Shown: positions 1 through 64,000 of the stretch, one piece after another
How positions within the stretch are numbered: the stretch's first letter is position 1
Layout of the letters: the number at the start of each line of letters is the position of its first letter
Assembly (NCBI RefSeq): GCF_001865245.1
Contig: NZ_MKXB01000194.1
Span: 62,001-126,000 of the forward strand
Length of the DNA: 64,000 nucleotides
Direction: 5' to 3'
From: Streptomyces sp. CC53
GTDB lineage: Bacteria > Actinomycetota > Actinomycetes > Streptomycetales > Streptomycetaceae
Program-made: the position numbers and the translations under genes
Notes under the pieces: model-generated
Databases searched by the model: none
What the model saw: only the letters and a program-made list of their open reading frames with translations
Told to the model about the DNA's origin: nothing

Positions 1-110
1 TGGTGCGGCGCGCGCAGGCAGGGGACGGGCGGCAGGCACAGGTCACCGACAGCCGCCACGCGACCGGTGTGCCGGGAAGCCGGGGCACGGGCCCGCAGCA
101 GTCCGTGTAG

Positions 111-149
111 CGGCGCCCCGCCCCGCGGCGGCCGCGTGGCGGGGCGCCG
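111..149. terminator. GC-rich hairpin, probable terminator
   Basis: Perfect 12-bp inverted repeat: CGGCGCCCCGCC at 111-122 pairs with GGCGGGGCGCCG at 138-149 around a 15-nt loop. It lies about 60 bases past the stop of the minus-strand racemase-like gene, where a terminator would be expected. There is no U-tract, which is usual for Streptomyces. The rest of 1-207 shows no gene. Confidence 0.5.
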
Positions 150-207
150 GCCGTCCGCCGTGCGCCGCCCCGCCGGCCCCTCCGCTTAGCGCCGCCCCGC
201 CGGTCCG

Positions 208-1239
208 CTAGTGGTCGACGAGCCGGTCGTACTGCGTCGTCGTGTGCCGGAGGTGGGCCACGAGCTCGTCCCCCACCTTCGGCTCCTGCGCGTCCGCCGG
301 GACGAACAGGAGGGAGACCTGCATGTGCGGCGGCTCGGCGAACCAGCGCTGCTTGCCCGACCACACGAAAGGCGAAAGGTTCCGGTTGACCGTCGCCAGC
401 CCGGCTCGCGCCACGCCCTTCGCCCGGGGCATCACCCCGTGCATCGCCTTCGGTGCCTCCAGGCCCACACCGTGCGAGGTGCCGCCCGCGACCACGACCA
501 GCCAGCCGTCGGACGCGGCGCGCTGCTGCCGGTAGCCGAAACGGTCCCCCTTCGCCACGCGGGTGACGTCCAGGACGGCGCCCCGGTACTGGGTCGCCTC
601 GTGGTCACCCAGCCACAGCCGCGTGCCGATGCGGGCACGGAAGCGGGTCTGCGGGAACTGCTGCTGGAGCCGGGCCAACTCGTCGGCGCTCAGGTGGCTC
701 ACGAACATGGTGTGCAGTGGCAGCCGGGCGGCCCGCAGCCGCTCCATCCAGCCCATGACCTCCTCGACGGCGTCCGAGCCGTCGGTGCGGTCGAGCGGCA
801 GGTGAATCGCGAAGCCCTCCAGGCGGACGTCCTCGATGGCCGACTGCAGCCGGCCGAGGTCCGCCTCCGAGACGCCGTGCCGCTTCATGGAGCTCATGAC
901 CTCGATGACGACCCGCGCGCCGACCAGGGCGTGCACCCCGTCCACGGACGACACGGAGCGGACGACGCGGTCCGGCAGCGGTACGGGCTCCTCACCGCGC
1001 CGGAACGGGGTCAGGACGAGGAGGTCGCCGCCGAACCAGTCCTTCATCCGGGCCGCCTCGTAGGTGGTGCCCACGGCGAGCATGTCGGCGCCGAAGCGGT
1101 TCACCTCCTCGGCGAGCCGCTCGTGGCCGAACCCGTACCCGTTGCCCTTGCAGACGGGCACGAGCCCGGGGAACTGGTCGATCACGGACTTCTGGTGCGC
1201 CCGCCAGCGAGCGGTGTCGACGTAGAGGGAGAGCGCCAT
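208..1239 (-). CDS. Alanine-racemase-like PLP enzyme
   Basis: A 343-residue protein resembling fold-type III PLP enzymes of the alanine racemase family. Near residue 31 it has PVCKGNGYGFG, whose Lys is the expected Schiff-base residue in the TIM-barrel domain. Alanine racemase makes D-Ala for peptidoglycan. The similarity is partial, and streptomycetes carry a canonical alr elsewhere, so this may act on another amino acid or on a wall precursor. It lies 84 bases downstream of femX in the same direction, so the two are probably co-transcribed in a wall-synthesis operon. ATG start with a weak AAGGG upstream. The family call is firm; the substrate is not. Confidence 0.7.
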   Translation of the reverse strand: MALSLYVDTARWRAHQKSVIDQFPGLVPVCKGNGYGFGHERLAEEVNRFGADMLAVGTTYEAARMKDWFGGDLLVLTPFRRGEEPVPLPDRVVRSVSSVDGVHALVGARVVIEVMSSMKRHGVSEADLGRLQSAIEDVRLEGFAIHLPLDRTDGSDAVEEVMGWMERLRAARLPLHTMFVSHLSADELARLQQQFPQTRFRARIGTRLWLGDHEATQYRGAVLDVTRVAKGDRFGYRQQRAASDGWLVVVAGGTSHGVGLEAPKAMHGVMPRAKGVARAGLATVNRNLSPFVWSGKQRWFAEPPHMQVSLLFVPADAQEPKVGDELVAHLRHTTTQYDRLVDH

Positions 1240-1323
1240 GGCCGGTCCGGACCCTTTCTTCGGCGGTGAGTGAAGGTGTACGAGACGCGTACGAGCCTAC
1301 GGAACGTCGGCGCGCACGATGCG

Positions 1324-2442
1324 TCAGCGGCGGGACATGTAGATGTCGAGCGCCTTGTGCAGCAGCTTGTTCAGCGGGAAGTCCCACTCGCCGAGGTACT
1401 CGGCCGCCTCGCCGCCCGTACCGACCTTGAACTGGATCAGGCCGAAGAGGTGGTCCGTCTCGTCCAGCGAGTCGGAGATGCCCCGCAGGTCGTACACCGT
1501 CGCGCCCATCGCGTAGGCGTCGCGCAGCATCCGCCACTGCATGGCGTTCGAGGGGCGCACCTCGCGCCCGATGTTGTCGGAGGCGCCGTACGAGTACCAG
1601 ACGTGGCCGCCCACGACGAGCATGGTGGCCGCCGCCAGGTTCACGCCGTTGTGGCGGGCGAAGTACAGCCGCATGCGGTTGGGGTCCTCGTGGTTGAGAA
1701 CGGTCCACATGCGCTGGAAGTACGACAGGGGGCGCGGCCGGAACTTGTCGCGCACCGCCGTGATCTCGTAGAGGCGCTGCCACTCGCCCAGATCGTCGAA
1801 GCCGCCCTGGACGACCTCCACGCCCGCCTTCTCGGCCTTCTTGATGTTGCGGCGCCACAGCTGGTTGAAGCCCTTGAAGACGTCGTCCAGCGAGCGGTTG
1901 GCCAGCGGCACCTGGTACACGTAGCGGGGCTGCACGTCACCGAAGCCGGCGCCGCCGTCCTCGCCCTGCTGCCAGCCCATCTTGCGCAGCCGGTCGGCCA
2001 CTTCGAAGGCGCGCGGCTCGATGAACGACGCCTCGACGTCCCGCAGCCGCTTGACGTCGGGGTCCTGGATGCCCGCCTTGATCGCAGGGGCGTTCCAGCG
2101 CCGGATGACCACAGGCGGGCCCATCTTCACGGAGAACGCGCCCTGGTTCTTCAGGTGCTGCAGCATGGGCCGCAGCCACTCGTCGAGGTTCGGCGCGTAC
2201 CAGTTGATGACCGGGCCCTCGGGCAGGTAGGCCAGGTACCGCTTGATCTTGGGCAGCTGCCGGTAGAGCACGAGACCCACGCCCACCAGCTCGTCGTTCC
2301 TGTCGAACCAGCCCAGGCTCTCCGAGCGCCACTCCGTCTTCACGTCCGCCCACGCCGGCACCTGGCAGTGACTCGCCGCGGGCAGGCTCTGGATGTACGC
2401 CAGATGCTGCTCTCGGCTGATGGTCCGCAGGGTCAGGCTCAT
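1324..2442 (-). CDS. femX: FemX-type peptidyltransferase (FemABX family)
   Basis: A 372-residue FemABX protein with the family's double GNAT-like fold; conserved stretches include LPEGPVINWYAPN and WYSYGASDNIGREVRPS. FemABX enzymes use aminoacyl-tRNA to attach amino acids to the lipid II stem peptide in the cytoplasm. In Streptomyces FemX adds the first glycine of the Gly bridge to LL-diaminopimelate, and the gene has this position, near rpsF, in S. coelicolor. A GAGGAG ribosome site precedes the ATG by about 8 bases. Length is normal for the family. It is the first gene of a likely two-gene unit with the racemase-like protein. Confidence 0.88.
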   Translation of the reverse strand: MSLTLRTISREQHLAYIQSLPAASHCQVPAWADVKTEWRSESLGWFDRNDELVGVGLVLYRQLPKIKRYLAYLPEGPVINWYAPNLDEWLRPMLQHLKNQGAFSVKMGPPVVIRRWNAPAIKAGIQDPDVKRLRDVEASFIEPRAFEVADRLRKMGWQQGEDGGAGFGDVQPRYVYQVPLANRSLDDVFKGFNQLWRRNIKKAEKAGVEVVQGGFDDLGEWQRLYEITAVRDKFRPRPLSYFQRMWTVLNHEDPNRMRLYFARHNGVNLAAATMLVVGGHVWYSYGASDNIGREVRPSNAMQWRMLRDAYAMGATVYDLRGISDSLDETDHLFGLIQFKVGTGGEAAEYLGEWDFPLNKLLHKALDIYMSRR

Positions 2443-2551
2443 GTGGGGCGCTCCTCGGCTGGTAAGTCCCCCATTGGTCAGGGGTTCCGGCTCTCGCGCC
2501 GAAGCCTACTGGCAGCGAGGAGCGCCCCGGAGGGGCGTACGCCCGGTGGGT

Positions 2552-2866
2552 TCAGCCGAACACGCCGCCGAAGAGCCCGCCGCGGGCCATCCCGAGGAAG
2601 AACCCGACCGCCGAGGCGCCCAAGCCCACGATGAGGAAGGTGCGTTCGCGGGTCGTCTCCGAGATGAACTGGCCGTAGGCCCCGGTGAGGATGCCGATGA
2701 GGCCGGCCCACGACGCGATGAGGTGGAGGCTGTGGAACTGTGCCGTGACGACGGCCAGCACGCCCAGGACGAGGGTCACGCCCATGAGCGTGTCCGGGAG
2801 GGGGTGCGGCTTGCCGTCCGTGGCGAAGAGGGACGAGGAGGGATGACGCTGGAACACCTGAGCCAT
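2552..2866 (-). CDS. Small conserved membrane protein
   Basis: A 104-residue protein of unknown function. It has a short polar N-terminus, then about three hydrophobic segments (near residues 27-43, 47-63 and 77-100) and a Gly-rich end. The frame is open further upstream, but the start chosen here (MAQVFQ) has an excellent AGGAGGTG ribosome site 5 bases before the ATG, and the upstream residues look non-coding. It lies between femX and rpsF and diverges from rpsF. Small membrane proteins here are common in streptomycetes, but I recognise no function. Confidence 0.72.
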   Translation of the reverse strand: MAQVFQRHPSSSLFATDGKPHPLPDTLMGVTLVLGVLAVVTAQFHSLHLIASWAGLIGILTGAYGQFISETTRERTFLIVGLGASAVGFFLGMARGGLFGGVFG

Positions 2867-2955
2867 GGGGCACCTCCTGGCTGTGCCGGAGGGCGCCGCA
2901 CTGTAGCGCCGCCCGTACCCGTTGGAGTCCAGGGTGCGGCCCCCAGCCACCGGAT

Positions 2956-2985
2956 TTCAACCGGAAGCCGGTGTGCGGGTACTCT
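2956..2985 (+). promoter_or_regulatory. Candidate promoter of the rpsF operon
   Basis: TTCAAC (2956-2961) and TACTCT (2980-2985) with an 18-base spacer resemble a housekeeping sigma promoter. The putative -10 lies inside the 13-base palindrome GGTACTCTGTACC (2978-2990). It sits about 185 bases before rpsF, between divergent genes. Read by eye only. Confidence 0.3.
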
Positions 2986-3170
2986 GTACCGTCTGCACAG
3001 GTGTCTGCCCATGCCCGGGCGCTGCCATCACGGTGAGTGACGGGATCCCCTCCCGGGTCGACGCTGACGGTCACGCGGCTGTCGGCGGGGACGGATACCG
3101 TTCGAACGCATCACGACCCTCCTGCCACGGAACGACCGTGGCCGCTGAGTCCAAAGGAGGTGGGTTCCAC

Positions 3171-3461
3171 ATGCGTCACTACGAGGTGATGGTCATCCTC
3201 GACCCCGATCTTGAGGAGCGCGCTGTCTCCCCGCTGATCGAGAGCTTCCTCTCCGTCGTCCGCGAGGGCAGCGGCAAGGTCGAGAAGGTCGACACCTGGG
3301 GCCGTCGTCGTCTCGCTTACGAGATCAAGAAGAAGCCCGAGGGCATCTACTCGGTCATCGACATGCAGGCCGAGCCTGCGGTCGTCAAGGAGCTCGACCG
3401 CCAGATGAACCTGAACGAGTCGGTCCTCCGGACCAAGGTGCTCCGTCCCGAGACCCACTGA
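3171..3461 (+). CDS. rpsF: 30S ribosomal protein S6
   Basis: A 96-residue bS6 protein, normal length, with the ferredoxin-like fold signature [12 protein letters not shown] at the start and the conserved [12 protein letters not shown] near the end. S6 binds with S18 to the platform of the 30S subunit. The ATG follows AAAGGAGGTGG at a spacing of about 7, which fixes the start; upstream codons in the same frame are not coding. It is the first gene of the rpsF-ssb-rpsR-rplI operon found across actinobacteria. Confidence 0.98.
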
Positions 3462-3534
3462 GCTTTCCGCTCACAGGTCATCGGGTCCGAGTAGCAGCAA
3501 GCAGCCAGCAGCAATCCCGCCGAGAGGTTCATCC

Positions 3535-4107
3535 ATGGCAGGCGAGACCGTCATCACGGTCGTCGGCAACCTGGTCGACGACCCCGAGCTGCGCTTCACG
3601 GCGTCCGGTGCGGCAGTCGCGAAGTTCCGCGTCGCGTCGACTCCCCGCACCTTCGACCGCCAGACCAACGAGTGGAAGGACGGCGAGAGCCTGTTCCTCA
3701 CCTGCTCGGTCTGGCGCCAGGCGGCGGAGAACGTCGCCGAGTCGCTTCAGAAGGGCATGCGCGTCGTCGTGCAGGGCCGACTGAAGCAGCGGTCCTACGA
3801 CGACCGCGAGGGCGTCAAGCGCACGGTCTTCGAGCTGGACGTCGAGGAAGTCGGCCCGAGCCTCCGCAACGCCACGGCCAAGGTCACCAGGACCACCGGC
3901 CGCGGCGGGCAGGGCGGCTACGGCGGCGGCCAGCAGGCGGACGGCGGCCCCTGGGCCGGCGGCCAGCAGGCTCCCCAGGGCGGCGGCGGTCCCGCCGGCG
4001 ACCCGTGGGGCAGCAGCCAGCCGTCGGGCGGCCCGCAGGGCGGCCAGAGCTCCGGTTGGGGCGGCGGCGGCAGCGGCGGCGGCTACTCGGACGAGCCCCC
4101 TTTCTAG
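3535..4107 (+). CDS. ssb: Single-stranded DNA-binding protein
   Basis: A 190-residue SSB. The OB fold spans roughly residues 1-115 ([10 protein letters not shown] at the start), followed by a Gly/Gln/Pro-rich flexible linker (about 120-183) and the acidic tip DEPPF that recruits replication and repair partners. It coats single-stranded DNA at forks. GAGAGG precedes the ATG. Its place between rpsF and rpsR marks it as the essential housekeeping copy; streptomycetes usually carry a second ssb elsewhere. The linker is encoded by a very GC-rich, nearly repetitive tract. Confidence 0.97.
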
Positions 4108-4167
4108 GAGCCCAGCGCTCCCGGGGGTAGCTCGTACCCCACTTCTTGATCACACAGGAGAAACACC

Positions 4168-4404
4168 ATGGCGAAGCCGCCTGTGCGCAAGCCCAAGAAG
4201 AAGGTTTGCGCGTTCTGCAAGGACAAGGTCACGTACGTGGACTACAAGGACACGAACATGCTGCGGAAGTTCATTTCCGACCGCGGCAAGATCCGTGCCC
4301 GCCGCGTGACCGGCAACTGCACGCAGCACCAGCGTGACGTCGCCACGGCCGTCAAGAACAGCCGTGAGATGGCGCTGCTGCCCTACACGTCCACCGCGCG
4401 CTAA
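4168..4404 (+). CDS. rpsR: 30S ribosomal protein S18
   Basis: A 78-residue bS18, the S6 partner in the 30S platform. It keeps CAFC (Cys14 and Cys17) and a third Cys at NCTQHQ, so it looks like the zinc-binding (C+) version; zinc-independent paralogues elsewhere in streptomycete genomes lack these residues. GGAG lies 9 bases before the ATG. It is 60 bases after ssb and 17 bases before rplI, in one operon. Confidence 0.97.
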
Positions 4405-4421
4405 GGAAGGGTGACTTACAG

Positions 4422-4868
4422 ATGAAGATCATCCTCACCCACGAGGTCTCCGGCCTCGGCGCTGCCGGCGACGTCGTCGACGTCAAGGACGGTTACGCCC
4501 GCAACTACCTGGTCCCGCGCGGTTTCGCGATCCGCTGGACCAAGGGCGGCGAGAAGGACGTGGCGCAGATCCGCCGCGCCCGCAAGATCCGCGAGATCGC
4601 GACCATCGAGCAGGCCAACCAGATCAAGGCCCAGCTCGAAGGCGTGAAGGTGCGTCTGGCCGTCCGCTCGGGCGACACCGGCCGCCTCTTCGGCTCCGTC
4701 ACGCCGGCCGACATCGCTTCGGCGATCAAGGCTGCGGGTGGCCCGGACGTCGACAAGCGCCGTGTCGAGCTCGGTGCGCCGATCAAGAGCCTGGGCGCGC
4801 ACCAGGTCTCCGTGCGTCTGCACCCCGAGGTTGCTGCCAACCTCGGCGTCGAGGTCGTCGCTGCCTGA
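4422..4868 (+). CDS. rplI: 50S ribosomal protein L9
   Basis: A 148-residue bL9 with the N-terminal rRNA-binding domain ([18 protein letters not shown] and the conserved [11 protein letters not shown]), a long connecting helix and the C-terminal domain ending near residue 148. AAGGAAGGG precedes the ATG. It is the last gene of the operon and is followed 27 bases later by a strong hairpin terminator and two parS sites. Confidence 0.98.
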
Positions 4869-4894
4869 GTGACGCTTCAGCAGCGCTGAGCACA

Positions 4895-4930
4895 ACGAAG
4901 GGCCGTACCTGTCCAGGTACGGCCCTTCGT
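4895..4930 (+). terminator. Terminator of the rpsF-rplI operon
   Basis: Perfect 17-bp inverted repeat with only two bases between the arms: ACGAAGGGCCGTACCTG (4895-4911) and its complement at 4914-4930. The transcript would form a very stable hairpin directly after rplI. Its right end is three bases from a parS palindrome. Confidence 0.9.
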
Positions 4931-4933
4931 CAT

Positions 4934-4947
4934 GTTTCACGTGAAAC
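4934..4947. promoter_or_regulatory. parS: parS site 1
   Basis: Perfect 14-bp palindrome GTTTCACGTGAAAC, the ParB-binding site that organises the origin region during Streptomyces sporulation septation. It lies between rplI and the MATE gene, 3 bases past the terminator. Confidence 0.95.
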
Positions 4948-4967
4948 AGGCGTAGGCCACAGCGGCG

Positions 4968-4981
4968 GTTTCACGTGAAAC
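4968..4981. promoter_or_regulatory. parS: parS site 2
   Basis: A second perfect GTTTCACGTGAAAC, 34 bases centre to centre from site 1 (about three helical turns), so both face the same side of the DNA. It is 17 bases from the stop of the convergent MATE gene. Confidence 0.95.
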
Positions 4982-4998
4982 GTCGTGGCGTCGTCGGA

Positions 4999-6336
4999 TC
5001 AGCGGGTGGCGCCGGTGACGATCCAGCGGCCTGAGCGGCTCCGGAGCCAGAGCGTCAGCATGCGGACGGCCATCATCAGGGTCATGGCCCACCACAGGGC
5101 CGTCAGCCCTCCGCCCAGCGCCGGAACGAGGAGGGCGGCCGGAGTGAAGGCAGCCAGGGTCACCACCATGGCGCCCGCCAGGTACGGCCCGTCCCCCGCG
5201 CCCATCAGCACGCCATCGAGCACGAAGACGACTCCGGCGATCGGCTGCGACAGTGCGACGACCAGGAGCGCGGGCAGCAGAGTGCCGTGAACGGCTGCGT
5301 CGCTGGTGAAGAGCGGGATGAACAACGGCCGGGCAGCGATGACGAGGAGACCCAGGACGACCCCCGAGGCGATGCCCCACTGGACCATGCGGCGGCAGGC
5401 GGCGCGGGCGCCCTCGACGTCACCGGCGCCGAGATACCGCCCGATGATGGCTTGCCCGGCAATGGCGATGGCATCCAGCGCGAACGCCAGCAGACTCCAC
5501 AGCGACAGAATGATCTGATGGGCGGCTGCCTCGGTGTCGCCGAGCCGAGCCGCGATGGCGGTGGCGATCAGCAGGACGGCACGGAGCGAGACCGTGCGGA
5601 TGAGCAGCGGTACACCGGCCTGGGCGCTGGCTCGGATGCCGGCGGCATCCGGTCGCAGGGACGCGCCGTGGCGCCGGGCTCCCTTGAGTACCACTGTGAG
5701 ATAGGCCGCCGCCATACCGCACTGAGCGATCACCGTGCCCCAGGCGGAACCGGCGACGCCGAGTCCCGCTCCGTACACGAGGACCACGTTGAGCAGCGCG
5801 TTGGCTCCGAAGCCGGCGATCGCGACATAGAGGGGAGTCCGGGTGTTCTGCAAGCCGCGCAGCACACCCGTTGCGGCGAGCACGACGAGCATCGCCGGAA
5901 TGCCGAGGCTGGAGATGCGCAGGTAGGTCACGGCGTGCGGGGCTGCCGTGGTCGAGGCCCCGAACGCCTCGACGACCCAGGAGGCCGTGGGCAGGGTGAA
6001 GGCGACGACGGTGAGGCCGAGGAAGAAGGCGAGCCAGATGCCGTCCATGCCCTGACGAAGTGCCGCCGGGAGGTCGTCGGCTCCGACGAGCCGGGCCACC
6101 GCCGCCGTGGTGGCGTAGGCAAGGAACACGAAGATGCTCACGGCGGTGGACAACAGGGCTGCCGCGACTCCGAGGCCGGCCAGTTGGGCCGTGCCCAGAT
6201 GACCGATGATGGCGCTGTCGGCGAGGACGAAGAGCGGCTCGGCGACGAGGGCCCCGAAGGCGGGGAGGGCGAGGGCGATGATCTCGCGGTCATGCTGGCG
6301 CCGGGTGCGCGGCGGGGCCGGGGGAGCCTGGGTCAT
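4999..6336 (-). CDS. MATE family efflux transporter (DinF-like)
   Basis: A 445-residue inner-membrane protein with about 12 hydrophobic segments in two six-helix halves, typical of MATE cation-coupled multidrug exporters; it includes FGALVAEPLFVLADSAIIGH near the start. Such proteins expel cationic compounds using a Na+ or H+ gradient; the substrate is unknown. The frame extends 19 codons upstream, but the start taken here (MTQAPP) begins the family-like sequence. The ribosome site is weak (GGGCAG). The gene is divergent from dnaB and convergent with rplI, the usual streptomycete order. Confidence 0.88.
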   Translation of the reverse strand: MTQAPPAPPRTRRQHDREIIALALPAFGALVAEPLFVLADSAIIGHLGTAQLAGLGVAAALLSTAVSIFVFLAYATTAAVARLVGADDLPAALRQGMDGIWLAFFLGLTVVAFTLPTASWVVEAFGASTTAAPHAVTYLRISSLGIPAMLVVLAATGVLRGLQNTRTPLYVAIAGFGANALLNVVLVYGAGLGVAGSAWGTVIAQCGMAAAYLTVVLKGARRHGASLRPDAAGIRASAQAGVPLLIRTVSLRAVLLIATAIAARLGDTEAAAHQIILSLWSLLAFALDAIAIAGQAIIGRYLGAGDVEGARAACRRMVQWGIASGVVLGLLVIAARPLFIPLFTSDAAVHGTLLPALLVVALSQPIAGVVFVLDGVLMGAGDGPYLAGAMVVTLAAFTPAALLVPALGGGLTALWWAMTLMMAVRMLTLWLRSRSGRWIVTGATR

Positions 6337-6348
6337 CTGCCCAATGTA

Positions 6349-6611
6349 ATGTCCACAGGTAATGGATGCAATGCACTGCTGATCCTTACGCATGCGTCCC
6401 TCGTCACGGCTCGGGGGAGGACGTTGCGCCGAACTCGCGCTGCCGGGGGAAGTTTTTCTCCCCCACAGCCCGTGGAAGGAAAGTGCCCAGGTCAGGAGTG
6501 GTTCTGCGGTGGGCGTATGAGTTTGTCCACACCGCTTTCCCCTGGTCCGTGCACAGGATCGCCCGGGTTCTCCACAGCATTGGGCTGTTCATGCACAGGC
6601 CCTGTGGATAA
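6349..6611. promoter_or_regulatory. DnaA-box cluster upstream of dnaB
   Basis: Four DnaA-box-like 9-mers in the 372-base gap between the MATE gene and dnaB: ATGTCCACA (6349-6357, one mismatch), TTGTCCACA (6523-6531, perfect for Streptomyces), TTCTCCACA (6568-6576, one mismatch) and TGTGGATAA (6603-6611, the reverse of TTATCCACA). Literature on S. coelicolor describes DnaA-binding clusters outside oriC, one of them (H24) in this neighbourhood. No other gene is visible in the gap. Confidence 0.7.
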
Positions 6612-6708
6612 CCAGATTGGCTGACGCCCCCGGGGGGCCTACCGTTATGCGGCGCCCGAGTGGGCGGCATGGCAAGGTCCGCCGGTGCGGACGGGAGGAG
6701 GTGGGCCG

Positions 6709-8235
6709 GTGAGCATCCCCGAGCCCTTGGACGACCCCTGGACCGACAGCGGGCCGAGCGACCGTCTTCCCGTCTCCCGCCGGCACGGTGACGGGGTGTC
6801 CGGAGAGGGCCGTGGAGGGTCCCGCGGCGGCCGCGGCCGGGGCCGGGGGCGCGAGGAGCAGCACGAGCGGGGTGGCGACGGAGCGGCCCCCTGGGACACC
6901 GGCGCGGCGGGCTTCGAGCGCGTCCCGCCGCAGGACCTGGACGCCGAGCAGTCCGTGCTGGGCGGCATGCTGCTCTCCAAGGACGCCATCGCCGAGGTCG
7001 TCGAGGTCATCAAGAGCCAGGACTTCTACCGGCCCGCCCACGAGACGATCTACCAGGCGATCCTCGACCTGTACGCCAAGGGCGAGCCCGCCGACCCCAT
7101 CACGGTGGCCGCCGAGCTGACCAAGCGCGGCGAGATCACCCGGGTGGGCGGCGCTCCGTACCTGCACACGCTGGTGCAGACCGTACCGACGGCGGCCAAC
7201 GCCGCGTACTACGCGGAGATCGTCCACGAGCGGGCCGTGCTCCGCCGCCTCGTGGAGGCGGGCACCAAGATCACGCAGATGGGCTACGCCGCCGACGGAG
7301 ACGTCGACGAGATCGTGAACCAGGCGCAGGCGGAGATCTACGCCGTCACGGAGCAGCGCACCAGCGAGGACTACCTGCCGCTCGGCGACATCATGGAGGG
7401 GGCACTCGACGAGATCGAGGCGATCGGCTCCCGCAGCGGCGAGATGACGGGCGTCCCGACCGGTTTCTCGGACTTCGACGCACTGACGAACGGCCTGCAC
7501 CCGGGTCAGATGATCGTCATCGCGGCCCGTCCCGCCATGGGCAAGTCCACGTTGGCCCTGGACTTCGCCCGCGCCTGCTCCATCAAGAACAACCTGCCGA
7601 GCGTCATCTTCTCCCTGGAGATGGGGCGCAACGAGATCGCGATGCGCCTGCTGTCCGCAGAGGCCAGGGTCGCACTGCACCACATGCGCTCGGGGACGAT
7701 GACGGACGAGGACTGGACCCGGCTGGCCCGTCGGATGCCGGACGTCTCCCAGGCGCCGCTCTACATCGACGACTCCCCCAACCTGTCGATGATGGAGATC
7801 CGGGCGAAGTGCCGCCGTCTGAAGCAGCGCAACAACCTGAAGCTCGTCGTCATCGACTACCTCCAGCTCATGCAGTCCGGCGGCTCCCGACGGGCCGAGA
7901 GCCGGCAGCAGGAGGTCTCCGACATGTCGCGAAACCTCAAGCTGCTGGCCAAGGAGCTGGAGCTCCCGGTCATCGCCCTGTCGCAGCTGAACCGTGGTCC
8001 CGAGCAGCGCACCGACAAGAAGCCCATGGTGTCGGACCTGCGCGAATCCGGTTCCATCGAGCAGGACGCGGACATGGTCATCCTGCTGCACCGCGAGGAC
8101 GCGTACGAGAAGGAGTCCCCTCGCGCCGGTGAGGCCGACCTGATCGTCGCGAAGCACCGTAACGGCCCCACGGCGACCATCACGGTCGCCTTCCAGGGCC
8201 ACTACTCCCGCTTCGTCGACATGGCCCAGACCTGA
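6709..8235 (+). CDS. dnaB: Replicative DNA helicase DnaB
   Basis: A 508-residue hexameric 5'-3' helicase of the replication fork. It has an unusual Gly/Arg-rich extension (about residues 1-70), then the N-terminal primase-interacting domain (PPQDLDAEQSVLGGMLLS) and the RecA-like domain with Walker A ARPAMGKST near residue 280, Walker B VVIDYLQLM, and the arginine-finger region at the C-terminus. The GTG at 6709 is chosen because GGGAGGAGG lies 8 bases upstream; an ATG eight codons earlier lacks a site. Unlike many actinobacterial dnaB genes it has no intein. Boxes for DnaA lie just upstream. Confidence 0.97.
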   Translation: MSIPEPLDDPWTDSGPSDRLPVSRRHGDGVSGEGRGGSRGGRGRGRGREEQHERGGDGAAPWDTGAAGFERVPPQDLDAEQSVLGGMLLSKDAIAEVVEVIKSQDFYRPAHETIYQAILDLYAKGEPADPITVAAELTKRGEITRVGGAPYLHTLVQTVPTAANAAYYAEIVHERAVLRRLVEAGTKITQMGYAADGDVDEIVNQAQAEIYAVTEQRTSEDYLPLGDIMEGALDEIEAIGSRSGEMTGVPTGFSDFDALTNGLHPGQMIVIAARPAMGKSTLALDFARACSIKNNLPSVIFSLEMGRNEIAMRLLSAEARVALHHMRSGTMTDEDWTRLARRMPDVSQAPLYIDDSPNLSMMEIRAKCRRLKQRNNLKLVVIDYLQLMQSGGSRRAESRQQEVSDMSRNLKLLAKELELPVIALSQLNRGPEQRTDKKPMVSDLRESGSIEQDADMVILLHREDAYEKESPRAGEADLIVAKHRNGPTATITVAFQGHYSRFVDMAQT

Positions 8236-8485
8236 CCGGCCCGTTGGAGGGTCTCAGATCGCGTGGCACAGCCTCAGGCTCTATGGCACATCGGCGGCAA
8301 GCATGTCGCCTTCGTGGGACTTGCTGGTGTCCTGTCTTCATGAACGATCTGGCACCCCGGCAGGCCATGCGCTCGTCTATCTGACAGACGCGACGAGACA
8401 GGACAGCTGGTCGGGTTCTCACCCTTTCAGGCGACGGGGCTCCGGCTCGCTCCGCCCGTCAGTGCCCGGCTCACATCAAGTCGCG

Positions 8486-8698
8486 TCACGGGCGCTGGCG
8501 CCTCGTCTCGTACCTGGTCAGAACCACGCCGCAGGGAAGCGTCCGTGTCTCCACCAGGTGCAGGTTCACCCAGCTGTCCAGCGTGGTGAAGAACGGCGTG
8601 CCGCCGCCCACCAGGACCGGCGCCGTGGCTAGCACGTACTCGTCAATCAGCCAGGCCCGCATGGCCGCTCCCGCGAGCATCGCGCCGCCGATGTCCAT
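8486..8698 (-). pseudogene. Remnant of a dihydrofolate-reductase/RibD-fold protein
   Basis: A C-terminal fragment of about 70 residues (IGGAMLAGAAM, IDEYVLATAPVLVGGGTPFF, VVLTRYETRR) that matches the end of the DHFR/RibD C-terminal superfamily common in streptomycetes. The N-terminal half with the NADPH and substrate site is absent. The frame stays open upstream past 8790 but shows no further family sequence there and runs into the opposing DIP1984 gene's leader. I read it as a decayed gene. The 250 bases between dnaB and this fragment hold no convincing gene. Confidence 0.6.
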
Positions 8699-8827
8699 CG
8701 GGCCGCCCCTTCGCGTCCGTTCCAGCTCCCTCAGCTGTTCGGAGCTCCAGTGGCTCAGAAACCAGATGCGGATCAGCGGGGTCGCGTTCGATACTCGTGC
8801 GAGCTCACGGAGGGGGAGGCGGAGACG

Positions 8828-9298
8828 GTGAAGCTTGCTGAGGCGCTGGCAGAACGTGCGGAGGCGACGCGGCGTGTGGAACAGCTACGAGCGCGCGTCG
8901 TCAGTAGTGCGCGATACCAGGAGGGGGAGACACCCGCCGAGGATGCCGCTCAGCTACTGGCCGAGGCCGGTGAGGTGCTGGATGCGCTGGAAACGTTGAT
9001 CCGTCGGATCAATCGGACCAATGCGACCGTGGAGATGGGTCCGGAGGGGACGCTCACCGATGCCCTCGCACGCCGGGACGTCCTGCGGTTGCGTCACTCT
9101 GTGGTCACTGCGGCGGCGGACGCGGCAGCGGGCAAGGGCGAGCGGGGATACGGTCGGCAGCTTCGGTCCGAGCTGATGATGCTCTCCGCGCTTCCGGTCG
9201 CGGAACTGCGCGGTCAGGCGGATGAGATCGCCCGGGAGATCCGCGAGGTCGATGTGCGGATCCAGCGTACGAACTGGGAGGTCGACCTGCTGGACTGA
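8828..9298 (+). CDS. DIP1984-family helical protein
   Basis: A 156-residue, almost entirely helical, charged protein, recognised as the DIP1984 family (KLAEALAERAEATRRVEQLR at the start; RIQRTNWEVDL at the end). No enzymatic motif is seen; long heptad-like runs suggest a coiled coil or scaffold. The GTG start at 8828 is preceded by GGAGGGGGAGG and begins exactly where family members do, although the frame is open further upstream. A structured tRNA-like sequence begins about 20 bases after the stop. Function is unestablished; I recall, without being able to check it here, that this family has been discussed in bacterial RNA-repair contexts. Confidence 0.8.
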   Translation: MKLAEALAERAEATRRVEQLRARVVSSARYQEGETPAEDAAQLLAEAGEVLDALETLIRRINRTNATVEMGPEGTLTDALARRDVLRLRHSVVTAAADAAAGKGERGYGRQLRSELMMLSALPVAELRGQADEIAREIREVDVRIQRTNWEVDLLD

Positions 9299-9318
9299 GG
9301 GGTCCGGCAAGTTGGGAC

Positions 9319-9430
9319 GATGTGGAGTAGGTAGCTGCTTCGGAGGCGTGCACACACCGAGGGCCGGCGGTTTTCCAGCCCACTCCTGGCGCGTGAAGAG
9401 CAACGCGGGGGTTCGACTCCCCACTATGAC
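9319..9430 (+). ncRNA. Candidate tRNA-like structured RNA
   Basis: About 112 bases directly after the DIP1984 gene fold by eye into a tRNA-like series of hairpins. There is a T-arm (stem 9408-9411 with 9419-9422, seven-base loop TTCGACT). A 5-bp hairpin CGCGT/ACGCG (9390-9394 with 9403-9407) abuts it like a long variable arm. An anticodon-like stem of 7 bp with one mismatch (9361-9367 with 9375-9381) has a seven-base loop. A D-arm-like hairpin AGTAG/CTGCT lies at 9326-9339. A weak acceptor pairing (9319-9325 with 9424-9430) has one mismatch and several G-U pairs. The extra 21 bases before the anticodon-like stem and the poor acceptor argue against an ordinary tRNA. Confidence 0.45.
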
Positions 9431-10068
9431 AGCGCAGCTCAGCACCGCGTACAGGTGACCGTGCACAGCGCACAGCACATCACCACGTGCAGATCCGGGC
9501 GGCGAGGGCGGGTTCGGGGCGTCCACATCGCAGCACCATGGAGAACGGCGAAGTCCGGCGGACGCTGTTGGCGACGCCAGCGGTTCTCCTGCGTCTGGGA
9601 CCGGCCCCGCGGCGGCGGGTCGAGCGGAGTCCCCGTGCCAGCGTGGCGAACGATGTGCTGGGGGCAGCAGGGGTGACGGCCGCCGGACCGAGGCCCCGCT
9701 CCGTCGTGCTCGTTCCGTCGGAGTACACGGCGGACGATGGCCTGCGGTGATCGCGTGCCCGGGCGATGACACCAACGACATCGATGGCAGGACGTGGGGA
9801 CCGGCGGGCTCGTCCTCACGCGCTCACCGGTGCTTCGCGGCGATATCGGTCGCTGCACCGGAGCGACGTGGCGGACGCGGGCGCCACGGAGGCGGGGGGC
9901 GTGCGTGCCCCGGGCGGGAAAGGGGTTGCCTCGCAGGGCGGTGGTCCGCAGGATGCCGCTCATGAAGACGAACCTCGTTCCGCTGCTCCCGCTGTCCACT
10001 GCTGGCGCCTCCCTGCGCCTCCAGCAGCAGTCGGACCTGCATCGGAGTGCGACGCTCGTGGCCCCCTG
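9431..10068. other. Non-coding stretch, no supported gene
   Basis: This 638-base stretch between the tRNA-like element and lysE has open frames on both strands, but none matches a family I know or has a convincing ribosome site. A 70-codon frame starting at 9538 has mild codon bias and is mentioned in the findings only. Confidence 0.5.
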
Positions 10069-10707
10069 ATGGGCGCGCTGGTCGCCGGCCTCGTGGCGGG
10101 GTACGGCATCGCCGTACCGGTGGGCGCCGTCGGCGCCTATCTGGTGGCGCTCACGGCACGGACGGGGCTGAAGGTCGGACTGTCCGCCGCGCTCGGGGTG
10201 GCCGCGGCCGACGGACTGTACGCGCTGGTGGCCGCCGCGGGTGGCGCCGCCCTCGTGCCGGTTCTCCAGCCCGTGCTGCTGCCCTTGCGCTGGGTCGCCG
10301 CCCTCGTCCTCGTCGGCCTGGCGGCGCGGAGCGGCGTGACCGCGATCCGCCAGTACCGGCTCGGGCAGGCGCAGGGTGGCTTCGTCGCGCAGGAGAATGC
10401 GGCCATGAGCGGGGGCCGGGCTTTCTTCGGCCTTCTGGGGATCACCTTGATGAACCCCGCGACCGTGGTGTACTTCGCCGCTCTTGTCCTCGGCGGTCAG
10501 GCGGTAGCCGAGCCGACGGTTCTGGAGCAGGTGCTGTTCGTCGGGGGCGCCTTCGGGGCCTCCGCCAGTTGGCAGGTGATGCTGGCCGGCGGGGGAGCCC
10601 TTCTGGGGAGGACCCTGACCAGCAGGCGCGGCCGCATGGCAACGGGGCTGACCTCCAGCGTCGTCATCGTGGCGCTGGCCGTTCATCTCCTTGCCGCAGC
10701 GGACTGA
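10069..10707 (+). CDS. LysE family translocator
   Basis: A 212-residue membrane protein with about six hydrophobic helices; GYGIAVPVGAVGAYLVAL near the start and LMNPATVVYFAAL in the middle match the LysE/RhtB amino-acid exporter superfamily, where an N-P pair in the central helix is conserved. Members export basic amino acids or homoserine-like compounds; the substrate here cannot be told. The ATG at 10069 is taken because family similarity begins there, though no strong ribosome site is visible. The frame continues far upstream without meaning. It converges on a GNAT gene across a parS site. Confidence 0.83.
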   Translation: MGALVAGLVAGYGIAVPVGAVGAYLVALTARTGLKVGLSAALGVAAADGLYALVAAAGGAALVPVLQPVLLPLRWVAALVLVGLAARSGVTAIRQYRLGQAQGGFVAQENAAMSGGRAFFGLLGITLMNPATVVYFAALVLGGQAVAEPTVLEQVLFVGGAFGASASWQVMLAGGGALLGRTLTSRRGRMATGLTSSVVIVALAVHLLAAAD

Positions 10708-10737
10708 CCACGCCCGGCATGGACCGGCAGGACCTCT

Positions 10738-10751
10738 GTTTCACGTGAAAC
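10738..10751. promoter_or_regulatory. parS: parS site 3
   Basis: Perfect GTTTCACGTGAAAC in the 66-base gap between the convergent lysE-like and GNAT genes, away from any promoter. Confidence 0.95.
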
Positions 10752-10773
10752 ATCGCCCCCGCCCCCCGTGGTT

Positions 10774-11226
10774 TCACAGCGCGAGCTTGAAGCCGAGATG
10801 GGAGGCGACGAAACCGAGGCGTTCGTAGAAGCGGTGTGCGTCGGTACGGGAAGCATCGGACGTGAGCTGGACCAGTCGCGCACCCTGCCGACGTGACTCC
10901 TCGACGGCCCACTCGATGAGTTGGGTGCCCAGGCCGTCTCCGCGCGCGTCGGCGTGGATGCGCACCGCCTCGATCAGCGAGCGTGTGGAGCCGCGTCGGG
11001 ACAGACCCGGCACGATCGTCAGGTGCAGGGTGCCGATCACTCGTCCCTCGCGGACCGCCACGACGAGGTGCTGGTTCGGGTCCGCGGTCACCCGTGCGAA
11101 GCCGGCCAGGTAGGGAGACAGGTCATCCGGTGTCTCCCGCTGAGCGCCCAGAGGGTCGTCCGCCAACATCGCCACGATGGCAGGCACGTCCGCGGCGGTG
11201 GCCTTCCGTATTTGAAGATCGCTCAT
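10774..11226 (-). CDS. GNAT family N-acetyltransferase
   Basis: A 150-residue acetyltransferase with the GNAT fold. The acetyl-CoA pyrophosphate loop is DARGDGLGTQLIEW (the R/Q-x-x-G-x-G/A motif) and the C-terminal strand is TDAHRFYERLGF. It transfers acetyl from acetyl-CoA to an amine; small single-domain members act on amino acids, polyamines or peptides, and the substrate cannot be predicted. The start MSDLQIRKA begins the fold; the frame extends 13 codons further without support. Confidence 0.85.
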   Translation of the reverse strand: MSDLQIRKATAADVPAIVAMLADDPLGAQRETPDDLSPYLAGFARVTADPNQHLVVAVREGRVIGTLHLTIVPGLSRRGSTRSLIEAVRIHADARGDGLGTQLIEWAVEESRRQGARLVQLTSDASRTDAHRFYERLGFVASHLGFKLAL

Positions 11227-11348
11227 GGCTGCGACGTTACCTGCCGTGGGGCGGCAGAAGGGCATCTTCTGAGAGCTCGGGTCACCACCTCGGCGCTGGC
11301 CTCAGCCGATGGGGACGCATGCGGGAACCCGCGTGCCAGGGCCGTGTG

Positions 11349-11828
11349 TCAGCCCAGGTCGGGTGCGTGCATGGCCCGAACGCCTTCGATGTTGCCGTCG
11401 AGGTAGTGCCGCAACGACAGGGGCACCAGGTGGACCCCGGCGATGCCGACCCGTGTGAACGGGACCCGGACGATCTCGTACCCACCGATCGGCTCGTCGA
11501 TCTCGGGACCGTGGCGCTGCCCCGGGTCCATGGATTCGAGATGGCAGACGAAGAAGTGCTGCACCTTCACTCCGGAGACCCCGCCGTTCTCGATGTGCTC
11601 CACCGTGTCCACGAAGCAGGGCACGACATCCGTGATCTTCGCGCCGAGCTCCTCGTGGACCTCCCGGTGCAGCGCGTCCACGACGGTGGCGTCCCCCGGC
11701 TCCACACCGCCGCCCGGAGTGACCCAGTAGGGGTCCATCCCGGGCTTCGTCCGCTTGATGAGGACGAGATCGTCTCCGTCGAGCAGGATGGCGCGTGCGG
11801 TGCGTTTGACCACTGGACGTTCGGTCAT
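11349..11828 (-). CDS. NUDIX hydrolase
   Basis: A 159-residue NUDIX domain protein. The Nudix box runs GGGVEPGDATVVDALHREVH followed by EELGA, so it matches G-x5-E-x7-REUxEExGU except that the first Glu is Asp; the catalytic REVHEELG core is intact. Such enzymes cleave nucleoside diphosphates linked to another moiety, often in nucleotide sanitation. The start MTERPVVKR is an ATG in frame; upstream sequence is open but not family-like. It is transcribed away from the cystathionine-lyase-type gene in the same direction but with a 477-base gap, so it probably has its own promoter. Confidence 0.85.
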   Translation of the reverse strand: MTERPVVKRTARAILLDGDDLVLIKRTKPGMDPYWVTPGGGVEPGDATVVDALHREVHEELGAKITDVVPCFVDTVEHIENGGVSGVKVQHFFVCHLESMDPGQRHGPEIDEPIGGYEIVRVPFTRVGIAGVHLVPLSLRHYLDGNIEGVRAMHAPDLG

Positions 11829-12305
11829 GGCTTCACCATCGCCCGCGTCGGACCATCTGAAACGCAGGAGCGGACCCCACCACTCCCGGTCATCACCCGA
11901 CGGCTGCCTGCAGCCGCAGCCTCGGGGGCTGCGCGAGGGGGCGCGTGGCGGTCCGTACGGCCAGCCGAACCCGTCCTCAGCGGTGGGGTAGGGGCGGCTG
12001 GAGCCGCCGCTCCCACCCGGGGCCGGCGCCTGCCCCGGGTCTTCCCGCCCCCGGAGCGGCGCCGCCCCAGGTGCAGCCCCCGTGGTCGGGCTGCCGCCCC
12101 TTCGCGTGCAGCCCGCCGATGTCGGGGACGGTGCCTCCCCCGTCTCGTGCAGGCCATGACCGCACGGACGCCGACGGGCCGCCGTCGCCGAGGTGAGGCC
12201 CCGGTGTCGGGGCAACCAGCCTGGTGCGGAGGAGATGCGGGCAGGCAGAGCAGGACGGTCCGAGCCACGAGGGGAAGGCCCGAACCGTCCCTTCCGGGTG
12301 CGCCC
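11829..12305. other. GC-rich intergenic stretch
   Basis: 477 bases between two minus-strand genes. It should contain the NUDIX promoter. Frames are open on both strands because of extreme GC content, but none has family features or a ribosome site. I see no RNA gene or clear repeat. Confidence 0.5.
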
Positions 12306-13442
12306 CTACGGCGCCGCTGCCACGTCCAGGGCGCGCAGGACGTCGGCGAGCAGGTCCTCCGGGTCCTCGGCCCCCACCGAGAAGCGGATGAACCCCTCGG
12401 GCACGTCGTCCCCGCCCCACCGGCCGCGCCGCTCTGCCGTCGACCGCACGCCGCCGAAGCTCGTGGCGTCGTCGACCAGTCGCAACGCTCCGAGGAACCG
12501 CTCCGCGCGCTCCCGGTCCGGCAGCGTGAACGACACCACGGACCCGAAGCGCCGCATCTGACCCGCGGCGACCGTGTACGACGGGTCACCGGTCAGCCCC
12601 GGGTACCGCAGGCCCGCCACGTCGTCCCGGTCCGCGAGCGCCGCGGCCAGTGCCAGGGCGTTCCCGCACTGCCGCTCCACCCGCAGGTGAAGGGTGGCGA
12701 GGGACCGGTGAGCGAGCCATGCCTCCATGGGGCCGGGAATCGCCCCCACGACCTTGCGCCAGCGCCGCACGGCCGCCGCAAGCTCCGGGTCCCGGCAGGT
12801 GACGTGGCCGAGCAGGACGTCCCCGTGACCCGTGAGGCCCTTCGTGCCGCTCGCCACGGAGAAGTCGGCGCCCAGCTCCAGGGGGCGCTGGCCGAAGGGG
12901 GTCGCGAGGGTGTTGTCGACGGCGACCAGCGTGCCCTGGCTGTGCGCGGCCTGCACCAGCCGCCGTACGTCGCACACGTCGAGCCCCGGGTTCGACGGCG
13001 TCTCGATCCACAGGAGGCGCGCCCCCTCCAGGACCTCCAGTTGCGCGTCGCCACCGGTCGGCGCGGTCCGCACCTCGATGCCGTACGCCCCCGCTTGCTC
13101 GCGCAGCAGGGCCAGTGCCTGGTAGCCGTCGCTCGGCAGGACCGCCACGTCACCGGACCTGAGCTGCGAGAACAGCACCGCGGACAGGGCTGCCATGCCG
13201 GAGGCGAAGACCACCGTCTCGACCGGGGCGTCCGCCGCCGGCGCCTCCAGCTCCCCGATGGCGCGCTCCAGACGGGTCCACGTCGGGTTGTCGTCGCGCC
13301 CGTACGTGTACGGCCCGGTGGGCTCGCCGGGCAGGTGGTAGTGCGCGGCGAAGACCGGACCGGGAAGCGCTGCGGCGTACTTCTCGGGTTCCGGCAGCCC
13401 GGCCCGTACGGCTCTGGTGCCGTCGCCCCAACCGTCCGCCAC
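12306..13442 (-). CDS. Cys/Met-metabolism PLP-dependent enzyme (cystathionine gamma-lyase/synthase type)
   Basis: A 378-residue fold-type I PLP enzyme of the Cys/Met metabolism family. The PLP lysine lies in ASGTKGLTGHGDVL; the phosphate-binding region is FASGMAALSAVL, and IETPSNPGL and AVDNTLATP are typical. Members cleave or form cystathionine or homocysteine by beta/gamma elimination or replacement; which one is not clear. The GTG at 13442 begins 6 bases past the stop of the holin-like gene, so the two are translationally close and probably one transcript. The open frame upstream overlaps that gene and is not real. Confidence 0.86.
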   Translation of the reverse strand: MADGWGDGTRAVRAGLPEPEKYAAALPGPVFAAHYHLPGEPTGPYTYGRDDNPTWTRLERAIGELEAPAADAPVETVVFASGMAALSAVLFSQLRSGDVAVLPSDGYQALALLREQAGAYGIEVRTAPTGGDAQLEVLEGARLLWIETPSNPGLDVCDVRRLVQAAHSQGTLVAVDNTLATPFGQRPLELGADFSVASGTKGLTGHGDVLLGHVTCRDPELAAAVRRWRKVVGAIPGPMEAWLAHRSLATLHLRVERQCGNALALAAALADRDDVAGLRYPGLTGDPSYTVAAGQMRRFGSVVSFTLPDRERAERFLGALRLVDDATSFGGVRSTAERRGRWGGDDVPEGFIRFSVGAEDPEDLLADVLRALDVAAAP

Positions 13443-13447
13443 GTCGG

Positions 13448-13828
13448 TCAGTCCCTGCCGTCGGGGAGGACGACGTTCAGCGCCCACGACACGACCGAGA
13501 TGACGAGGCCGCCCAGGACGGCGGTCCAGAAGCCCTCGACGTGGAAGCTGAGGTCGAGCTTCTCCGCCAGCCATGAGGTGAGCAGCAGCATGAGGGCGTT
13601 CACGACGAGCGTGAAGAGCCCGAGTGTCAGGATGAACAGCGGCATGGTCAGCAGCTGCACGATCGGCTTGACCAGGGAGTTCACCACACCGAACAGCAGC
13701 GCCACGAGGAGCAGCGTGAGTGCCTGCCGGCTGGTGTCGTCCCCGGTCAGCGTGATGTCGTCCAGCAGCCAGATCGCGACCGCCAGTGCGCCGGCGTTCG
13801 CGAGCGTCTTGACGAGGAAATTCAACAT
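13448..13828 (-). CDS. Phage-holin-superfamily membrane protein (chromosomal)
   Basis: A 126-residue protein with four hydrophobic helices (roughly residues 5-22, 37-54, 64-82 and 98-118) and a short charged tail, as in the phage holin family 4 superfamily protein common on bacterial chromosomes. Despite the name, chromosomal members are not known to be lytic and their role is unknown. It stops 5 bases before the start of the PLP enzyme gene. No phage genes are nearby. Confidence 0.8.
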   Translation of the reverse strand: MLNFLVKTLANAGALAVAIWLLDDITLTGDDTSRQALTLLLVALLFGVVNSLVKPIVQLLTMPLFILTLGLFTLVVNALMLLLTSWLAEKLDLSFHVEGFWTAVLGGLVISVVSWALNVVLPDGRD

Positions 13829-13882
13829 GTGTCTGATCGTGGCAGACCCGATCGGCACAAGGCAGGGGCGAGGGCGAACGGT

Positions 13883-14200
13883 ATGAAGGCATTCCGACTG
13901 GACGAGCTGGAGGCGGAGCGCGTCGCGAACGACGGCGCGTACCTGCAGTTCCTGCGCGAGCGCAGCATGTCGGTCGGGCTGTACGCGTTGGACGCGGGCG
14001 CCCTGGACCCGCAGCGGCCGCACAAGGAGGACGAGGTCTACTTCGTCGTCAGCGGCCGCGCCTCCCTCACGGTGGGGGCGGAGACGCAGACGGTCGGTCG
14101 GGGCAGTGTGGTGTTCGTCCCGGCCGGGGTCCCGCACAAGTTCCACCACATCACCGAGGACCTGCGGGTGATGGTGGTGTTCTCCCCGCCGGAGGGCTGA
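13883..14200 (+). CDS. Cupin domain protein
   Basis: A 105-residue single-domain cupin. Motif 1 is PHKEDEVYFVVSGRASLTVG and motif 2 is VVFVPAGVPHKFHH; the His and Glu residues could hold a metal, giving a small beta barrel. Single cupins range from dioxygenases and isomerases to sugar- or metal-binding proteins; the function is unknown. The ATG at 13883 follows AGGGCGA; an open extension upstream overlaps the divergent holin-like gene's start. The 282 bases after it hold a short direct repeat (GTCGGTGGCACCGGC and a near copy about 30 bases later) and no gene. Confidence 0.82.
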   Translation: MKAFRLDELEAERVANDGAYLQFLRERSMSVGLYALDAGALDPQRPHKEDEVYFVVSGRASLTVGAETQTVGRGSVVFVPAGVPHKFHHITEDLRVMVVFSPPEG

Positions 14201-14482
14201 CCCGTCGGCCCCGAGCCCGCGGGGAGGCGCCGGAGGCACGGGCCGGCTCGGAAAGCGCGTCGGTGGCACCGGCTCCCCCGGCGCGCGTGTCGGTGGCATC
14301 GGCGTCCCGAGAACGTGACCGTGGGCCCGGCCCTCCCCCGTGAGCAGGGCTGTGCCCCCGATCTCCCTAGGGGGCGGCTCAGGGGACTTCAAGGGATGGA
14401 GGGTCCCCGCGGGAGCGGTCGCCCCGCCTAGCATCGAGAACGTCGAGGCAGTGAAGCGGCGGATGAAGGAGTGTGAGGGGCG

Positions 14483-14728
14483 ATGACGGCGATCAAGGAA
14501 CTGCTCGCGGGGCTTCCCTGGTGGGTGAAGTGGGTGGCGATACCGGTCATCGCGGTGGCCGTCTTCGGCGGGATGATCACTTCCGCGATCTTCTTCGTGG
14601 TGGGCCTGCTGTTCAAGGTGCTGCTGTTCGTGGCCCTGGTCGGCGGACTGGTGTACGTCGTACGGAAGTTCACCGGGACGTCGTCGTCCTCGTCCTCCTC
14701 GTCGTCCTCGTCGCGCTCGGAGTGGTGA
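14483..14728 (+). CDS. DUF5326-type small membrane protein
   Basis: An 81-residue protein: an amphipathic start (KELLAGLPWWVKWVAIPVI), two transmembrane segments (about 15-38 and 40-60), a basic VVRKF stretch and a tail with a run of eleven consecutive serines. This matches the streptomycete DUF5326 family. GAAGGAG lies upstream of the ATG. The Ser run is encoded by a TCC/TCG repeat, so its length may vary between strains. No function is known. It stands just before the ssgR-ssgA locus. Confidence 0.8.
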   Translation: MTAIKELLAGLPWWVKWVAIPVIAVAVFGGMITSAIFFVVGLLFKVLLFVALVGGLVYVVRKFTGTSSSSSSSSSSSRSEW

Positions 14729-14901
14729 GGCCGCCGCTCCGTTAGCCCGGCCGGGGGAACGCCCCCGGTGGAACCCGCCCCCGAACGGAGGCTGCCATTA
14801 GAGTGGCAGCGCTTCCGCGGCCCTTGGAACCAGGGGCAGAGTGAACGCCTGACCAGCGGTTCGTACGACTACTGCTGTGGGCGAATGCCTGGGGGTGACC
14901 T

Positions 14902-15672
14902 ATGGTCATGGCTTCGACTTCCGCTGCCCCGACGCTGATCGGCTCCGTGCAGCGGGCACTGAGACTTCTGGAGGCCGCGGGCTCCCATCCCGGAGGGGCT
15001 CCGGCCAAACAACTGGCGCGCGAGACGGGTCTGGCCCTCCCGACGGCGTACCACCTTCTGCGCACCCTGGCGTACGAGGGCTACCTGCTGCGCGACAAGG
15101 GCGTGTTCATGCTCGGGGAGTCGGCGCGGCGGCTGGCCGATGCCGGAGCTCTGCAGAATCGTCGCAGCAAGATCAAGGACTCCTTAGCGGACTGGCGGGA
15201 CGCCATCGGCGTACCCGTCTACTTCGCCGTCTACCGGGACGGCGAGATCCAGCTCGTCGCCGTGTCCGACACCCCCGCGGCGCCCGCCGTCGACGAGTGG
15301 GCCGACTTCCGCGAGACCGGCCACGCGCATGCAATCGGCCAGTGCCTGCTGGGTCAGCTCGATGAGCGCTCCCGTGAGGACCACCTCGACCGCCACCCCG
15401 TCGAGGCGATCACGCCGTATACGGTGCGTGACCGTCAGATGCTCCTGGAGCGGCTGAACAGGCGAGGTCCGGCACTGCCGTTCATCGAACGCCAGGAGTA
15501 CGCACTGGGGACCGTCTGCGCGGCCATTCCGATCGCTGCGGGCGACACTGCTGCGGCGATGGCCATTTCTCTCCCCCTCCACCAGGAGCACCGACTGCTT
15601 CCCGCAGTCGAACAACTACGCAACGAGACGGGAAAGCTCCTGGGCGCACTCGCGCTCTCTATCAGTATCTGA
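14902..15672 (+). CDS. ssgR: IclR-family activator SsgR
   Basis: A 256-residue IclR-type regulator. An N-terminal winged helix-turn-helix (about residues 15-65, ALRLLEAAG to LLRTLAYEGYL) precedes the effector-binding domain. In S. coelicolor SsgR activates the adjacent ssgA and so controls septum formation in aerial hyphae. Identification rests on the fold plus the gene directly downstream being ssgA. It contains a TTA leucine codon at 15184-15186 (residue 95), the only one I found in any gene of the window; TTA needs the bldA tRNA, abundant only late in growth. A second ATG at 14908 is an alternative start. Confidence 0.92.
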   Translation: MVMASTSAAPTLIGSVQRALRLLEAAGSHPGGAPAKQLARETGLALPTAYHLLRTLAYEGYLLRDKGVFMLGESARRLADAGALQNRRSKIKDSLADWRDAIGVPVYFAVYRDGEIQLVAVSDTPAAPAVDEWADFRETGHAHAIGQCLLGQLDERSREDHLDRHPVEAITPYTVRDRQMLLERLNRRGPALPFIERQEYALGTVCAAIPIAAGDTAAAMAISLPLHQEHRLLPAVEQLRNETGKLLGALALSISI

Positions 15673-15789
15673 AAAATCACTCCTTGTGATCTGCGGGCGC
15701 GTGCAGGACCATTGCGGCACGAGGGCCAGGAGCGATCAATCCTGGCCGTTTTCACACCATGTGGCTTACACGGCACCAGCGGGGTACAG

Positions 15790-16224
15790 ATGCGCGAGTC
15801 GGTTCAGGCCGAAGTCCTGATGAGCTTCGTCGTCTCGGAGGAGCTGTCCTTCAGGATCCCGGTCGAGCTCCGGTACGAGGGCAAGGATCCGTTCGCGGTC
15901 CGGATGACGTTCCACCTCCCCGGAGACGCCCCGGTGACCTGGGTGTTCGGCCGGGAACTACTCCTGGACGGGGTGAACGCCCCCAGCGGCGAGGGCGATG
16001 TCCGGATCGAGCCGGCCGACGCCGGTGACGATCTGTCGGACGTGCTGATCCGGTTGTGCGTGGGCGCCGACCAGGCCGTGTTCCGGGCGAGCGCACCGCC
16101 CTTGATCGCGTTCCTGGACCGCACCGACAGGCTGGTGCCGCTGGGGCAGGAGACGACGCTGGGCGACCTCGGGGGCGACCTGGAGGCCGCGCTGGGCCGC
16201 ATCCTCGCGGAGAACGCGGGCTGA
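15790..16224 (+). CDS. ssgA: Sporulation/cell-division protein SsgA
   Basis: A 144-residue SsgA-like protein. The family core runs from SFVVSEELSFRIPVELRY to LDRTDRLVPLGQE. SsgA-like proteins occur only in morphologically complex actinobacteria; SsgA marks sites of septation and branching and, through SsgB, helps position FtsZ in sporogenic hyphae. It lies 117 bases after ssgR, its known activator. The ATG (MRESVQAE) is chosen by likeness to the S. coelicolor start; a second in-frame ATG (MSFVV) lies 10 codons later and begins the conserved core. Confidence 0.95.
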   Translation: MRESVQAEVLMSFVVSEELSFRIPVELRYEGKDPFAVRMTFHLPGDAPVTWVFGRELLLDGVNAPSGEGDVRIEPADAGDDLSDVLIRLCVGADQAVFRASAPPLIAFLDRTDRLVPLGQETTLGDLGGDLEAALGRILAENAG

Positions 16225-16340
16225 CCCACCACCCGGTCCGTACGGCTGCGGGCCGGGCGACCGCGGCCGCATGGCCACCACTTGGGCCGGTGCCGCTGCA
16301 GGGCCGCCGCCTGCGACCGGGTCGGTACGGGGGCGGTCCG

Positions 16341-17768
16341 TCAGCGCTTCCGGCGGCGTCCTCGGCCGCTCCTGGGGGCCGGCGTGTCGCCGTCGCCCGT
16401 CCGCGGCCGGTCGGCCGACACCATGAGGGCGGCCAGCCCCGTGGTCACCGGCACGGACGCCACCAGGCCGATCGAGCCGACCAGCGTCCGCACGATCTCC
16501 TGGGCGACCAACTCGCTGTTGGCGACGGTCCCCACGCTGCTCTGTGCGATGGAGAACAGCAGCAGCAGCGGCAGGGCGGCGCCCGCGTACGCGAGCACGA
16601 GCGTGTTCACCACCGACGCGATGTGGTCCCGCCCGATCCGGATCCCCGCCCGGTACAGCGCCCGCGACCCCATCCGGGGGTCCGCCTGGTGCAGTTCCCA
16701 CACCGCAGAGGTCTGGGTCACCGTCACGTCGTCGAGCACGCCCAGAGAACCGATGATGATGCCGGCCAGCAGCAGACCCGACATGTCGATCTCGGGGTAC
16801 AGGCCGTGGATCAGTCCCGTGTAGTCGTCGGTGTTGCCGGTCAGGCTCGCCCAGCCGACGAACAGCGAACCGAGCAGCCCGATCAGCAGCAGCGAGATGA
16901 GCGTGCCCAGCACCGCCACCGAGGTGCGGGCGCTGAACCCGTGGCTCAGGTACAGGGCGATCAGCATGATGGCGCTCGCCCCGACCACCGCCACCACCAG
17001 CGGGTTCGATCCCTGCAGGATCGCCGGCAGGATGAAGAACGTCAGGAAGAGGAAGCTCGTCCCCAGCGCGACGAGCGCCATCACCCCGCGCAGACGCCCC
17101 ACGGCGACCACGGCCAACGCGAAGATCACGGCCAGCAGGGCCAGCGGGAACTTCCGGTCGACGTCCGTCACCGAGTACTGGAGCTCCTCGGGCGCGTCGG
17201 GGGCGTAGGCCACGACGACACCCTGCCCCTCCTCCAACTGGCGGGGTGCGTCGGGCTGCACGATCTCCGTGAACGTACGGCCCTCGTGGGGGCCGGTCGT
17301 CACCTCGATGGTGGCGCGCTTGCACTCGCCCTGCTGGGCCCGGACCGCCTCACGGCCCTCCGGGGTGCTGGTGTCGCCGGTCGGCGGCACCTGTGCGACG
17401 TTCACGTCCTTGCAGTCGACCTGTTCGACCTTGACGACCCTGCCCTGCTCGGTCTGCCGGTCGAAGCCGACGCCGCTGCGTTCGTGGGCGGGGGCGCCGC
17501 CCGGCCACAGGGCGACGAGGCCCACGAGGACGGCCGTGGCGAAGGGGATCAGCACGGCTGCGATGATCTTGCGCAGGTGCTGCGAGACGGGCGCGGCGGG
17601 GGCGTGGGCGTGCGTGTGGACGTGTGCGAGAGCGTCGCCGCCCTGGCCCCGGCCGTCGTCGTGGGCGTGCCGGGAGCCCGGGTCGGTGCCCTGGTGGGGA
17701 CCGTGATCCGGGTCCTGGTGGGGGCCCTGGTGCGGGTCGTGCTCCGGGTGCTGGTGCGAGGAAGTCAC
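16341..17768 (-). CDS. YibE/F family membrane protein with His-rich N-terminus
   Basis: A 475-residue membrane protein. The cytoplasmic N-terminus holds about 13 histidines in the first 57 residues (HQHPEHDPHQ, HVHTHAHA). One transmembrane helix is followed by an exported domain of about 130 residues, then seven or eight helices with the YibE/F motif around LGVLDDVTVTQ. YibE/F proteins are permease-like with no proven substrate; one Lactococcus member is linked to bacteriocin uptake. The His tract could bind Zn, Ni or Co (inference). It diverges from thiC, sharing the upstream region with the TPP riboswitch. Confidence 0.83.
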   Translation of the reverse strand: MTSSHQHPEHDPHQGPHQDPDHGPHQGTDPGSRHAHDDGRGQGGDALAHVHTHAHAPAAPVSQHLRKIIAAVLIPFATAVLVGLVALWPGGAPAHERSGVGFDRQTEQGRVVKVEQVDCKDVNVAQVPPTGDTSTPEGREAVRAQQGECKRATIEVTTGPHEGRTFTEIVQPDAPRQLEEGQGVVVAYAPDAPEELQYSVTDVDRKFPLALLAVIFALAVVAVGRLRGVMALVALGTSFLFLTFFILPAILQGSNPLVVAVVGASAIMLIALYLSHGFSARTSVAVLGTLISLLLIGLLGSLFVGWASLTGNTDDYTGLIHGLYPEIDMSGLLLAGIIIGSLGVLDDVTVTQTSAVWELHQADPRMGSRALYRAGIRIGRDHIASVVNTLVLAYAGAALPLLLLFSIAQSSVGTVANSELVAQEIVRTLVGSIGLVASVPVTTGLAALMVSADRPRTGDGDTPAPRSGRGRRRKR

Positions 17769-17849
17769 CGACCGATCATCGCAAGAACGCCAGGGGCCCC
17801 CTGTTCAGCATGGCCGGAAGGGCGCTAGCGTGGTGGCACCTTTGCACAC

Positions 17850-17957
17850 GCGGGAGCTCGGAGCACCGGGCTGAGAGGGCGCTGACCTCCGTAGATCCGT
17901 ACGGGAAGAGCTGCGCCGACCGCCGAACCTGTTACCGGGTAATGCCGGCGTAGGGAG
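17850..17957 (+). promoter_or_regulatory. TPP riboswitch (THI element) of thiC
   Basis: The leader shows the thi-box signatures: CTGAGAGGGC at 17871-17880, GAACCTG near 17934-17940, and GGGTAATGCCGGCG followed by TAGGGA at about 17937-17957. Thiamine pyrophosphate binding would hide the thiC ribosome site, which lies within a few bases of the 3' end, so control is probably at translation initiation. A possible promoter, TTCAGC at 17804-17809 and TAGCGT at 17826-17831 with a 16-base spacer, would start the RNA just upstream. Confidence 0.93.
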
Positions 17958-17960
17958 TAG

Positions 17961-19745
<1,785 letters not shown>

Positions 19746-19766
19746 CGCCGCCGGGCGGCGCCAGCG

Positions 19767-19867
19767 GCCGGCCGTGCCGGGGCGCCGCCCGGCCGGGCAC
19801 GGCCGGCGCTGCGCCCGTCCATGCGCCGGGCGGCGCCTGCCCGTCGTGAACGGACGGACGGGCAGGC
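19767..19867. terminator. Bidirectional terminator between thiC and the convergent gene
   Basis: Two hairpins in the convergent gap. GCCGGCCGTGCC (19767-19778) pairs with 19796-19807 (12 bp, GC-rich loop that can pair internally). GCCTGCCCGTC (19835-19845) pairs with 19857-19867 (11 bp, 11-base loop). They can work on either strand. Confidence 0.75.
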
Positions 19868-19912
19868 ATGCCGTGTCCGGCGGCCGCAGACCGGCGGGCG
19901 GTCCGGTGCGGA

Positions 19913-20680
19913 TCAGTCCGGCACCGGACCCGGACCCGTCGGTTCTGGCCCGGCGGGATGCGGGGTGCACGGACCGGCGGCCGCGGGGTCACGGCGCGCG
20001 GGCACCGGGGCGCGGGCCGCTTCGGGAAGCGGTGGCGGCGGCGGGTCGGCGAGGACGTCCCGGAGGAACGGGAGGATGCCGCGCTCCAGCAGGGCGCGGC
20101 GCCACGCCTCGCGGGCACGGGCGGTCTCGTCGAGCGGCCCGCCCCCCGCCCCCCGGGCCGTCGTCACCTCGTTGGCGCGGTTGCGCAGAGCCGTGACCAG
20201 GATGCCCACGATGGCCGCGAACAGCCCCGCGACGGCGACGGCGGCGAAGAACCAGCCCGCGCTGAGGAGCGGAGCCGCCACGTCCGGTGGCGGGTCCAGC
20301 ATCTTCAGGACGAACCCCAGCAGGAGCCGGACGACCGCCGCCGATCCGGCAAGGACCGGTGCCAGCACGGTCACGACGACACCGAGACCCGCACCGGGCA
20401 TGACCCCGTCGGCCGGAGCGCCCGGGTCCGGCGCAGAGGCGCTCACCCCGGGCCGTCTGCGGTGCTCCTCACGGGCCCGTACGAAGTGGGCGTACTCGGT
20501 CGCCGCCGCGGTGCTGATGACCGCGGAGGCGTCCAGGGCCAGGGCGCGGAGCTGCCCGGCGGTGAGCCGGCGACCGATCCCGGTCAGGGCCGGGTGGTCC
20601 CGCGCGGCGCGCAGGACGTCGTCGAGCAGCCGCTCGAAGTCGGCGCGGTCCTCCGGCAGCAGGTGCGGAGCACTTTTCAC
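19913..20680 (-). CDS. Conserved membrane protein of unknown function
   Basis: A 255-residue protein. An N-terminal helical, charged cytoplasmic part (about 1-80, starting SAPHLLPEDRADFERLLDDV) is followed by two hydrophobic segments (about 95-125 and 140-165), a helical segment rich in Arg and Glu, and a proline-rich tail (ADPPPPPLPEAARAPVP). I recognise no family function. The tail could be a protein-interaction region. It is in line with the phosphoesterase gene 130 bases upstream, so the two may share a transcript. Codon use is ordinary. Confidence 0.7.
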   Translation of the reverse strand: MKSAPHLLPEDRADFERLLDDVLRAARDHPALTGIGRRLTAGQLRALALDASAVISTAAATEYAHFVRAREEHRRRPGVSASAPDPGAPADGVMPGAGLGVVVTVLAPVLAGSAAVVRLLLGFVLKMLDPPPDVAAPLLSAGWFFAAVAVAGLFAAIVGILVTALRNRANEVTTARGAGGGPLDETARAREAWRRALLERGILPFLRDVLADPPPPPLPEAARAPVPARRDPAAAGPCTPHPAGPEPTGPGPVPD

Positions 20681-20810
20681 AGGCGATCCCCCGAGACTCC
20701 CGTGGGGCGCGGAACGCCCGCGTAGATACGGCAGTTGGGCACGCCGATCGTAGAGCCGCCACGGTGAGGCGTGACAGAGGGTTTACGGAAATCGCCTGGG
20801 ACGGATGCGC

Positions 20811-21956
20811 TCAGTGAGCCAGCGGGAGCTCTTGGACGAGAAGTTTTCCTGCCATCGTGACCCCGCCGTCCATGGCGATGGCCAGCCCTTCGGCGTACAC
20901 GTGGGGGCCGTCGACCGCGGGGCCGCTGTCCTCGTCGGGGCCGTCCTCGGTGCCGACCTCGCCGAGCAGGTACGGGATGGGGCTGTGGCCGTGCACCACA
21001 CGCTGCCCGCCGTACGCCTCCAGCAGCTCGCGCACCGCCGCGGCGCCGCCCTCGTCGCGGAACGCGAACCGCTTGGTGAACTTGCGGAACAGGTCCCAGC
21101 ACTCGTCGGCGTCGTTGCGGTTGAGGATCTCGTGGACGGTGTCGTTGACGTCCTCGACGGTCTGGCCGTACTCCAGGTAGGCGGTGGTGTCCGAGTGCAG
21201 GAGAAGGTGGTCGTCCTGGACGGTGACCGCGTCGAGGCGGGCCATCCACTGGAGGTGGACGTCCTGGAGGCGGTCCATGTCGCTCTTCTGCCCGCCGTTG
21301 AGCAGCCACGCCGCCTGGAAGGTGGCGGTGCCGGCGCCGGAGTTGACGGGGGTGTCGGCGAACCGCTTGGCGCCGAGCAGCAGCAGTTCGTGGTTCCCCA
21401 TCAGGGCCTTGCAGTAGCCGCCCGCCGCGGCCGCCTCCGCGGACAGCCGCATCACGAGGTCGATCACCCCGATGCCGTCGGGGCCCCGGTCGGTGAAGTC
21501 ACCGAGGAACCACAGCCGGGCCGTGCCGGCCGCCCAGTGGCCGTCGGCGTCGATGAGGCCCCGCTCGCGCAGGGAGACGAGCAGCTCGTCGAGGTAGCCG
21601 TGCACGTCACCGACCACGTACAGCGGGCCGGGGGTGTGGGCGCCGGGAGCCGTCCCGGGGGCGGTCGCGGGGACCGGTGGCACGGTCATGGGGACCTGGA
21701 CGGTGTCGCCGCGGTTGATGACCGGCAGGTCCCGCTCCGTGGGGGTGTACCCCTCGGGGTAGTCGCCCTCCGGGAACGCGTTGCCGGGGTGGCCGTCCTC
21801 CGTGGCGACCGGTTCCGGCGCGCCCGAGGCGGCGGGGGGCTGCGGAGGGGGAGGCGCGCCGTGCTCCTGCACGGGCACCTGGGCGTACGGGGGTACGCGG
21901 AAGTCGCGCAACGTCGCTGTCCGCACCACGGGTCCCTGACCGGCCCCCTGAGTCAT
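20811..21956 (-). CDS. Calcineurin-like metallophosphoesterase
   Basis: A 381-residue metallophosphoesterase. The five-motif metal site is visible: GDVHG (near residue 118), GDFTDRG, GNHELLLLG, and VVHGHSPIPY for the His pairs. The N-terminal 110 residues are Pro-rich and probably disordered. Related proteins are Ser/Thr phosphatases or Ap4A-type hydrolases; the substrate is unknown. The start MTQGAG at 21956 is preferred because GGAGGGG lies 5 bases before it; an in-frame ATG five codons upstream would overlap that site. It lies downstream of the LacI gene, same strand, 366-base gap. Confidence 0.85.
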   Translation of the reverse strand: MTQGAGQGPVVRTATLRDFRVPPYAQVPVQEHGAPPPPQPPAASGAPEPVATEDGHPGNAFPEGDYPEGYTPTERDLPVINRGDTVQVPMTVPPVPATAPGTAPGAHTPGPLYVVGDVHGYLDELLVSLRERGLIDADGHWAAGTARLWFLGDFTDRGPDGIGVIDLVMRLSAEAAAAGGYCKALMGNHELLLLGAKRFADTPVNSGAGTATFQAAWLLNGGQKSDMDRLQDVHLQWMARLDAVTVQDDHLLLHSDTTAYLEYGQTVEDVNDTVHEILNRNDADECWDLFRKFTKRFAFRDEGGAAAVRELLEAYGGQRVVHGHSPIPYLLGEVGTEDGPDEDSGPAVDGPHVYAEGLAIAMDGGVTMAGKLLVQELPLAH

Positions 21957-22322
21957 CGACCCCTCCACCACCGTCGCGACGCCCTACACCTCGCGGACCG
22001 GCCTGGTCGCGGCGGCCCGCGGTGTCGTCCGCCCATCATAGGAATGAGGCTTGTGCTGTGTGACGCACCAGGGGTGGTGAATCAAGGTGCACGCCTGGTT
22101 CACCGGCCGTTTCGCCCGAATTGGGAAGGTCTTGGGCGGGGGTTGCCGGGTTCGGGCCGGTGCGGCGCGGCACCGACCCGAACCCGCGCCGGCTCCCAGC
22201 CGGCCCCACCGCGGGCCGGCACCGGTTCCCCGTCCGGCCGGAGGCGCCCCGTCGGGCGTCCCCGGGGGCTCCTCGCGTGGGCGGAACCTCTCCGGCCGGG
22301 GGACCGGGTGCCGGGCGGCCTG
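21957..22322. other. Intergenic stretch upstream of the phosphoesterase
   Basis: 366 bases between two minus-strand genes. The part near the phosphoesterase is less GC-rich (around 22035-22130) and probably carries its promoter. The part next to the LacI stop is GC-rich and may hold its terminator. I see no gene. Confidence 0.45.
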
Positions 22323-23438
22323 TCACTCAGGCCGGGGCGACCGGGGCGGGCTGACCGTCGTGCGGGGCGGCCGCCGCTGCGACGACGTCCGGACGATCAG
22401 CTCGGTCGTTATCACCTGCTGGACGGGCCAGTCGGCGTCGAGCCCCTCGATGGCGTCGATCAGCAACTGGACGACCGCCGTACCGATCCTGCGCGGCTTG
22501 AGCGACAGCGTGGTGATGGGCGGCTCGGTGGCGGCGTACACCGCGGACTCGCTGCAGCAGACCAGCAACAGGTCGTCCGGGACCCGCAGCCCGTACCGCC
22601 GCGCTGCCGCCAGCAGGTCCGTGCCGTTGGGGTCGAACAGCCCGTAGACCGCGTCCGGCCGGTCGGGCCGGGCCAGCAGCCGGTCGGCGGCGACCGCGCC
22701 GGCGCACGGGTCGTGCGCGGGGTACGCCTCGTACACGGGGTCCTGCCCGACGCGCTCGCACCAGTTCAGGTACGCGGTCGTCGACAGGCGGGTGTACGTG
22801 TCCGTGGAGGTACCGGTCAGCAGGCCGATCCTGCGTGCGCCGGCCTCCGCCAGGTGGTCCAGCAGGCCGAGGACGGCGGCCTCGTGGTCGTTGTCGACCC
22901 AGGCCGTGACCGGCAGGGTGCCCGCGGGCCGGCCGTCGGAGACGACGGGGAGCCCTTGGCGGACCAGCTCCGCCACCACGGGGTCGTGGTCGGAGGGGTC
23001 GATGACCACGGTGCCGTCCAGTGCCACGTTCGACCAGACGTCGGCGGGGCTGCGGCGCGATGTCGCGGGCAGGATCACCAGGGCGTAGCCGCGGGCCAGG
23101 GCGGCGGAGGTGGCCGCTCTGGCCATCTCCGCGAAGTAGGCGAACTCGGTGAAGGTGAAAGGTTCATCCCCGTACGTCGTGACGGTCAGGCCGATGAGGC
23201 CCGACTTGCCGGTACGGAGGGTGCGTGCGGCCGCGGAGGGCCGGTAGCCGAGCCGGTCGGCGACCTCGCGCACGTGGCGGCGGGTGGCGTCGGGGAGTCT
23301 GCCCTTGCCGTTGAGCGCGTCGGAGACGGTCGTGATGGAGACGCCCGCCGCGGCGGCCACGTCCCGGATGCCCGCGCGCCCCTGCCGGCTTCCCCGGGTC
23401 TGTGCCCGGCTCACCTGGTGCTTCCCTGCTGCTGTCAT
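22323..23438 (-). CDS. LacI-family transcriptional regulator
   Basis: A 371-residue LacI regulator. The DNA-binding domain is GIRDVAAAAGVSITTVSDALNG (about residues 23-45) with the hinge helix near PSAAARTLRTGKSG, followed by a periplasmic-binding-protein-like effector domain ending with a basic tail. The effector is unknown, and no sugar-transport genes are adjacent, so it may act on distant loci. It diverges from hisC across a 379-base gap. Confidence 0.87.
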   Translation of the reverse strand: MTAAGKHQVSRAQTRGSRQGRAGIRDVAAAAGVSITTVSDALNGKGRLPDATRRHVREVADRLGYRPSAAARTLRTGKSGLIGLTVTTYGDEPFTFTEFAYFAEMARAATSAALARGYALVILPATSRRSPADVWSNVALDGTVVIDPSDHDPVVAELVRQGLPVVSDGRPAGTLPVTAWVDNDHEAAVLGLLDHLAEAGARRIGLLTGTSTDTYTRLSTTAYLNWCERVGQDPVYEAYPAHDPCAGAVAADRLLARPDRPDAVYGLFDPNGTDLLAAARRYGLRVPDDLLLVCCSESAVYAATEPPITTLSLKPRRIGTAVVQLLIDAIEGLDADWPVQQVITTELIVRTSSQRRPPRTTVSPPRSPRPE

Positions 23439-23817
23439 GGCGAGCCGATAGTAGGGGGACGGCGGGTGGCTGGGACGGTCGCATATTCACTCGTTGACAG
23501 GCACGTTTCTGCATGGTCGCCTGCTGCCAACCCTATGGAATCGCAAGTCAGTTGCGGCCTTTCCAAGTGAGCAGCCGGTTGTCGGCGGGCATGTGCCAGG
23601 GCTCTGGACGAGGTTTCGAAGAGCCTGCAACTCACCTCTACGGGGGATGCGCGCCACGGCGCAGGCCACCGGCGCTCGTCGCATCCGTGCGCGCCCCCCA
23701 GGGGAGAGACCCGGGAGGAGACCGGAGTCATGCCTTCCCGGTCGGCCATTCGCAGGAAAGCGGAATCCTCATAAGGTGTGCAGTATCGGTTGGGACATAC
23801 GGTCGAGGAGGACCACA
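23439..23817. other. Divergent promoter region of lacI-like gene and hisC
   Basis: 379 bases containing the outward promoters. TTGACA at 23493-23498 is a -35 candidate for the rightward direction but has no convincing -10. No clear LacI operator palindrome stands out by eye. No gene is seen. Confidence 0.4.
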
Positions 23818-24900
23818 GTGAGCGAGACCAGCCCCAAGCTGCGCGCCGTGCTGGACGGCATCCCCACGTACAAGCCGGGCAAGCCGGCGGCCGCCGACGG
23901 CACGATCGCCTACAAACTGTCCTCCAACGAGAACCCCTACCCGCCGCTGCCGGGGGTCCTGGAGAGCGCCCTGGCCGCGGCGCACGGCTTCAACCGCTAC
24001 CCGGACATGGCCTGCACCGGGCTCATGAACGAGCTGTCGGAACGCTTCGGGGTGCCGGTGACGCATCTGGCGACCGGCACGGGCTCCGTGGGCATCGCCC
24101 AGTCGCTGGTGCAGTCCACGGCCGGCCCGGGCGACGAGGTGATGTTCGCCTGGCGGTCGTTCGAGGCGTACCCGATCATCACGCAGATCAGCGGTGCCGC
24201 TTCCGTGAGGGTGCCGCTGACGGCGGACGCCGTGCACGACCTGGACGCGATGGCCGCCGCGGTGACCGACCGCACCCGGCTGATCTTCGTCTGCAACCCC
24301 AACAACCCGACGGGCACGGTGGTGCGCCGCGCCGAGCTGGAGCGGTTCCTCGACCGCGTGCCGTCCGACGTCCTGGTCGTGCTGGACGAGGCGTACATCG
24401 AGTTCATCCGGGACGACGAGGTGCCGAACGGCATCGAGATCTACCGGGAGCGCCCGAACGTGGCGGTCCTGCGGACCTTCTCCAAGGCGTACGGCCTCGC
24501 GGGCCTGCGGGTCGGTTTCGCGATCGCGCACGAGCCGGTGGCGGCGGCACTGCGGAAGACGGCGGTCCCGTTCGGCGTGAGCCAGCTCGCGCAGGACGCG
24601 GCGGTGGCCTCCCTGCGCGCGGAGGACGAGCTGCTGGGCCGGGTGGGCTCCCTGGTGTGCGAGCGGAACCGGGTGTACGAGGCGCTCGTGGGCCAGGGGT
24701 GGACGGTGCCGGTGACCCAGGCCAACTTCGTGTGGCTGGGCCTGGGCGAGCGGACGGTGGAGTTCGCGGCGGTCTGCGAGGCGGCAGGTGTGGTGGTCCG
24801 GCCGTTCCCGGGCGAGGGCCTGCGGGTCACGATCGGCGAGGTGGAGGCGAACGACCTGTTCCTGCGGACCGCCGAGGCGTTCTACAAGGAGAAGTTCTGA
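23818..24900 (+). CDS. hisC: Histidinol-phosphate/aromatic aminotransferase
   Basis: A 360-residue fold-type I aminotransferase. The PLP lysine is in [24 protein letters not shown] is the substrate/phosphate loop, and LDEAYIEF is the cofactor Asp motif. HisC converts imidazole-acetol phosphate to histidinol phosphate; close paralogues act on phenylpyruvate and tyrosine. Here it stands alone, outside a his operon, which fits the second HisC/aromatic type in actinobacteria, so the substrate is uncertain. The GTG at 23818 follows GGAGGACC; the long open extension upstream is not coding. Confidence 0.88.
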
Positions 24901-25550
24901 GCATCGGAGGGCGGCCGCCCGGCGGCGCCGTCCCCGGTCCCGGGTGACCTGCGGTCCGCATCCCGTGCCCGGGGGCCCGGGCCGTCGCCCGGGTCCGCAT
25001 CAGCGGTCCGTGTCGCGCGGTCCGTAGTCCGCGGCTAGCGGTGCCGGCCGCCTTGACCTGGGGCAGCCGCACCGCGGGCCGTTCCGCTGCCCGTCGGCCC
25101 GCGGGGCCGTTCTCGCGCCGGGCCCGCTCCCGGAGTGCTCGTCGGGAGCCGGTGCCGGGGGGCCGGTCTTGTGCTCGGTCGGCTTCCGGCCCGCCCGCGG
25201 GCTGGTTGCCTGCTTGGTCGGGGCGTCCGGCGCGCCTGCACGGCCGGCCTTGTGCGCGGTCCGCCCCCGGCCCGTCCGCCGCGCCGGTCCTCTCCTCGGT
25301 CGGCTACCGGCCTCTGCGGGCCGGGGGATCGGTCTGTCTAGCGAACCGTCGGCCTCCGGACGTCGAAGCCGGTGCGGGACGGTCCGTCCCGGCCTTCTCC
25401 GGACCGGTCCGAGAGCACGGCGGGCCACCGGATCGCAGCCGGTCGGTCGGGGAGGAGCGGCTTCCGGGCCGTGTGATGGTCGCTCCGGAGCGGGCGGGCT
25501 TTCGGGCGCGGTCGGTCCGGAGGCGGCCGGCAGCCGGGCCGTCGCCGCGC
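24901..25550. repeat. GC-rich region with imperfect direct repeats
   Basis: 650 bases without a gene between hisC and the cyclophilin-fold gene. Three imperfect copies begin at about 25163, 25244 and 25284 and share CCGG followed by C/T-T-rich bases, then CGGTC and CCGGCC. GCGGTCCG recurs around 25002-25024. It looks like decayed or slippage-prone sequence. Confidence 0.45.
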
Positions 25551-25925
25551 TCAGCCGCCGACCCGCTCCACGCGGACCGGGTCGCCGTCGCGGACCGTGG
25601 CGAGTACGTCCGGGTCCCCGTCGAGCCGCCCGAGGACGTTGCATGGGCTCGCCAGCCGGCATTCCTCCCCGTGTGAGATCGGCGTCGGGCCGTAGGGCAG
25701 AGCCAAGGCGTCGCCCTCGGTCCAGAACGCGACCGTGCCCGGCTGCACGACCTGGCGGGCGTCCGCTTCCAGGGCTGCGGGGACCGGTGTGGCGAAATAC
25801 ACCTCCTGCCCCCAGGTGCGGGCCGTCGAGGTGATCGGGAGGGCTCCCACGAGCGCCCTGCTCGTACGGGTTTCGCCCAGAGTGGCCGTCGTCTGGCCGC
25901 CCGGCCAGGAGATGCGGATCTGCAT
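25551..25925 (-). CDS. Cyclophilin-like-fold protein (TM1367/DUF3830-related)
   Basis: A 124-residue protein matching the small cyclophilin-fold family PF04126: IRISWPGGQTTATLGE, ARTWGQEVYFATPV, GTVAFWTEGDALALPYGPTP and a CNVLGRL segment. The fold resembles cyclophilins but the proline-isomerase residues are not conserved, so activity is unknown. The ATG at 25925 is chosen because family members begin there and the 29 upstream codons in frame have poor codon bias. A perfect inverted repeat lies 8 bases before this start, and the Rex operator lies about 100 bases upstream, so the gene may be redox-controlled. Confidence 0.78.
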   Translation of the reverse strand: MQIRISWPGGQTTATLGETRTSRALVGALPITSTARTWGQEVYFATPVPAALEADARQVVQPGTVAFWTEGDALALPYGPTPISHGEECRLASPCNVLGRLDGDPDVLATVRDGDPVRVERVGG

Positions 25926-25932
25926 CCCTGGA

Positions 25933-25949
25933 TTCAACAGGATGTTGAA
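25933..25949. promoter_or_regulatory. 17-bp inverted repeat, possible operator
   Basis: TTCAACAGGATGTTGAA, two perfect 7-bp arms around 3 bases, sits where the ribosome site of the minus-strand gene would be. It could be an operator or a translation-blocking hairpin. No regulator is identified. Confidence 0.5.
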
Positions 25950-26024
25950 ACGCCGGGGAAGGGAGCCTTCGGAGGGACCCCCGGTTCCGCCTGCGGATTT
26001 CGTGTAGGCCATAATGGCTTGTGA

Positions 26025-26042
26025 TTGTGAACGCATTCACAA
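26025..26042. promoter_or_regulatory. Rex operator (ROP)
   Basis: TTGTGAACGCATTCACAA: the Rex consensus TTGTGAA-N4-TTCACAA is matched at all 14 specified positions. Rex senses NADH/NAD+ and represses respiratory genes such as cydABCD in S. coelicolor when NADH is low. It lies 243 bases before the cydA start and about 100 bases before the divergent gene's start. Confidence 0.93.
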
Positions 26043-26284
26043 GCGTGCCTGTTCCTCCTGAGATCGACTGGTATCCATCGGAAGCGCAGGAGGCCGAACG
26101 GGTGACGCGAGGACCCAGCCGCGTAGCGGGGTCCGCCGCCCCGGCCGCCAGTCGGGGTTCGAGGCCCCGGCCACCCGGCCGGGGTGCAAGGCCACGGCCC
26201 TGAGGCCGGGTGCAACGCTCCGGCCGCCGGGTCGGGGTGCAAGGCAGGGCTGCCGCCCGCGCAGCCCGTAAGGAGAAGATCGTC

Positions 26285-27790
26285 GTGGACCTGGCTCTGG
26301 CGCCAGAGACGCTGGCGCGGTGGCAGTTCGGTATCACCACCGTCTACCACTTCCTCTTCGTCCCCCTGACCATCTCACTCGCCGCCCTCACTGCCGGTCT
26401 GCAGACGGCGTGGGTGCGCACCAGCAAGGAGAAGTACCTCCGGGCGACGAAGTTCTGGGGAAAGCTCTTCCTGATCAACATCGCCATGGGGGTCGTCACC
26501 GGCATCGTGCAGGAGTTCCAGTTCGGCATGAACTGGTCGGACTACTCACGCTTCGTCGGTGACGTCTTCGGCGCACCGCTCGCCTTCGAGGCGCTGATCG
26601 CCTTCTTCTTCGAGTCCACCTTCATCGGCCTGTGGATCTTCGGCTGGGACAAGCTGCCGAAGCGGATCCACCTGGCCTGCATATGGATGGTGTCGATCGG
26701 CACGATCCTCTCCGCGTACTTCATCCTGGCCGCGAACTCCTGGATGCAGCACCCGGTCGGCTACCGGATCAACGAGGCCACCGGCCGTGCGGAGCTGACC
26801 GACTTCTGGGCGGTCCTCAGCCAGAACACCACCCTCACCCAGGTGTTCCACACCATGTCCGCGGCCTTCCTCACCGGCGGCGCCTTCATGGTCGGCATCG
26901 CCGCCTACCACCTGGCCCGGCGGAAGCACATCCCGGTGATGAAGACCTCGCTCCGGCTCGGCCTGGTCACCGTGGTCGCCGCGGGCATGCTGACCGCGCT
27001 CAGCGGCGACATCCTCGGCAAGGTCATGTTCCAGCAGCAGCCCATGAAGATGGCCGCCGCGGAGGCGCTCTGGGACGGCGAGGCACCCGCGCCCTTCTCC
27101 GTCTTCGCGTACGGCGACGTGGACAAGGGCCACAACAAGGTCGCCATCGAGATCCCCGGTCTGCTGTCCTTCCTCGCCAACGACGACTTCGACTCGTACG
27201 TGCCCGGCATCAACGACACCAACGAGGCTGAACAGGAGAAGTACGGGCCGGGTGACTACCGTCCCAACATCCCCGTCACGTACTGGTCCTTCCGCTGGAT
27301 GATCGGCTTCGGCATGGCGTCCTTCAGCCTGGGGCTCCTCGGCCTCTGGCTGACCCGCAAGAAGTTCCTGCTCCCGAAGGCCCACCGGGTCGGCGAGGAG
27401 GAGGTGCCGCACCTGGTGCTCTTCAAGAAGCCGCTCAGCCCGAAGCTCACCCGTCTCTACTGGTGGGTCGCCCTGTGGACGCTGGCCTTCCCGCTCATCG
27501 CCAACTCCTGGGGATGGATCTTCACCGAGATGGGGCGCCAGCCCTGGGTCGTCTACGGCGTGCTGCGCACGCGTGACGCGGTCTCCCCCGGAGTCACCCA
27601 GGCCGAGGTCCTCACCTCGATGATCGCCTTCACCCTGCTCTACGCGGTGCTCGCCGTGGTCGAGGTCAAGCTGCTGGCCAAGTACGTCAAGGCCGGCCCG
27701 CCCGAGCTCACCGAGGCCGACCTCAACCCGCCCACCAAGATCGGCGGCCACGACCGCGATCCCGACCGGCCCATGGCCTTCTCGTACTGA
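26285..27790 (+). CDS. cydA: Cytochrome bd ubiquinol/menaquinol oxidase subunit I
   Basis: A 501-residue integral membrane subunit carrying hemes b558, b595 and d. WQFGITTVYHFLFVPLTI contains the conserved proximal His, GRQPW is the heme-b558/quinol-loop motif, and about nine helices are present. With CydB it reduces O2 to water at high affinity using menaquinol. The GTG at 26285 (DLALAPETLARWQ) is chosen from AAGGAG 10 bases upstream and from family starts; the frame is open 25 codons earlier. Expression is expected from Rex control 243 bases upstream. The Q-loop is of the shorter actinobacterial type. Confidence 0.97.
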   Translation: MDLALAPETLARWQFGITTVYHFLFVPLTISLAALTAGLQTAWVRTSKEKYLRATKFWGKLFLINIAMGVVTGIVQEFQFGMNWSDYSRFVGDVFGAPLAFEALIAFFFESTFIGLWIFGWDKLPKRIHLACIWMVSIGTILSAYFILAANSWMQHPVGYRINEATGRAELTDFWAVLSQNTTLTQVFHTMSAAFLTGGAFMVGIAAYHLARRKHIPVMKTSLRLGLVTVVAAGMLTALSGDILGKVMFQQQPMKMAAAEALWDGEAPAPFSVFAYGDVDKGHNKVAIEIPGLLSFLANDDFDSYVPGINDTNEAEQEKYGPGDYRPNIPVTYWSFRWMIGFGMASFSLGLLGLWLTRKKFLLPKAHRVGEEEVPHLVLFKKPLSPKLTRLYWWVALWTLAFPLIANSWGWIFTEMGRQPWVVYGVLRTRDAVSPGVTQAEVLTSMIAFTLLYAVLAVVEVKLLAKYVKAGPPELTEADLNPPTKIGGHDRDPDRPMAFSY

Positions 27791-27807
27791 GGGAGGGGAG
27801 ACGCAAC

Positions 27808-28812
27808 ATGGAACTGCACGACATCTGGTTCGTCCTCATCGCCGTCCTGTGGATCGGCTACTTCTTCCTGGAGGGGTTCGACTTCGGGATCGGGGTGCTG
27901 ACCAAGCTGCTCGCCCGTGACCGGGCCGAGAAGCGCGTCCTCATCAACACCATCGGGCCCGTGTGGGACGGCAACGAGGTGTGGCTGCTCACCGCGGGCG
28001 GTGCCACCTTCGCCGCCTTCCCCGACTGGTACGCCACCCTCTTCTCCGGGTTCTACCTGCCGCTGCTCCTGATCCTGCTCTGCCTCATCGTCCGCGGTGT
28101 CGCCTTCGAGTACCGGGCCAAGCGGCCCGAGCCGCAGTGGCAGAACAACTGGGAGCAGGCGATCTTCTGGACCTCCCTCATCCCCGCCGTGCTGTGGGGC
28201 GTGGCCTTCGGCAACATCGTGCGAGGCGTGAAGATCGACGCGTCGAAGGAGTACGTCGGCACGCTCTTCGACCTGCTCAACCCGTACGCACTGCTGGGCG
28301 GCCTCGTCACGCTGACACTGTTCACGTTCCACGGAGCGGTCTTCGCGGCGCTCAAGACCGTGGGCGACATCCGGGAGCGGGCCCGGAAGCTGGCCTTCGC
28401 CCTCGGCCTGGTCACGGCCGTCCTCGCGCTGTCCTTCCTCACGTGGACCCAGGCGTCACGGGGTGACGGCAGCAGTCTGATCGCGATGGGCATCGCCGTG
28501 GCGGCCCTCGTCGGAGCCGTCGGTGCGATCAAGGCGGGCCGGGAGGGCTGGTCCTTCGCGCTGTCGGGCGTGACGATCGCCGCGGCGGTGGCGATGCTGT
28601 TCCTGACCCTCTTCCCCGACGTCATGCCGTCGTCGCTGGACCCGGCGTGGAGCCTGACGGTGACGAACGCCGCGTCCAGCCCGTACACCCTGAAGATCAT
28701 GACCTGGTGTGCCGCGATCGCCACCCCGCTGGTGCTGCTCTACCAGGGGTGGACCTACTGGGTGTTCCGCAAGCGGATCGGTACGCAGCACATCGCAGCC
28801 GACCCGCACTAG
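27808..28812 (+). CDS. cydB: Cytochrome bd oxidase subunit II
   Basis: A 334-residue subunit with about eight to nine helices. It opens with the typical LHDIWFVLIAVLWIGYFFLE and FDFGIG, and contains GPVWDGNEVWLL. It supports the oxidase and the heme-binding CydA. GGAGGGGAG precedes the ATG, 17 bases after cydA, so translation is coupled in one operon. It is followed by cydCD across 51 bases that include a parS site. Confidence 0.97.
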   Translation: MELHDIWFVLIAVLWIGYFFLEGFDFGIGVLTKLLARDRAEKRVLINTIGPVWDGNEVWLLTAGGATFAAFPDWYATLFSGFYLPLLLILLCLIVRGVAFEYRAKRPEPQWQNNWEQAIFWTSLIPAVLWGVAFGNIVRGVKIDASKEYVGTLFDLLNPYALLGGLVTLTLFTFHGAVFAALKTVGDIRERARKLAFALGLVTAVLALSFLTWTQASRGDGSSLIAMGIAVAALVGAVGAIKAGREGWSFALSGVTIAAAVAMLFLTLFPDVMPSSLDPAWSLTVTNAASSPYTLKIMTWCAAIATPLVLLYQGWTYWVFRKRIGTQHIAADPH

Positions 28813-28863
28813 CGGCAGCTGAGCCTTCGGGGGCGTTGCTCTCAGGGGGCCGTTCAGGAGGAG

Positions 28864-31800
28864 ATGTTTCACGTGAAACCGATCGACCCGCGCTTGCTCC
28901 GATACGCCCGAGCCACCCGCTTCTTCCTCGTGGCCGTGGTCCTTCTCGGGCTGCTCGGAGCGGTTCTGGTCATCGGTCAGGCGATGCTCATCGCCGAGAT
29001 CGTCGTGGGAGCGTTCGAGCGCGGGATGGACGCGTCCGCGCTCGGCACCCCGCTCGCGCTGTTGGCGGCGGTCGCGGTCGGCCGGGCCGCGGTCTCCTGG
29101 CTGACCGAGCTCGCCGCGCACCGGGCGAGCGCCGCCGTGAAGTCGGAGCTGCGGGGGCGGCTGCTGGAGCGGGCCGGTGCGCTCGGGCCGGGCTGGCTGA
29201 GCGGGCAGCGGACCGGCTCCCTGGTGGCCCTGGCCACCCGCGGTGTGGACGCACTGGACGACTACTTCGCGCGCTACCTGCCGCAGCTGGGTCTCGCCGT
29301 GGTGGTCCCGGTCGCGGTGCTGGCGCGGATCGTCACCGAGGACTGGGTCTCCGCCGCGACCATCGTGGTCACCCTGCCGCTGATCCCCCTCTTCATGGTG
29401 CTCATCGGCTGGGCCGCCCAGACGCGGATGGACCGGCAGTGGGCCCTGCTGTCCCGGCTTTCGGGCCACTTCCTCGACGTGGTGGCCGGGCTGCCGACCC
29501 TGAAGGTCTTCGGTCGGGCGAAGGCCCAGGCGGAGTCCATCCGGGCGATCACCTCGGACTACCGGCAGGCCACCCTCCGCACCTTGCGGATCGCGTTCCT
29601 GTCCTCGTTCGCCCTGGAACTGCTGTCGACGCTGTCCGTGGCCCTCGTCGCCGTCGGTATCGGCATGCGCCTGGTCCACGGAGACCTGGACCTGTACACG
29701 GGGCTGGTCATCCTGATCCTCGCTCCCGAGGCGTACCTGCCGCTGCGTCAGGTGGGCACCCAGTACCACGCGGCGGCAGAGGGCCTCTCGGCCGCCGAAG
29801 AGGTCTTCGCGGTACTCGAGTCCGCCCCACCGCGTCCCTCGGGCCAGGGCGCGCCGGTGCCGGACGGGCCCGCGCGGATCGAGCTGGACACGGTGACGGT
29901 CCGCCATGAGGGCAGAACGGAAGCCGCCCTGAACCAGGCGTCACTGGTCGTCGAACCGGGGGAGACGCTCGCGCTGGTCGGCCCCAGCGGGGTGGGCAAG
30001 TCGACCCTGCTCGACGTCGTGCTCGGTTTCACCGTCCCCGTGTCCGGCAGCGTGCGGGTCAACGGCACCGATCTCGCAGCCCTGGACCCGGAGCGGTGGC
30101 GCGAGCGCATCGCGTGGGTTCCGCAGCGGCCGTACCTGTTCGCGGGGACCATCGCGGAGAACGTCCTGCTGGCCCGGCCGGACGCCGGTGCAGCGGCGGT
30201 GGCCGCCGCGCTGCGCGACGCGGGGGGGGGCTTCGTGGAGGAGCTGCCCGACGGCGCCGAGACCGTGATCGGCGAGGACGGCGCGGGGCTCTCCGCGGGG
30301 CAGCGGCAGCGGCTGGCCCTGGCCCGGGCGTTCCTCGCGGACCGGCCGGTCCTCCTGCTGGACGAACCGACGGCCGCTCTGGACGGCGCCACCGAGGCCG
30401 CCGTGGTGGACGCGGTCCGGCGACTGGCCGCCGGGCGGACCGTCCTGCTCGTCGTCCACCGCCCTGCGCTGCTGGCGGTGGCGGACCGCGTGGTCACCCT
30501 CCTGCCCGACGGCGGTCGGCAGCCGCAGGACGCAGGTGCCCCCTTCGGCGGTGCCGCGGCTGCGGGCACGCCGCCTGTCGACTCCTCCGTGGGCGGCGAC
30601 ATGGTCGACGACGCCTTCGGAGTGGTGGGCGGCCTGCGGTCGGGGCAGCCAGGACCCGCCCCGGCGCCGGTCGCGGGCTGGGAGGACGTGCCGTACACCG
30701 AGCGGAAGGCATCCGCTCCGGAGCGGACCCGGGCGTTGGCCCGGGTGCGTGCTTCCGCCAGCGCGCTGCGCGGGCGCCTCCTGCTGGCGCTGCTGCTCGG
30801 CAGCCTCGCCCTCGGTTCGTCCGTGGGGCTCATGGCGGTGTCGGGGTGGCTGATCTCCCGCGCCTCCGAGCAGCCGCCCGTCCTCCACCTGATGGTGGCG
30901 GTCACGGCCACACGCGCCTTCGGTATCGGGCGGGCCGTCTTCCGGTACGCCGAGCGGCTGGTCTCCCACGATGCCGTGCTGCGCATGCTGGCCGAGCTGC
31001 GGGTCGCCGCGTACCGCCGACTGGAGCGGATCGCTCCTGCGGGCCTGCGCCGCAGCCGCCGCGGTGACCTGCTGTCCCGGCTCGTCGCCGACGTGGACGC
31101 CCTTCAGGACTACTGGCTGCGCTGGCTGATGCCCGCGGGCACCGGGCTCGCCGTGGGGGTCGGCGCGGTCGCGTTCACCTCCTGGCTGTTGCCCGAGGCC
31201 GGGGCCGTACTCGCGGCCGGGCTGCTGGTCGCCGGCGTCGTCGTGCCCGCCCTGGGCGCGGCGGTCTCCCGGCGCGCCGAGCAGCGGCTCGCCCCGGCAC
31301 GCGGCACCCTCGCCGCCCGCGTCGTCGAACTGCTGCGGGGGTGCGCCGAGCTCACCGTGGCAGGTGCGCTGCGCAGCCGTCTCGACCGGGCGCGGGAGGC
31401 GGACGGGGAACTCACGCGGATCGCGGCACGCCAGGCGACCGCTGTGGCAATGGGCGGCGGGCTCGTCGCTCTGGTCACCGGGCTGACCGTGGTGGCCTCC
31501 GCGCTGGTCGGGGTGCAGGCGGTGGCGGACGGCAGGCTCGCGGGGGTGGCGCTCGCCGTGGTCGTGCTCATCCCGCTCGCCGCGTTCGAAGCGGTGACGG
31601 GGCTGCCGCTCGCCGTGCAGTACCGGCAGCGTGTGCGGCGCAGTGCGGAGCGGGTTCACGACCTGCTCGACGCACCCGCCCCCGTACAGGAGCCGGCACG
31701 GCCCGCGCCCCTGCCTGAGGCTCCGTTCCCGCTGGAGCTGCGCGGGGTCTGCGCGCGCTATCCCGGACAGGAGCGGGACGCACTGCACGGCTTCGACCTG

Positions 31801-32496
31801 CGGCTGGAGGAGGGGCGGCGGGTGGCCGTCGTCGGGGCGTCCGGCTCCGGCAAGACCACGCTCGCGCAGGTGCTGCTGCGGTTCCTGGACGTCCGCGACG
31901 GCACGTACCGGCTCGGCGTCGGCGGCACGGACGCGGCGCGGCTCGACGGGGACGGTGTGCGGAGGCTTGTCGGCCTGTGCGCCCAGGACGCCCACCTGTT
32001 CGACAGCTCCATCCGCGAGAACCTGCGCCTCGCCCGGACCGGTGCGAGCGACGAGGACCTGCGCCGGGCACTGGCGGCGGCGCGGCTGCTGGACTGGGTG
32101 GACGCGCTGCCGGAGGGGCTGGACACGCTGGTCGGCGAGCACGGGGCGCGGCTGTCGGGAGGGCAGCGGCAGCGGCTCGCGCTGGCCAGGGCCCTGCTCG
32201 CCGACTTCCCCGTGCTGCTGCTCGACGAGCCGGCCGAGCACCTGGACCTCGCCACGGCGGACGCGCTCACCGAGGACCTGCTGCGGGCCACGCAGGGACG
32301 TACGACCGTGCTGATCACGCACCGGCTGCGGGGTATCGACGCGGCCGACGAAGTCGTGGTGCTGGACGCGGGAAAGGCGGTCCAGCGCGGCCCGTACGCG
32401 GAGCTGGCCTCGACGGACGGGCCCCTGCGCCGCCTGCTGGAGCAGGAGCGCGCGGCGGACGCGGAGGCGCTGCGGCTCCCGTCCCGAGGACGGTGA
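28864..32496 (+). CDS. cydCD: Fused CydD-CydC thiol/heme ABC exporter
   Basis: A 1210-residue fusion of two ABC half-transporters. The CydD half has six helices then Walker A GPSGVGKST near residue 373 and signature LSAGQRQR near 475. A Pro/Gly-rich linker lies at about 545-610. The CydC half repeats the pattern, with Walker A GASGSGKTT near 991 and LSGGQRQR near 1097. The fused form is usual in actinobacteria; separate cydC and cydD occur in enteric bacteria. The complex exports cysteine/glutathione-type thiols needed for cytochrome bd assembly. AGGAGG precedes the ATG, and the start codon overlaps a parS site. Confidence 0.95.
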   Translation: MFHVKPIDPRLLRYARATRFFLVAVVLLGLLGAVLVIGQAMLIAEIVVGAFERGMDASALGTPLALLAAVAVGRAAVSWLTELAAHRASAAVKSELRGRLLERAGALGPGWLSGQRTGSLVALATRGVDALDDYFARYLPQLGLAVVVPVAVLARIVTEDWVSAATIVVTLPLIPLFMVLIGWAAQTRMDRQWALLSRLSGHFLDVVAGLPTLKVFGRAKAQAESIRAITSDYRQATLRTLRIAFLSSFALELLSTLSVALVAVGIGMRLVHGDLDLYTGLVILILAPEAYLPLRQVGTQYHAAAEGLSAAEEVFAVLESAPPRPSGQGAPVPDGPARIELDTVTVRHEGRTEAALNQASLVVEPGETLALVGPSGVGKSTLLDVVLGFTVPVSGSVRVNGTDLAALDPERWRERIAWVPQRPYLFAGTIAENVLLARPDAGAAAVAAALRDAGGGFVEELPDGAETVIGEDGAGLSAGQRQRLALARAFLADRPVLLLDEPTAALDGATEAAVVDAVRRLAAGRTVLLVVHRPALLAVADRVVTLLPDGGRQPQDAGAPFGGAAAAGTPPVDSSVGGDMVDDAFGVVGGLRSGQPGPAPAPVAGWEDVPYTERKASAPERTRALARVRASASALRGRLLLALLLGSLALGSSVGLMAVSGWLISRASEQPPVLHLMVAVTATRAFGIGRAVFRYAERLVSHDAVLRMLAELRVAAYRRLERIAPAGLRRSRRGDLLSRLVADVDALQDYWLRWLMPAGTGLAVGVGAVAFTSWLLPEAGAVLAAGLLVAGVVVPALGAAVSRRAEQRLAPARGTLAARVVELLRGCAELTVAGALRSRLDRAREADGELTRIAARQATAVAMGGGLVALVTGLTVVASALVGVQAVADGRLAGVALAVVVLIPLAAFEAVTGLPLAVQYRQRVRRSAERVHDLLDAPAPVQEPARPAPLPEAPFPLELRGVCARYPGQERDALHGFDLRLEEGRRVAVVGASGSGKTTLAQVLLRFLDVRDGTYRLGVGGTDAARLDGDGVRRLVGLCAQDAHLFDSSIRENLRLARTGASDEDLRRALAAARLLDWVDALPEGLDTLVGEHGARLSGGQRQRLALARALLADFPVLLLDEPAEHLDLATADALTEDLLRATQGRTTVLITHRLRGIDAADEVVVLDAGKAVQRGPYAELASTDGPLRRLLEQERAADAEALRLPSRGR
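28866..28879. promoter_or_regulatory. parS: parS site 4, overlapping the cydCD start codon
   Basis: Perfect GTTTCACGTGAAAC. Its first G is the third base of the cydCD ATG (28864-28866), so the site encodes the Phe-His-Val-Lys residues that follow Met1. Confidence 0.95.
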
Positions 32497-32702
32497 CGGA
32501 TACGGCGCCGGAGCCGGTGCACGCCCTCACCTGGCGGACGGCCGCGGCCGGCGCGGTGAACGGGCCGGTCGGCGGGCGAGGGCCGGATGAGCGTGCGGGG
32601 CTGGGCCGGATGGCGGTACGGCTGTAGGCCGCACGGCGGTACGGCGGTGGCGCGTGGCCGCCATGCGCCGCGCGGGAGCGGCCGAGGGGCCACCATCCCA
32701 CG

Positions 32703-33824
32703 GTGTGCCTCTCCCACGATCGGCGCTCGCTGCTCGTGCCGACGCCGTCCGCCCCGCCCACCGTCCTCCTCGTGGCCCTGCTCGCCCTCGTGGCGCTGCT
32801 CGGCCACCCGCCTGCCGCTGCCGGGGCGGCGGCTCGGGCGGGCGGCTCCGACGGACCCGCCATGAGCAGCCGGGTGGCGGGGCTGTACGCGGAAGCGGCC
32901 CGGGTCACCGAGGAGTACGAGGAGGGTCGCCGTGCCGCCGACGACCAGCGGGCCCGGGTGGCACGCCTGCGGGAGGAACGGGACGCCCGGCGGCGTGAGG
33001 TGCGGCGGCTTCGGGCCCGGGCGGGCGAAGTGGCGAGGGCGCAGTACCGGGCCGGTGGCTCCCTTGCGGTGACGGCGCGTCTGCTGACGGCCCGGGACCC
33101 GGAGTCCGCGCTGCGCGCCCAGGGCTCCGCACGGCAGGCCGGTCAGGCGGTGGGCCGGCTGATGGAGGCCGCGGGGCGGGCCGAGCGGCGGCTCACGGTG
33201 GCGGAGCGGCAGGCGCAGGCTGCCTGGCGGGACCTGGAGGCGAAGCAGACACGGCTCGCCGGGGTCCGGCGGGATCTGGAAACCCGTCTGGAGCAGGCGC
33301 AGTGGCAGCTCCAGGCGGAGGCCGACCGCACGGTGGCGGCGGGTCGCTGCCCGCCGGCGGCGCGCCTGGAACAGCCCGGCCCTCCCCCGGCCGACCGGCC
33401 CTGGGTGGCACCGGTGGCGGAGCGCGACGGGTACCGGCTGTCCGCGGGTTTCGACCGGGCGGGTGCGCGCTGGGCGCACCGGCACACCGGGCAGGACTTC
33501 GCCGTCGCCATCGGGACGCCGGTGCGGTCCGTCGGGGCCGGGCGGGTCGAGTCCGTGTCCTGCGGGGGTGCGTTCGGCATCGAGGTGATCGTGCGGCACG
33601 CGGGCGGCTGGTACTCCCAGTACGCCCACCTGGCCGCCGCCGCCGTCGAACCGGACCGGTCGGTGGCGGCCGGCCAGTGGATCGGCCAGGCGGGGACGAC
33701 GGGGAACTCGACGGGCCCGCATCTGCACTTCGAGGTACGGCTCACTCCGCAGCTCGGCTCGGGCGTCGACCCGGTGCGCTGGCTGCGCGACCACGGCGTG
33801 GAGGTGGGCGGCGGCGACCGCTGA
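32703..33824 (+). CDS. Secreted M23 peptidoglycan endopeptidase with coiled-coil
   Basis: A 373-residue exported protein. A signal-like hydrophobic segment spans about residues 17-40, then a long Arg/Glu-rich coiled coil (about 60-200, EEYEEGRRAADDQRAR), then a C-terminal LytM/M23 domain. The zinc site is visible as HTGQDF (H...D) and HLHFEV (HxH). The coiled coil resembles EnvC-type activators. It cuts peptidoglycan cross-links or regulates amidases at the septum. The start is a GTG at 32703 with a weak ribosome site; the 206 bases after cydCD hold no other gene. Confidence 0.85.
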   Translation: MCLSHDRRSLLVPTPSAPPTVLLVALLALVALLGHPPAAAGAAARAGGSDGPAMSSRVAGLYAEAARVTEEYEEGRRAADDQRARVARLREERDARRREVRRLRARAGEVARAQYRAGGSLAVTARLLTARDPESALRAQGSARQAGQAVGRLMEAAGRAERRLTVAERQAQAAWRDLEAKQTRLAGVRRDLETRLEQAQWQLQAEADRTVAAGRCPPAARLEQPGPPPADRPWVAPVAERDGYRLSAGFDRAGARWAHRHTGQDFAVAIGTPVRSVGAGRVESVSCGGAFGIEVIVRHAGGWYSQYAHLAAAAVEPDRSVAAGQWIGQAGTTGNSTGPHLHFEVRLTPQLGSGVDPVRWLRDHGVEVGGGDR

Positions 33825-34020
33825 GCGGTGGGGCGCTTGAGGCCCGCTGGGCGGAGGCAGCCGCGGGTGCGGGCGGCGGGGAGCAACGCCCGGGGCCGCG
33901 GGTGGGCGGCCTGTCCGCGGGGTGCGGGCCGACCCGCAGCCCGCGGAGTACCTCTCGCAGGCGACGGGCCGCAGGGGCGGTGGGGCGCGGGGCCGGGGTG
34001 GACGGCGGGCGCGCTGTGCC

Positions 34021-34911
34021 TCAGTCGGCGGCGAGGATGGCCTCGATCACCGCGGCGACGCCGTCCTCGCTGTTGGGGGCGGTGCGGCCGGAGGCGGCGG
34101 CGAAGACGTCGGGGTGGGCGTTGCCCATGGCGTACGAGGTGCCGGCCCAGGTGAGCATCTCGATGTCGTTGGGCATGTCCCCGAACGCGACGACCTCGTC
34201 CGCGGAGATGCCGCGCTCCGCGCAGCACAGTGCCAAGGTGCTGGCTTTGGAGACGCTCGTGTCGCTGGCCTCCAGCAGGGCGGTCGGGCTGGATCGGGTG
34301 ATGGCGGCGTGTCCGCCGGCAGCGGTCCTTGCCACGGAGAGGAAGCCGTCCGGGTCGAGCTCGGGATGGAAGGCCAGCAGCTTGAGCAGGGGAAGCGGGT
34401 CGATGGCGCCGCCCTGGTCTGCTTCCGCCTCCTCCAGCAGCTTCTCGGCGGGGCCGATGACGCCCGCCGGGTCGAAGTGGAGCGGGGGGTAGTCCGGCTC
34501 GTGCTGGAAGCCGGTGCCGAACTCCATGGCGAAGGCCGTGCCCGGAGCGGCTTCCCGCAGCGAGTGCACGACGTGCAGCGCCTTCTGCCGCGCGAGGGCG
34601 CGGGCCTCGATGATCCGGCACCCGGCGTGCAGGTCGACGACGGCGGCCCCGTTGGAGCAGATCGCCAGGCCGTGGCCGTGGACGTGCTCGCTGACCACCT
34701 GCATCCAGCGGGCGGGGCGGCCCGTGACGAAGAAGACCTCGATGCCTTCCTGCTCGGCGGCGGCGAGCGCCGCGACCGTGCGGTCCGACACCGTCTTGTC
34801 GTCGCGCAGAAGCGTTCCGTCGAGATCGGTGGCGATCAGTCGCGGACGTCGGCGGGGCAGAGGACGGGGGCATGCGGCGGCGGTCGTCGTCGGTGAGGTC
34901 ACGTCGCTCAT
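34021..34911 (-). CDS. HAD superfamily hydrolase, Cof type (IIB)
   Basis: A 296-residue HAD phosphatase of the Cof-like C2B-cap subfamily. Motif I is DLDGTLL (nucleophile Asp, near residue 31) and motif IV is GDMPNDIEM, with the Lys and Ser/Thr motifs between. Members dephosphorylate sugar phosphates, nucleotides or pyridoxal phosphate. It resembles the HAD protein next to serS (46729-47550) but is not adjacent to it, so these are paralogues. The start MSDVTSP at 34911 is an ATG; the frame runs on upstream without family features. Confidence 0.85.
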
Positions 34912-35094
34912 TCTCCCGCACGACCACCCCTCGAAGTGCACGGACGTGCGAAAGGGTGCGCATTTGAGCCGTGCGATCTTGCGAAGGCACACGAGGGAGG
35001 AAACGGCGGAAACGCCAGGAAAGACGTGGTGCCCGGCATGGCCGCGTGCCACAAGCGACCCCCGCGCCGCATGGGGCCCCGTAGGCTTTCGCGT

Positions 35095-35997
35095 ATGAGT
35101 ATGCGCCTGAGTACCGTGATCCTGCCCGTGCGCCGCTGGCACGAAGGGGGCCGCGATCAGTGGACGCGCGCCGAGGAACTCGGCTTCCATGCCGCATACA
35201 CCTACGACCACCTGTCCTGGCGCAGCTTCCGCGACGGCCCCTGGTTCGGCGCGATCCCGACGCTGACCGCCGCGGCCGCCGCGACCCGCAGCATGCGCCT
35301 CGGCACGCTTGTGACCTCGCCGAACTTCCGGCACCCCGTGACCCTGGCCAAGGAACTGATCTCGCTCGACGACATCTCCGGCGGCCGGGTCACGCTCGGG
35401 ATCGGTGCGGGCGGCAACGGCTTCGATGCCACCGCGCTGGGCCAGGAAGCCTGGTCTCCGCGTGAGCGTGCCGATCGGTTCGCGGAGTTCGTGCCGCTTC
35501 TGGACCGGCTTCTGACGGAAGACGCCGTCACCCAGGAGGGGGCCCACTACTCGGCCCTGGAGGCCAGGAACGTGCCCGGCTGCGTCCAGCGGCCGCGGCT
35601 CCCGTTCGCCGTCGCCGCCACGGGGCCCCGCGGTATGCGGCTCGCCGCACGGCACGGCCAGGGCTGGGTGACCACCGGCGACCCGAAGCTGTACGAGGAC
35701 GGGACCCCGGAGCAGTCCCGGGAGGCACTGCGGCGGCAGGTCGAGCGGCTCGGCAAGGCATGCGCCGAGGAGGGGCGGGACGTGGCGGAGCTGGAGAAGG
35801 TCCTGCTCACCGGGTTCACCCCGGACCGCGGTGCACCGATGAGCTCCCTGGACGCGTTCGTGGACTTCGCGGGGAGGCACAGGGAGCTCGGCTTCACCGA
35901 GATCGTCCTCCACGCGCCCATCCCGGACTCGGACTTCGCCGCGGACCAGGAGGTCTTCGAGCGGATCGCCACGGAGGGCCCGAAGCAGCTGGGCTGA
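35095..35997 (+). CDS. LLM-class F420/FMN-dependent oxidoreductase
   Basis: A 300-residue bacterial-luciferase-like (LLM) TIM-barrel protein: [24 protein letters not shown] and [12 protein letters not shown] are typical. In actinobacteria many LLM enzymes use coenzyme F420; others use FMN. Substrate unknown. Two in-frame ATGs (35095 and 35101) are possible and neither has a clear ribosome site, so translation may be leaderless. It diverges from the HAD gene over 183 bases. Confidence 0.82.
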
Positions 35998-36052
35998 TCT
36001 GCTGCCGGACCGGGGCGGTCACTCCGGTGGGGCGCGCCGCGGCACGGGCGGT

Positions 36053-36601
36053 CTACTCCCGGAAGCGGAGGTATCCCGGCGGTACGGCGTCGGTGAGCCA
36101 GACACCGTTGGCGCTGACGCGGAAGACGTGGCCGTCCTCGTGCATGGTTCCCGCCGCCACCGACAGGACGACGGGCCGGCCGCGACGCGCTCCGACGCGG
36201 CTCGCCGTCTCCCGGTCCGGCGACAGGTGGACGTGGTGGCGGGCCATCGGGCGCAGCCCCTCGGCGCGGATCGCCGCCAGGTTCCCGGCCACGGTGCCGT
36301 GGTAGAGGTAGCCCGGCGGGGCGGCCGGGGGCAGATCCAGGTCGACGGCCACGGTGTGGCCCTGTGCGGCCCGGATCCGGTCGCGGTCCGCGTCGAGGGT
36401 GAAGCGGCGTTTGTCGTTCACGGCGACGACGTGCTCCAGCTCTGCGCGGCTGATCCGCATGCCGTGCTGCTCCATCGCCCGCAGCAGGTCCGTGACCGCC
36501 GCCCAGCCCTGCCGGTCCAGGGTCAGACCGATCCTCTCCGGCTGGTGGCGCAGGTGCTTGGCGAGGTACTTCGACACCTTCACGGCGCGGTGTTCGTCCA
36601 T
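36053..36601 (-). CDS. kptA: RNA 2'-phosphotransferase, Tpt1/KptA family
   Basis: A 182-residue KptA: KYLAKHLRHQPERIGL, LYHGT and RHHVHLS carry the conserved Arg-His-Arg-Arg catalytic set. The enzyme removes an internal 2'-phosphate from RNA using NAD+, forming ADP-ribose 1'',2''-cyclic phosphate. In fungi it completes tRNA splicing; in bacteria the substrate is not settled, and RNA 5'-ADP-ribosylation has been reported for some members. The ATG at 36601 begins the family sequence; the open frame upstream is spurious. DnaA boxes lie between its start and the MerR gene. Confidence 0.9.
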   Translation of the reverse strand: MDEHRAVKVSKYLAKHLRHQPERIGLTLDRQGWAAVTDLLRAMEQHGMRISRAELEHVVAVNDKRRFTLDADRDRIRAAQGHTVAVDLDLPPAAPPGYLYHGTVAGNLAAIRAEGLRPMARHHVHLSPDRETASRVGARRGRPVVLSVAAGTMHEDGHVFRVSANGVWLTDAVPPGYLRFRE

Positions 36602-36694
36602 GGCGGCAGGGTGGCAGCCGCTGCCCAGGGACGCCACCGGCTTGTGGTGTCGGGAATCACAAGCCGGAGCGTGAGATTCTTCGCCGCTGAGGTT

Positions 36695-36749
36695 TGGTCC
36701 ACAGCCAACTCCCTTTATCCACAGGGGTGGGGGCGAGTTCTGTGGACAA
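36695..36749. promoter_or_regulatory. DnaA-box trio
   Basis: TGGTCCACA (36695-36703, one mismatch), TTATCCACA (36715-36723, perfect) and TGTGGACAA (36741-36749, the reverse of TTGTCCACA, perfect) within 55 bases, between kptA and the MerR gene. Confidence 0.7.
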
Positions 36750-36759
36750 CGGGCCTTGT

Positions 36760-38175
36760 TCACTGCTCCTTTCCCGGCGACTCCGCCAGTGCGTCGTACA
36801 CGGTGGGGTTGCCCCTGCCGTCCCGCCCGTCCCTCCACGCCTCCGTGAGTGCGTCCAACGTCCTTGCGTGCACCTCGCGTTCGGCCGCCGCGGCGATGAA
36901 GGGCGCCACCTGCTCGGCGCCCACCAGGTCCTGTACGGCCCGGACCGTCTCGGCCGGGAGTGCCACAGCCCACGGTTCGCGCTCCGGCCCGCCCGCGACC
37001 TCCGGAGACAGGTGCCGCCGCAGGTGGCGGGGGGCGAACGTGCGCATGGCCCGGGCCAGTTCCGCGTCCACCGTCTGCTGAGCGAGCGGCCGCAGCCGCC
37101 GCACCAGCTCCGCCGCCTCCGTCGCTTCGGCGTCGCTGGGCGGCCGGTGGCCGAGGTAGCGGGCGAAGACGTGCTCGGTGGTGAACTCCAGGAACCGGGT
37201 GGCGATGTGCTCCACCTGGGCGCGCAGCTCCCGGAGGTGCCCGGCGATCGCCAGCAGGGGAACGCCCGCCGCGTACAGCTCGACCGCGACCGACAGCTCC
37301 TGCGGGCTGGGCACCAGGAACTCGTCGTCCCGGCCGGGCACCGGCTCCAGCACGCCGAGGGCGACGGCCTCGCGGACCGCGCGCTCGTCCGGCACGCCGC
37401 CGAACCTCTCGTCCAGTTCCGCGCGCGTGATCCGGTCCACCTGCTCGTCCGTCCACGGCCCGTCCACCTCGGCCACCAGGCCCAGCACCCCGCCGAGGCC
37501 GCGGCCCGCGTCCCACGCCTCCAGCAGCTCCTTGATCGAGGCCAGGGTGTAGCCGCGGTCGAGCAGGTCGGCGATCTGCCGCAACCGCGCCAGGTGGGCG
37601 TCCCCGTACACGTTCGCCCGGCCACGCCGCTCCGGACGGGGCAGCAGCCCGCGGTCCTGGTAGGCCCGGATGGTCCGTACCGTGGCGCCGCTGAGATGCG
37701 CCAGGTCCTCGATGCGGTACTCGGCCGTGGCCGGCTGATCAGCCGTGGCCGACCGTTCGTCCCGGGCGGATCCCCGAGCCCCTGCCGCGGATCGGCCAGG
37801 GGCGGCCGGGCCGGTGGTGGCCCGCCCTTCCGCGGTCCGCGGCGGGGCTCCGGCACCCGGCTGACTCCCTCCGGCCGACGGCGCCACGGAGGCGGAGGAA
37901 CCGCGGGCGGCCGAAGACCAGTCGGAGGCGGAACCGGAGGGCGCGTGGGAGGCCCGACCGGTGGTCGAGGGCCGTTCGCCTGAGGGCTGGCCTGCGGCCG
38001 GGGGCTGTCCGCTGCGAAGTCGGTCTGCGGCCGGGGGCTGTTCGACGGCGCCCAGCCGCTCGGCCTCTGTTCCTTCCGTTCCTTCCGCCCCCGGCGCCGG
38101 CTGCGCGGCCGCGGTCGACCGCCCGGCCGGCGGCTGCCCGCCTGCCGGGTCTCCGTCTGCTGGCTGTGCGGACAC
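36760..38175 (-). CDS. MerR-family regulator with long disordered N-terminus
   Basis: A 471-residue protein. The first 145 or so residues are low-complexity Ala, Gly, Pro, Ser and Gln. Then comes a MerR winged-helix DNA-binding domain (YRIEDLAHLSGATVRTIRAY, YGDAHLARLRQIADLLD), followed by about 250 residues of mainly helical effector region with no Cys-rich metal site. The GTG at 38175 is chosen because GGGAG lies 5 bases before it; a GTG two codons earlier would overlap that site. The regulated genes are unknown. The DnaA boxes lie just past its stop. Confidence 0.78.
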   Translation of the reverse strand: MSAQPADGDPAGGQPPAGRSTAAAQPAPGAEGTEGTEAERLGAVEQPPAADRLRSGQPPAAGQPSGERPSTTGRASHAPSGSASDWSSAARGSSASVAPSAGGSQPGAGAPPRTAEGRATTGPAAPGRSAAGARGSARDERSATADQPATAEYRIEDLAHLSGATVRTIRAYQDRGLLPRPERRGRANVYGDAHLARLRQIADLLDRGYTLASIKELLEAWDAGRGLGGVLGLVAEVDGPWTDEQVDRITRAELDERFGGVPDERAVREAVALGVLEPVPGRDDEFLVPSPQELSVAVELYAAGVPLLAIAGHLRELRAQVEHIATRFLEFTTEHVFARYLGHRPPSDAEATEAAELVRRLRPLAQQTVDAELARAMRTFAPRHLRRHLSPEVAGGPEREPWAVALPAETVRAVQDLVGAEQVAPFIAAAAEREVHARTLDALTEAWRDGRDGRGNPTVYDALAESPGKEQ

Positions 38176-38264
38176 GCCCACTCCCTACTGCACCGGTCCC
38201 CCCTGCCAGGGATGGTACGTACGGTCCCTCCGTCGCCGCCGGGCGCGTCCGCGGCCGGAGCGGT

Positions 38265-40043
38265 TCACAGCGGGGGATCCAGCCGGGCCAGGGCCCGCAG
38301 CGCAGCCGGTGCGAACCGGGATATCAGATGCGCGCCCCGAGCCTCCGGCGTCACCGGAACCACCGCCCGGTTCTCCGCCACGGCCCGCAGCACCGCGTCT
38401 GCGACCTTCTCCGGGGGGTAGTTCCGCAGGCCGTACAAGCGGCTGGTCCGCTCCCTGCGGCTGCGCTGCTCCTCCTCCGACACCCCGGCGAACCTCGCGG
38501 TGGCCGTGATGTTCGTGTTGACGATGCCCGGGCAGACCGCCGTGACGCCGATGCCCTGCCCTGCCAGCTCCGCGCGCAGGCACTCGCTGAGCATCAGCAC
38601 CGCGGCCTTCGACGTGCCGTACGCCGACAGCACCTTCGACGGCTGGTACGCGGCCGCCGACGCCGTGTTCACGATGTGCCCGCCCTGGCCGCGCTCCGCC
38701 ATCTGCCGTCCGAAGACCCGGCAGCCGTGGATGACGCCCCACAGGTTCACGTCCAGAACCCGCTTCCAGTCCTCGGTGGTGGTGTCGAAGAACGAACCGG
38801 AGAGACCGATACCGGCGTTGTTCACCAGCACGTCCACGACGCCGTACTCCGCGGCGACCCGGGCACCGAGCTTCTCCACCGCCTGCTCGTCGCTCACGTC
38901 CGCCACCTCCGGCCAGGCGGCCGGTGCCCCGACGAGCCTCGCCAGCTCGGCGGTGCGGGCCGCGCTCTCCGCGTCGCGGTCCACGGCGACCACTCGGGCG
39001 CCCGCCTCGGCGAACGCGAACGCGGTGGCCCGGCCGATGCCGCTGCCCGCCCCCGTCACCAGCACCAGCCGGCCGCCGAACCGGTCCGCGTACCGCCGAC
39101 CGGAGGCGACGGGCTCCGGCAGGCCGGACGGGCCCTGTTCCCGTGGGTCGTGCTCCGCGACGAACTCCGTGATGCACGCCGCCAACTGGTCCGGGTGCGT
39201 GCGGGGCGCCCAGTGCTTGGCCGCCAGGGTGCGCCGCACGAGGCGGGGCGCCCACCTCGCCAGGTCGTCGAAGAGCCGCTCCGAGAGGAAGGCGTCCCCG
39301 GTCGGCGTGATCAGCTGCACCGGGGCGTGCGCGTAGGCGTCGTCACGGGGCCTCAGCAGCCGCGAGCGGACGTTGTCCCGGTACAGCCAGGCGCCGTGCG
39401 CGGCGTCCGACGGCAGGGTGGCCGTCGGGTAACCGTCGTCGGCCACCCCTTCGACGCGGCGCAGCAGGCCCGGCCACCGCCTGCCGAGCGGTCCCCGCCA
39501 CGCCGCCTCCGGCAGTACGGGCGTGTGCAGGAGGTACACGTACCAGGACTTGGCGCCCTGCCCCAGCAGGTGGCCGACCCGCCGGGGGGTCGGCCGCGCC
39601 ATGCGCTGTTTGATCCAGTGCCCGAAGTGGTCCAGTGAGGGACCCGACAGGGACGTGAAGGACGCGATGCGGCCCTCGGTCCGCGTCACCGTGGCGAACT
39701 CCCACGACTGCACCGACCCCCAGTCGTGCCCCACCAGGTGCACCGGCCGGTCCGGGCTGACCGCGTCCACGACCGCCAGGAAGTCGTCCGTGAGCTTCTC
39801 CAGCGTGAAGCCGCCCCGCAGCGGCGCCGGCGCCGTGGACCGGCCGTGGCCCCGCACGTCGTACAGGACCACGTGGAACCGCTCGGCGAGCCGCAGCGCG
39901 ACCTCCGACCAGACCTCCTTCGAGTCCGGGTAGCCGTGCACCAGGACGACCGTCGGCCTGTCGGGGTCGCCCATCTCCGCGACGCACAGGTCCACCCCGC
40001 CCGTCCTCACCCGGCGCTCCCGCGCCCCCCTCAGCAGGCTCAT
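38265..40043 (-). CDS. Alpha/beta hydrolase-SDR fusion (EphD-like)
   Basis: A 592-residue two-domain protein. The N-terminal alpha/beta hydrolase (about 1-290) has HGYPDSKEVW and the epoxide-hydrolase-type nucleophile motif GHDWGS. The C-terminal short-chain dehydrogenase (about 315-592) has TGAGSGIG, NNAG and YGTSK. This is the arrangement and size of mycobacterial EphD, implicated in lipid metabolism; the substrate in Streptomyces is unknown. Its ATG overlaps the M24 gene's stop by 4 bases (ATGA), so translation is coupled. GGAGGGAG precedes the start. Confidence 0.87.
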   Translation of the reverse strand: MSLLRGARERRVRTGGVDLCVAEMGDPDRPTVVLVHGYPDSKEVWSEVALRLAERFHVVLYDVRGHGRSTAPAPLRGGFTLEKLTDDFLAVVDAVSPDRPVHLVGHDWGSVQSWEFATVTRTEGRIASFTSLSGPSLDHFGHWIKQRMARPTPRRVGHLLGQGAKSWYVYLLHTPVLPEAAWRGPLGRRWPGLLRRVEGVADDGYPTATLPSDAAHGAWLYRDNVRSRLLRPRDDAYAHAPVQLITPTGDAFLSERLFDDLARWAPRLVRRTLAAKHWAPRTHPDQLAACITEFVAEHDPREQGPSGLPEPVASGRRYADRFGGRLVLVTGAGSGIGRATAFAFAEAGARVVAVDRDAESAARTAELARLVGAPAAWPEVADVSDEQAVEKLGARVAAEYGVVDVLVNNAGIGLSGSFFDTTTEDWKRVLDVNLWGVIHGCRVFGRQMAERGQGGHIVNTASAAAYQPSKVLSAYGTSKAAVLMLSECLRAELAGQGIGVTAVCPGIVNTNITATARFAGVSEEEQRSRRERTSRLYGLRNYPPEKVADAVLRAVAENRAVVPVTPEARGAHLISRFAPAALRALARLDPPL

Positions 40044-40894
40044 GACGCTGCTCCCTCCTTGTTCCAGCGCCGCACGTGCGGCAGGTCGTCGTCCAGCCAG
40101 AAGGCGCTCTGCTCCGGGTCGCGGGAGTCCGTGACCACCAGGAGCTCCTCGAACTTCGCTCCCGTCCCGCGGAACCCGAGGTGGGGTTCCACCGCCCACA
40201 GCCCCGGCCTCGGCGGGTGGTCGGAGAAGCGCTGGGGCGACCACAGGGGCGACCAGCCTTCCCGATGCCCGTGCAGGGCGTCACTGGCCAGGCCCTTCAG
40301 CGACTGCGTGCCGAACCCGAACAGAGTCGGTGCCCAGCGCCGCTCGCGCACCCGGCCCACCTTGTGGGCGATCACCCCGAACGGGTAGGCGCGGTGCCGG
40401 TTGGCGTATCCCTGCCGCGCCATCAGCCGGTCCACGTCCTCGTAGATCTCCCGCAGCGGGCGCCGCTCCCGCACCTCGCGCAGGATGAGCTCGCGGTGCT
40501 GTCGCAGGTCGGCCGTGAGCTTGTCGTGCAGGGGGTGAGGGCCCAGGCAGCCGGAGTAGCCGATGTCCGCGGTGAACCCCCGGTGGATCGGTGCCATGTC
40601 GAGGATGAACGGCATGCCCTGCTCCAGTCGCCTGTTCGTCGGGAAGAACTGCAGCGGTACGCGGAAGCCCGCGAACGCGGTGCGGTCGCCGAACCAGGCG
40701 AACGGCAGGTGGAACCAGTCGCGCACGCCCCGCTCGCGCAGCCAGTCCCGCTGCATCCGCGCGGCCTCGCGCTCCGTCACCCCCGGTATCAGCTGCGCCG
40801 CCACCGCTTCCGCGCAGGCGTACGCGAGCCGCTGCACTTCTCTGAAGCCGCGCAGTCCGGTCGGTGTCGCCGTGTCCGCCACCCCTGCTGTCAT
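40040..40894 (-). CDS. M24 family metallopeptidase (creatinase/prolidase-like)
   Basis: A 284-residue pita-bread-fold protein. The metal ligands are apparent: Asp in ILDMAP, Asp in TADIGYS, His in VIAHKVGR, Glu in AVEPHLGF and Glu in KFEELLVV. Such enzymes are aminopeptidases, prolidases or creatinase-type hydrolases. It is shorter than classical PepP because it lacks the N-terminal domain. The start MTAGVAD at 40894 has GGAGGG upstream. It precedes the EphD-like gene with a 4-base overlap, so they form an operon, and the pair probably acts on one substrate class (inference). Confidence 0.83.
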   Translation of the reverse strand: MTAGVADTATPTGLRGFREVQRLAYACAEAVAAQLIPGVTEREAARMQRDWLRERGVRDWFHLPFAWFGDRTAFAGFRVPLQFFPTNRRLEQGMPFILDMAPIHRGFTADIGYSGCLGPHPLHDKLTADLRQHRELILREVRERRPLREIYEDVDRLMARQGYANRHRAYPFGVIAHKVGRVRERRWAPTLFGFGTQSLKGLASDALHGHREGWSPLWSPQRFSDHPPRPGLWAVEPHLGFRGTGAKFEELLVVTDSRDPEQSAFWLDDDLPHVRRWNKEGAAS

Positions 40895-41130
40895 GCCGCC
40901 CACCCTCCGTAGCCGACCCTTGCGGTACGTGTCCGTAACGTGACATCAATGAATGTGACAATGCCTGACGGCTACGTCAAGGGGCGTGCACGGCCTGTGG
41001 AAAACCTCCCGGAGGCGGGCGCCTCCGCCTCCCGTACGGGGTGGCGCGCTCCGCCGTACGCCTGGAGTCGGAGACGGATCCAGCCGCCAGGGCTGACGAC
41101 CCCTGTGGCACGCGCCACTACGGTCGAGGC

Positions 41131-42105
41131 GTGACTGTGATCGTGACCGAAAGCCTCAGCAAGCGGTTCCCGAAGGTGACCGCCCTCGACCGGCTGTCGA
41201 TGGACATCGGGCCCGGTGTGACCGGCCTGGTGGGCGCCAACGGAGCCGGTAAATCCACCATGATCAAAATCCTGCTCGGACTGTCGCCCGCAACCGAGGG
41301 CCGCGCCGAGGTCCTCGGTCTCGACGTCTCCAGCCACGGCCCCGCCATCCGCGAGCAGGTCGGCTACATGCCCGAGCACGACTGCCTGCCACCCGACGTC
41401 TCGGCCACCGAGTTCGTCGTCCACATGGCGCGCATGTCGGGTCTGCCGCCCACGGCGGCCCGCGAGCGCACCGCCGACACGCTGCGTCACGTCGGCCTGT
41501 ACGAGGAGCGCTACCGCCCCATGGGCGGCTACTCCACCGGCATGAAGCAGCGCGTGAAGCTCGCCCAGGCCCTCGTCCACGACCCGAAACTCGTGTTCCT
41601 GGACGAACCCACCAACGGCCTGGACCCGGTCGGCCGTGACGACATGCTCGGCCTCATCCGCCGCATCTGGACGGAGTTCGGCATCTCCGTCCTGGTCACG
41701 TCCCACCTGCTCGGCGAACTGGAGCGCACCTGCGACCACGTCGTCGTCATCGACGGCGGCCGCCTCCTGCGCTCCAGCTCCACCAGCGACTTCACGCGGA
41801 CCACCACGACCATCGCCGTCGAGGTCACCGACTCCGACACGCACCCCGACGGCACCACAGCCCTCCGCACCGCCCTCACCGCCGCCGGAGTCACCCTCCA
41901 CGCGCGCGAAGAGGAGGGCCTGCCGGGCGCCGGCCACATCCTCCTGCTGGAGGCGACCGGTGAGGAGACCTACGACATCGTGCGCGACACCGTCGCCGAC
42001 CTGGGCCTCGGCCTCGTCCGCATGGAGCAGCGCCGCCACCACATCGCCGAGGTGTTCCGCCCCGACGCGGAAGCCGCCGGCACGTCCCCGGAGGTGCGGG
42101 CCTGA
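41131..42105 (+). CDS. ABC transporter ATP-binding protein
   Basis: A 324-residue ABC ATPase with Walker A GANGAGKST near residue 35, signature YSTGMKQR, Walker B LVFLDEPTNGLDP and an H-loop SHLL. The C-terminal extension of about 100 residues is typical of ABC-2 exporters. It starts at a GTG and ends overlapping the next gene's ATG by 1 base (TGATG). Together with the following three genes it makes two ATPase/permease pairs of an ABC-2-type exporter; the substrate is unknown. Confidence 0.88.
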   Translation: MTVIVTESLSKRFPKVTALDRLSMDIGPGVTGLVGANGAGKSTMIKILLGLSPATEGRAEVLGLDVSSHGPAIREQVGYMPEHDCLPPDVSATEFVVHMARMSGLPPTAARERTADTLRHVGLYEERYRPMGGYSTGMKQRVKLAQALVHDPKLVFLDEPTNGLDPVGRDDMLGLIRRIWTEFGISVLVTSHLLGELERTCDHVVVIDGGRLLRSSSTSDFTRTTTTIAVEVTDSDTHPDGTTALRTALTAAGVTLHAREEEGLPGAGHILLLEATGEETYDIVRDTVADLGLGLVRMEQRRHHIAEVFRPDAEAAGTSPEVRA

Positions 42106-43013
42106 TGAGCGCCGACACCCACGGCGGGCAGCAGCCCGCCTCCCAGACCCGCATCCACAACATCGGGTACCGCAACTACGCAGGGGCCCGCCTCGGCCGC
42201 TCCTACGCGCGGCGCTCGCTCTACGCGCAGTCCCTGCGCGGCGCCTACGGACTGGGCCGCAGCGCCAAGTCCAAGGTGCTGCCCATGATCCTCTTCGGAG
42301 TCATGTGCGTTCCCGCGCTGATCATCGTGGCCGTCGCCGTGACCACCAAGATGAAGGACCTGCCGGTCGCGTACACCGAGTACGCGCTGATCATGCAGCT
42401 CGTCATCGCGCTCTTCGTGGCCTCGCAGGCACCCCAGTCCGTCTCCCGCGACCTGCGCTTCCGTACCGTGCCGCTGTACTTCTCCCGCCCCATCGAGCAC
42501 ACGGACTACGTCCTCGCGAAGCTCGGCGCGATGGCGTCCGCGCTGTTCCTGCTGACCGCAGTCCCCCTGCTCGTGCTCTACGCCGGCGCCCTGCTCGCCA
42601 AGATGGACTTCGCGGAGCAGACCGGCGGCTTCGCCCAGGGCATGGTGTCCGTGGCCCTGCTGTCGGTCCTCTTCGGCGGCCTCTCGCTCGTGGTGGCCGC
42701 CCTGACGCCTCGCCGCGGATTCGGCGTCGCCGCCATCATCGCGGTGCTGGTCATCTCGTACGGCGCCGTCACCACCGTCCAGGCCATCGCCTGGTCGACG
42801 GACAACCTTGACGCCGTCGCCTGGCTCGGCCTGCTCTCGCCGGTGACCCTCATCGACGGTGTCCAGACCGCGTTCCTCGGTGCCACCTCCGCCTTCCCGG
42901 GCGAAGAAGGCCCCGGTACCGGCCTCGGCGCGCTGTACCTGCTGGTCGTCCTCGCGCTCATCGCCGCCTCGTACGGCATCCTGCTGCGCCGCTACCGAAA
43001 GGTCGGGCTGTGA
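42105..43013 (+). CDS. ABC-2-type transporter permease
   Basis: A 302-residue membrane protein with about six helices from residue 60 on and a hydrophilic N-terminal region of about 55 residues with repeated Arg and Tyr (IGYRNYAGARLGRSYARRS). It is the permease partner of the ATPase just upstream. Its stop overlaps the next gene's GTG by 4 bases (GTGA). The function follows from the context only. Confidence 0.83.
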   Translation: MSADTHGGQQPASQTRIHNIGYRNYAGARLGRSYARRSLYAQSLRGAYGLGRSAKSKVLPMILFGVMCVPALIIVAVAVTTKMKDLPVAYTEYALIMQLVIALFVASQAPQSVSRDLRFRTVPLYFSRPIEHTDYVLAKLGAMASALFLLTAVPLLVLYAGALLAKMDFAEQTGGFAQGMVSVALLSVLFGGLSLVVAALTPRRGFGVAAIIAVLVISYGAVTTVQAIAWSTDNLDAVAWLGLLSPVTLIDGVQTAFLGATSAFPGEEGPGTGLGALYLLVVLALIAASYGILLRRYRKVGL

Positions 43014-43921
43014 CCACCCTCAACATCGACCATGTCTCACGGTGGTTCGGCAACGTCGTCGCCGTCAACGACATCACCATGACCATCGGCCCCGGCGTCA
43101 CCGGCCTCCTCGGCCCCAACGGCGCCGGCAAGTCCACCCTCATCAACATGATGGGCGGCTTCCTCGCCCCCTCCACCGGCTCCGTCACCCTGGACGGCCG
43201 ACCGGTCTGGCGCGACGAGTCCGCGTACCGCCACATCGGAGTGGTCCCCGAGCGGGAGGCGATGTACGACTTCCTCACGGGCCGCGAGTTCGTCGTCGCC
43301 AACGCCGAACTGCACGGCCTCGGTGCCGCCGAGGCCCAGCGGGCCCTGGCCACCGTGGAGATGGAGTACGCGCAGGACCGGCGCATCTCCACGTACAGCA
43401 AGGGCATGCGGCAGCGCGTCAAGATGGCCTCGGCCCTGGTGCACGAGCCCTCCGTGCTGCTGCTCGACGAGCCGTTCAACGGCATGGACCCCCGCCAGCG
43501 CATGCAGCTGATGGAGCTGCTGCGCCGCATGGGTGCCGAGGGACGCACCGTGCTGTTCTCCTCCCACATCCTGGAGGAGGTCGAGCAACTCGCCTCGCAC
43601 ATCGAGGTCGTCGTCGCCGGCCGGCACGCGGCGAGCGGCGACTTCCGCAGGATCCGCCGCCTCATGACCGACCGCCCGCACCGGTACGTGATCCGGTCCA
43701 GCGACGACCGCACCCTGGCCGCCGCGCTCATCGCCGACCCCTCCACGGCCGGCATCGACGTCGACGTCCGCGAGGGCGTGCTGCACGTCCAGGCCGTGGA
43801 CTTCGGCCGCTTCACCGAACTGCTCCCGCGGGTGGCCCGCGCCCACGGGATACGACTGCTGACCGTCTCGCCCTCGGACGAGTCGCTGGAGTCGGTCTTC
43901 TCGTACCTCGTCGCGGCCTGA
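43010..43921 (+). CDS. ABC transporter ATP-binding protein
   Basis: A 303-residue ABC ATPase, the second in the operon: Walker A GPNGAGKST near residue 38, YSKGMRQR as signature, LLLDEPFNGMDP as Walker B and SHILEE as H-loop. It starts at a GTG overlapping the preceding stop. It is related to the first ATPase in the operon but clearly distinct, so the pair probably arose by an old duplication. A permease follows 16 bases downstream. Confidence 0.88.
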   Translation: MTTLNIDHVSRWFGNVVAVNDITMTIGPGVTGLLGPNGAGKSTLINMMGGFLAPSTGSVTLDGRPVWRDESAYRHIGVVPEREAMYDFLTGREFVVANAELHGLGAAEAQRALATVEMEYAQDRRISTYSKGMRQRVKMASALVHEPSVLLLDEPFNGMDPRQRMQLMELLRRMGAEGRTVLFSSHILEEVEQLASHIEVVVAGRHAASGDFRRIRRLMTDRPHRYVIRSSDDRTLAAALIADPSTAGIDVDVREGVLHVQAVDFGRFTELLPRVARAHGIRLLTVSPSDESLESVFSYLVAA

Positions 43922-43937
43922 AGGGAGCCCCACGACC

Positions 43938-44660
43938 ATGTACCACCCCACCGTCGCCCGGCTCACCTACCGGGCCCTGCTGGGCCGCCGCCGCGCCGCG
44001 GTCCTCTTCGTCCTGCCCGGGCTGCTGCTGTTCCTGGCAGTCGCCATACGCGTCGTCAACGGCCCCGACGACCAGGTCGCCGCGCACGTCCTCGGCGGGT
44101 TCGCCCTCGCCACGCTCGTGCCCCTGATCGGCGTCATCGCCGGCACCGGCGCCATCGGCCCGGAGATCGACGACGGCTCCGTGGTCTACCTGCTCGCCAA
44201 GCCGGTGAAGCGGCCCACGATCATCATGACCAAGCTGACCGTGGCGATCGCGGTCACCATGGTCTTCTCCGCACTGCCCACCCTCGTCGCCGGGTTCATC
44301 CTCAACGGCAACGGCCAGCAGATCGCCGTGGCCTACACGGTGGCCGCCCTGGTCGCCTCCATCGCGTACAGCGCGATCTTCCTGCTGCTGGGCACGGTCA
44401 CGCGGCACGCCGTCGTCATCGGCCTGGTCTACGCCCTGATCTGGGAAGCGCTCTTCGCCGGCCTCATCTCGGGGGCTCGCACCCTCAGCGTCCGGGAGTG
44501 GTCGGCGGCCGTGGCACAGAAGGTCACGGGCGGCGACAGCGTGGTGTCCTCCGAGGTCGGGCTGCCGCTCGCGGTGGTGCTGCTGGTCGCGGTGACCGTG
44601 GCCGCCACGTGGTTCGCGGGCCACAAGCTGCGTACGCTGACGCTGGCCGGGGAGGAGTAG
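43938..44660 (+). CDS. ABC-2-type transporter permease
   Basis: A 240-residue membrane protein with about six helices, including a conserved charged patch at GAIGPEIDDGSVVYLLAKPVK, typical of ABC-2 permeases. It follows its ATPase by 16 bases with GGGAG upstream. It closes the four-gene operon. The next gene, lpdA, has its own region with DnaA-box sequences. Confidence 0.83.
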   Translation: MYHPTVARLTYRALLGRRRAAVLFVLPGLLLFLAVAIRVVNGPDDQVAAHVLGGFALATLVPLIGVIAGTGAIGPEIDDGSVVYLLAKPVKRPTIIMTKLTVAIAVTMVFSALPTLVAGFILNGNGQQIAVAYTVAALVASIAYSAIFLLLGTVTRHAVVIGLVYALIWEALFAGLISGARTLSVREWSAAVAQKVTGGDSVVSSEVGLPLAVVLLVAVTVAATWFAGHKLRTLTLAGEE

Positions 44661-44694
44661 CCCTCGGACCGTGGAGACGTGACGGGTGGCGGAG

Positions 44695-44721
44695 TTGTCC
44701 ACAAGGCCCCGCCCGTCCACA
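44695..44721. promoter_or_regulatory. DnaA-box pair upstream of lpdA
   Basis: TTGTCCACA (44695-44703, perfect) and CCGTCCACA (44713-44721, one of the degenerate forms) on the same strand, 18 bases apart, in the gap between the ABC operon and lpdA. Confidence 0.55.
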
Positions 44722-44826
44722 GAGGAGACGGGCGTCGCAGCGGTCTGCATGCCCCCGGGATTACTGTGGGCACGGGCGCGACCTCACGGCCCGCACGACC
44801 CGCACTCACATCTTGGGGAGCCAGCC

Positions 44827-46230
<1,404 letters not shown>

Positions 46231-46259
46231 GTCGTATTTCGGTGGCGTACCGCCGGCTC

Positions 46260-46310
46260 TCCCCGGCACAGTGGTGTCCGTACCGACGCACGGACACCAC
46301 GAGCCGGGGA
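46260..46310 (+). terminator. Terminator after lpdA
   Basis: Nested inverted repeats: GTGGTGTCCGT (46271-46281) pairs with 46290-46300, and the outer TCCCCGGC (46260-46267) pairs with GCCGGGGA (46303-46310). A long GC-rich hairpin with an internal loop. Confidence 0.85.
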
Positions 46311-46476
46311 GGAGCGAGACGTTGACCCGGGAGAGCACGAGTCCGTCGAGTTCCCCTCAGGGCAGCGCGCGGCAGGCACCGGAGTAGTCACCCGACTCCC
46401 GGACCGTCTGAAGCAGCTGCCCGGGGCGGCCGCTTCGAGCGCGCGTACCGACCCGTACGCGCGGGCCGCCCCTCCC

Positions 46477-46561
<85 letters not shown>

Positions 46562-46567
46562 CTGAAG

Positions 46568-46616
46568 GCCCAAGAAGCCCAAGAAGCCCAAGAGGCCCAA
46601 AGATCCTGAGGGCCTC
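46568..46616 (+). repeat. 9-bp tandem repeat and hairpin after the tRNA
   Basis: Four adjacent 9-bp units, GCCCAAGAA (46568), GCCCAAGAA (46577), GCCCAAGAG (46586) and GCCCAAAGA (46595), start 6 bases after the tRNA. The last part joins a 7-bp hairpin (GAGGCCC at 46592-46598 with GGGCCTC at 46610-46616) that may terminate tRNA transcription. Confidence 0.7.
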
Positions 46617-46651
46617 GGGGCGGAAGCCGGTCGCCGTATGCGGCATCCGAA

Positions 46652-46699
46652 GTGCCGGGCGCCCGAGAAGGCCCAGGCAGGGTGGGACCTGCCCGGCAC
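46652..46699. terminator. Hairpins at the end of the HAD-serS operon
   Basis: GTGCCGGGC (46652-46660) pairs with GCCCGGCAC (46691-46699), and inside it GGCAGG (46676-46681) pairs with CCTGCC (46688-46693). They are alternatives or a nested set 30-75 bases past the HAD stop on the minus strand. Confidence 0.6.
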
Positions 46700-46728
46700 C
46701 GTGGTTCCTCCGGGTGCCCGACACGGGC

Positions 46729-47550
46729 TCAGCGGGCCAGCAGTTCCTCCAGCACCAGGGCGATGCCGTCGGCCTCGTTCGACGCGGTGATCTCGTCGGC
46801 GACGGCCTTCAACTCGTCGTGCGCATTGGCCATCGCCACACTGTGTGCCGCCCAGGCGAACATCGGGATGTCGTTGGGCATGTCGCCGAACGCGATGGTG
46901 TCCGCCGCCCGGACACCCAGGCGGCGGGCCGCCAGGGAGAGGCCCGTCGCCTTGCTGAGCCCCAGGGGCAGGATCTCCACGACGCCCGGACCTGCCATGA
47001 CCACGTCCACCAGGCCGCCGACGACCTGCCGGGCGACCGCCGCCAGGGCGTCGTCGTCCAGCTCGGGGTGCTGGAGGTACAGCTTGTTCAGCGGTGCCGC
47101 CCACAGGTCGGCCGGGTTCTCGTACGGGACGTACGGGAGCGGGCCTTCCTGTACCAGGTAACCGGGACCGACCAGCACCTCGCCGTCCAGGCCGTCGCGG
47201 CTGGCGGCCACCGCCAGCGGGCCCGTCTCGGCCTCCAGCTTCGCCAGGGCGAGCCCGGCCAGCTGCCGGTCCAGGGTCACTGAGGTCAGCAGGCGGTGCT
47301 CACCGGAGTGGTACACCTGCGCGCCCTGCCCGCACACCGCGAGCCCCTCGTACCCGAGGTCGTCCAGTATGTGGCGTGTCCAGGCCACGGATCGGCCGGT
47401 GACCACGATGTGCACGGCGCCCGCCTCCATCGCGGCGGCGAGCGCGTCACGCGTGCGCTGCGAGACCGTCTCGTCGGGCCGCAGCAGCGTCCCGTCGAGG
47501 TCGGTCGCGACGAGCCGGTACGGGAAGGGCCTCACGGATGCGGCGCTCAC
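46729..47550 (-). CDS. HAD superfamily hydrolase, Cof type (IIB)
   Basis: A 273-residue HAD phosphatase of the same family as the protein at 34021-34911: motif I DLDGTLL near residue 18, and GDMPNDIPM near the end, with cap domain between. The substrate is unknown. It begins with a GTG that overlaps the serS stop by 4 bases (GTGA), so it is translationally coupled to serS in one operon, an arrangement conserved in streptomycetes. A role tied to tRNA charging or its by-products is possible but not shown. Confidence 0.87.
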
Positions 47551-48824
47551 CGGGCGACGGGCTCCAGCAGCTCACGGCCGCCCAGGTAGGGGCGGAGGAC
47601 CTCCGGGACACGCACGGAGCCGTCGGCGAGCTGGTGGTTCTCCAGGATTGCCACGATGGTGCGCGGGACGGCGCACAGCGTGCCGTTCAGCGTCGCCAGC
47701 GGCTGCACCTTCTTCCCCTCGCGCATGCGCACGGAGAGGCGGCGCGCCTGGAAGCTGTCGCAGTTGGACGCCGAGGTGAGCTCCCGGTACTTGCCCTGCG
47801 TCGGGATCCACGCCTCGCAGTCGTACTTGCGGGAGGCGGAGGCGCCGAGGTCGCCGGTGGCGACGTCGATCACCTGGAAGGGCAGTTCAAGGGAGCTCAG
47901 CCACTGCTTCTCCCACTCCAGCAGTCGCTTGTGCTCGGCTTCGGCGTCCTCCGGCGCGACGTAGGAGAACATCTCGACCTTGTCGAACTGGTGGACGCGG
48001 AAGATGCCCCGTGTGTCCTTGCCGTACGTACCGGCCTCACGGCGGTAGCAGGGGGAGAAGCCGGCGTACCGCAGGGGCAGCTCGTCGGCGTCGAGGATCT
48101 CGTCCATGTGGTACGCGGCGAGCGGTACTTCGGACGTGCCCACCAGGTAGAGGTCGTCCTTCTCCAGCTGGTAGACGTTCTCGGCGGCCTGGCCCAGGAA
48201 GCCGGTGCCTTCCATGGCGCGCGGCCGGACCAGGGACGGGGTGAGCATCGGAGTGAAGCCGGCGTCCACGGCCTGGGCGATGGCGGCGTTGACGAGCGCG
48301 AGCTCCAGCAGGGCGCCGACGCCCGTGAGGTAGTAGAACCGCGAGCCGGAGACCTTGGCGCCGCGCTCGACGTCGATGGCGCCCAGCGCCTCGCCGAGCT
48401 CCAGGTGGTCCTTGGGGGCGAAGCCCTCGGCCGCGAAGTCGCGGATCGTGCCGTGCGTCTCCAGGACGACGAAGTCCTCCTCGCCGCCGACCGGGACGTC
48501 GGGGTGGACGAGATTGCCGAGCTGCATCAGCAGGCGCCGGGTCTCCTCGTCGGCCTCGTTCTGCTCGGCGTCGGCGGCCTTCACGGCGGCGGCCAGGTCG
48601 CCTGCCTTCTTCAGCAGCTCGGTCTTCTCGTCGCCGGCGGCCTTGGGGATCAGCTTGCCGAGCGCCTTCTGCTCGGAGCGCAGCTCGTCGAAGCGGACGC
48701 CGGACGACCTGCGCCGTTCGTCGGCGGAGAGCAGCGCGTCGACGAGGTCGACGTCCTCTCCACGGGCGCGCTGGGAGGCGCGAACACGGTCGGGGTCCTC
48801 ACGGAGCAGGCGAAGGTCAATCAC
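47547..48824 (-). CDS. serS: Seryl-tRNA synthetase
   Basis: A 425-residue class II synthetase. The N-terminal long antiparallel coiled coil (about 30-110) recognises the long variable arm of tRNA-Ser. The catalytic domain follows with the motif 2 region around [18 protein letters not shown] and motif 3 near the C-terminus with [11 protein letters not shown]. Charges tRNA-Ser, and also tRNA-Sec where present. The ATG at 48824 begins the helical arm. A tRNA-Ser gene lies about 1 kb downstream, which may be coincidence. The HAD gene follows in the same operon. Confidence 0.97.
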
Positions 48825-48983
48825 CCCACCAGGCTACCGGTGTGGACTCCCGCCACGGCACCGCATGTGACCGAGCGTGTCATTTCACCCTTAATGCCGG
48901 AATTGCCGTGCTCGGTAGGGGGGAAGGCGCACGGCCCACTGGCGGGGAAGTGAATGCCTTGTCCACAGTTCGCCAGGCTGAGC

Positions 48984-49018
48984 GCCCCGTTATCCACAGG
49001 CTGTGTGGATAACGGGGC
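48984..49018. promoter_or_regulatory. 15-bp inverted repeat pairing two DnaA boxes
   Basis: GCCCCGTTATCCACA (48984-48998), five bases, then its exact complement (49004-49018). The DnaA boxes at 48990 and 49004 are inverted and together form nearly the entire palindrome. It can extrude as a cruciform or hairpin and would hold two DnaA protomers head to head. Confidence 0.8.
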
Positions 49019-49084
49019 TTCGGGGGTCGATCGGGTAGAAACAGGGAATCGAGCCCTGGCTTTGCTTGATCAAACCCCGAGTAT

Positions 49085-49100
49085 CCACTCATTTGAGTGG
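49085..49100. promoter_or_regulatory. 16-bp palindrome in the serS-pheA gap
   Basis: CCACTCATTTGAGTGG: two perfect 7-bp arms around TT, in an AT-richer part of the intergenic region. Possibly an operator for an unknown regulator. It does not match parS, Rex or DnaA sites. Confidence 0.45.
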
Positions 49101-49450
49101 CAATTCCTCGCCCCAAGGGACTGATCCAAGGAAGCGGAGTGACGGGAGTGGGCATAGCGCGACACGGAGGCGTGTGGGGTCACTACACCGATTTATCGAC
49201 CTTGTCCGGGTCGGCTGGACCCCATGCCTGTGCGGGATATCGACTTGTCCCCAGGTGGAGAAGGGGTCCTGTGGATAACTTTCCCCACCTGGAGGCCCAC
49301 GGCACCGGCGCGGAACTCGGCGACCCCGTCGAGCTCCGGGCACTGCCCCGTTCCCTACCGGGCAGGGTCTTTCCCCGGCCGCCGGTCTGCGGGCTGCTTC
49401 CATCCGCTGTGGATCAGGTGCCCACGGGGCGGTCAGGAGCGATGCTCTGT

Positions 49451-49497
49451 CTCGCCGCCTCGCCGCCTCGCCGCCTCGCCGCCTCGCCGCCTCGCCC
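49451..49497. repeat. 8-bp tandem repeat
   Basis: CTCGCCGC repeated five times from 49451 to 49490, followed by a partial sixth. It is intergenic and likely length-variable by slippage. Confidence 0.85.
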
Positions 49498-49679
49498 GCG
49501 GACGGACAGCTCCCCGCTCGCTTCCACCCGAGTCGCGCCCCGCCGCAGCCTTGCGCGAACCTGTGCGCACCTCACACGTGCGGGGAGTCAGATACGCGTC
49601 GCACCAGTGCCGCGAGGACGCCCCGCCGCAGCCCGCGCGCGGGGAAGCAGGAGGCCTCGGTGAAGTCTCGGGCCGGTGA

Positions 49680-50618
49680 CTACGCGCCCCGCCCGTCCTG
49701 GCATCGTGCCAGCCAGTCGGCCGCGTCCGTGAAGTCCTGGTCCGAGGTGCCTGCGCGTAGTGCCCGCACCTGCTGCGGGGTGACCCCCGCCCGGGGGTAC
49801 GACCCGAGGAAGCGCACCTTCGGACAGATCCGCTTCAGCCCCATCAGCGCCTCGCCCACCCGGCGGTCCGAGATGTGGCCCTCGGCGTCCACGGCGAAGC
49901 AGTAGTTGCCGATCCCGGCGCCCGTCGGTCGCGACTGGATCAGCATGAGGTTCACACCCCGGACGGCGAACTCCTGCAGCAGCTCCAGCAGGGCGCCCGG
50001 GTGGTCGTCGCGCAACCAGATGACCATGGACGTCTTGTCGGCGCCCGTCGGCGCGGACGGCCTCGCCGGGCGGCCCACCAGAACGAAGCGGGTCTCGGCG
50101 TTCTCCGCATCGTGGATGTCGGTGACCAGTGCCTCCAGCCCGTAGGTCGCCGCCGCGAACTCGCCCGCGAACGCCGCGTCGTACCGGCCTTCCTGTACCA
50201 GTCGCGCTCCGTCGGCGTTCGAGGCGGCCGACTCCCACACGGCCTCCGGCAGGTGGGTCCGCAGCCAGTTGCGCACCTGGGGCTGCGCCACCGGGTGCCC
50301 GGTGACGGTCTTGATGTCGGACACCTCTGTGCCGGGGCGCGCCAGCAGGGCGAACGCGATCGGCAGCAGCACCTCGCGATAGATCATCAGCGGCTCGCCC
50401 GACGCCAGTTCGTCGAGGGTCGCCGTGACCCCGCCCTCCACCGAGTTCTCGATCGGCACAAGCGCAGCGGCCGCGTCGCCGTTCCGTACGGCGTCCAGCG
50501 CCGCGGGTACCGAGAGCATCGGCACCAGCTCCCGTGTCGCCGCCTCCGGCAGGGTGCGCAGAGCGGCTTCGGTGAAAGTGCCCTCGGGACCGAGGTAGGT
50601 GTATCGCGTGGCCGACAT
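49680..50618 (-). CDS. pheA: Prephenate dehydratase
   Basis: A 312-residue bacterial prephenate dehydratase. The PDT domain (YTYLGPEGTFTEAALR at the start; NAETRFVLVG, the TRF motif) is followed by an ACT regulatory domain (GALLELLQEFAVRGVNLMLI and QSRPT) that binds phenylalanine for feedback control. It decarboxylates and dehydrates prephenate to phenylpyruvate. The ATG at 50618 is chosen because AGGG lies upstream and family sequence starts there; the frame's earlier ATG lies inside the parS region. No chorismate mutase domain is fused. Confidence 0.94.
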   Translation of the reverse strand: MSATRYTYLGPEGTFTEAALRTLPEAATRELVPMLSVPAALDAVRNGDAAAALVPIENSVEGGVTATLDELASGEPLMIYREVLLPIAFALLARPGTEVSDIKTVTGHPVAQPQVRNWLRTHLPEAVWESAASNADGARLVQEGRYDAAFAGEFAAATYGLEALVTDIHDAENAETRFVLVGRPARPSAPTGADKTSMVIWLRDDHPGALLELLQEFAVRGVNLMLIQSRPTGAGIGNYCFAVDAEGHISDRRVGEALMGLKRICPKVRFLGSYPRAGVTPQQVRALRAGTSDQDFTDAADWLARCQDGRGA

Positions 50619-50670
50619 ACCGGTCACCCTAATGCTCCAGAACAGTCGGCGACCGGCCTCCTGGGTTTCC

Positions 50671-50684
50671 GTTTCACGTGAAAC
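50671..50684. promoter_or_regulatory. parS: parS site 5
   Basis: Perfect GTTTCACGTGAAAC between pheA and the copper operon, 53 bases upstream of the pheA start. Confidence 0.95.
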
Positions 50685-50698
50685 AACGGCCGGGCGCA

Positions 50699-50712
50699 GT
50701 TTCACGTGAAAC
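50699..50712. promoter_or_regulatory. parS: parS site 6
   Basis: Perfect GTTTCACGTGAAAC, 28 bases centre to centre from site 5 and only 5 bases beyond the stop of the dtpA gene. Confidence 0.95.
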
Positions 50713-50717
50713 CGTCC

Positions 50718-51980
50718 TCATGCCTCCAGTAGCCGCTGACCGACGTACTCGCCTTCCGCAGCGCCTCCCGGCACGGCGAACAGACCGCTGGCCTCATGCC
50801 GGATGAAGACGGAGAGTGCATCGCCCCGGTCGAGCTTCCGCTGCACCGGCACGAAGCCCTTCAGCGGATCGGCCTGCCAGCAGATGAACAGCAGCCCTGC
50901 GTCCGGTGTCCCGTCCGGTCCGATCCCGTCGTGGAAGGAGAACGGTCGCCGCAGCATGGTCGCGCCGCCGTTCTGTTCCGGTGCCGAGATCCGGGCGTGC
51001 GCGTCAGCGGCGATGACCGGGCTGCCGTCCGGCCCCAGCTTGTCCAGGTCCGGCTCCGTGGTCTCCGTCCCGCCCGTCAGCGGTGCGCCGTCCGACTTGC
51101 GGCGGCCTATGACGGCTTCCTGCTGCTTCACCGAAAGGTCGTCCCAGTCGTCGAGCAGCATCCGGATGCGGCGCACGACTGCGTACGACCCACCCGTCAT
51201 CCACGGCTGGTCCCCTCCCGCCGCCACGAAGACATGCCCGTCGAAGCCGGGGTCGGTCGGTTTCGGGTTGCCGGTGCCGTCCACCTGGCCCATGAGGTTG
51301 CGTGCGGTCATGGGACGCGCGGTGGCGCCCGGGGAACGGTTGAAGCCGTTCATCTGCCAGCGGACGGCTGCCGCCCCACCGGCCTCCTTCTGGAGGGTCC
51401 GCAGCGCGTGGAACGCCACCAGTGCGTCGTCGGCACCGATCTGGACCCACAGGTCTCCGTTGGACCTCTTCGGGTCCAGCCGGTCCGCCGAGAACGGCGG
51501 GAGCGGCTCCAACTCTCGGGGGCGCCGGGCGGCCAGCCCCGTACGGTCGAAGAAGCTCGCCCCGAAGCCGAACGTGACGGTCAGCGAACAGGGACCCGCG
51601 TCCCGGGCCACCCCGCCGTCCCCATCGCCCGTGGGTTCACCCGCCATCAGCCGCTCGGCCGCCGCGGACCAGCGGCGCATCAGCGCGGCGGCCTCCTTGC
51701 GGCCGGCTCCCGGCGCCAGGTCGAAGGCCAGCACGTGGCCGCACGCCTGCAGAGGCTGGAGGATGCCGGCCTGATGGGCGCCGCGGAAGGGGACCCGGGT
51801 GGTCCCGACCGTCGTCAGGGCGGCACCCTCCTCGCCGTCCGCACCTCCGAAGGCGGCGTAGCCGCCCGCTCCGGCGGCTGCGCCGGCCACCAGGCCGGTC
51901 GCGCTCGCGGCGCCGACCGTCCCGAGCAGCCTCCGCCGCGAGATCTGCAGGGTGCCGTGGGTGTTGCTCGTGTCGCTCAT
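50718..51980 (-). CDS. dtpA: Dye-decolorizing (DyP-type) heme peroxidase, Tat-exported
   Basis: A 420-residue DyP peroxidase (EfeB/DtpA type). A Tat signal is near the start (SRRRLLGTVGAASATGLVAG). The distal GxxDG motif is seen in MGQVDGTGNPKP, the proximal His is in DAHARIS, and the distal Arg is in MLRRPFSF. DyP enzymes oxidise substrates with H2O2; in S. lividans DtpA acts with the copper radical oxidase GlxA in hyphal tip glycan assembly. Last gene of the copper-trafficking operon, 7 bases after the CopC-CopD gene. The start MSDTSNTHG gives the Tat motif in place. Confidence 0.93.
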   Translation of the reverse strand: MSDTSNTHGTLQISRRRLLGTVGAASATGLVAGAAAGAGGYAAFGGADGEEGAALTTVGTTRVPFRGAHQAGILQPLQACGHVLAFDLAPGAGRKEAAALMRRWSAAAERLMAGEPTGDGDGGVARDAGPCSLTVTFGFGASFFDRTGLAARRPRELEPLPPFSADRLDPKRSNGDLWVQIGADDALVAFHALRTLQKEAGGAAAVRWQMNGFNRSPGATARPMTARNLMGQVDGTGNPKPTDPGFDGHVFVAAGGDQPWMTGGSYAVVRRIRMLLDDWDDLSVKQQEAVIGRRKSDGAPLTGGTETTEPDLDKLGPDGSPVIAADAHARISAPEQNGGATMLRRPFSFHDGIGPDGTPDAGLLFICWQADPLKGFVPVQRKLDRGDALSVFIRHEASGLFAVPGGAAEGEYVGQRLLEA

Positions 51981-51987
51981 GTGCCGG

Positions 51988-54057
51988 TCAGCCGATCTTG
52001 ACGTTCTTGTCGATGGTGGTCTGGTCGATGTCGGACGTGCGCACGGTGACCCGGACGCGCCACTCACCCGGCATGGGGAGCTGGGCGGCCGTGGCCTGCC
52101 ACTGCCCTGTCGCGGTGCGGTTCAGCTCGACGGGCAGCGGTCCGATCTCCTGGGCGTCGAGGGTGAACGACACCTTCAGCTCGGGTAGGTCGCGCGGCTT
52201 GTCGCCCTGTCCCGTCACGAACACCCGCAGAGTGTTCCCTCCCGACCGGCCGGGGTCCAGGGTCAAGCGGACCGTTCCGACGCCGTCCGGCCCTCCTGTG
52301 TCATACGGCAGCCGCATGTCCACCGGGCGGTCCGGTACGGCCGTCGAGGACACGGCTTTGGCCTGGTCGGCCTGCTCCTGGGTCCGGCCGGGTTCGGTAC
52401 CCGTGAGGGCTGTCGTCACGGCGAGGACGACGACGGCCACCGCGGCCTCGGTGACGACGGAGCGTCGCAGGCCGGCCCGGGCCGGATCGCCGTCCCTGAG
52501 GCGTTGCCGCCGGGCGGTCGCCACGGCGGCCCGCTGCCGGGCGAGCTGTGCGGCCCGTACGGGGTCCTCGCTGCCTGGCCCGTCCCCGCCGGTGCCGGCG
52601 TCGGTGGCCGGGGTCTCGTCGGCGTCGGTCCCGTCGCCAGCGGCGGGGGTCTCGTCGAGCACGGCGGTACGGCCGGCCCCGCTGCCGCGGGACTCACCCT
52701 CCTCCCGTTCGTGCGACGCGCCCGCCGGCCCGTGGGGACCGGCCGCTCCGGGCGATGCCTCCACGTCCCGGTGCGACGGCTCGGCCAGCAGGCGCGTCCA
52801 GCGCCGCGCCGCCCACGCGACCGCGAGCAGGACACCGATCAGCGCCACCTTCAGCAGCAGCAGCCGTCCGTACGCCGTGCCCGTCAGGGCCGACCAGCTG
52901 CCGACCTGCCGCCAGGACTGGTAGAGCCCGGTGGCGGCCAGCACCACCACGGCCCCGAACGCCAGCCGGGAGAACCGCCGCACGGCCTCCGGTCCGATCC
53001 TCGGGGGCGCCGAGCCGTCACCGTCGGTCGCGGGTGAGGCGTACAGCGCGACCAGGAGCGCCGCGAGCCCGCCCAGCCAGGCGGCCACGGCGAGCATGTG
53101 CAGCACGTCCATGGGCATCGCCACTCCCGGCTGGAGTCCCGTGGACGCATGCTCGGACAGGGCCCAGGTCCCGGCAAGACCGGTCGCCACGATGGCCCCG
53201 CCGACGGCGAGGCCGAACTCCAGGTCCTTCTTGTCCGTATCCTGCCCCCGCCGTGCGTACGCCCCGAAGAGCACGGCGACGAACAGCGCCGCCGCGCCCA
53301 TGAGGAGAAGCCGCGAGGACAGTGCCGCACCGGTTTTCGTGGCCAGCACCGCCTGCAGCCCGCCGAGGTCCAGCGCGTCGGCCAGTTTCCCCGACCCGGT
53401 GTACGGGGTCCGCAGGAGCAGCAGGGCCAGGGTGGCCGCCGTCAGCGTCACCCACCCGTACGCGACCAGCCGCTGCACGGGCCGCGCCGCCGCGCCGCGC
53501 GGCCAGCAGGCCAGGACGAAGACGCCACCGCCGACCAGCACGGTGAAGCCCGCGTAGGACACGTACCGGCCGATGTCATAGAGGACACCGACCGGTCCGC
53601 CACCGGCCTGCTGCGCCGGGAGCGCGACCGTCGTCTCCGAAGGCGCTCCGATGGAGAAGGTGAACGCCCCGGAGATCGGATGGCTGTCCGCGGACACGGC
53701 CTGCCACGCCACGGTGTAGGTGCCGTCCTTCAGGCCGGTCCGCAGACCGACGCCGTACTGCACGACCGAGCCGCTGCACAGGTCCTGCAGCTCACCGACA
53801 TCGGCGCGCTTGCCGCTGGGTTCGAGGACGCGGATGGAGTCGTCGCCCAGGGCGACCTGCTCGGAGAAGGTGAGGGTGACGCGCTGCGGCGCCGTGGCGA
53901 CCACCGCCCCGTCCTTCGGGTCGCTGCCGGTCAGCGTGGAGTGCGCGGACGCCGCGCCGGACAGCGCGGAACCGAGCAGCGCCACGGTGAGCACCAGCAG
54001 TACCGACAGCCGGGACAGGACCGGGAACGCTCCGAAGCGAGAGGCGGTGGCCGTCAT
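51988..54057 (-). CDS. Copper resistance CopC-CopD fusion protein
   Basis: A 689-residue protein. A signal peptide ends at ASAHS, leaving an N-terminal His of the exported CopC domain (about residues 38-135), whose second His ligand is seen at SADSHPISG. Then come about eight to nine transmembrane helices of CopD, an acidic/Pro-rich cytoplasmic region (about 440-520), another helix and a C-terminal exported YtkA-like domain. The fusion (YcnJ-like) is a likely copper importer. The ATG overlaps nothing but is 19 bases from ecuC, so it is in the same operon. The metal is inferred as copper from context. Confidence 0.88.
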   Translation of the reverse strand: MTATASRFGAFPVLSRLSVLLVLTVALLGSALSGAASAHSTLTGSDPKDGAVVATAPQRVTLTFSEQVALGDDSIRVLEPSGKRADVGELQDLCSGSVVQYGVGLRTGLKDGTYTVAWQAVSADSHPISGAFTFSIGAPSETTVALPAQQAGGGPVGVLYDIGRYVSYAGFTVLVGGGVFVLACWPRGAAARPVQRLVAYGWVTLTAATLALLLLRTPYTGSGKLADALDLGGLQAVLATKTGAALSSRLLLMGAAALFVAVLFGAYARRGQDTDKKDLEFGLAVGGAIVATGLAGTWALSEHASTGLQPGVAMPMDVLHMLAVAAWLGGLAALLVALYASPATDGDGSAPPRIGPEAVRRFSRLAFGAVVVLAATGLYQSWRQVGSWSALTGTAYGRLLLLKVALIGVLLAVAWAARRWTRLLAEPSHRDVEASPGAAGPHGPAGASHEREEGESRGSGAGRTAVLDETPAAGDGTDADETPATDAGTGGDGPGSEDPVRAAQLARQRAAVATARRQRLRDGDPARAGLRRSVVTEAAVAVVVLAVTTALTGTEPGRTQEQADQAKAVSSTAVPDRPVDMRLPYDTGGPDGVGTVRLTLDPGRSGGNTLRVFVTGQGDKPRDLPELKVSFTLDAQEIGPLPVELNRTATGQWQATAAQLPMPGEWRVRVTVRTSDIDQTTIDKNVKIG

Positions 54058-54076
54058 CAGGTGGCTCCCTCGGTCC

Positions 54077-54556
54077 TCAGTGGTGCTGCGCCGGATTGTG
54101 GGTCCTGGCCTCGACGGGGACCTCCACGGTGATCGTGTCGGACTCCTTGAAGCGCAGCTCCACGCGGACCTTGTCGCCCTGCTTCAGGTCCCGCTTGAGA
54201 TCCATGAACATCAGGTGGTTGCCGCCGCGTTCCAGAGACAGCGATCCGTTGGCCGGCACGTCGAAGGACGTCACCTGCTGCATCTTCTGGTCCTTCGTCT
54301 CGTGCAGCTGCACGTCGTCGGACACGTCGCTCGTGACGGCCGTCAGGGTGTCGGCGGCTCCACCGGTGTTGGTGACGGTGAGGAAGCCGCCGGCCATGTC
54401 GCCGTTGACCGGCTCCGGTATGAAGGCGCCGCTGACCTTGAGTGCCGGGCCGCCGTCCGAAGACGCATCAGCGGTGGAGCAGCCGCTCAGGGCGAGTCCG
54501 GAGACCAGGGCGAGGGCGGCGGCAAGGGAACGTGCGGTGGTGGTGCGGTGGTTCAC
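54077..54556 (-). CDS. ecuC: PCu(A)C-type copper chaperone, lipoprotein
   Basis: A 159-residue extracytoplasmic copper chaperone. A lipobox signal (LALSGC, Cys near 26) anchors it. The PCuAC motif is present as a His followed by Met residues and GGNHLMFMDL (HxM). In S. lividans the equivalent ECuC receives Cu(I) and passes it to Sco and thus to the CuA site of cytochrome oxidase. It starts with a GTG at 54556, overlapping the sco stop by 4 bases (GTGA). Mature length normal for the family. A His-containing tail (NPAQHH) may also bind metal. Confidence 0.9.
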   Translation of the reverse strand: MNHRTTTARSLAAALALVSGLALSGCSTADASSDGGPALKVSGAFIPEPVNGDMAGGFLTVTNTGGAADTLTAVTSDVSDDVQLHETKDQKMQQVTSFDVPANGSLSLERGGNHLMFMDLKRDLKQGDKVRVELRFKESDTITVEVPVEARTHNPAQHH

Positions 54557-55254
54557 GGGTTCTCTCCACGGATGAGCTTCGGCAGGTCTGCGGCGTACTC
54601 CTGGACGGAGGTGTCCTCTCCGTAGAGGACGTAGCCCTGGTCCGTCTTCGGCGAGAAGGCGATGACCTGTGCGCCGTGCATGGAGACGACCTTGCCGTTC
54701 TTGTCCTTCGTCGGCGGGTCGATGCCGATGCCCATCGCCCGGGCGCCCGCCTGGATGCTCGTGAAGTCGCCGCTGAGCCCGATGAAGGAGGGGTCTCCCG
54801 CGGACGGCAGCCACTTGGCGAGCTCGGCGGGGGTGTCCCGTTCCGGGGCGGTGGTGACGAAGACCACCTGGAGCTTGTCCCGGTCTGCCTGGGGGAGGTC
54901 CTTCATCGCCGTGGCGATGTTGCTCATGGTGAGGGGGCAGACGTCGGGGCAGTGGGTGTAGCCGAAGTAGATCAGGGTCGGCTTGCCCTTGGTGCGCTCC
55001 CGCAGGTCGAACTGCTTGCCGGCGGTGTCCGTGAGGACGAGGTCGGGCTTGGTGAACGGCCTGTCCAGGACGGTGGCCGCCTTGGTCGTGGCCGGGGCGA
55101 CGGACACGTCGGCGACCGGCTGGCCGCCCGGGGTCCGGTCGGTGCCGCAGGCGGTCAGTGCCACGGCGGCCGAGGCCGTGACCAGCGCGGCTGTGAACAG
55201 CGGGGAGCGCCGGGCCGCGCGGCGGGGCCGCGCGGCGCGGGTGAGCTTACGCAT
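54553..55254 (-). CDS. sco: SCO1/SenC copper chaperone
   Basis: A 233-residue thioredoxin-fold protein. A lipoprotein signal ends at LTAC near residue 36. The redox/Cu(I) motif CPDVC lies at YFGYTHCPDVCPLTM, and the conserved distal His is in VSMHGAQVI. Sco delivers copper to the CuA centre of cytochrome c oxidase; its loss in S. lividans blocks oxidase maturation and aerial growth. It is coupled by 4-base overlap with ecuC and lies 51 bases downstream of the YcnI gene. Confidence 0.93.
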   Translation of the reverse strand: MRKLTRAARPRRAARRSPLFTAALVTASAAVALTACGTDRTPGGQPVADVSVAPATTKAATVLDRPFTKPDLVLTDTAGKQFDLRERTKGKPTLIYFGYTHCPDVCPLTMSNIATAMKDLPQADRDKLQVVFVTTAPERDTPAELAKWLPSAGDPSFIGLSGDFTSIQAGARAMGIGIDPPTKDKNGKVVSMHGAQVIAFSPKTDQGYVLYGEDTSVQEYAADLPKLIRGENP

Positions 55255-55305
55255 CGGGTTCTCTCTTCGAGGGGGCGGTCGTCGGGTGCAGGGCCCGGTG
55301 GGACA

Positions 55306-56109
55306 TCATGCGGAGCGGCGGCGTCCGGCGAGGACGCCGAAGGCCACACCGGCGGCACCGACCAGGATGCCGATGACGCCGAGCACACGGGCGGTGGTGT
55401 CGCTCGCGTCGCCGGCGGAGGCGGCGGCCTGGCCGGCTCCGGAGCCCTGCCTGCCGTCCGTCTTCTGCTCGTCGGCCGTGTGGCCGTCCGCCTTCTTCGC
55501 GTCGGACGCCGTGCCGTGGTGACCCTCCGAGGCGGCACCCAGCTTCAGGACCGGTGCGGGCGACTCCGGCTCGGACCCGCCATCCTTCGACGGCTCCTCG
55601 ATCCACCGGACGACCTCGTTGTTGTCGTACGTCTGGAGGGCCTTGAAGACGAGCAGGTCGGTGTTCTCGGGCAGACGGCCCAGCGACACCGGGAACTGCT
55701 GGAACTGGCCCGGCGCGATCTTCGAGCCGTCCGCCGTCCACGTGATCTTGGACGGTGCCTCGGTGATCTTCTTGCCGTGCATGTCCAGCGGGGTGGTCAG
55801 CTTCGCCTTGTCGACCTTCACGGTCCAGCCGGGCACGGGCTGCGGCATCACGGAGGCGATGGGGTGGTCGGTGGGCAGGGTGACCTCCACCTTCACGGTG
55901 GAGGCGTTGTCCCGCTCGTTGGGCACCTTGAAGTTCACCGTCGCGAAGCCGCCCTTGGCGGCCTCCCCCTGCGGCTGGACGGTGACGTGGGCGTGTGCGG
56001 AGGGGGACAGCAGCAGGACGGACGACACGGCCAGCCCGCCGGTGACGGCGAGGCGACCGGCCACCGCGAGGCGGCGGGAACGGAGTGAGGAGTTCGTGTG
56101 AGAGCTCAT
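55306..56109 (-). CDS. YcnI-like copper-binding membrane protein
   Basis: A 267-residue protein of the YcnI (DUF1775) family. After a signal peptide (ending ASAHA) the mature N-terminus is HVTVQPQG, whose His and a Glu can form a monohistidine copper site. A soluble beta-rich domain (about 45-190) leads to a low-complexity region (GHHGTASDAKKADGHTADE) and a C-terminal transmembrane anchor. The start MSSHTNSS at 56109 gives a standard signal. It heads the copper operon, with 106 bases to the upstream membrane protein gene. Confidence 0.88.
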   Translation of the reverse strand: MSSHTNSSLRSRRLAVAGRLAVTGGLAVSSVLLLSPSAHAHVTVQPQGEAAKGGFATVNFKVPNERDNASTVKVEVTLPTDHPIASVMPQPVPGWTVKVDKAKLTTPLDMHGKKITEAPSKITWTADGSKIAPGQFQQFPVSLGRLPENTDLLVFKALQTYDNNEVVRWIEEPSKDGGSEPESPAPVLKLGAASEGHHGTASDAKKADGHTADEQKTDGRQGSGAGQAAASAGDASDTTARVLGVIGILVGAAGVAFGVLAGRRRSA

Positions 56110-56215
56110 GGCTGAGGACACTCCACAGATCGGTGTGGCGGTGGGACGCCTGTGCACGCCGTGGAGACGGCATGCGCGCAGGCGCGGCGGCCCGCCCCCT
56201 GTCGAGCGGGTCGCG

Positions 56216-57025
56216 TCAGGCTGCGAGGTGGTATACGGCTGGGGGGCCGCGCCTGATCACCGTGTGGTGAAGTGCGTCCGCAGCCATCGGCAGCGGGATG
56301 TCGTCGTCGCCGTGCGGTGCCCGCAGCACCGCGTTCGGCGCCGTGTGGGCGGCGCAGGCCAGCAGGCGTACGAGGACGAGCGCGGCGCGCAGGGACCGTA
56401 CGAGGCCCTCCGCGGCGACTTCGGCGGCGCCGCGCGCCGACATGTGGGCCAGGCGGGCCAGACGGAGCAGCGCGAGATCACCGTGGCGCAGCAGCCAGCC
56501 CGTGGCCAGCGCGGCCAGCAGGTGGCCCAGCAGCATCGCGAGGCTGGGCAGCGTGGCCGCCGCCTGCGGGGCCGCGGCGGCGACCGTGCCCGCAGCGGGT
56601 GCGGCGGCCGCGACGGCCCGCTCCGGGTCCAGCCCCGCCGCCGTGATGATCCGGTGTGCCTCGCCCGGGCTCAGTTGGGCCGCACCGGCACCGCAGACCA
56701 GGCGGGCGGCGGCGCGGATCAGGGCGTCACCCCCGGAGCCCGTGGCGTCCGCAGCGACGGATGCAGCCGCGTGCTGCTGGCCCACCCCGAACACGGTGTG
56801 CAGTGCCAGCTGGCCGGCGACGAGCGCCGCCGTGATGGCGGGAAGCGAACGCTCGCGGCCGGTGAAGGGCAGGGCGAGCACGAACACGGCCGCGAACCCT
56901 GCGCTCAGCGTCCACCACGGGACGGCCTCGCAGGCGGCGAGGACATGGCCCAGTGCGGACAGCACGACGCAGACCGCGGTGAACACCGCGGCCCTCAGCA
57001 GTCGCGGACCGGTGAGCGCAGACAT
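56216..57025 (-). CDS. Conserved membrane protein next to the copper operon
   Basis: A 269-residue protein with about six transmembrane segments (four in the first 100 residues and around 160-190), Ala-rich, with a cytoplasmic tail. SALGHVLAACEAVPWW near the N-terminus and two His toward the C-terminal tail are notable. I recognise no function. The start MSALTGP at 57025 is the first Met of a plausible membrane N-terminus; the frame extends further without support. It lies 106 bases upstream of YcnI, same strand, and could be co-regulated. Confidence 0.68.
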   Translation of the reverse strand: MSALTGPRLLRAAVFTAVCVVLSALGHVLAACEAVPWWTLSAGFAAVFVLALPFTGRERSLPAITAALVAGQLALHTVFGVGQQHAAASVAADATGSGGDALIRAAARLVCGAGAAQLSPGEAHRIITAAGLDPERAVAAAAPAAGTVAAAAPQAAATLPSLAMLLGHLLAALATGWLLRHGDLALLRLARLAHMSARGAAEVAAEGLVRSLRAALVLVRLLACAAHTAPNAVLRAPHGDDDIPLPMAADALHHTVIRRGPPAVYHLAA

Positions 57026-57207
57026 GGCCGGGCCATCATCCCACCACGCTCTCGGGCTTCGTACGGCAGGTCCGGAAGGTCGGCTTTGCCGCTGGAATTC
57101 CCCCGTATGTATCCGGCCGAACGAGGGACCGCCCGTCAGCTCCACGCTTACTCGCCGCGTATGTGGCAATACGTACCGATATGTCGAGCCGCGGCAGGAG
57201 GCTGCGC

Positions 57208-57654
57208 ATGAGCATCTGGTGGTCCCTCCATTTGCGGCGCGAGGCTGCGAGCGTCCCGCTCGCCCGTCGGCTACTCCTCGGCACCATGGAAACCGCGGGA
57301 GTCGACCCGGACACCTCCTACGACCTCTCGCTGGCCCTCGGTGAGGCGTGCGCGAACGCCGTCGAGCACGGTGGTGAGGAGTCGGCGGAGTTCCGGGTGA
57401 CCGCCTACCTGGATGGTGAGAAGTGTCGGATCGAGGTGGCCGATTCGGGTCCGGGTTTCCCGGCGGGCCCGTTCCATGCGGTTCCACGGGAACTGGTACC
57501 GGGCGATGCGGAGAGCGGGCGCGGCCTGCGCCTGATCGAAGAACTGGCCGACCACGTGCACTTCGGCAACAGAGCCGGCAGGGGAGGCGCCGTGGTCAGC
57601 TTCGACAAGATCCTCAAGTGGCGTCCCGGAGCACCCCTGACCCTGACGAGCTGA
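57208..57654 (+). CDS. RsbW-like ATP-binding protein (GHKL, anti-sigma type)
   Basis: A 148-residue single-domain HATPase. The N box is LSLALGEACANAVEHG, the G1 box is DSGPGFP and the G2 box is GRGLRLIEEL. Proteins of this size act as Ser/Thr anti-sigma kinases or as regulatory partners of SpoIIE-type phosphatases; about 2 kb away is such a phosphatase (59681-61258), but the intervening gene is unrelated. GCAGGAGG precedes the ATG. No sigma factor or anti-anti-sigma gene is adjacent. Confidence 0.85.
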   Translation: MSIWWSLHLRREAASVPLARRLLLGTMETAGVDPDTSYDLSLALGEACANAVEHGGEESAEFRVTAYLDGEKCRIEVADSGPGFPAGPFHAVPRELVPGDAESGRGLRLIEELADHVHFGNRAGRGGAVVSFDKILKWRPGAPLTLTS

Positions 57655-57703
57655 CGCTGACGATCTCCGGCCCCGACGAGCTGATCATGAGGTGACGGAC
57701 CGT

Positions 57704-57717
57704 GTTTCACGTGAAAC
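57704..57717. promoter_or_regulatory. parS: parS site 7
   Basis: Perfect GTTTCACGTGAAAC, 50 bases past the stop of the kinase-fold gene. Its right half is the left end of the terminator hairpin. Confidence 0.95.
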
Positions 57718-57751
57718 GTCCCCCGCCGGTGGCCGGCGGGGGACGTTTCAC
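57711..57751. terminator. 19-bp perfect hairpin sharing a parS half-site
   Basis: GTGAAACGTCCCCCGCCGG (57711-57729) pairs exactly with 57733-57751 around the loop TGG. The outer GTGAAAC is the right half of parS site 7, and the far arm ends GTTTCAC. It can end transcription of the kinase-fold gene. Confidence 0.85.
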
Positions 57752-57890
57752 TTCGCAGCCCCGGACGCGAGGCGCGCGGGGTGCCGACACCTCCGAGGCG
57801 ACATCGTGCATCCGCTCGATGCCGCCCAGGACGCTGCGGTCGCGTGTCGGTGCGGTGCCGCGCACCGCGGCCGGGCGGTGGGTGGCCGTG

Positions 57891-59354
57891 TCAGGCCTTG
57901 AGCTCGGCCATCCATGCCTCGACCTCGTCGGAGCGGCGCGGCAGGCCGGCGGACAGGTTCCGGTTGCCGTCCTCGGTGACGAGGATGTCGTCCTCGATCC
58001 GCACGCCGATGCCCCGGTACTCCTCCGGCACCGTCAGGTCGTCCGCCTGGAAGTACAGGCCCGGCTCAACCGTCAGGCACATGCCCGGCTCCAGCGTGCC
58101 CCCGGAGTACGCCTCCGTGCGCGCGGCCGCGCAGTCGTGGACGTCCATGCCGAGCATGTGGCCCGTGCCGTGCAGCGTCCAGCGTCGCTGGAGGCCGAGC
58201 TCCAGGACACGCTCGACCGGCCCTTCGACAAGGCCCCACTCGACGAGCTTCTCGGCGAGCACGCGCTGTGCGGCGTCGTGGAAGTCGCGGAACTTGGCGC
58301 CGGGCTTCACCGCCGCGATACCGGCCTCCTGCGCCTCGTACACGGCGTCGTAGATCTTCCGCTGGAGGTCGGTGAACGCGCCGGAGATCGGCAGCGTCCG
58401 CGTGATGTCGGCGGTGTACAGCTCCGTCGTCTCCACGCCGGCGTCGAGCAGCAGGAGGTCGCCGGAGCGCACGGGGCCGTCGTTGCGGACCCAGTGCAGC
58501 GTGCAGGCGTGCGGACCCGCGGCGCAGATGGAGCCGTAGCCGATGTCGTTGCCCTCGACGCGGGCGCGGAGGAAGAACGTGCCCTCGATGTAGCGCTCGG
58601 ACGTGGCCTCGGCCTTGTCCAGCACCTTCACGACGTCCTCGAAGCCGCGGGCGGTGGAGGCGCACGCCTTCTCCAGCTCCGCGATCTCGAAGTCGTCCTT
58701 CACGAGGCGCATCTCGGAGAGGAAGACCCGCAGCTCCTCGTCGCGCTCCGCGGTCACCTTGTCGGTGAGTGCCTTCTCGATGGCGGCGTCATGGCCGCGG
58801 ACGACCCGGACGGGGCCGGTGGCCTCGCTGAGCCTGGTCGGCAGCTCACGGACGTCCCCGGTGGGGATGCCGTACAGCGTCGCGGCCTCGGTCAGCGAGT
58901 GGCGGCGGCCCACCCACAGCTCGCCCTGGCCGGACAGCCAGAACTCGCCGTTCTCGCGGTTGGAGCGCGGCAGCAGGTACAGCGTCGCGTCGTGCCCCTC
59001 GTTCCCGCCCTTCGGCTCCAGGACGAGGACGCCGTCCTCCGTCTGGTTGCCGGTGAGGTACGCGTACTCGGTGGCCGCGCGGAAGCTGTACTCCGTGTCG
59101 TTCGACCGGGTCTTCAGGTTGCCGGCGGGGACGACGATGCGCTCGCCGGGGTACCGCGCGGACAGCGCCGCACGCCGGGCGGCGGTGTGCGCGGCCTGGG
59201 CGACGGGCTCCAGGTCGTGCAGCTCGGTGTCGGCCCAGCCGGACTTCATGTTCGCCGCGAGTTCGTCGGACACGCCCGGGTACAGGCCGTTCTTCCGCTG
59301 CTCGATCGGCTCTTCTTCGCTCTCCGGGGTCTCCGGCGTGAGCTCCTCGGCCAC
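57891..59354 (-). CDS. pepP: Xaa-Pro aminopeptidase (aminopeptidase P)
   Basis: A 487-residue M24 aminopeptidase P. The N-terminal domain (about 1-210) is followed by the pita-bread catalytic domain with the di-metal ligands Asp in LLLDAGVET, Asp in TADITRT, His in LHGTGHMLGMD, Glu in TVEPGLYF and Glu in RIEDDILVT. It removes N-terminal residues preceding proline. The ATG at 59354 is followed by an acidic stretch (ETPESEEEPIEQ). Length is normal for the actinobacterial enzyme. Confidence 0.95.
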   Translation of the reverse strand: MAEELTPETPESEEEPIEQRKNGLYPGVSDELAANMKSGWADTELHDLEPVAQAAHTAARRAALSARYPGERIVVPAGNLKTRSNDTEYSFRAATEYAYLTGNQTEDGVLVLEPKGGNEGHDATLYLLPRSNRENGEFWLSGQGELWVGRRHSLTEAATLYGIPTGDVRELPTRLSEATGPVRVVRGHDAAIEKALTDKVTAERDEELRVFLSEMRLVKDDFEIAELEKACASTARGFEDVVKVLDKAEATSERYIEGTFFLRARVEGNDIGYGSICAAGPHACTLHWVRNDGPVRSGDLLLLDAGVETTELYTADITRTLPISGAFTDLQRKIYDAVYEAQEAGIAAVKPGAKFRDFHDAAQRVLAEKLVEWGLVEGPVERVLELGLQRRWTLHGTGHMLGMDVHDCAAARTEAYSGGTLEPGMCLTVEPGLYFQADDLTVPEEYRGIGVRIEDDILVTEDGNRNLSAGLPRRSDEVEAWMAELKA

Positions 59355-59617
59355 GGGTCCGCCTCCTTGGATCGATGGAACAGAACCCCCATGTCATCGT
59401 ACGGGCGGACGGAGGGGACCCCGCTGGCGGACCGCGACCGGGCTGCGCCGCCCGCCGCGATACGGCGGCGACGCGTGGGGCGCAGCCCCGTGCGTGCCGG
59501 GGCGATCCGGCTCATCAGGCGCCGGTAGCGGGGGGCGACCCGCTCGGCGGCGCGGCCGACCCGGTCGCGGCCGGGTCCTTCCCCCCTGCCCCGGTCGCCG
59601 CGGGCAGTGACGGGACA

Positions 59618-59662
59618 GGTGCCGGCGCGCCGGCACCGGGCGGCCCGCGGGGAGGGCCGCCC
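59618..59662. terminator. Two adjacent hairpins after the phosphatase gene
   Basis: A perfect 20-bp palindrome (59618-59637, half GGTGCCGGCG) is followed at once by GGGCGGCCC (59638-59646) paired with GGGCCGCCC (59654-59662). They sit 19-63 bases past the phosphatase stop on the minus strand. The rest of 59355-59680 has no gene. Confidence 0.75.
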
Positions 59663-59680
59663 GTGAGCATGCCTGCCGCG

Positions 59681-61258
59681 TCAGTCGAAAAGGGCGGCCA
59701 GCATCACCACGTCCTCCGTGGGCCGGCCCTCGCCCTGCCCGTCCGCCTCACCGAGTGCCCCGGGCAGAACGGTCCGCAGGACGTGGTCGGCGACCGCCTC
59801 CGGCTCGGCGCGGTCGGCCTTCGGCACGCTTGCCGCGGCCGCGTGCAGTCGGGCGAAGGCCCGGTCCACCGGCCCCCCGATCCTCCGCAGCAGCCCGTCC
59901 GTGTAGAGCAGCAGCGTCTCGCCGGGTTCCACGACCAGCTCCACACTCGGTGCCTCCCAGCAGGAGAGCATGCCGAGCGGCGCCGACAGCGACGTCTCGA
60001 CGTACTCCGTCCGTCGGGTACCGACCACCAGCGGCGGGGCGTGCCCGGCGCCGGCCAGTACGAGCTTGCGCAGCGCGGGCTCGGCGTACGCGAAGAGCGC
60101 CGTCGCGGACCGCGCGGGCTCGGTCAGGCGGAGCAGCAGCTCCAGGTCGGACAGGACGGCGACCGGGTCCTCCCCCTCCATGACGGCGTACGCCCGCAGG
60201 GACGCCCGCAGTCGCCCCATCGCGGCCAGCGCGCTCGGCCCGGAGCCGCAGACCGAGCCGACGGCCAGCCCCAGGGCGCCCTCCGGCAGCGCCAGCGCGT
60301 CGTACCAGTCGCCGCCGCCCTCGGAGCCGGGCACGTGCCGCCCGGCCAGCCGGACGCCCGGCACACGGGGCAGCCTGCTCGGCATGAGCTCTTCCGCCAG
60401 CGTGGTGATCCGGGCCCGGCCGCGCTCCAGCTCCAGCAGCCGGGCCAGGTGCTCGGAGGCGTACTGGCCGTAGAGCCCGACGAGGTGGCGGCGGCGTTCG
60501 GTCGGCTCGGCGGGTTCGTCGTACAGCCACACGGCGGCGCCGAGCCTTCCCGCGCCGTCGGTGACGAGCGGTACCGCGTAGCTCGCGGCGAAGCCGAGGC
60601 GGGCGGCGACCTCGCGGTGCCGCGGGTCCAGGTCCTCGTCGCCGAGCAGGTCCGGGACCGATACGGAGCGGGGCTGCCCGCCGGACGCGAGGTCCCGTCC
60701 GCTGGCCTCGTCGGCCACGGTCCTGGCGGGGGGCAGGCCGTCGAGGATGCGTCCGTAGGACGTGGCGCTGCGCGGGACGGTTTCGATGGTGCCGAGTTCG
60801 GCGTGGGCGAGGCCCAGGCCGATCGTCGCACGGGGGCCGTGCCCGTCGGCGGGTTCGAGCACGGCCATGCCGCGGCGTGCGCCGACGAGGGCGGCGCCGG
60901 CCCGCAGCAGTTCGTGCAGGGCGTCGTCGAGCGTGCCGGTCCTGGCGAGCCGCTCGGTCAGTTCGTGCAGGGTGGTGAGGTCGGAGACCCAGCCTGCCAG
61001 CCGGTCCTGGATCAGCGTGTGGGGTGCGCTGGCCGCGGCGGGGATGCCCGGGAGAGGCGTTGCAGTGTGCGCAGGAGCGGGAACCGTCGGATCGATTCCA
61101 GCCACTTTCGGCAGGTGAGGGGTGCTCATGGCAGCCGGCTTCCCGGCTGCGTCTCTTTGCTCAATAGCATCGCAAACCCCCATGTCAATCCGCATGTCAT
61201 GCTGCGCCGCTATCACTGCATCCACATGTACACGCACTGGGAAGGGGATGTCCAGCAT
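59681..61258 (-). CDS. GAF-SpoIIE-type PP2C phosphatase, possibly degenerate
   Basis: A 525-residue protein. A proline-rich N-terminal region (about 1-80) precedes a GAF-like sensory domain (about 85-250) and a C-terminal PP2C/SpoIIE domain beginning around VRLAGRHVPGSEGGGDWYDA. In the position of the usual GDVxGHG metal-binding motif it has GSVCGSG, so the first Asp and the His are lost; TDGLL and TEDVVM are retained. Catalytic activity is therefore doubtful. The start at 61258 (MLDIPFPV) resembles that of orthologues I recall, but codon bias only becomes strong after the second candidate ATG at 61129. Confidence 0.8.
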   Translation of the reverse strand: MLDIPFPVRVHVDAVIAAQHDMRIDMGVCDAIEQRDAAGKPAAMSTPHLPKVAGIDPTVPAPAHTATPLPGIPAAASAPHTLIQDRLAGWVSDLTTLHELTERLARTGTLDDALHELLRAGAALVGARRGMAVLEPADGHGPRATIGLGLAHAELGTIETVPRSATSYGRILDGLPPARTVADEASGRDLASGGQPRSVSVPDLLGDEDLDPRHREVAARLGFAASYAVPLVTDGAGRLGAAVWLYDEPAEPTERRRHLVGLYGQYASEHLARLLELERGRARITTLAEELMPSRLPRVPGVRLAGRHVPGSEGGGDWYDALALPEGALGLAVGSVCGSGPSALAAMGRLRASLRAYAVMEGEDPVAVLSDLELLLRLTEPARSATALFAYAEPALRKLVLAGAGHAPPLVVGTRRTEYVETSLSAPLGMLSCWEAPSVELVVEPGETLLLYTDGLLRRIGGPVDRAFARLHAAAASVPKADRAEPEAVADHVLRTVLPGALGEADGQGEGRPTEDVVMLAALFD

Positions 61259-61738
61259 TGTCCAGCGGGACGCGTGGTGTTTGTGCAATGCTGAACTTGG
61301 CCAAAAATCAGTCCCGGTGGGGAGGTTTTGCGGTCGACTGAGCGCGTTCGACATGGGGGCACCACCCGGGGCGACAACCAGACCGACTCGGGCGGAGCGT
61401 CATTCCGGACGTGCGGGGTACGTAATCGTTGGTGGCCAGGGGAAGTTGGAGCCGACCCGGAACCCGGCGGGAAGGCATCGGCGTCCTCATCACCGAGAGC
61501 GCGCCCCGTCCTGGCGGACGGAAGGCGATTCGCCTCGCGCGCCACCCCTCGCCAAGCGTTCAACGGACTCAGCCGACGCTCTGCCCCTCAGCGGTGTTGC
61601 CTGCCGCGCCGGAAGCGGGATTCCCCGTGCCGCCTCCGGGTGGCGAGGGCGGTGACGCACCGCCTCGTACGCACAGTGAAGTAACGCACACGTGTTGTGA
61701 TCTGGACCTCGGCGTTCAACGGAAAGGAACGAGCGCTC
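61259..61738. other. Divergent intergenic stretch
   Basis: 480 bases between the phosphatase start and the Prim-Pol-like gene. It is less GC-rich than most of the window and should carry both promoters. I see no gene or clear repeat. Confidence 0.4.
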
Positions 61739-62737
61739 ATGCGCGAGATCCTCGGAAGGCGACGCAGGCTCCCGTTCGGGCGGAAGAAGGGCCCTGACCA
61801 CCGTGAAGCGGCGCTGCTCTGCGCCACCCGGTGGCACTGGCCCGTCCTCCCCGGCGTGGGGCTCAAGGCGGCGGAGGCAACGGAGTCAGCGAACGCGAAG
61901 GAGCCGGCGAAGACAGCGGAACCGACGAAGGCGCCCCGGCCCGCGAGGACCACCCGATGGGCGCAGGTACCCGGAGCGGCCGGAGGGCCCCGCGGGACGG
62001 AGGCACCCCAACCAGTGCGCCCCGACCGAGCCGTGGAAGCAACGCGCGGGACGGAGGCGTCCGGAGCGGGGGGCGCACCCGAAGCGCCGCAGGCGCCACG
62101 GGAGGGCCGGGGGCGACAGGGCGCCGAGACGTCCGGACTGTGGAAGGCGACCCGCGGACAGACGCGGGGTCCGGCGGCCGGCGCGCGGCCGGTCTGTGCC
62201 TGCCCCGATCCCGGATGCGTGGTTCCCGGCGCCCATCCGTTCGACCCCGGCCTCCTGGCGGCCACCACAGACGCCCGCATGGTCCGCTGGTGGTGGACCC
62301 GGCGGCCGGACGCGCCCGTCCTCCTCGCGACCGGGGGCCGCGCGCCGTGCGCGGTGAGCCTGCCCGCGGCCGCCGGTGCCCGCGCCCTCGCCGTGCTCGA
62401 CCAGCGTGGCCTGCGGGTCGGCCCCGTCGTGGCGACCCCCACACGCTGGTCGCTCCTGGTCGCGCCGTACGGCCTGGAGCGCCTCGGTGAGCTCCTGTAC
62501 GCCCTGGACATGGTGCCCAGTTCCCTGCGGTTCCACGGGCCGGGCGGCTATCTGGTGCTGCCGCCGTCACAGACCGGCACGGGCGGGGTGCGCTGGGAGC
62601 GGCCTCCCGTCACGGACGCCGCACCGCGCGCGGGCGGTGGCGCCGCGCCGTGGCTGCCGGAGGTCGAATCGGTGGTCGAAGCCCTCGTCGAGGCGAGCGC
62701 GAGCGTGCCGGATGTCGGCAGCAGCCTGAGGTACTGA
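61739..62737 (+). CDS. Primase-polymerase-like protein with low-complexity insertion
   Basis: A 332-residue protein related to the bifunctional DNA primase/polymerase N-terminal (Prim-Pol) family of streptomycetes. Family-like segments are REAALLCATRWHWPVLPGV (about 37-54) and CACPDPGCVVPGAHPFDPGL onward. Between them lies about 100 residues of Ala, Pro, Glu and Arg-rich low complexity. The catalytic Asp-x-Asp is not apparent (AVSLPAAAGARALAVLD in that region), so it is probably inactive as a polymerase. AAAGGA precedes the ATG. Confidence 0.7.
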   Translation: MREILGRRRRLPFGRKKGPDHREAALLCATRWHWPVLPGVGLKAAEATESANAKEPAKTAEPTKAPRPARTTRWAQVPGAAGGPRGTEAPQPVRPDRAVEATRGTEASGAGGAPEAPQAPREGRGRQGAETSGLWKATRGQTRGPAAGARPVCACPDPGCVVPGAHPFDPGLLAATTDARMVRWWWTRRPDAPVLLATGGRAPCAVSLPAAAGARALAVLDQRGLRVGPVVATPTRWSLLVAPYGLERLGELLYALDMVPSSLRFHGPGGYLVLPPSQTGTGGVRWERPPVTDAAPRAGGGAAPWLPEVESVVEALVEASASVPDVGSSLRY

Positions 62738-63645
62738 ACGCCTCGGCACCGCGGCTTCCCGGCCCGCGCCTCCTCACAGGACGTCCCGGGGGTCGGCCTT
62801 CATGAGCACCCATTGTCTTGAGGGCCGGTTGCGTCGCGACGCTGGTCGCTTCGGGCGGCGGCCGTACCGCGGCGCGGCGCGGGTGCCTGGGCCGTCTGCC
62901 TCCTGCACCAGCCGACTTCCGCAACAGCCGTCGTCCTGTGCCACCTACCGGCCGTCGTCCTATGCCGCCCGCCCTCTCATGCCGGCCGTCGTCCTGCGCC
63001 GGCCGTCCTCTTGTAGAGGCCGCCTTCCGTAGTGGCCGTCTCCAATGGTGACCGTCTTCCGCATCAGCTGTGTACGGGGCGGCAGCTTGAGGCATGGGCG
63101 GCCCCGTGTCCCGACCGCCTGGCGCATGTACGGCAGGACAGCGTGCCGCGGCGGCCGGGCGTGCGGTGGGCGCAGGGGTTCTGCGGCGGTGCAGGGGAGT
63201 GGAGCGGCAGGACGCGTTGTGGTGCGCCCGTGATGCCGGTGCTCGTGGAGGCTGACGTTGCAGGCGTGTCCCGCAGCCTTGGTCCCGCAGAGCCGCGTTC
63301 GGCAGTCCTGAGACTGGCAGCGCCGTGCCCGGCAGCGCGCCGGCGCCGGAGGCCACGAAGGCACCCGGAGGGCCGGCGGCGTCGGAGCGCCGCGGGGACT
63401 GACGTGGACGCCGACCGTACGGCGGCTGGTGAGCCCGGGCAGTCCGTGGAGAGGGAGGCGTGGGCACAGAGGGAAGGCCGCTCTTATAGACGAGGGTGGT
63501 GCCGAAGGGGCGGCGTGCGGACGCGGGGTCACTCGTACGAGTGTGAGCGGAGGCCTCCTTGTACGGAGAACGGGGGCGGGGCGGAAAGGGCCCGGGTCGT
63601 CCGCCGCTATGGTCGGCCCACCGTCGCAACCCGGAAGACACCCCC
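62738..63645. repeat. Gene-free region with imperfect repeats
   Basis: 908 bases with no supported gene. GCCGTCGTCCT recurs at about 62928, 62951 and 62984 with a weaker copy near 63002, each followed by a short variable segment. The rest has open frames on both strands without family features. The far end must contain the promoter of the secreted protein gene. Confidence 0.45.
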
Positions 63646-64000
63646 ATGAACCTCCGCATGACCGGTCTGGGCGCCGCCGTGGCCGTCGCCACGCTGCTGC
63701 CCTTCGTGGCGACCGCCGTACCTGCCGCCGGCCCCGAACGGGCGGCTCTCACCGCCGGTGGTGGGCTCGACCCCGGGATCCGCCCCACGGCGCCCCTGTC
63801 CGTCCCGCTGCCCACCCCCGGATCGGGCTCGCAGCCCGGGCCCGGTGCCGGCCGTGCCGAGGCGCCCGGGGGCCGCGCCGCGGACGGCTCCGGCACGGTG
63901 GCGGGGGCTTCCGGCGCCGTCTCCGCGCCGCCGTCCTCGGCCCCCCGGCCCGGTTCGTCGCCCGAGGCGCCGGTTCTGGCCGAAAGTGACGGTCGGCAAG
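63646..64000 (+). CDS. Secreted Pro/Gly-rich protein, truncated by window end
   Basis: The first 118 codons of a gene that continues past the right edge. An N-terminal signal peptide (MNLRMTGLGAAVAVATLLPF, cleavage probably after AVPAAG) is followed by a low-complexity Pro, Gly, Ser and Ala-rich segment with no recognised domain. GGAAG lies upstream of the ATG. It may be a wall-associated or sortase-type substrate, but the C-terminus is not visible. Confidence 0.6.
   Translation, partial: MNLRMTGLGAAVAVATLLPFVATAVPAAGPERAALTAGGGLDPGIRPTAPLSVPLPTPGSGSQPGPGAGRAEAPGGRAADGSGTVAGASGAVSAPPSSAPRPGSSPEAPVLAESDGRQ

Follow-up and report, generated by a model that had tools for sequence, protein, structure and literature searches.

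A structured RNA with two predicted pseudoknots, encoded behind DIP1984-family genes in bacteria and phages

Results

A conserved structured RNA of 213 nt was identified behind a DIP1984-family (DUF6847) gene in the window, which is the whole analyzed stretch of 64,000 nucleotides from Streptomyces sp. CC53. The RNA was delimited to 9318-9530 on the forward strand with a covariance model and 28 aligned Streptomyces homologues, and it starts twenty bases past the DIP1984 stop on the same strand. Its structure was firmly established by comparison of homologous sequences, which fold as a double pseudoknot with the helices P1, P2 and P3 and, in most members, a T-arm side branch. The linkage of the RNA to DIP1984 is near-strict, and the pair is both co-inherited and laterally mobile. 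As to function, we infer by analogy and with moderate confidence that DIP1984 and the RNA form a mobile two-part ribonucleoprotein (RNP), comparable to Ro60 with Y RNA, which serves tRNA surveillance or repair. In the initial annotation a tRNA-like RNA of 112 bases had been placed after the gene. The arrangement, a DIP1984-family gene with a structured RNA behind it in the same orientation, was confirmed by profile matches and covariation. The length was corrected; the true end lies at 9530 and not at ~9430, and the earlier description covered the 5' half.

Covariance model R1, built from 25 sequences including that of the window, matched the window at 9319-9529 (215.5 bits, E 2e-60). The RNA is closed by helix P1, in which 9318-9326 pairs with 9522-9530. 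All nine pairs of P1 were double-changed, 90.7% of the cells were paired (72 sequences), and the 3' strand is also the sharp 3' limit of the conserved block. This closing helix takes the place of the weak tRNA acceptor claimed earlier, and no acceptor stem was found. The long-range helix P2 (9334-9344 with 9494-9503) was double-changed in 10/10 pairs and paired in 92-98%, U9340 being bulged from it in the window sequence. P3 is formed by UGCAC (9349-9353) and GUGCA (9487-9491), reads AGCAC/GUGCU in other lineages, and was paired in 99.4% with 5/5 pairs double-changed. P2 and P3 are the central stack of the RNA. The position between them, 9345/9493, is not a Watson-Crick pair and showed an exchange of G-A and A-G (49 vs 13 sequences).

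Pseudoknot 1 is of the H-type and consists of two crossing stems. Stem S1 (9356-9371) joins ACCG at 9356-9359 to CGGU at 9368-9371, with 79.5% paired and 2/4 pairs double-changed. Stem S2 (9362-9380) joins 9362-9367 to 9375-9380, with 96.8% paired and 6/6 pairs double-changed. The anticodon-like stem with a seven-base loop that had been described at 9362-9380 is therefore real and covaries, but it is S2 of the pseudoknot and not an anticodon arm. The hairpin noted beside the T-arm was likewise found to be real and covarying. It is P6, GCGU-GAAGAGCA-ACGC (9391-9406; 99.3% paired, 4/4 pairs double-changed), and it is part of pseudoknot 2 (9398-9440), in which the P6 loop GAGC (9398-9401) pairs with GCUC (9437-9440) in 96.8%. 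This contact can be generalized as GRGC with GCYC, being GGGC/GCCC in other lineages; its pair 9399/9439 exchanges between A-U and G-C, with G-C in 36 and A-U in 30 of 72 sequences. Within the loop of pseudoknot 2 lies the T-arm-like hairpin GGGG-TTCGACT-CCCC (9408-9422), whose stem was paired in 96.7% and double-changed in 4/4 pairs, so that the T-arm with a TTCGACT loop stands as first described. The presumed 21-base insert belongs to the RNA's own layout. Near the 3' end, preceding the 3' strand of P1, a near-invariant element, GAGGGCGGGNNNGGGG / GAGGGYGGGNNNGGGG, occupies 9504-9519; most of its columns do not vary in alignments A2 and A3. The 3' part of the RNA also holds a stretch rich in GCAC that has no settled fold.

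Over 28 Streptomyces genomes, the RNA region averaged 82% identity per column. The 25-sequence alignment had 30/46 pairs double-changed, with 130 double-changed cells compared with 39 +/- 5 when shuffled and 18-28 when slid. With 72 sequences, 41/46 pairs were double-changed, and the 587 double-changed cells compared with 138 +/- 12 when shuffled (reached in 0/500 shuffles) and 70-120 when slid, although these counts lean towards the nested helices because the alignment was fitted to them. The pairs of S1 and pseudoknot 2 lie outside the covariance model; even so, 79.5% of the cells were paired in the former and 96.8% in the latter. When all column pairs were scanned for covariation without guidance, helix pairs of this structure took the top 35 places with few exceptions. 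Single-sequence folding gave no signal, either for the full RNA (z = -0.01) or for the segment described earlier (z = +1.8 and +0.95). RNAalifold returned partly wrong helices on alignments A1 and A2 due to misaligned ends and pseudoknots, a problem that was overcome by trimming the sequences at P1 and naming the structure explicitly.

Four stems proposed initially were checked for compensatory changes, which were found in the T-arm, P6 and S2 hairpins, and the pairs of the D-arm were not conserved. Three of the seven pairs of the D-arm-like hairpin at 9324-9341 were kept in less than half of the homologues (31/68, 26/68 and 16/70). The failure of this hairpin across 72 homologues is explained by its bases belonging to P1 and P2; the false D-arm appears in the minimum-energy fold of the single GC-rich sequence. 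The T-loop followed the consensus TTCRANT in 49/72 sequences, while the stem around it covaries. It is retained where the T-arm hairpin exists, as it does in the majority of the actinobacterial members and in some distant relatives. By eye, a T-arm was seen in Rubrobacter, Bryobacterales, an Anaerolineae MAG and Corynebacterium oculi, and it is missing in several Rhodococcus (fascians-type), Microbacterium, Clostridiales and other members. Judged from these alignments, the RNA carries one genuine tRNA module, the T-arm, and the molecule in its entirety does not mimic a tRNA. The original description of the entire RNA as tRNA-like was dropped on these grounds: D-arm, acceptor stem and anticodon arm are lacking, and the T-arm is peripheral and absent in several lineages. 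Its remark that this is not a normal tRNA is in agreement with ARAGORN and Rfam, neither of which made a tRNA call at 9318-9530.

That the RNA is a strict tRNA or tRNA-like RNA, with the processing and perhaps the charging of a tRNA, was considered extremely improbable. The T-arm with its TTCRANT loop would fit such an RNA, as would a tRNA-Gly called by ARAGORN within the RNA of a relative, but the window has no tRNA call, the D-arm pairs are not conserved, no acceptor stem or CCA is present and the T-arm is optional. A cloverleaf fold of the RNA was refuted by the covariation pattern. The tRNA-Gly call covers part of the relative's RNA (L064, 4524-4610), and false tRNA calls of this origin probably sit in some actinobacterial annotations.

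A search of the genome collection with the DIP1984 protein gave 80 loci. The initial annotation had suggested a covariance model of the regions downstream of DIP1984 genes, and such a model matched behind 78 of the 80, always on the strand of the gene, which confirms a distinct RNA tied to DIP1984. In the remaining two, the locus lay at a contig edge (L086) or the gene was truncated (L092). Gene and RNA were found together in Actinobacteria, Acidobacteria, Chloroflexota, Clostridia and Proteobacteria. The model scores were highest in Streptomyces (230 bits), followed by Bryobacterales (93), Anaerolineae and Advenella (76), a Paracoccus plasmid (73), Clostridiales (45), the Rubrobacter MAG (43) and a Picosynechococcus plasmid (39), with noise at 19 bits or less. 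A reduced RNA below the reach of the model occurs in Acinetobacter, Psychrobacter and Enterococcus, where P2/P3 and the conserved core were recognized by eye. The Acinetobacter form has no G-rich 3' element, and its kinship rests on P1-P3 and on position as seen by eye, not on the model.

Whole-genome co-occurrence was counted within Actinomycetota only. Both parts were present in 30 and neither in 167 of 199 Streptomyces genomes; of the remaining two, G197 had a doubtful 22-bit protein match only and G012 a 3' fragment of the RNA only. Among 346 Actinomycetota genomes, nine had both parts. Of those with the protein alone, G283 is masked at the RNA site, in G425 the locus sits close to the end of its contig and the RNA matched in part, and G498 and G456 had no RNA by eye; one genome (G477) had a marginal RNA match alone. 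Protein and RNA distances correlated with r = 0.93 over 60 loci (0/2000 permutations). When 2.9 million viral contigs were searched for the G-rich element, clear matches (at least 28 bits) were obtained only in contigs carrying DIP1984.

The distance from the DIP1984 stop to the start of the model match had a median of 10 nt. This position, almost always directly behind the stop and on the same strand, would suit a structured 3' untranslated region of the DIP1984 mRNA that controls only its stability or expression. The RNA of Enterococcus is immediately followed by an intrinsic terminator. A purely cis-acting element is nevertheless quite improbable. Two phage contigs (L149 and L153) have other ORFs between the DIP1984 gene and the RNA, and a third (L148, 4537-5022) has two tandem RNA copies behind one DIP1984 gene, which argues for an RNA acting in trans. 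Furthermore, two pseudoknots and near-invariant stretches within 213 nt amount to a great deal for a 3' end, and no cis role suggests itself for the T-loop.

The DIP1984-family gene (8828-9298, forward strand) starts with GTG and encodes a four-helix protein of 156 aa. The protein scored above both curated cut-offs, with 168.7 bits against PF20935 of Pfam (E 9.3e-50, cut-off 27) and 180.6 bits against NF038048 of NCBIfam (E 1.9e-53, cut-off 70), and is a member of the DIP1984/DUF6847 family. Its named relatives at up to 97% protein identity are from Streptomyces. The AlphaFold2 model (pLDDT 93.5) has helices at 3-27, 40-67, 76-101 and 124-151, and both the model and the fold comparison were all-helical, in line with the helical partner protein predicted initially. 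PDB 3kdq has the same family and fold (E 1.6e-26; TM 0.9); it was deposited as functionally unknown and its entry title names no RNA. A structure of the family has been available since 2009, with no function assigned. Beyond 3kdq, the fold search with the model returned no relatives at E <= 0.001 and matched no known RNA-binding or toxin fold. Matches in BFVD, A0A6J5TA17 and A0A7L8ZNY0 among them, were large-phage proteins of ~190 aa (TM 0.4-0.6, E 0.05-0.2), which by these model comparisons are possible distant DIP1984 relatives. The N-terminal MKLAEAL hardly differs from phylum to phylum, whereas its codons do, and the constraint therefore acts on the protein. With a pI of 5.1 and a charge of -5, the window protein is acidic, which disfavors simple non-specific RNA binding, so that RNA should be bound specifically, if at all.

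In most of the named Streptomyces loci, homology was limited to ~780 bp (window 8760-9540), comprising leader, gene and RNA, and the flanks differed. Conservation ended at about the end of P1 (9530-9540) in most of these loci. The conserved leader (8760-8827) precedes the gene within the homologous block and is the probable promoter region of the cassette; no sigma-70 consensus site was found in the leader region. Three loci, namely this window, L040 and L043, have the pair near dnaB. Upstream of the cassette, a short ORF on the reverse strand (8486-8698) resembles the C-terminal portion of a RibD/DHFR-like gene and is probably a gene remnant. Four of the Streptomyces loci hold a relic, in which the DIP1984 gene has lost its 5' end. 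The family was also found in hundreds of records of Acinetobacter plasmids, some annotated as septicolysin, a label without support.

Mobility of this kind raises the question of an addictive or defensive cassette, that is a toxin-antitoxin-like or anti-phage pair in which the protein would, for instance, be held in check by the RNA, or in which infection would trigger death or arrest through the pair, the neighboring repair genes being bystanders or counter-measures. A 780-bp unit among unrelated flanks, a patchy distribution (31/199 Streptomyces) and relics in which the RNA was left behind by a 5'-truncated gene are all compatible with it. So is the frequency of the family on small Acinetobacter plasmids, some of which carry it in dif modules under the name 'septicolysin' (PMC13141974). 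The DIP1984 protein, however, had no match among the PADLOC defense models and no toxin fold, its core is strongly conserved with the MKLAEAL motif, and the phage copies sit inside tRNA arrays. The repeats of type III antitoxins are also far less complex than this RNA. An addictive or defensive cassette was therefore regarded as fairly unlikely.

The genes around the pair were examined in the relatives. In Acinetobacter, the order is rtcB, a hypothetical gene, DIP1984, the RNA and rtcA, as seen in a plasmid record and in a phage-labelled record resembling a piece of chromosome. In the Rubrobacter MAG, the order is tRNA-Asp, DIP1984, the RNA and rtcB. A recognizable rtcB within 4 kb was found at 1/80 genomic loci. 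The connection of DIP1984 to RNA-repair loci that had been proposed thus holds for Acinetobacter and the Rubrobacter MAG but not for the genome of the window, in which no repair gene adjoins the pair and RtcB is encoded on another contig (C169, the window being on C194). Eight viral contigs carry DIP1984; the RNA was found by the model in five and by eye in a sixth (L155), where a tRNA-Gly gene follows it immediately. Arrays of 23, 17 and 9 tRNAs in 7.5-8.5 kb make up three of the viral loci, and one array has an RNA_ligase gene (PF09414).

The phage-labelled record is 'Acinetobacter phage MD-2021a' (L161, CAKLQH020000004.1), which at 232 kb and with rbn, rtcB, rtcA and pepD resembles a bacterial chromosome. 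In Acinetobacter, the product of the hypothetical gene that separates rtcB from DIP1984 (L118, 1840-2490) contains RNKLEHDY, similar to a HEPN nuclease motif; it had no match in Pfam and only a weak one in PADLOC. In A. baumannii AB0057, tigecycline raised rtcB and the gene behind it 252-fold (PMC7652931).

Discussion

The rtcB/rtcA operons and the phage tRNA clusters point to an RNA-protein machine dealing with damaged tRNA. In such a machine, the RNA would be co-transcribed with DIP1984, or cut from the DIP1984 mRNA, and the DIP1984 protein would hold it as a ribonucleoprotein acting in the manner of Ro60 and its Y RNA. Enzymes that handle tRNA, or nucleases that cut it, could dock on the T-arm branch, and the protein-RNA core would unite broken tRNA, or related RNA, with a ligase such as RtcB or the RNA ligase of a phage. 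The Streptomyces pair would be a stand-alone accessory cassette that uses RtcB encoded elsewhere or serves as a decoy for a tRNase. More tentatively, and at somewhat less than even chance, the pair may represent a new RNP class, carried by a 0.8-kb mobile cassette in bacteria and tailed phages, with the RNA as a docking scaffold or decoy for enzymes of tRNA cleavage and repair and with DIP1984 as the core protein. The acidic protein, the lack of an RNA-binding fold, the small number of lineages with repair operons, the optional T-arm and the Acinetobacter form without the G-rich 3' element all speak against an RNP for repair.

The nearest functional model is Ro60 with Y RNA, and the DIP1984 RNA is not a member of that class. 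Both Ro60/Rsr with its Y RNAs (rsr-yrlBA-rtcBA) and the DIP1984 pair combine a protein gene with an adjacent structured RNA, a tRNA-like domain and, in few lineages of the DIP1984 pair, rtcB/rtcA operons. YrlA RNA has a tRNA-like domain and is located in rtcBA operons (PMC7790460). In contrast to Ro60/YrlA, the partner of the present RNA is not a TROVE protein, the fold has two pseudoknots and no D-arm, an Rfam match is lacking, and most genomes with the pair have no repair gene adjacent to it. The TROVE match of the window genome is on contig C189 and not on that of the window (C194), and the neighbor of the RNA is DIP1984, not rsr.

OLE RNA with OapA offers a parallel, a complex RNA conserved in many taxa and linked there to a single small protein. 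The DIP1984 pair resembles it as a large structured noncoding RNA with a dedicated small protein. It differs in its smaller size, its lateral mobility as a pair, its repair and phage-tRNA contexts and the absence of an Rfam match.

Rfam 15 contained no family matching above gathering at the window RNA or in 17 related loci, where only ordinary tRNAs elsewhere were found. A search at E <= 1 with the RNAs of two relatives gave nothing, and a permissive threshold with the window RNA gave chance matches only. Among the titles and abstracts naming DIP1984, DUF6847, 3KDQ or septicolysin, none was about an RNA, and some genome-wide surveys of noncoding RNA made no mention of rtcB or tRNA-like RNAs. 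The RNA is new to Rfam 15, and an RNA-repair survey of 2016 may have mentioned it earlier.

The pairing with a large, highly constrained RNA gives the functionally unassigned DIP1984 family a concrete partner. The rtcB/rtcA operons, the phage tRNA arrays and the RNA ligase suggest a further route in the fight between bacteria and phages over tRNA. If the RNP reading is true, the pair would add an RNA-protein platform for tRNA repair to the Ro60/Y RNA and Band-7 systems.

Band-7 proteins are known from RNA-repair loci, and Burroughs and Aravind reportedly described in 2016 a 'novel tRNA-like molecule' with SPFH/Band-7 scaffolds in such loci. By that description, the molecule is said to share with the DIP1984 RNA its tRNA features, its position beside a putative scaffold protein and its occurrence in RNA-repair loci, the difference being that it is tied to Band-7 and not to DIP1984. 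Beside the Bryobacterales pair (L099, 487-2591), divergent genes were observed that are PspA-like and SPFH/flotillin-like by eye.
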